From: Candidatus Desantisbacteria bacterium CG1_02_38_46
GTDB taxonomy: Bacteria; Desantisbacteria; UBA1551; UBA1559
Direction of reading: 5' to 3'
Length of the DNA: 7,705 bases
NCBI GenBank assembly: GCA_001871015.1
Contig: MNUO01000071.1
Span: 1-7,705, forward strand
Below the pieces are notes generated by a model. That model made no database searches. It was given only the letters and a program-made list of their open reading frames with translations, and had not been told where the DNA came from. The translations under genes and the position numbers were made by a program. This document shows, in pieces, positions 1 to 7,705 of this stretch; within the stretch, counting starts at the first letter, position 1; each line of letters begins with the position of its first letter.

Positions 1-147
1 GATAAAACTTCTAAACTTGCCTATAAGTGGGTAAACAGAAGAAGTCAGAAGAAAAGTTATACCTTTGAAAGATTTTGTCGCTATTTAAAACATAATCCCT
101 TGCCAGAACCGAAGATATATCATCAATTTTATGCTCTATCCTCGTAG
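1..147 (+). CDS. ltrA: Group II intron-encoded reverse transcriptase/maturase, C-terminal fragment
   Basis: The first 48 codons of frame 1 are the C-terminus of an intron-encoded protein and end at TAG 145-147. The 5' part of the gene is cut off by the window edge. The segment AYKWVNRRSQKKSYTFERF, followed by HNPLPEPKIY, is the typical tail of these proteins (the pattern is WLNRRSQRKSFTW...PLPKPRIY). That tail follows maturase domain X, which binds intron RNA during splicing and retrohoming. The catalytic YADD box would lie upstream and cannot be seen, so activity cannot be judged. The stop lies 18 bases before domain V, a normal layout with the frame ending just ahead of the 3' RNA domains. 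The symbol is used in the generic sense. Confidence 0.85.
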   Translation, partial: DKTSKLAYKWVNRRSQKKSYTFERFCRYLKHNPLPEPKIYHQFYALSS

Positions 148-165
148 TGAGGAAGCATAATTGAA

Positions 166-198
166 GAGCCGAATCTGGGAAATCTGGACGTTCGGTTC
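166..198 (+). ncRNA. Group II intron domain V (catalytic hairpin)
   Basis: A 33-base hairpin with the hallmarks of domain V. The proximal stem of 8 pairs is GAGCCGAA (166-173) with TTCGGTTC (191-198), and it contains the conserved AGC triad at 167-169. A two-base CG bulge follows at 189-190. The distal stem of 5 pairs is 174-178 with 184-188, including two G-T wobbles, and is capped by GAAAT in place of a clean GNRA tetraloop. Total length is one base short of the common 34. Domain V coordinates the catalytic metals for splicing, and all core positions look intact. Confidence 0.85.
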
Positions 199-205
199 TG
201 TGAGG

Positions 206-240
206 GGCATTAAATACCAAATGGAGGTATAAAAGATGTC
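206..240 (+). ncRNA. Group II intron domain VI (branch-point hairpin), overlapping a start codon
   Basis: Two stacked stems can be drawn: 206-210 (GGCAT) with 236-240 (ATGTC), and 214-218 (ATACC) with 226-230 (GGTAT). The loop is 219-225. An asymmetric internal loop holds unpaired adenines at 231-234 on the 3' side, the side where the branch-point adenosine sits in this domain. The distance from these adenines to a splice site at 248 is longer than the usual 7-8 bases, so either the branch adenine or the 3' end is not exactly as drawn. The loop and 3' strand also carry a Shine-Dalgarno (223-228), and ATG 236-238 lies in the closing stem. Confidence 0.6.
223..238 (+). promoter_or_regulatory. 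Ribosome binding site and ATG embedded in intron domain VI
   Basis: GGAGGT (223-228) lies 7 bases before ATG 236-238, an ideal spacing, and it selects this start over in-frame ATGs at 272 and 287. The site lies inside the predicted domain VI hairpin: the GG at 226-227 and the ATG itself are base-paired in that fold. Folding of the unspliced intron would therefore mask initiation, while splicing would remove the site altogether. This is inferred from the predicted pairing only. Confidence 0.6.
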
Positions 241-1153
241 TACTCGACAAAAGCGGATTAGCTTGGGTTTAATGGAGCAGCCGGTGATGAGGCAGAAGGA
301 GATAAACGAGGAGGAAAAGGAAAAAATTAAAGAGATACTTGATTGTGTGACCCATGTGGAAGGGAAGTATTTAGCAACCTTGGAGATTCTGAAGAAAAGG
401 GTGGATGATATTGGAGGTGGGAAACCTTTAATTCTGCATGCACAATACCCTCCTCAGGGGGACGAAGATATGCTGAATCTGGGGAATACAGCCTTTCCAT
501 CTCAATTTGGCAATAGATTCAGTCAAATAATTGATATGTTCGATCCAGAATGGATCTCGTTTCATTTAGGTTTTTCCTGCGAGAAGCTCCTGTCGCGCGG
601 GCAATTTGACTTTGCCATAGCCCAGTCTGAAATCATTCCCCAGGACGTGCTCAGGAAAAGGATGTTAGAGAATATAGAGTTCGTGAGGAAGACCTATCTC
701 AAGAGGGGCGAGATAATTTTAGAGAACCTCGATTATAATCCCAGGGATAAGAGCGGCGCCTATGAGTACGTTTGTGACCCTGATTTCATTGACAGCCTAT
801 TAACCGCCAGCAAATGCGGAATGCTGCTTGATATTGGTCATGCTAATTGTAGCGCGCAAAATATGGGCTATGATAAGATAATGGATTTTATTTTCAAATT
901 GCCCCTGGAAAAGGTAGTGGAGATTCATATGTCTGGAGCAGGGACTAAAGACGGATTAGCCCACGATTCCCATCATCCCATCAATAAGCAAGGGCAGCCG
1001 GAAGTTGGATACCTGGAGGAAATTCTGAAATCCGGGCGTATGACAGGACTTGTTGCAGTGACGCTGGAAACTTTCGAGGAAATTATACCCCAGCTGGAAC
1101 TATTGAGAAATGTGTTAGAGCGACATGGATACACGATAGGAGCGTTAGGATAA
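236..1153 (+). CDS. DUF692/MNIO-family TIM-barrel metalloenzyme
   Basis: A 305-residue protein resembling the DUF692 family, now called MNIO (multinuclear non-heme iron-dependent oxidative enzymes; relatives are MbnB, TglH and ChrH). Signature segments appear in family order along a TIM barrel: LILHAQYPP (H68), WISFHLGFSCE (H110), IILENLDYN (E163), GMLLDIGHANCSAQNMGYD (D199, H202), VVEIHMSG (E229, H231), DSHHP (D244, H246) and VTLE (E278). These acidic and histidine residues match the positions that bind two or three irons, so the active site looks complete. There is no signal peptide, so it is presumably cytosolic. Known members oxidise cysteine-containing peptides, but I see no precursor peptide or partner protein here. 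The sugar-gene neighbours suggest another substrate, possibly closer to the xylose-isomerase-like relatives. The first four codons lie within a group II intron, so the native N-terminus may differ; the conserved barrel starts around residue 7. Family assignment is fairly firm, the reaction unknown. Confidence 0.8.
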   Translation: MSTRQKRISLGLMEQPVMRQKEINEEEKEKIKEILDCVTHVEGKYLATLEILKKRVDDIGGGKPLILHAQYPPQGDEDMLNLGNTAFPSQFGNRFSQIIDMFDPEWISFHLGFSCEKLLSRGQFDFAIAQSEIIPQDVLRKRMLENIEFVRKTYLKRGEIILENLDYNPRDKSGAYEYVCDPDFIDSLLTASKCGMLLDIGHANCSAQNMGYDKIMDFIFKLPLEKVVEIHMSGAGTKDGLAHDSHHPINKQGQPEVGYLEEILKSGRMTGLVAVTLETFEEIIPQLELLRNVLERHGYTIGALG

Positions 1154-1161
1154 GAAAGCGA

Positions 1162-1178
1162 AATAAGCAAAGCTTGTT
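1162..1178 (+). repeat. Hairpin repeat, minimal copy (AATAAGC/GCTTGTT)
   Basis: A 7-pair stem, AATAAGC (1162-1168) with GCTTGTT (1172-1178), includes one T-G wobble and closes on an AAA loop. It is the shortest member of a hairpin family also found at 1209-1243, 7613-7645 and 7672-7702. All keep the outer AATAAG/CTTGTT stem. It starts 8 bases after the MNIO stop codon. With copy 1209-1243 it forms a pair separated by a linker containing AACGTCG (1190-1196). Confidence 0.6.
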
Positions 1179-1208
1179 GCTCGGGAAAAAACGTCGGTAG
1201 AAAGTCGC

Positions 1209-1243
1209 AATAAGAACCTGAACCTTCGGTTCAGAACCTTGTT
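1209..1243 (+). repeat. Hairpin repeat, long copy (7-bp inner stem)
   Basis: The outer stem is AATAAG (1209-1214) with CTTGTT (1238-1243), followed by a symmetric AAC/AAC internal loop and an inner stem CTGAACC (1218-1224) with GGTTCAG (1228-1234) on a TTC loop. Compared with the copies after argS the outer stem, AAC internal loop and TTC loop are the same, but the inner stem has 7 pairs in place of 3 or 4. CGAAATAA at 1270-1277 repeats the left flank of the 1162 copy and may be a further broken unit. The two copies fill most of the 140-base gap before the next gene. The hairpin is too AT-rich outside, and lacks an immediate long T run, to call it a standard terminator. Confidence 0.65.
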
Positions 1244-1293
1244 TCTTTCGGGTAGAGTCGGGGGTAGGGCGAAATAACTGAAAGGGGGAGGTA

Positions 1294-2574
1294 ATGTTTA
1301 ATAATTGCGTTGCAGCCAATCAATCCCGGGTGGAGAAGTTGATTGCTAAAGGAATAAATATTCTGGTACCAGAATCGGTTTTCATTGGAGAAGAAGTAAA
1401 TCTTGATAATCTGGAGCCAGGGGTGGTAGTGGGCCCTGGGATAAAAATTCTGGGAGCAGAGACGATGATTGGAAAAGGTACAGAAATCCAGGGCTCTGCT
1501 GTCATCAAGAACAGCCAGATTGGAAGGAATTGCAGCTTGGCTGCCGGAGAATATGCGGATTCAGTGCTTCTGGACGGTTGCTCCACCGTTGGTTGGGCCA
1601 GGGTTCGTGGCCATAGCGCATGGGAAGAAGAATCCAATTCTGCCCACAATGTGGATACAAAGACAACTATATTAGGATATAAAATTACCCTGGGTTCACT
1701 AATCAACTTTTGCAATGTCCTTATGCTGGGCGGTACCAGTCCACGCCTGGAGGTGGGAGCAGAAGTTGGTTCCGGCACAATAAATTTCAATTTTTTGCCT
1801 TTTGGGCCAACAGTCGGAGCTTTGATTAAACCTTCTACGGTCATTGGCTCTATGGAATCCACTTTCCTGGTCTGTGATGGTGCTCCTACGAGATATGTGT
1901 TTATTGGAGGTCACACCAGTATTATAGCTCCAGTTGTGATAGGTCTGGGCAGTGTTGTTGCTGCCAAATCAAGGGTCAATCCCGGAATATACGGGGATGA
2001 GAAATTGATCGGAGGGGGAAATATCGAGAAGCTGCTGATAAATGAAGTCTCCAAGGTCAGGATTCTCAAGGACATGACTTCGAAATACGAGATTCTCGTC
2101 CGCCAGATGGCAATAGCGGCAGCTTTTAAAAGATGGTGCAACTTGCGGATAGCGTGGGCAAAGAGAAACAACCTGGACGAATTTGAAATAATCCTGATCG
2201 AAAAATTTACTGGAAAAGTTGATAAGTATATAGACGCCCTGGAAGCTTACGGCAATAATATAGCTAAGTATTTACTGGCAGGCGATAATAACTCAAGGCC
2301 AGACAGTTTGAAGAAGAACAAGGAGATCGCCACCCTGTGGAATGAGAAGATTAAATCCCGGATCAAGTCCGCCATGTCTGACGAGACCGGCTATGCAGAT
2401 AGTACTGCTGGGCTGAACTCGGAATTGGACAGGGTAACCAAAGAGGAATCCAGCGGGAGCAAGCAATTCTACAATGCGTTAGCTAAATTGAACTATTCTA
2501 GCAAAGAGGTGAAAGCGGCCAGGGAATATTTCTTGGGACTGGTTGAAACTATAGTGGGGTCAGTAGTGTTCTAA
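1294..2574 (+). CDS. GlmU-like left-handed beta-helix protein lacking the nucleotidyltransferase domain
   Basis: A 426-residue protein. Residues about 25-240 are hexapeptide repeats of a left-handed beta-helix (examples: VVVGPGIKILGAETMIGKG, AVIKNSQIGRNC, TSIIAPVVIGLGSVVAAKS). GSGTINFNFLPFG (159-171) mirrors the GAGTITCNYDG segment of the GlmU acetyltransferase domain. The N-terminal uridylyltransferase domain of GlmU is absent, so it cannot be a normal UDP-GlcNAc pyrophosphorylase. I cannot find a clear equivalent of the GlmU acetyltransfer histidine. Residues about 245-426 are charged, mainly helical and unlike the GlmU tail; I do not recognise them. A sugar-phosphate acyltransferase, or a nucleotidyltransferase partner or scaffold, are both possible. 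The start is chosen because AAAGGGGGAGG precedes ATG, although GGAGG is only 2 bases away; the purine run at 1281-1287 gives better spacing. It ends 13 bases before the kinase gene. Confidence 0.75.
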   Translation: MFNNCVAANQSRVEKLIAKGINILVPESVFIGEEVNLDNLEPGVVVGPGIKILGAETMIGKGTEIQGSAVIKNSQIGRNCSLAAGEYADSVLLDGCSTVGWARVRGHSAWEEESNSAHNVDTKTTILGYKITLGSLINFCNVLMLGGTSPRLEVGAEVGSGTINFNFLPFGPTVGALIKPSTVIGSMESTFLVCDGAPTRYVFIGGHTSIIAPVVIGLGSVVAAKSRVNPGIYGDEKLIGGGNIEKLLINEVSKVRILKDMTSKYEILVRQMAIAAAFKRWCNLRIAWAKRNNLDEFEIILIEKFTGKVDKYIDALEAYGNNIAKYLLAGDNNSRPDSLKKNKEIATLWNEKIKSRIKSAMSDETGYADSTAGLNSELDRVTKEESSGSKQFYNALAKLNYSSKEVKAAREYFLGLVETIVGSVVF

Positions 2575-2587
2575 CAGGAGGTATGAA

Positions 2588-3595
2588 ATGGTTATTGAAT
2601 CTACCGCTCCGACGAGAATAGATTTAGCCGGAGGGGCATTTGATGTTTATCCCCTTTATCTATTTGAAGGCGGAGGGGTTACCGTAAACATGGCCATAAC
2701 TTTACTGAATAAGGTGAGATTGGAGACCAGGGAGGACAAAGAAATACATCTGCACTCTATAGATTTAATGGTTAAGGAAGAGGCAAAGGATGTTGATTCC
2801 CTGAACCTGGAGAGTGAGCTGGGCTTCGTTGCCAGAATCATTAAGTTCTATCGGCCAAAAACTGGCCTGAATGTAACTACAAAGAATACCATTCCCAAGG
2901 GGTCGGGATTGGGTACTTCCTCTTCCCTCTTGATTGCTCTAAGTGGAGCATTGAATGAACTGAATAAAACCGGGGTTTCTGCAGAGCAGTTTATTGACTA
3001 CGGAGCGAATATCGAAGCCCAATCGCTGAAGGTTCCTACGGGCAAACAGGACTATTATGCGGCGGTGTACGGAGGAGTTAATGCCATCTGGTCAGAACTT
3101 AAGGGATGCCGCTTAGAAAAAATTCCCTTTGATGATGAGAGTATTGAAGAATTCAACCAGCGTATAATCCTGAGTTTTACCGGTAAACCCCGATTCTCAG
3201 GAGCGACGAACTGGAATCTGGTAAAGGGATATATTGATGGTGTGGGCAATACCCGCCAGCATCTGCTGGGAATCAAAGCCACAGGATTAAAGATGAGAGA
3301 ATGTCTTCTTGCCCGGGACATGGAGAAGTTTGCTATACTACTGCGAGAAGAATGGGAAAATAGAAAAAGATGCGCAGAGGGAGTAACCACTACCCAGATT
3401 GATAAAATAATTGCCGAAGCCAAGAAAAATGGTGCCCTGGCAAGTAAGCTCTGCGGGGCTGGTGGTGGTGGATGCATGATTACCTATGTCAAAAAGGGAG
3501 ATAGAGAAAAGATAAAAAATGTTTTGCAATCCCTGGGGGCAAAGTATATGGATGCCAGAATAGCAAAACAAGGTTTAACCATCACGACCCAATGA
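2588..3595 (+). CDS. GHMP-superfamily sugar kinase (HddA-like)
   Basis: A 335-residue cytosolic small-molecule kinase with all three GHMP motifs. Motif 1 is APTRIDLAGGAFDVYPLY (7-24), motif 2 is the ATP-binding PKGSGLGTSSS (103-113), and motif 3 is KLCGAGGGGCMI (287-298). GKQDYYAAVYGGVN (152-165) supplies the likely catalytic aspartate D155. The RIDLAGG start resembles heptose-7-phosphate kinase HddA and related sugar kinases more than galactokinase, which has a GRVNLIGEHTDY-type motif. The substrate is probably a sugar or sugar phosphate but is not determined. AGGAGGT (2576-2582) lies 5 bases before ATG; an out-of-frame ATG at 2583 is ignored. The stop overlaps the start of the next gene in ATGA, so the two are probably translationally coupled and work together. 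Family is secure, exact function is not. Confidence 0.9.
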   Translation: MVIESTAPTRIDLAGGAFDVYPLYLFEGGGVTVNMAITLLNKVRLETREDKEIHLHSIDLMVKEEAKDVDSLNLESELGFVARIIKFYRPKTGLNVTTKNTIPKGSGLGTSSSLLIALSGALNELNKTGVSAEQFIDYGANIEAQSLKVPTGKQDYYAAVYGGVNAIWSELKGCRLEKIPFDDESIEEFNQRIILSFTGKPRFSGATNWNLVKGYIDGVGNTRQHLLGIKATGLKMRECLLARDMEKFAILLREEWENRKRCAEGVTTTQIDKIIAEAKKNGALASKLCGAGGGGCMITYVKKGDREKIKNVLQSLGAKYMDARIAKQGLTITTQ

Positions 3596-4677
3596 AAAAT
3601 ATATTGTTTTATATCAGCGGTCATGGGTTCGGTCATTCCACAAGGATGATAGAGGTAATGAATAAATTATTTTCCTTAGATTCTCAAGTATCCATTTATA
3701 TCCGCACAAGTGCCGCGAAAGGGCTCTTTGAAAGGAACCTCCCCTTCAGATTTTATTACTCTTATTTTGTCGGGGATGTAGGAATAGTTCAGAAAGACAG
3801 CCTTACCCTGAATGAATTAGAGACGCTTGAAAAATATGCAGATTTGATTGTTGGAAACAAAAAAGACCTTCTTTCTGAGGAACTTAATTTTGTAAAGAGG
3901 AATGGTATTTCCCTGATTGTGGGGGACATTCCTCCCCTTGCCTTTGATATAGCGGACAAAGCAGGAGTTTGTGGCATAGCCATAAGCAATTTTTCCTGGG
4001 ATTGGATTTATTCTCCATTCGTGGAAGCACATCTTCAGTATCAATATTTACTTGAGGCGATTAAACAAGATTACGCAAAGGCAGATATACTTTTGAGGCT
4101 TCCTTTCCATGGAGATATGTCTGCTTTTCGCATCGTAGAAGATATTCCACTTATTGCCCGCAAGTCAGGTGTTTCTAGAGAGGAAATCTTACACAAACTC
4201 AATGTAGGTGAAGATGAAAAAAGAAAAGTTATTCTCTTATCATTTGGCGGAATTAATCCTCCACGGGAGCTCTTTGCTAAAATAAAGGGCTGCGAAAATT
4301 ATCTCTTTCTTTCAGCGGCGAAACTGAAAAAAAAGTCTACGAATATGATTATTCTTCATAAATGGAATTCTTTTTCATACCATGATCTGGTAAAAGCGAG
4401 TGATTTAGTAATAACGAAATTGGGTTATGGCATTGTTTCTGAATGTATTGCCAATCGTACCCCGATTATGTATACCTCTACAGATTCTCGCGAATATAGT
4501 GTGCTTCTTCCCGCGATAAAGGAATATGCGCATTCATATTTTATTCCCAGGGAGGATCTCCTCAGTGGAAACTGGAAAGCCCATCTCGATAAATTTTTTG
4601 ATACAAAATATCACTGGCCCACAATTAATATTAATGGAGCAGAAATTGCCGCAAGAAAGATTTTAGAAAAAATGTAA
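3592..4677 (+). CDS. Glycosyltransferase-like protein related to the N-terminal half of plant L-arabinokinase
   Basis: A 361-residue protein with the two-domain look of a GT-B (MurG-like) glycosyltransferase. It opens with ILFYISGHGFGHSTRMIEV, the glycine-rich loop seen as YYVTGHGFGHATR in plant arabinokinases. Further matches in the same order, from memory of that family, are LEKYADLIV (82-90), AISNFSWDWIYSPF (131-144), ILLRLPFHGDMSAFR (167-181), VILLSFGG (213-220), ASDLVITKLGYGIVSE (271-286) and INGAEIAARKIL (346-357). No signal peptide or membrane helix is visible. It starts in an ATGA overlap with the upstream kinase, so no separate ribosome site is needed. In plants such a domain is fused to a GHMP kinase; here the kinase is a separate upstream gene. 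It may transfer a sugar, or bind one for the kinase. Family resemblance is strong, activity unknown. Confidence 0.85.
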   Translation: MKNILFYISGHGFGHSTRMIEVMNKLFSLDSQVSIYIRTSAAKGLFERNLPFRFYYSYFVGDVGIVQKDSLTLNELETLEKYADLIVGNKKDLLSEELNFVKRNGISLIVGDIPPLAFDIADKAGVCGIAISNFSWDWIYSPFVEAHLQYQYLLEAIKQDYAKADILLRLPFHGDMSAFRIVEDIPLIARKSGVSREEILHKLNVGEDEKRKVILLSFGGINPPRELFAKIKGCENYLFLSAAKLKKKSTNMIILHKWNSFSYHDLVKASDLVITKLGYGIVSECIANRTPIMYTSTDSREYSVLLPAIKEYAHSYFIPREDLLSGNWKAHLDKFFDTKYHWPTININGAEIAARKILEKM

Positions 4678-4701
4678 GAGTGAATAATTGAGGAGTCTGA
4701 T

Positions 4702-5403
4702 ATGAGAGTATTAGCAGTTGGCGCACATCCTGATGATATTGAAACATTTTGTGCAGGTACTTTAGTAAAATGTGCAAAACGAGGAGATGAAGTTTTTATG
4801 GCTTATCTTTGTAAAGGAGATAAGGGACATTTTAAAATTCCTCCAAAAAAATTATCTCAGATAAGAAAAAAGGAAGCAGAAAATGCAGCAAAAATTATTG
4901 GTGCAAAAGTTCTTGGAGGATATTTTCCTGACTTAGAACTTTATGCAAATCAAGAAGCAAGACATAAGGTGGTTGAACTTATTCGGCTTGCACAACCAGA
5001 TATGATTATTACTCATTTTCCTGATGACTATATGGCTGACCATAATACTACCTCGTGTTTAGTTGTCGATGCGAGTTTTACTGCCACTGTTCCCTATTAC
5101 AAAAGTAATCAAAGGGCAACAAAGAGCATTCCTCCGGTTTTCTTTATGGATACTGGCGCCGGTATAAATTTCCAACCCACAGAATATGTGGATATTACTG
5201 AAGAGATGCGAATAAAAGAAAGAATGTTAGACTGTCATCAATCACAATATAAATGGCTTAAGGAACATAACCATATTGATTTAGTGGAATTTATGAAAAA
5301 ATTAGCCAGTTTGCGTGGAGTACAATGCGGTGTCAAATATGCTGAAGGATTTCGTCAATACGCTGTTTGGGGACGAATTAAAACCACTCGTTTGTTGCCT
5401 TAA
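4702..5403 (+). CDS. PIG-L/LmbE-family zinc deacetylase
   Basis: A 233-residue enzyme of the PIG-L (LmbE) fold, which removes N-acetyl groups from GlcNAc-containing lipids or small molecules (relatives are MshB and BshB). The zinc motif GAHPDD (7-12) gives H9 and D12, and FPDDYMADHNTTS (106-118) gives the third ligand, H114. D11 is the likely catalytic base. The C-terminal YAEGFR (213-218) is common in the bacterial subfamily. Length is normal and there is no signal peptide. GAGGAG (4690-4695) lies 6 bases before ATG. It is the last gene of the five-gene run, 24 bases after the glycosyltransferase-like gene, so an N-acetylated glycoside made upstream is a natural substrate; that is inference. 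Codons are markedly AT-rich: bases 4801-4860 are 30% GC by count, against 48% for 2881-2940 in the kinase. Confidence 0.9.
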   Translation: MRVLAVGAHPDDIETFCAGTLVKCAKRGDEVFMAYLCKGDKGHFKIPPKKLSQIRKKEAENAAKIIGAKVLGGYFPDLELYANQEARHKVVELIRLAQPDMIITHFPDDYMADHNTTSCLVVDASFTATVPYYKSNQRATKSIPPVFFMDTGAGINFQPTEYVDITEEMRIKERMLDCHQSQYKWLKEHNHIDLVEFMKKLASLRGVQCGVKYAEGFRQYAVWGRIKTTRLLP

Positions 5404-5413
5404 TAGAAATTTC

Positions 5414-5441
5414 TTGACTTTTTTGCTTTTTTTGATAAAAT
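5414..5441 (+). promoter_or_regulatory. Sigma70-type promoter for tRNA-Thr
   Basis: TTGACT (5414-5419), one mismatch from the -35 consensus, is followed after 16 bases by TAAAAT (5436-5441), one mismatch from TATAAT. The spacer is T-rich. TATAAT at 5443-5448 is a perfect -10 box but sits 23 bases from the -35, so it is less likely. Transcription would start about 15-20 bases before the tRNA at 5468. It lies directly after the deacetylase stop codon, which suggests a new transcription unit; no terminator hairpin is visible between them. Confidence 0.7.
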
Positions 5442-5467
5442 ATATAATAAATATGAAGGATGATATT

Positions 5468-5542
5468 GCCGATGTAGCTCAACTGGTTTAGAGCGCCTCA
5501 TTCGTAATGAGGGGGTTACCCGTTCGAATCGGGTCATCGGCT
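5468..5542 (+). tRNA. tRNA-Thr (anticodon CGT)
   Basis: A full 75-base cloverleaf. The acceptor stem is GCCGATG with CATCGGC (7 perfect pairs), the D stem GCTC/GAGC, the anticodon stem CCTCA/TGAGG with loop TTCGTAA, the variable region GGGTT, and the T stem ACCCG/CGGGT with loop TTCGAAT. The anticodon CGT (5503-5505) reads threonine codon ACG. The discriminator base is T (5542), used by some threonine tRNAs. CCA is not encoded, so it must be added by a CCA-adding enzyme. There is no intron. Confidence 0.95.
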
Positions 5543-5575
5543 ATCCATAAAAGGTAATACTTAAGCTGTCAGATG

Positions 5576-5629
5576 TGTAACTCAGACCTTCAGGTCTGAT
5601 TTTATTCAGGGCTAAAGCCCTGAGTTACA
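5576..5629 (+). repeat. Palindromic three-way-junction element
   Basis: An outer stem TGTAACT (5576-5582) with AGTTACA (5623-5629) encloses two hairpins. They are CAGACC-TTCA-GGTCTG (5583-5598) and CAGGGC-TAAA-GCCCTG (5607-5622), separated by the linker ATTTTATT. Every stem is perfectly paired. CAGGGCTAAA recurs at 5633-5642, which looks like a broken neighbouring unit. This regular design suggests a dispersed palindromic repeat (REP- or MITE-like). It lies between the tRNA and the small membrane protein gene and could also affect transcript ends. The stretch 5404-5661 holds only the promoter, the tRNA, this element and the next ribosome site. Confidence 0.7.
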
Positions 5630-5661
5630 TCGCAGGGCTAAATAATTAAGAGGAGGGTAAG

Positions 5662-5958
5662 ATGATGGGATGGGTTGGGTTTATAGCTTCAGTAGTGATT
5701 GCGCTTATTGTTGGTTCAATCTTTAAGGTTTTCAGAGAGGCACGCGGAGGCAACCTATTTGTTGCATTGATTGGTGCCCAGCTTGGCATTTTCCTGTATA
5801 AGAGCACAGGAGGTACAGGAAGATTATGGACTGGGATAATAGGTATTCTTTGTGCGGTTGTGGTGAGTTGGCTGCTCAGTTTAGGAGGGAGATCAGAAGA
5901 AGAAACTAAAGTAGAAAGTTCTGAAACTCCACCTACTCCGCCCGCACAGAATCCTTAA
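5662..5958 (+). CDS. Small three-helix membrane protein, GlsB/YeaQ/YmgE-like
   Basis: A 98-residue inner-membrane protein. Hydrophobic segments at about 3-22, 34-50 and 58-76 predict three membrane helices. A short soluble tail (77-98) is acidic and then proline-rich (SETPPTPPAQNP). Size, glycine spacing and the GG between the first two helices resemble the GlsB/YeaQ/YmgE (transglycosylase-associated protein) family. That family is linked to envelope stress but has no defined biochemical role. AGGAGG (5651-5656) lies 5 bases before ATG 5662; ATG 5665 would give 8 bases, so the first methionine is not certain. It ends 6 bases before argS and may be co-transcribed with it. The family call is tentative because helices of this kind match loosely. 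Confidence 0.7.
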   Translation: MMGWVGFIASVVIALIVGSIFKVFREARGGNLFVALIGAQLGIFLYKSTGGTGRLWTGIIGILCAVVVSWLLSLGGRSEEETKVESSETPPTPPAQNP

Positions 5959-5964
5959 ATTATA

Positions 5965-7605
5965 ATGAAAGGGAAATTATCACAGATAATAGAAGAATCT
6001 TTAAAAAAAGCCATATCTGTTAGAGAATTACAGCTTGACAAGTTTCCTTTTTCTGTCATCATAGAAAAACCCAAAGATAAAGTCCATGGCGACCTCAGCG
6101 TTTCAATTGCTTTCAGTTTAGCTGAAAAGTGCAAAAAATCACCTCTGGAAGTTGCAAGTATAATTTACAAACATCTGAAACCAGAAACTGGATTTATTGA
6201 AAAAGTTGAAATTGCTGGCGGGGGTTTCTTAAATTTCTTTATCAGCAAAACATACCTGTGCAAATCCATGATCGAAATTACAAGAAAAGGAAATAAATTC
6301 GGTCATTCTAATACAGGGGGTGGTAAGAGAATTCAGGTTGAATTCGCCAGCGTTGGACCCACTGGGCCTGTTCATATAGGACATTCAAGGGGTGCAGTAA
6401 TAGGGGATGTTCTCGCCAATATCCTTGAGGAAGTTGGATACAGGGTAACGAGGGAATATTACATCAATGATGTTGGAACTCAGATAGAAATACTGGGAAA
6501 GTCATTGATGGCTCGCTATGAAGAGATTCTGGGCAAAAAACCAGAAGTTTTAGAGGGTGGATACGAAGGACAGTATATCTCAAATCTTGCTATTAAACTG
6601 AAGGAGAAATATGGAGAAGGTTGTCTTTCGAAAGACGTTAGTTTCTTTTCCTGTTTTGCAGTTAATGAAATCCTGGTCGGAATTAAAAAAGACTTTGAAG
6701 ATTTTGGTGTCAGATTTGACAAATGGGTTAATGAGTCCGAATTATATCACAGAGGTGAAGTAAAAAATACCATCGAGTTGCTGAAAAAGAAAGGGTGGAC
6801 AACTCTTGAGAATGGAGCATTATGGTTCGCAGACGATGTTCTTGTTCGTTCCAGTGGTGTTCCTACATATTTTGCGTCTGATATTGCTTACCATTTGGGT
6901 AAATATAAACGCAAATTTTATTGTATTATTGACATCTGGGGCCAGGACCACCATGGACATGTTTCAAGGTTGGGGAATGCCTTAAAGGTTATTGGCTGTG
7001 ATGTGAATAAGCTGGAAGTTATTCTATACCAGCTCGTAAGTCTTTCACGTCGAGGCGAACCGGTAAAAATGTCGACCCGGAAAGGTGAATTTATAACTTT
7101 ACGGGAAGTGATGGATGAAGTTGGGCGTGATTCAATTCGTTTTTTCTTTCTCATGCGCAAAAGTTCAAGCCATCTGAATTTTGACCTGGAGCTGGCAAAA
7201 GCACAATCGCTTGAGAATCCTATTTATTATGTGCAATATGCTCACGCCAGAATTTTCAGTATATTTAGAGAAGCAAAGAAACAATTTAAAATTAAAAATT
7301 CCCCTACCATTAATGATTGGCGGGAATTAGAAATTCTGAATGAAGAAGTTGAAATTGATATTATGAAAAAACTTGCATTTTTTCCTGATGAAATTGCCAA
7401 AATAGCTCTGGCAAGAGAACCACAGGGACTTACAGTGTATCTTCAAGAACTTGCAGCGCTTTTTCATAGGTTTTACACTGAGCACAGGGTAATAAGTAAT
7501 AATTTAAATTTGACACACGCTCGGTTTGTCCTTATCAATTCGGTTCAAATTGTATTGGCAAAGGGACTCAGACTGATGGGTATTGAACCCAGGAAACGGA
7601 TGTAA
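5965..7605 (+). CDS. argS: Arginyl-tRNA synthetase
   Basis: A complete 546-residue class I synthetase that attaches arginine to tRNA-Arg in the cytosol. The N-terminal tRNA-binding domain is residues 3-93, including KVHGDLSVSIAFSLAE. The catalytic Rossmann fold follows, with EFASVGPTGPVHIGHSRGA (HIGH at 137-140) and KMSTRKGEF (KMSKS equivalent at 368-372). WGQDHHGHVSRL and VPTYFASDIAYH are typical ArgS active-site segments. The DALR-type anticodon-binding domain begins near YVQYAHARI (422-430) and runs to the usual C-terminus ending in M. Length is normal and all key motifs are intact. Only 6 bases separate it from the previous stop, and I see no Shine-Dalgarno before ATG 5965, so translation probably relies on coupling to the small membrane protein gene. 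It is a housekeeping gene with no evident tie to the sugar cluster. Confidence 0.97.
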   Translation: MKGKLSQIIEESLKKAISVRELQLDKFPFSVIIEKPKDKVHGDLSVSIAFSLAEKCKKSPLEVASIIYKHLKPETGFIEKVEIAGGGFLNFFISKTYLCKSMIEITRKGNKFGHSNTGGGKRIQVEFASVGPTGPVHIGHSRGAVIGDVLANILEEVGYRVTREYYINDVGTQIEILGKSLMARYEEILGKKPEVLEGGYEGQYISNLAIKLKEKYGEGCLSKDVSFFSCFAVNEILVGIKKDFEDFGVRFDKWVNESELYHRGEVKNTIELLKKKGWTTLENGALWFADDVLVRSSGVPTYFASDIAYHLGKYKRKFYCIIDIWGQDHHGHVSRLGNALKVIGCDVNKLEVILYQLVSLSRRGEPVKMSTRKGEFITLREVMDEVGRDSIRFFFLMRKSSSHLNFDLELAKAQSLENPIYYVQYAHARIFSIFREAKKQFKIKNSPTINDWRELEILNEEVEIDIMKKLAFFPDEIAKIALAREPQGLTVYLQELAALFHRFYTEHRVISNNLNLTHARFVLINSVQIVLAKGLRLMGIEPRKRM

Positions 7606-7612
7606 ATGGCCA

Positions 7613-7645
7613 AAAAATAAGAACCTCTTCGAGAACCTTGTTTTT
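7613..7645 (+). repeat. Hairpin repeat after argS, first copy
   Basis: The outer stem AAAAATAAG (7613-7621) pairs with CTTGTTTTT (7637-7645): 9 pairs with one T-G wobble. An AAC/AAC internal loop follows, then CTC/GAG on a TTC loop. It shares the outer stem, internal loop and loop with the copy at 1209-1243 but has a 3-pair inner stem. It begins 8 bases after the argS stop. With a T run on its 3' arm it may help end the argS transcript, though the hairpin is weak. Confidence 0.65.
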
Positions 7646-7671
7646 CGCAAAATAAACGTCGTGGGTTGGTC

Positions 7672-7702
7672 AAAATAAGAACCTCTTCGAGGACCTTGTT
7701 TT
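7672..7702 (+). repeat. Hairpin repeat after argS, second copy
   Basis: AAAATAAG (7672-7679) pairs with CTTGTTTT (7695-7702). Inside, CCTC/GAGG closes on a TTC loop. It differs from the copy at 7613 by a single base over the shared region from AATAAG to the final TTTTTCG: G for A at 7692, which adds one inner pair with C7682. The two copies are 58 bases apart, joined by a linker with AAACGTCG (7654-7661). The array runs to the window edge and may continue. Confidence 0.65.
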
Positions 7703-7705
7703 TCG

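Follow-up and report, generated by a model that had tools for sequence, protein, structure and literature searches.

The start codon of the MNIO-family gene in this DNA lies inside the last domain of a group II intron, and we interpret the intron as a copy of a lineage specialized for start codons and equipped with a built-in translational insurance (probability roughly 0.8). Splicing would restore the native start of the interrupted gene, and RNA that is not spliced would be translated from a Shine–Dalgarno sequence (SD) and ATG of the intron's own. We also think it probable that this lineage is widespread, that it combines an anti-start EBS1 with the translational bypass, and that its hosts hold many copies and later keep intron ends as gene starts.

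The Window Opens within the 3' End of a Group II Intron

The contig of the window (the whole 7,705-nucleotide stretch analyzed) begins inside the intron, within the sequence of its intron-encoded protein (IEP), and positions 1–248 represent the 3' end of the intron. The features relevant here are as follows:

1..147, + strand, reading frame 1: C-terminus of the intron-encoded reverse transcriptase/maturase, last 48 residues plus TAG stop
164..199, + strand: group II intron domain V (Rfam RF00029)
200..248, + strand: domain VI, intron 3' end at C248 (ends GAC), from the RF00029 end, copy divergence and predicted fold
223..227, + strand: intron-borne SD GGAGG in distal domain VI, from sequence
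236..248, + strand: intron-borne ATG (236–238), codons MSTR and base 1 of codon 5; ATGTCTACTCGAC
249..1153, + strand: 3' exon, MNIO-family gene (MbnB_TglH_ChrH, PF05114; Pfam 58.4 bits), in frame with the intron ATG

Positions 1–147 align to the C-terminus of an intact IEP from a related intron in another genome (G116), which belongs to TIGR04416 (group_II_RT_mat); intron-encoded proteins of the relatives match this model above its cut-off, the window holding the C-terminus only. The RF00029 match, which covers domains V and VI (164–248; 47.4 bits, E 4e-7, gathering threshold 40), stops exactly at C248, and the same 3' end is independently fixed by five genomic copies that diverge right after this base. 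Both lines of evidence confirm a proposal of the sequence-only reading of this DNA, namely that the SD and the ATG at 236 of the MNIO gene lie inside domain VI and that MSTR is read from the intron; the intron does not end upstream of 223, where an end would by that reading's own account have spoken against it. Codon 5 is split by the intron end (CGA C^AA, the C intronic and the AA exonic; a caret marks intron junctions throughout). As expected of a mobile group II intron, domain V is followed by a domain VI with a GAC terminus and with A242 bulged in the predicted fold, where it is the probable branch point; the 5' GUGYG is present as GTGYGCC outside the window, at contig ends of the same genome and in relatives, and the domain I–IV core is matched by RF02005 in three relatives. 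There is exactly one D5/6 motif in the 7.7-kb window by RF00029 search, and no 53–56 nt extension follows domain VI, the copies diverging at or within a few bases of its canonical end at 248.

The window's genome (G000), a 1.73-Mb MAG of 133 contigs, contains five intron 3' ends, every one at a contig edge, as expected for a near-identical multicopy repeat that has been collapsed in assembly. These copies are the same through GATGTCTACTCGAC apart from one single-base difference, diverge at 249 or a few bases later, and in 5/5 cases have their ATG in frame with a different, unrelated gene: besides the MNIO protein (305 aa), an OmpA-like protein (483 aa, with a signal-peptide-like start), an M50 peptidase (209 aa), a peptidase/permease-like protein (1478 aa) and a 375-aa protein, the four names other than MNIO being readings from sequence without family searches. 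With every copy in G000 alike, the start-codon arrangement is systematic and not a single accident. G000 also encodes, at G000:C76:35277–36491 (L234, also L007), another reverse transcriptase of group II intron type, which is distantly related and has no start-codon features.

Neither a full-length copy nor a complete IEP of the start-codon lineage is assembled in G000, and genes elsewhere carry such starts without an intact intron (see below); both observations would suit a window intron that no longer splices and acts as a promoter or leader, the gene relying on the intron-borne start alone. We regard this as unlikely, since contig breaks inside a near-identical repeat are what collapsed multicopy introns should produce, G000 retains three intact intron 5' ends, one of which is matched to a 3' end by synteny, and domains V and VI of the window are intact.

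The Intron Inserts between ATGA and A

The three 5' ends in G000 (GGAGGAAAGAGATGA^, GAGGTGGGAAAATGA^ and GGAGGGAAATAAAATGA^, each then GTGTGCC) all read SD...ATGA^GTGTGCC. ATGA also precedes the intron 5' end in four relatives; the junction ATGA^GTGYGCC is found at all 5' ends of near relatives and G000, and in Facilibium subflavum and an Ignavibacteriales MAG ATGA stands at 22 of the 24 ends read out (the remaining two are ATGG and ATGC). An SD match of at least 4 lies at the right distance in 28 of 39 ATG-bearing 5' exons, as against 3–6 in control windows farther upstream. The ATGA junctions and the SD spacing together place the insertion point one base into codon 2, with ATGA on its 5' side and A on its 3' side. 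In Facilibium subflavum (G194; L079, L101, L194 and others), a named cultured strain with a 2.9-Mb genome, the pattern matches 31 intron 5' ends, which makes it well suited as an experimental host. Six pattern-matching 5' ends in Nitrospira sp. Bin_21_1 (G193; L195, L198, L201, L204, L207 and L210, the last within the 5' part of another intron) follow TTGA, GTGA or TGAA, not ATGA, and perhaps represent a sister intron with a different target. The complete genome of Uabimicrobium (L102) has one copy, whose 5' end was not found by pattern.

An empty site is available in the nearest relative (G001, of the same order), where nadE is followed by an M50 peptidase gene that starts GGGGAGGTATT GTG ACT ATA GTT. 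Contig C105 of G000 terminates in nadE...GAGGTGGGAAA ATG A^intron, and its contig C76 starts with intron^AC ATA TTA TTA, the latter opening the orthologous M50 peptidase gene (66% identity to G001). When joined, these halves, which lie on separate contigs and are paired by synteny, encode MNILLSLVALG, which corresponds codon for codon to VTIVLQLIALG of G001. The empty site has no MSTR and places the M50 intron after base 1 of codon 2.

This N-terminus comparison was moved to the M50 gene because the MNIO orthologues in 59 relatives, at only 27–34% identity, are too divergent to be aligned there. For the MNIO gene, joining ATGA to the 3' exon predicts the spliced start ATGA^AAAAGCGG, or MKKRISLG; the suggestion made from the sequence alone, that splicing would swap one N-terminus for another, agrees with the joined exons, from which MSTRQ- is predicted to become MK-. 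Three contig ends in G000 that read ATGA^ are candidates for the upstream exon anticipated in the same reading; one of them is assigned to the M50 gene and none to the MNIO gene, and the frame that opens at base 249 does so with an ATGA taken from known 5' ends. The choice originally posed, between a gene interrupted by the intron and a gene supplied with its start by the intron, appears to dissolve, both seeming to hold at once: the native ATG plus A lies in the 5' exon, and the intron has a start of its own too.

The MNIO gene is the first in a run (249–5403) whose further products are a protein with hexapeptide repeats, a GHMP kinase, one unassigned product and a PIG-L deacetylase. This is an unusual context for MNIO, and we noticed no RiPP precursor in 249–5403. 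Repeated short hairpin-like units (AATAAGAACCT...GAACCTTGTTT...TCG) that resemble a small dispersed repeat occupy intergenic positions 1203–1255 and 7610–7705 of the window, following the MNIO gene and an arginyl-tRNA synthetase gene.

A candidate basis for site choice is a UUCAU EBS1-like loop at intron position ~194–228, present in the G000 5' end and in most ATG-type introns and complementary to AUGA^A across the junction, which we infer to recognize this sequence in reverse splicing. The loop was not found in the ATG-type intron L133, and the non-ATG relatives examined have neither the UUCAU loop nor an ATGA 5' exon. Inspection of the G000 5' end by eye showed no segment complementary to the native SD, as an EBS2 pairing would involve; we make no claim of anti-SD recognition.

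A Widespread Lineage with a Strong Frame Bias

A scan for domains V and VI with an ATG ahead of TCTACTCGAC, which demanded neither SD nor frame nor gene, matched at least 114 stretches, with 80 loci among the matches listed; the records are titled Deltaproteobacteria, Nitrospira, Spirochaetia, Elusimicrobia, Ignavibacteriales, Planctomycetota and others. Many of these loci share multicopy genomes and, having different flanks each, were counted as separate insertions. Among the matches listed, the intron ATG of 50 of 79 usable copies opens an in-frame ORF of 60 aa or more; moving the exon by 1 or 2 bases lowers this count to 7 and 6 (Fisher p 5.5e-19), and 22% of all ATGAA sites in the same DNA open such an ORF. 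The other 29 of the 79 have no long ORF, so some insertions lie off gene starts or have decayed. Among the same listed matches, 73/80 loci have A directly after the intron, an SD of at least 4 is present in 35 of the 37 distinct leaders of the lineage (17.8 expected with shuffled leaders), and adk, ispH, groES, glnA and ridA are among the target genes. Once their native ATGA is put back, Adk, IspH, GroES and RidA match their families from the first residues, at profile position 1.

These data bear on the simplest account, in which the intron landed upstream of the gene by chance and its ATG is coincidental, or in which the intron ends before the SD and MSTR is native to the gene. Some intronless genes do start with MSTR, and the 29 of 79 listed copies that lack a long ORF would be in keeping with such an origin. 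We nevertheless reject the chance, upstream-end and native-MSTR readings as very improbable on the frame statistics (50 in frame against 7 and 6 shifted, among the matches listed) and on the boundary evidence, position 248 being set by five copies and by Rfam; moreover, related introns without the ATG have the same terminal CTACTCGAC, and the empty M50 site lacks MSTR.

The reverse transcriptases of ATG-bearing introns form one clade in the IEP tree (support 93/94), within which there is one true exception, where ATA replaces ATG; L155, labeled non-ATG in the tree only because its domain VI lies beyond the scan distance, is an ATG-type copy. Viral contigs searched with the domain VI pattern gave no match. 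The frame started by the intron is only 10 codons long in a member of the lineage on plasmid pKAP298 of Caedibacter taeniospiralis (L254), where the intron lies ~20 nt ahead of another gene's start. The end of this short frame overlaps that gene in the sequence ATGA, which could couple translation of the two.

Probable Intron Scars Persist as Gene Starts

Two genomes without any reverse transcriptase match, G147 (99% complete) and G058 (a single contig), contain genes that start SD-ATGT(C/T)TACTCGAC, in general form SD-ATGTYTACTCGAY without domain V. There are four in G147 (L050, L058, L059 and L060) and one in G058, all of them in frame, followed by A and lacking an intact domain V, and more scar-type starts occur in G087 and in G000 itself. 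The expectation for the 13-mer by base counts is well below one per such genome. These genes are best read as intron scars, given that the 13-mer is exact at synonymous positions, is preceded by an SD, is followed by A and occurs in unrelated families. Scars in genomes free of reverse transcriptase are the strongest sign that the intron-borne start is self-sufficient, and they imply that it can work without splicing. They could arise via 5'-truncated insertion or by subsequent deletion. That G147 holds at least four scars with no detectable reverse transcriptase suggests a past burst of invasion, after which the intron bodies were lost. The sequence-only reading had held that orthologues beginning with MSTR in the absence of an intron would speak against it; intronless MSTR genes do exist in this literal sense, but they are not MNIO orthologues, and we read them as scars.

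A Model of Splicing with Translational Insurance

We propose that the UUCAU loop of EBS1 recognizes AUGA^A when the intron reverse splices into its target, and that splicing later rejoins ATGA to AA..., restoring the native start (MK...). On unspliced RNA, or from 5'-truncated copies, ribosomes would take the SD and AUG of domain VI, and the protein would gain a short leader of the MSTR type (MSTRQ...). Domain VI folding and ribosome loading are probably mutually exclusive, such that each RNA would be either spliced or translated; either route would lead to full-length protein and the gene would stay on. If both routes yield protein, insertion should be nearly harmless, even in essential genes, and high copy number becomes possible, which would be the benefit to the element.

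The predicted fold is compatible with this model. In predicted domain VI structures, the intron AUG is paired with CAU in the basal stem and the SD lies in or beside the distal hairpin, which makes it plausible that domain VI folding gates the intron-borne start. At 6 of the 16 consensus pairs one sequence or more has changed on both sides, but the covariation term of -0.15 is small enough that support for the fold from this source is weak.

Such gating could in principle serve regulation, as the sequence-only reading had supposed in describing the intron as a switch for the operon: conditions would set the extent of splicing, domain VI would gate the start, and the MNIO operon would be tuned through whichever of the MK- and MSTR- forms is made. 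The predicted structure does cover the AUG and part of the SD, and the two RNA forms would encode differing N-termini. We found no evidence in favor of a switch, however, and consider it quite unlikely: dozens of unrelated genes from many phyla, housekeeping genes included, have the same arrangement, both RNA forms would give a nearly identical protein, no sensor or host factor was identified, and in an analogous intron of Clostridium tetani the levels of splice forms are little changed by conditions (PMC3919590). With dozens of unrelated targets, a transposon that avoids harm is a better fit than a regulator.

If the model of translational insurance holds, the spare start could explain the many copies per genome, some of them in housekeeping genes. 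The scars indicate that host genes can acquire new N-terminal residues and translation starts from a retroelement, and suggest that some annotated MSTRQ and MSTRH N-termini are intron-derived. The start-codon intron also presents a testable competition between ribosome and splicing on one RNA domain.

Comparison with Known Systems

A start-codon-targeted group II intron was not found described in the open literature covered, and priority is uncertain. Work by Ferat (2003) and Michel (2007) is reported to place a group II intron at the stop codon of groEL in Azotobacter. That intron likewise lies where the coding sequence of an essential gene meets its flank, so that protein can be made from unspliced RNA too; it sits at the stop end of the gene, as opposed to the start here, and its lineage may overlap with the present one. 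The c-di-GMP-controlled intron of Clostridioides difficile also lies beside a start codon, and its splicing alters the context of the ribosome-binding site; it is, however, a group I intron under ligand control and is not spread across many genes with an SD and ATG of its own.

Start codons within D5/6 motifs are known from C.te.I1 of Clostridium tetani, whose unspliced RNA is abundant and whose spliced RNAs encode other isoforms (PMC3919590). C.te.I1 has no IEP, carries four tandem D5/6 motifs and a 5' splice site shifted by 8 nt, and joins a surface-layer ORF with ORFs that lie downstream (PMC3919590), whereas the present lineage is mobile, has one D5/6 motif and occupies the start codons of individual genes; no tandem array of D5/6 motifs with alternative 3' exons was found in the 7.7-kb window. 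Class B introns with a 3' extension share with it an unusual 3' end for a bacterial group II intron, but they add 53–56 nt past domain VI (PMC3261151), whereas the additions described here lie inside domain VI and its canonical end is kept.

The targets of bacterial group II introns covered by a 2015 review are homing sites, terminators and attC, and the introns are found mostly outside housekeeping genes (PMC4424553); start codons are not among these three target types. The start-codon lineage appears to evade the restriction to sites outside housekeeping genes by targeting the start codon and bringing a spare one along. It resembles the class C (IIC) introns in being tied to one kind of functional site and not to one homing gene; class C introns, however, target a terminator or attC, not a start codon, and supply no start codon (PMC4424553). 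The known 5' exons of the start-codon lineage end in SD-ATGA.
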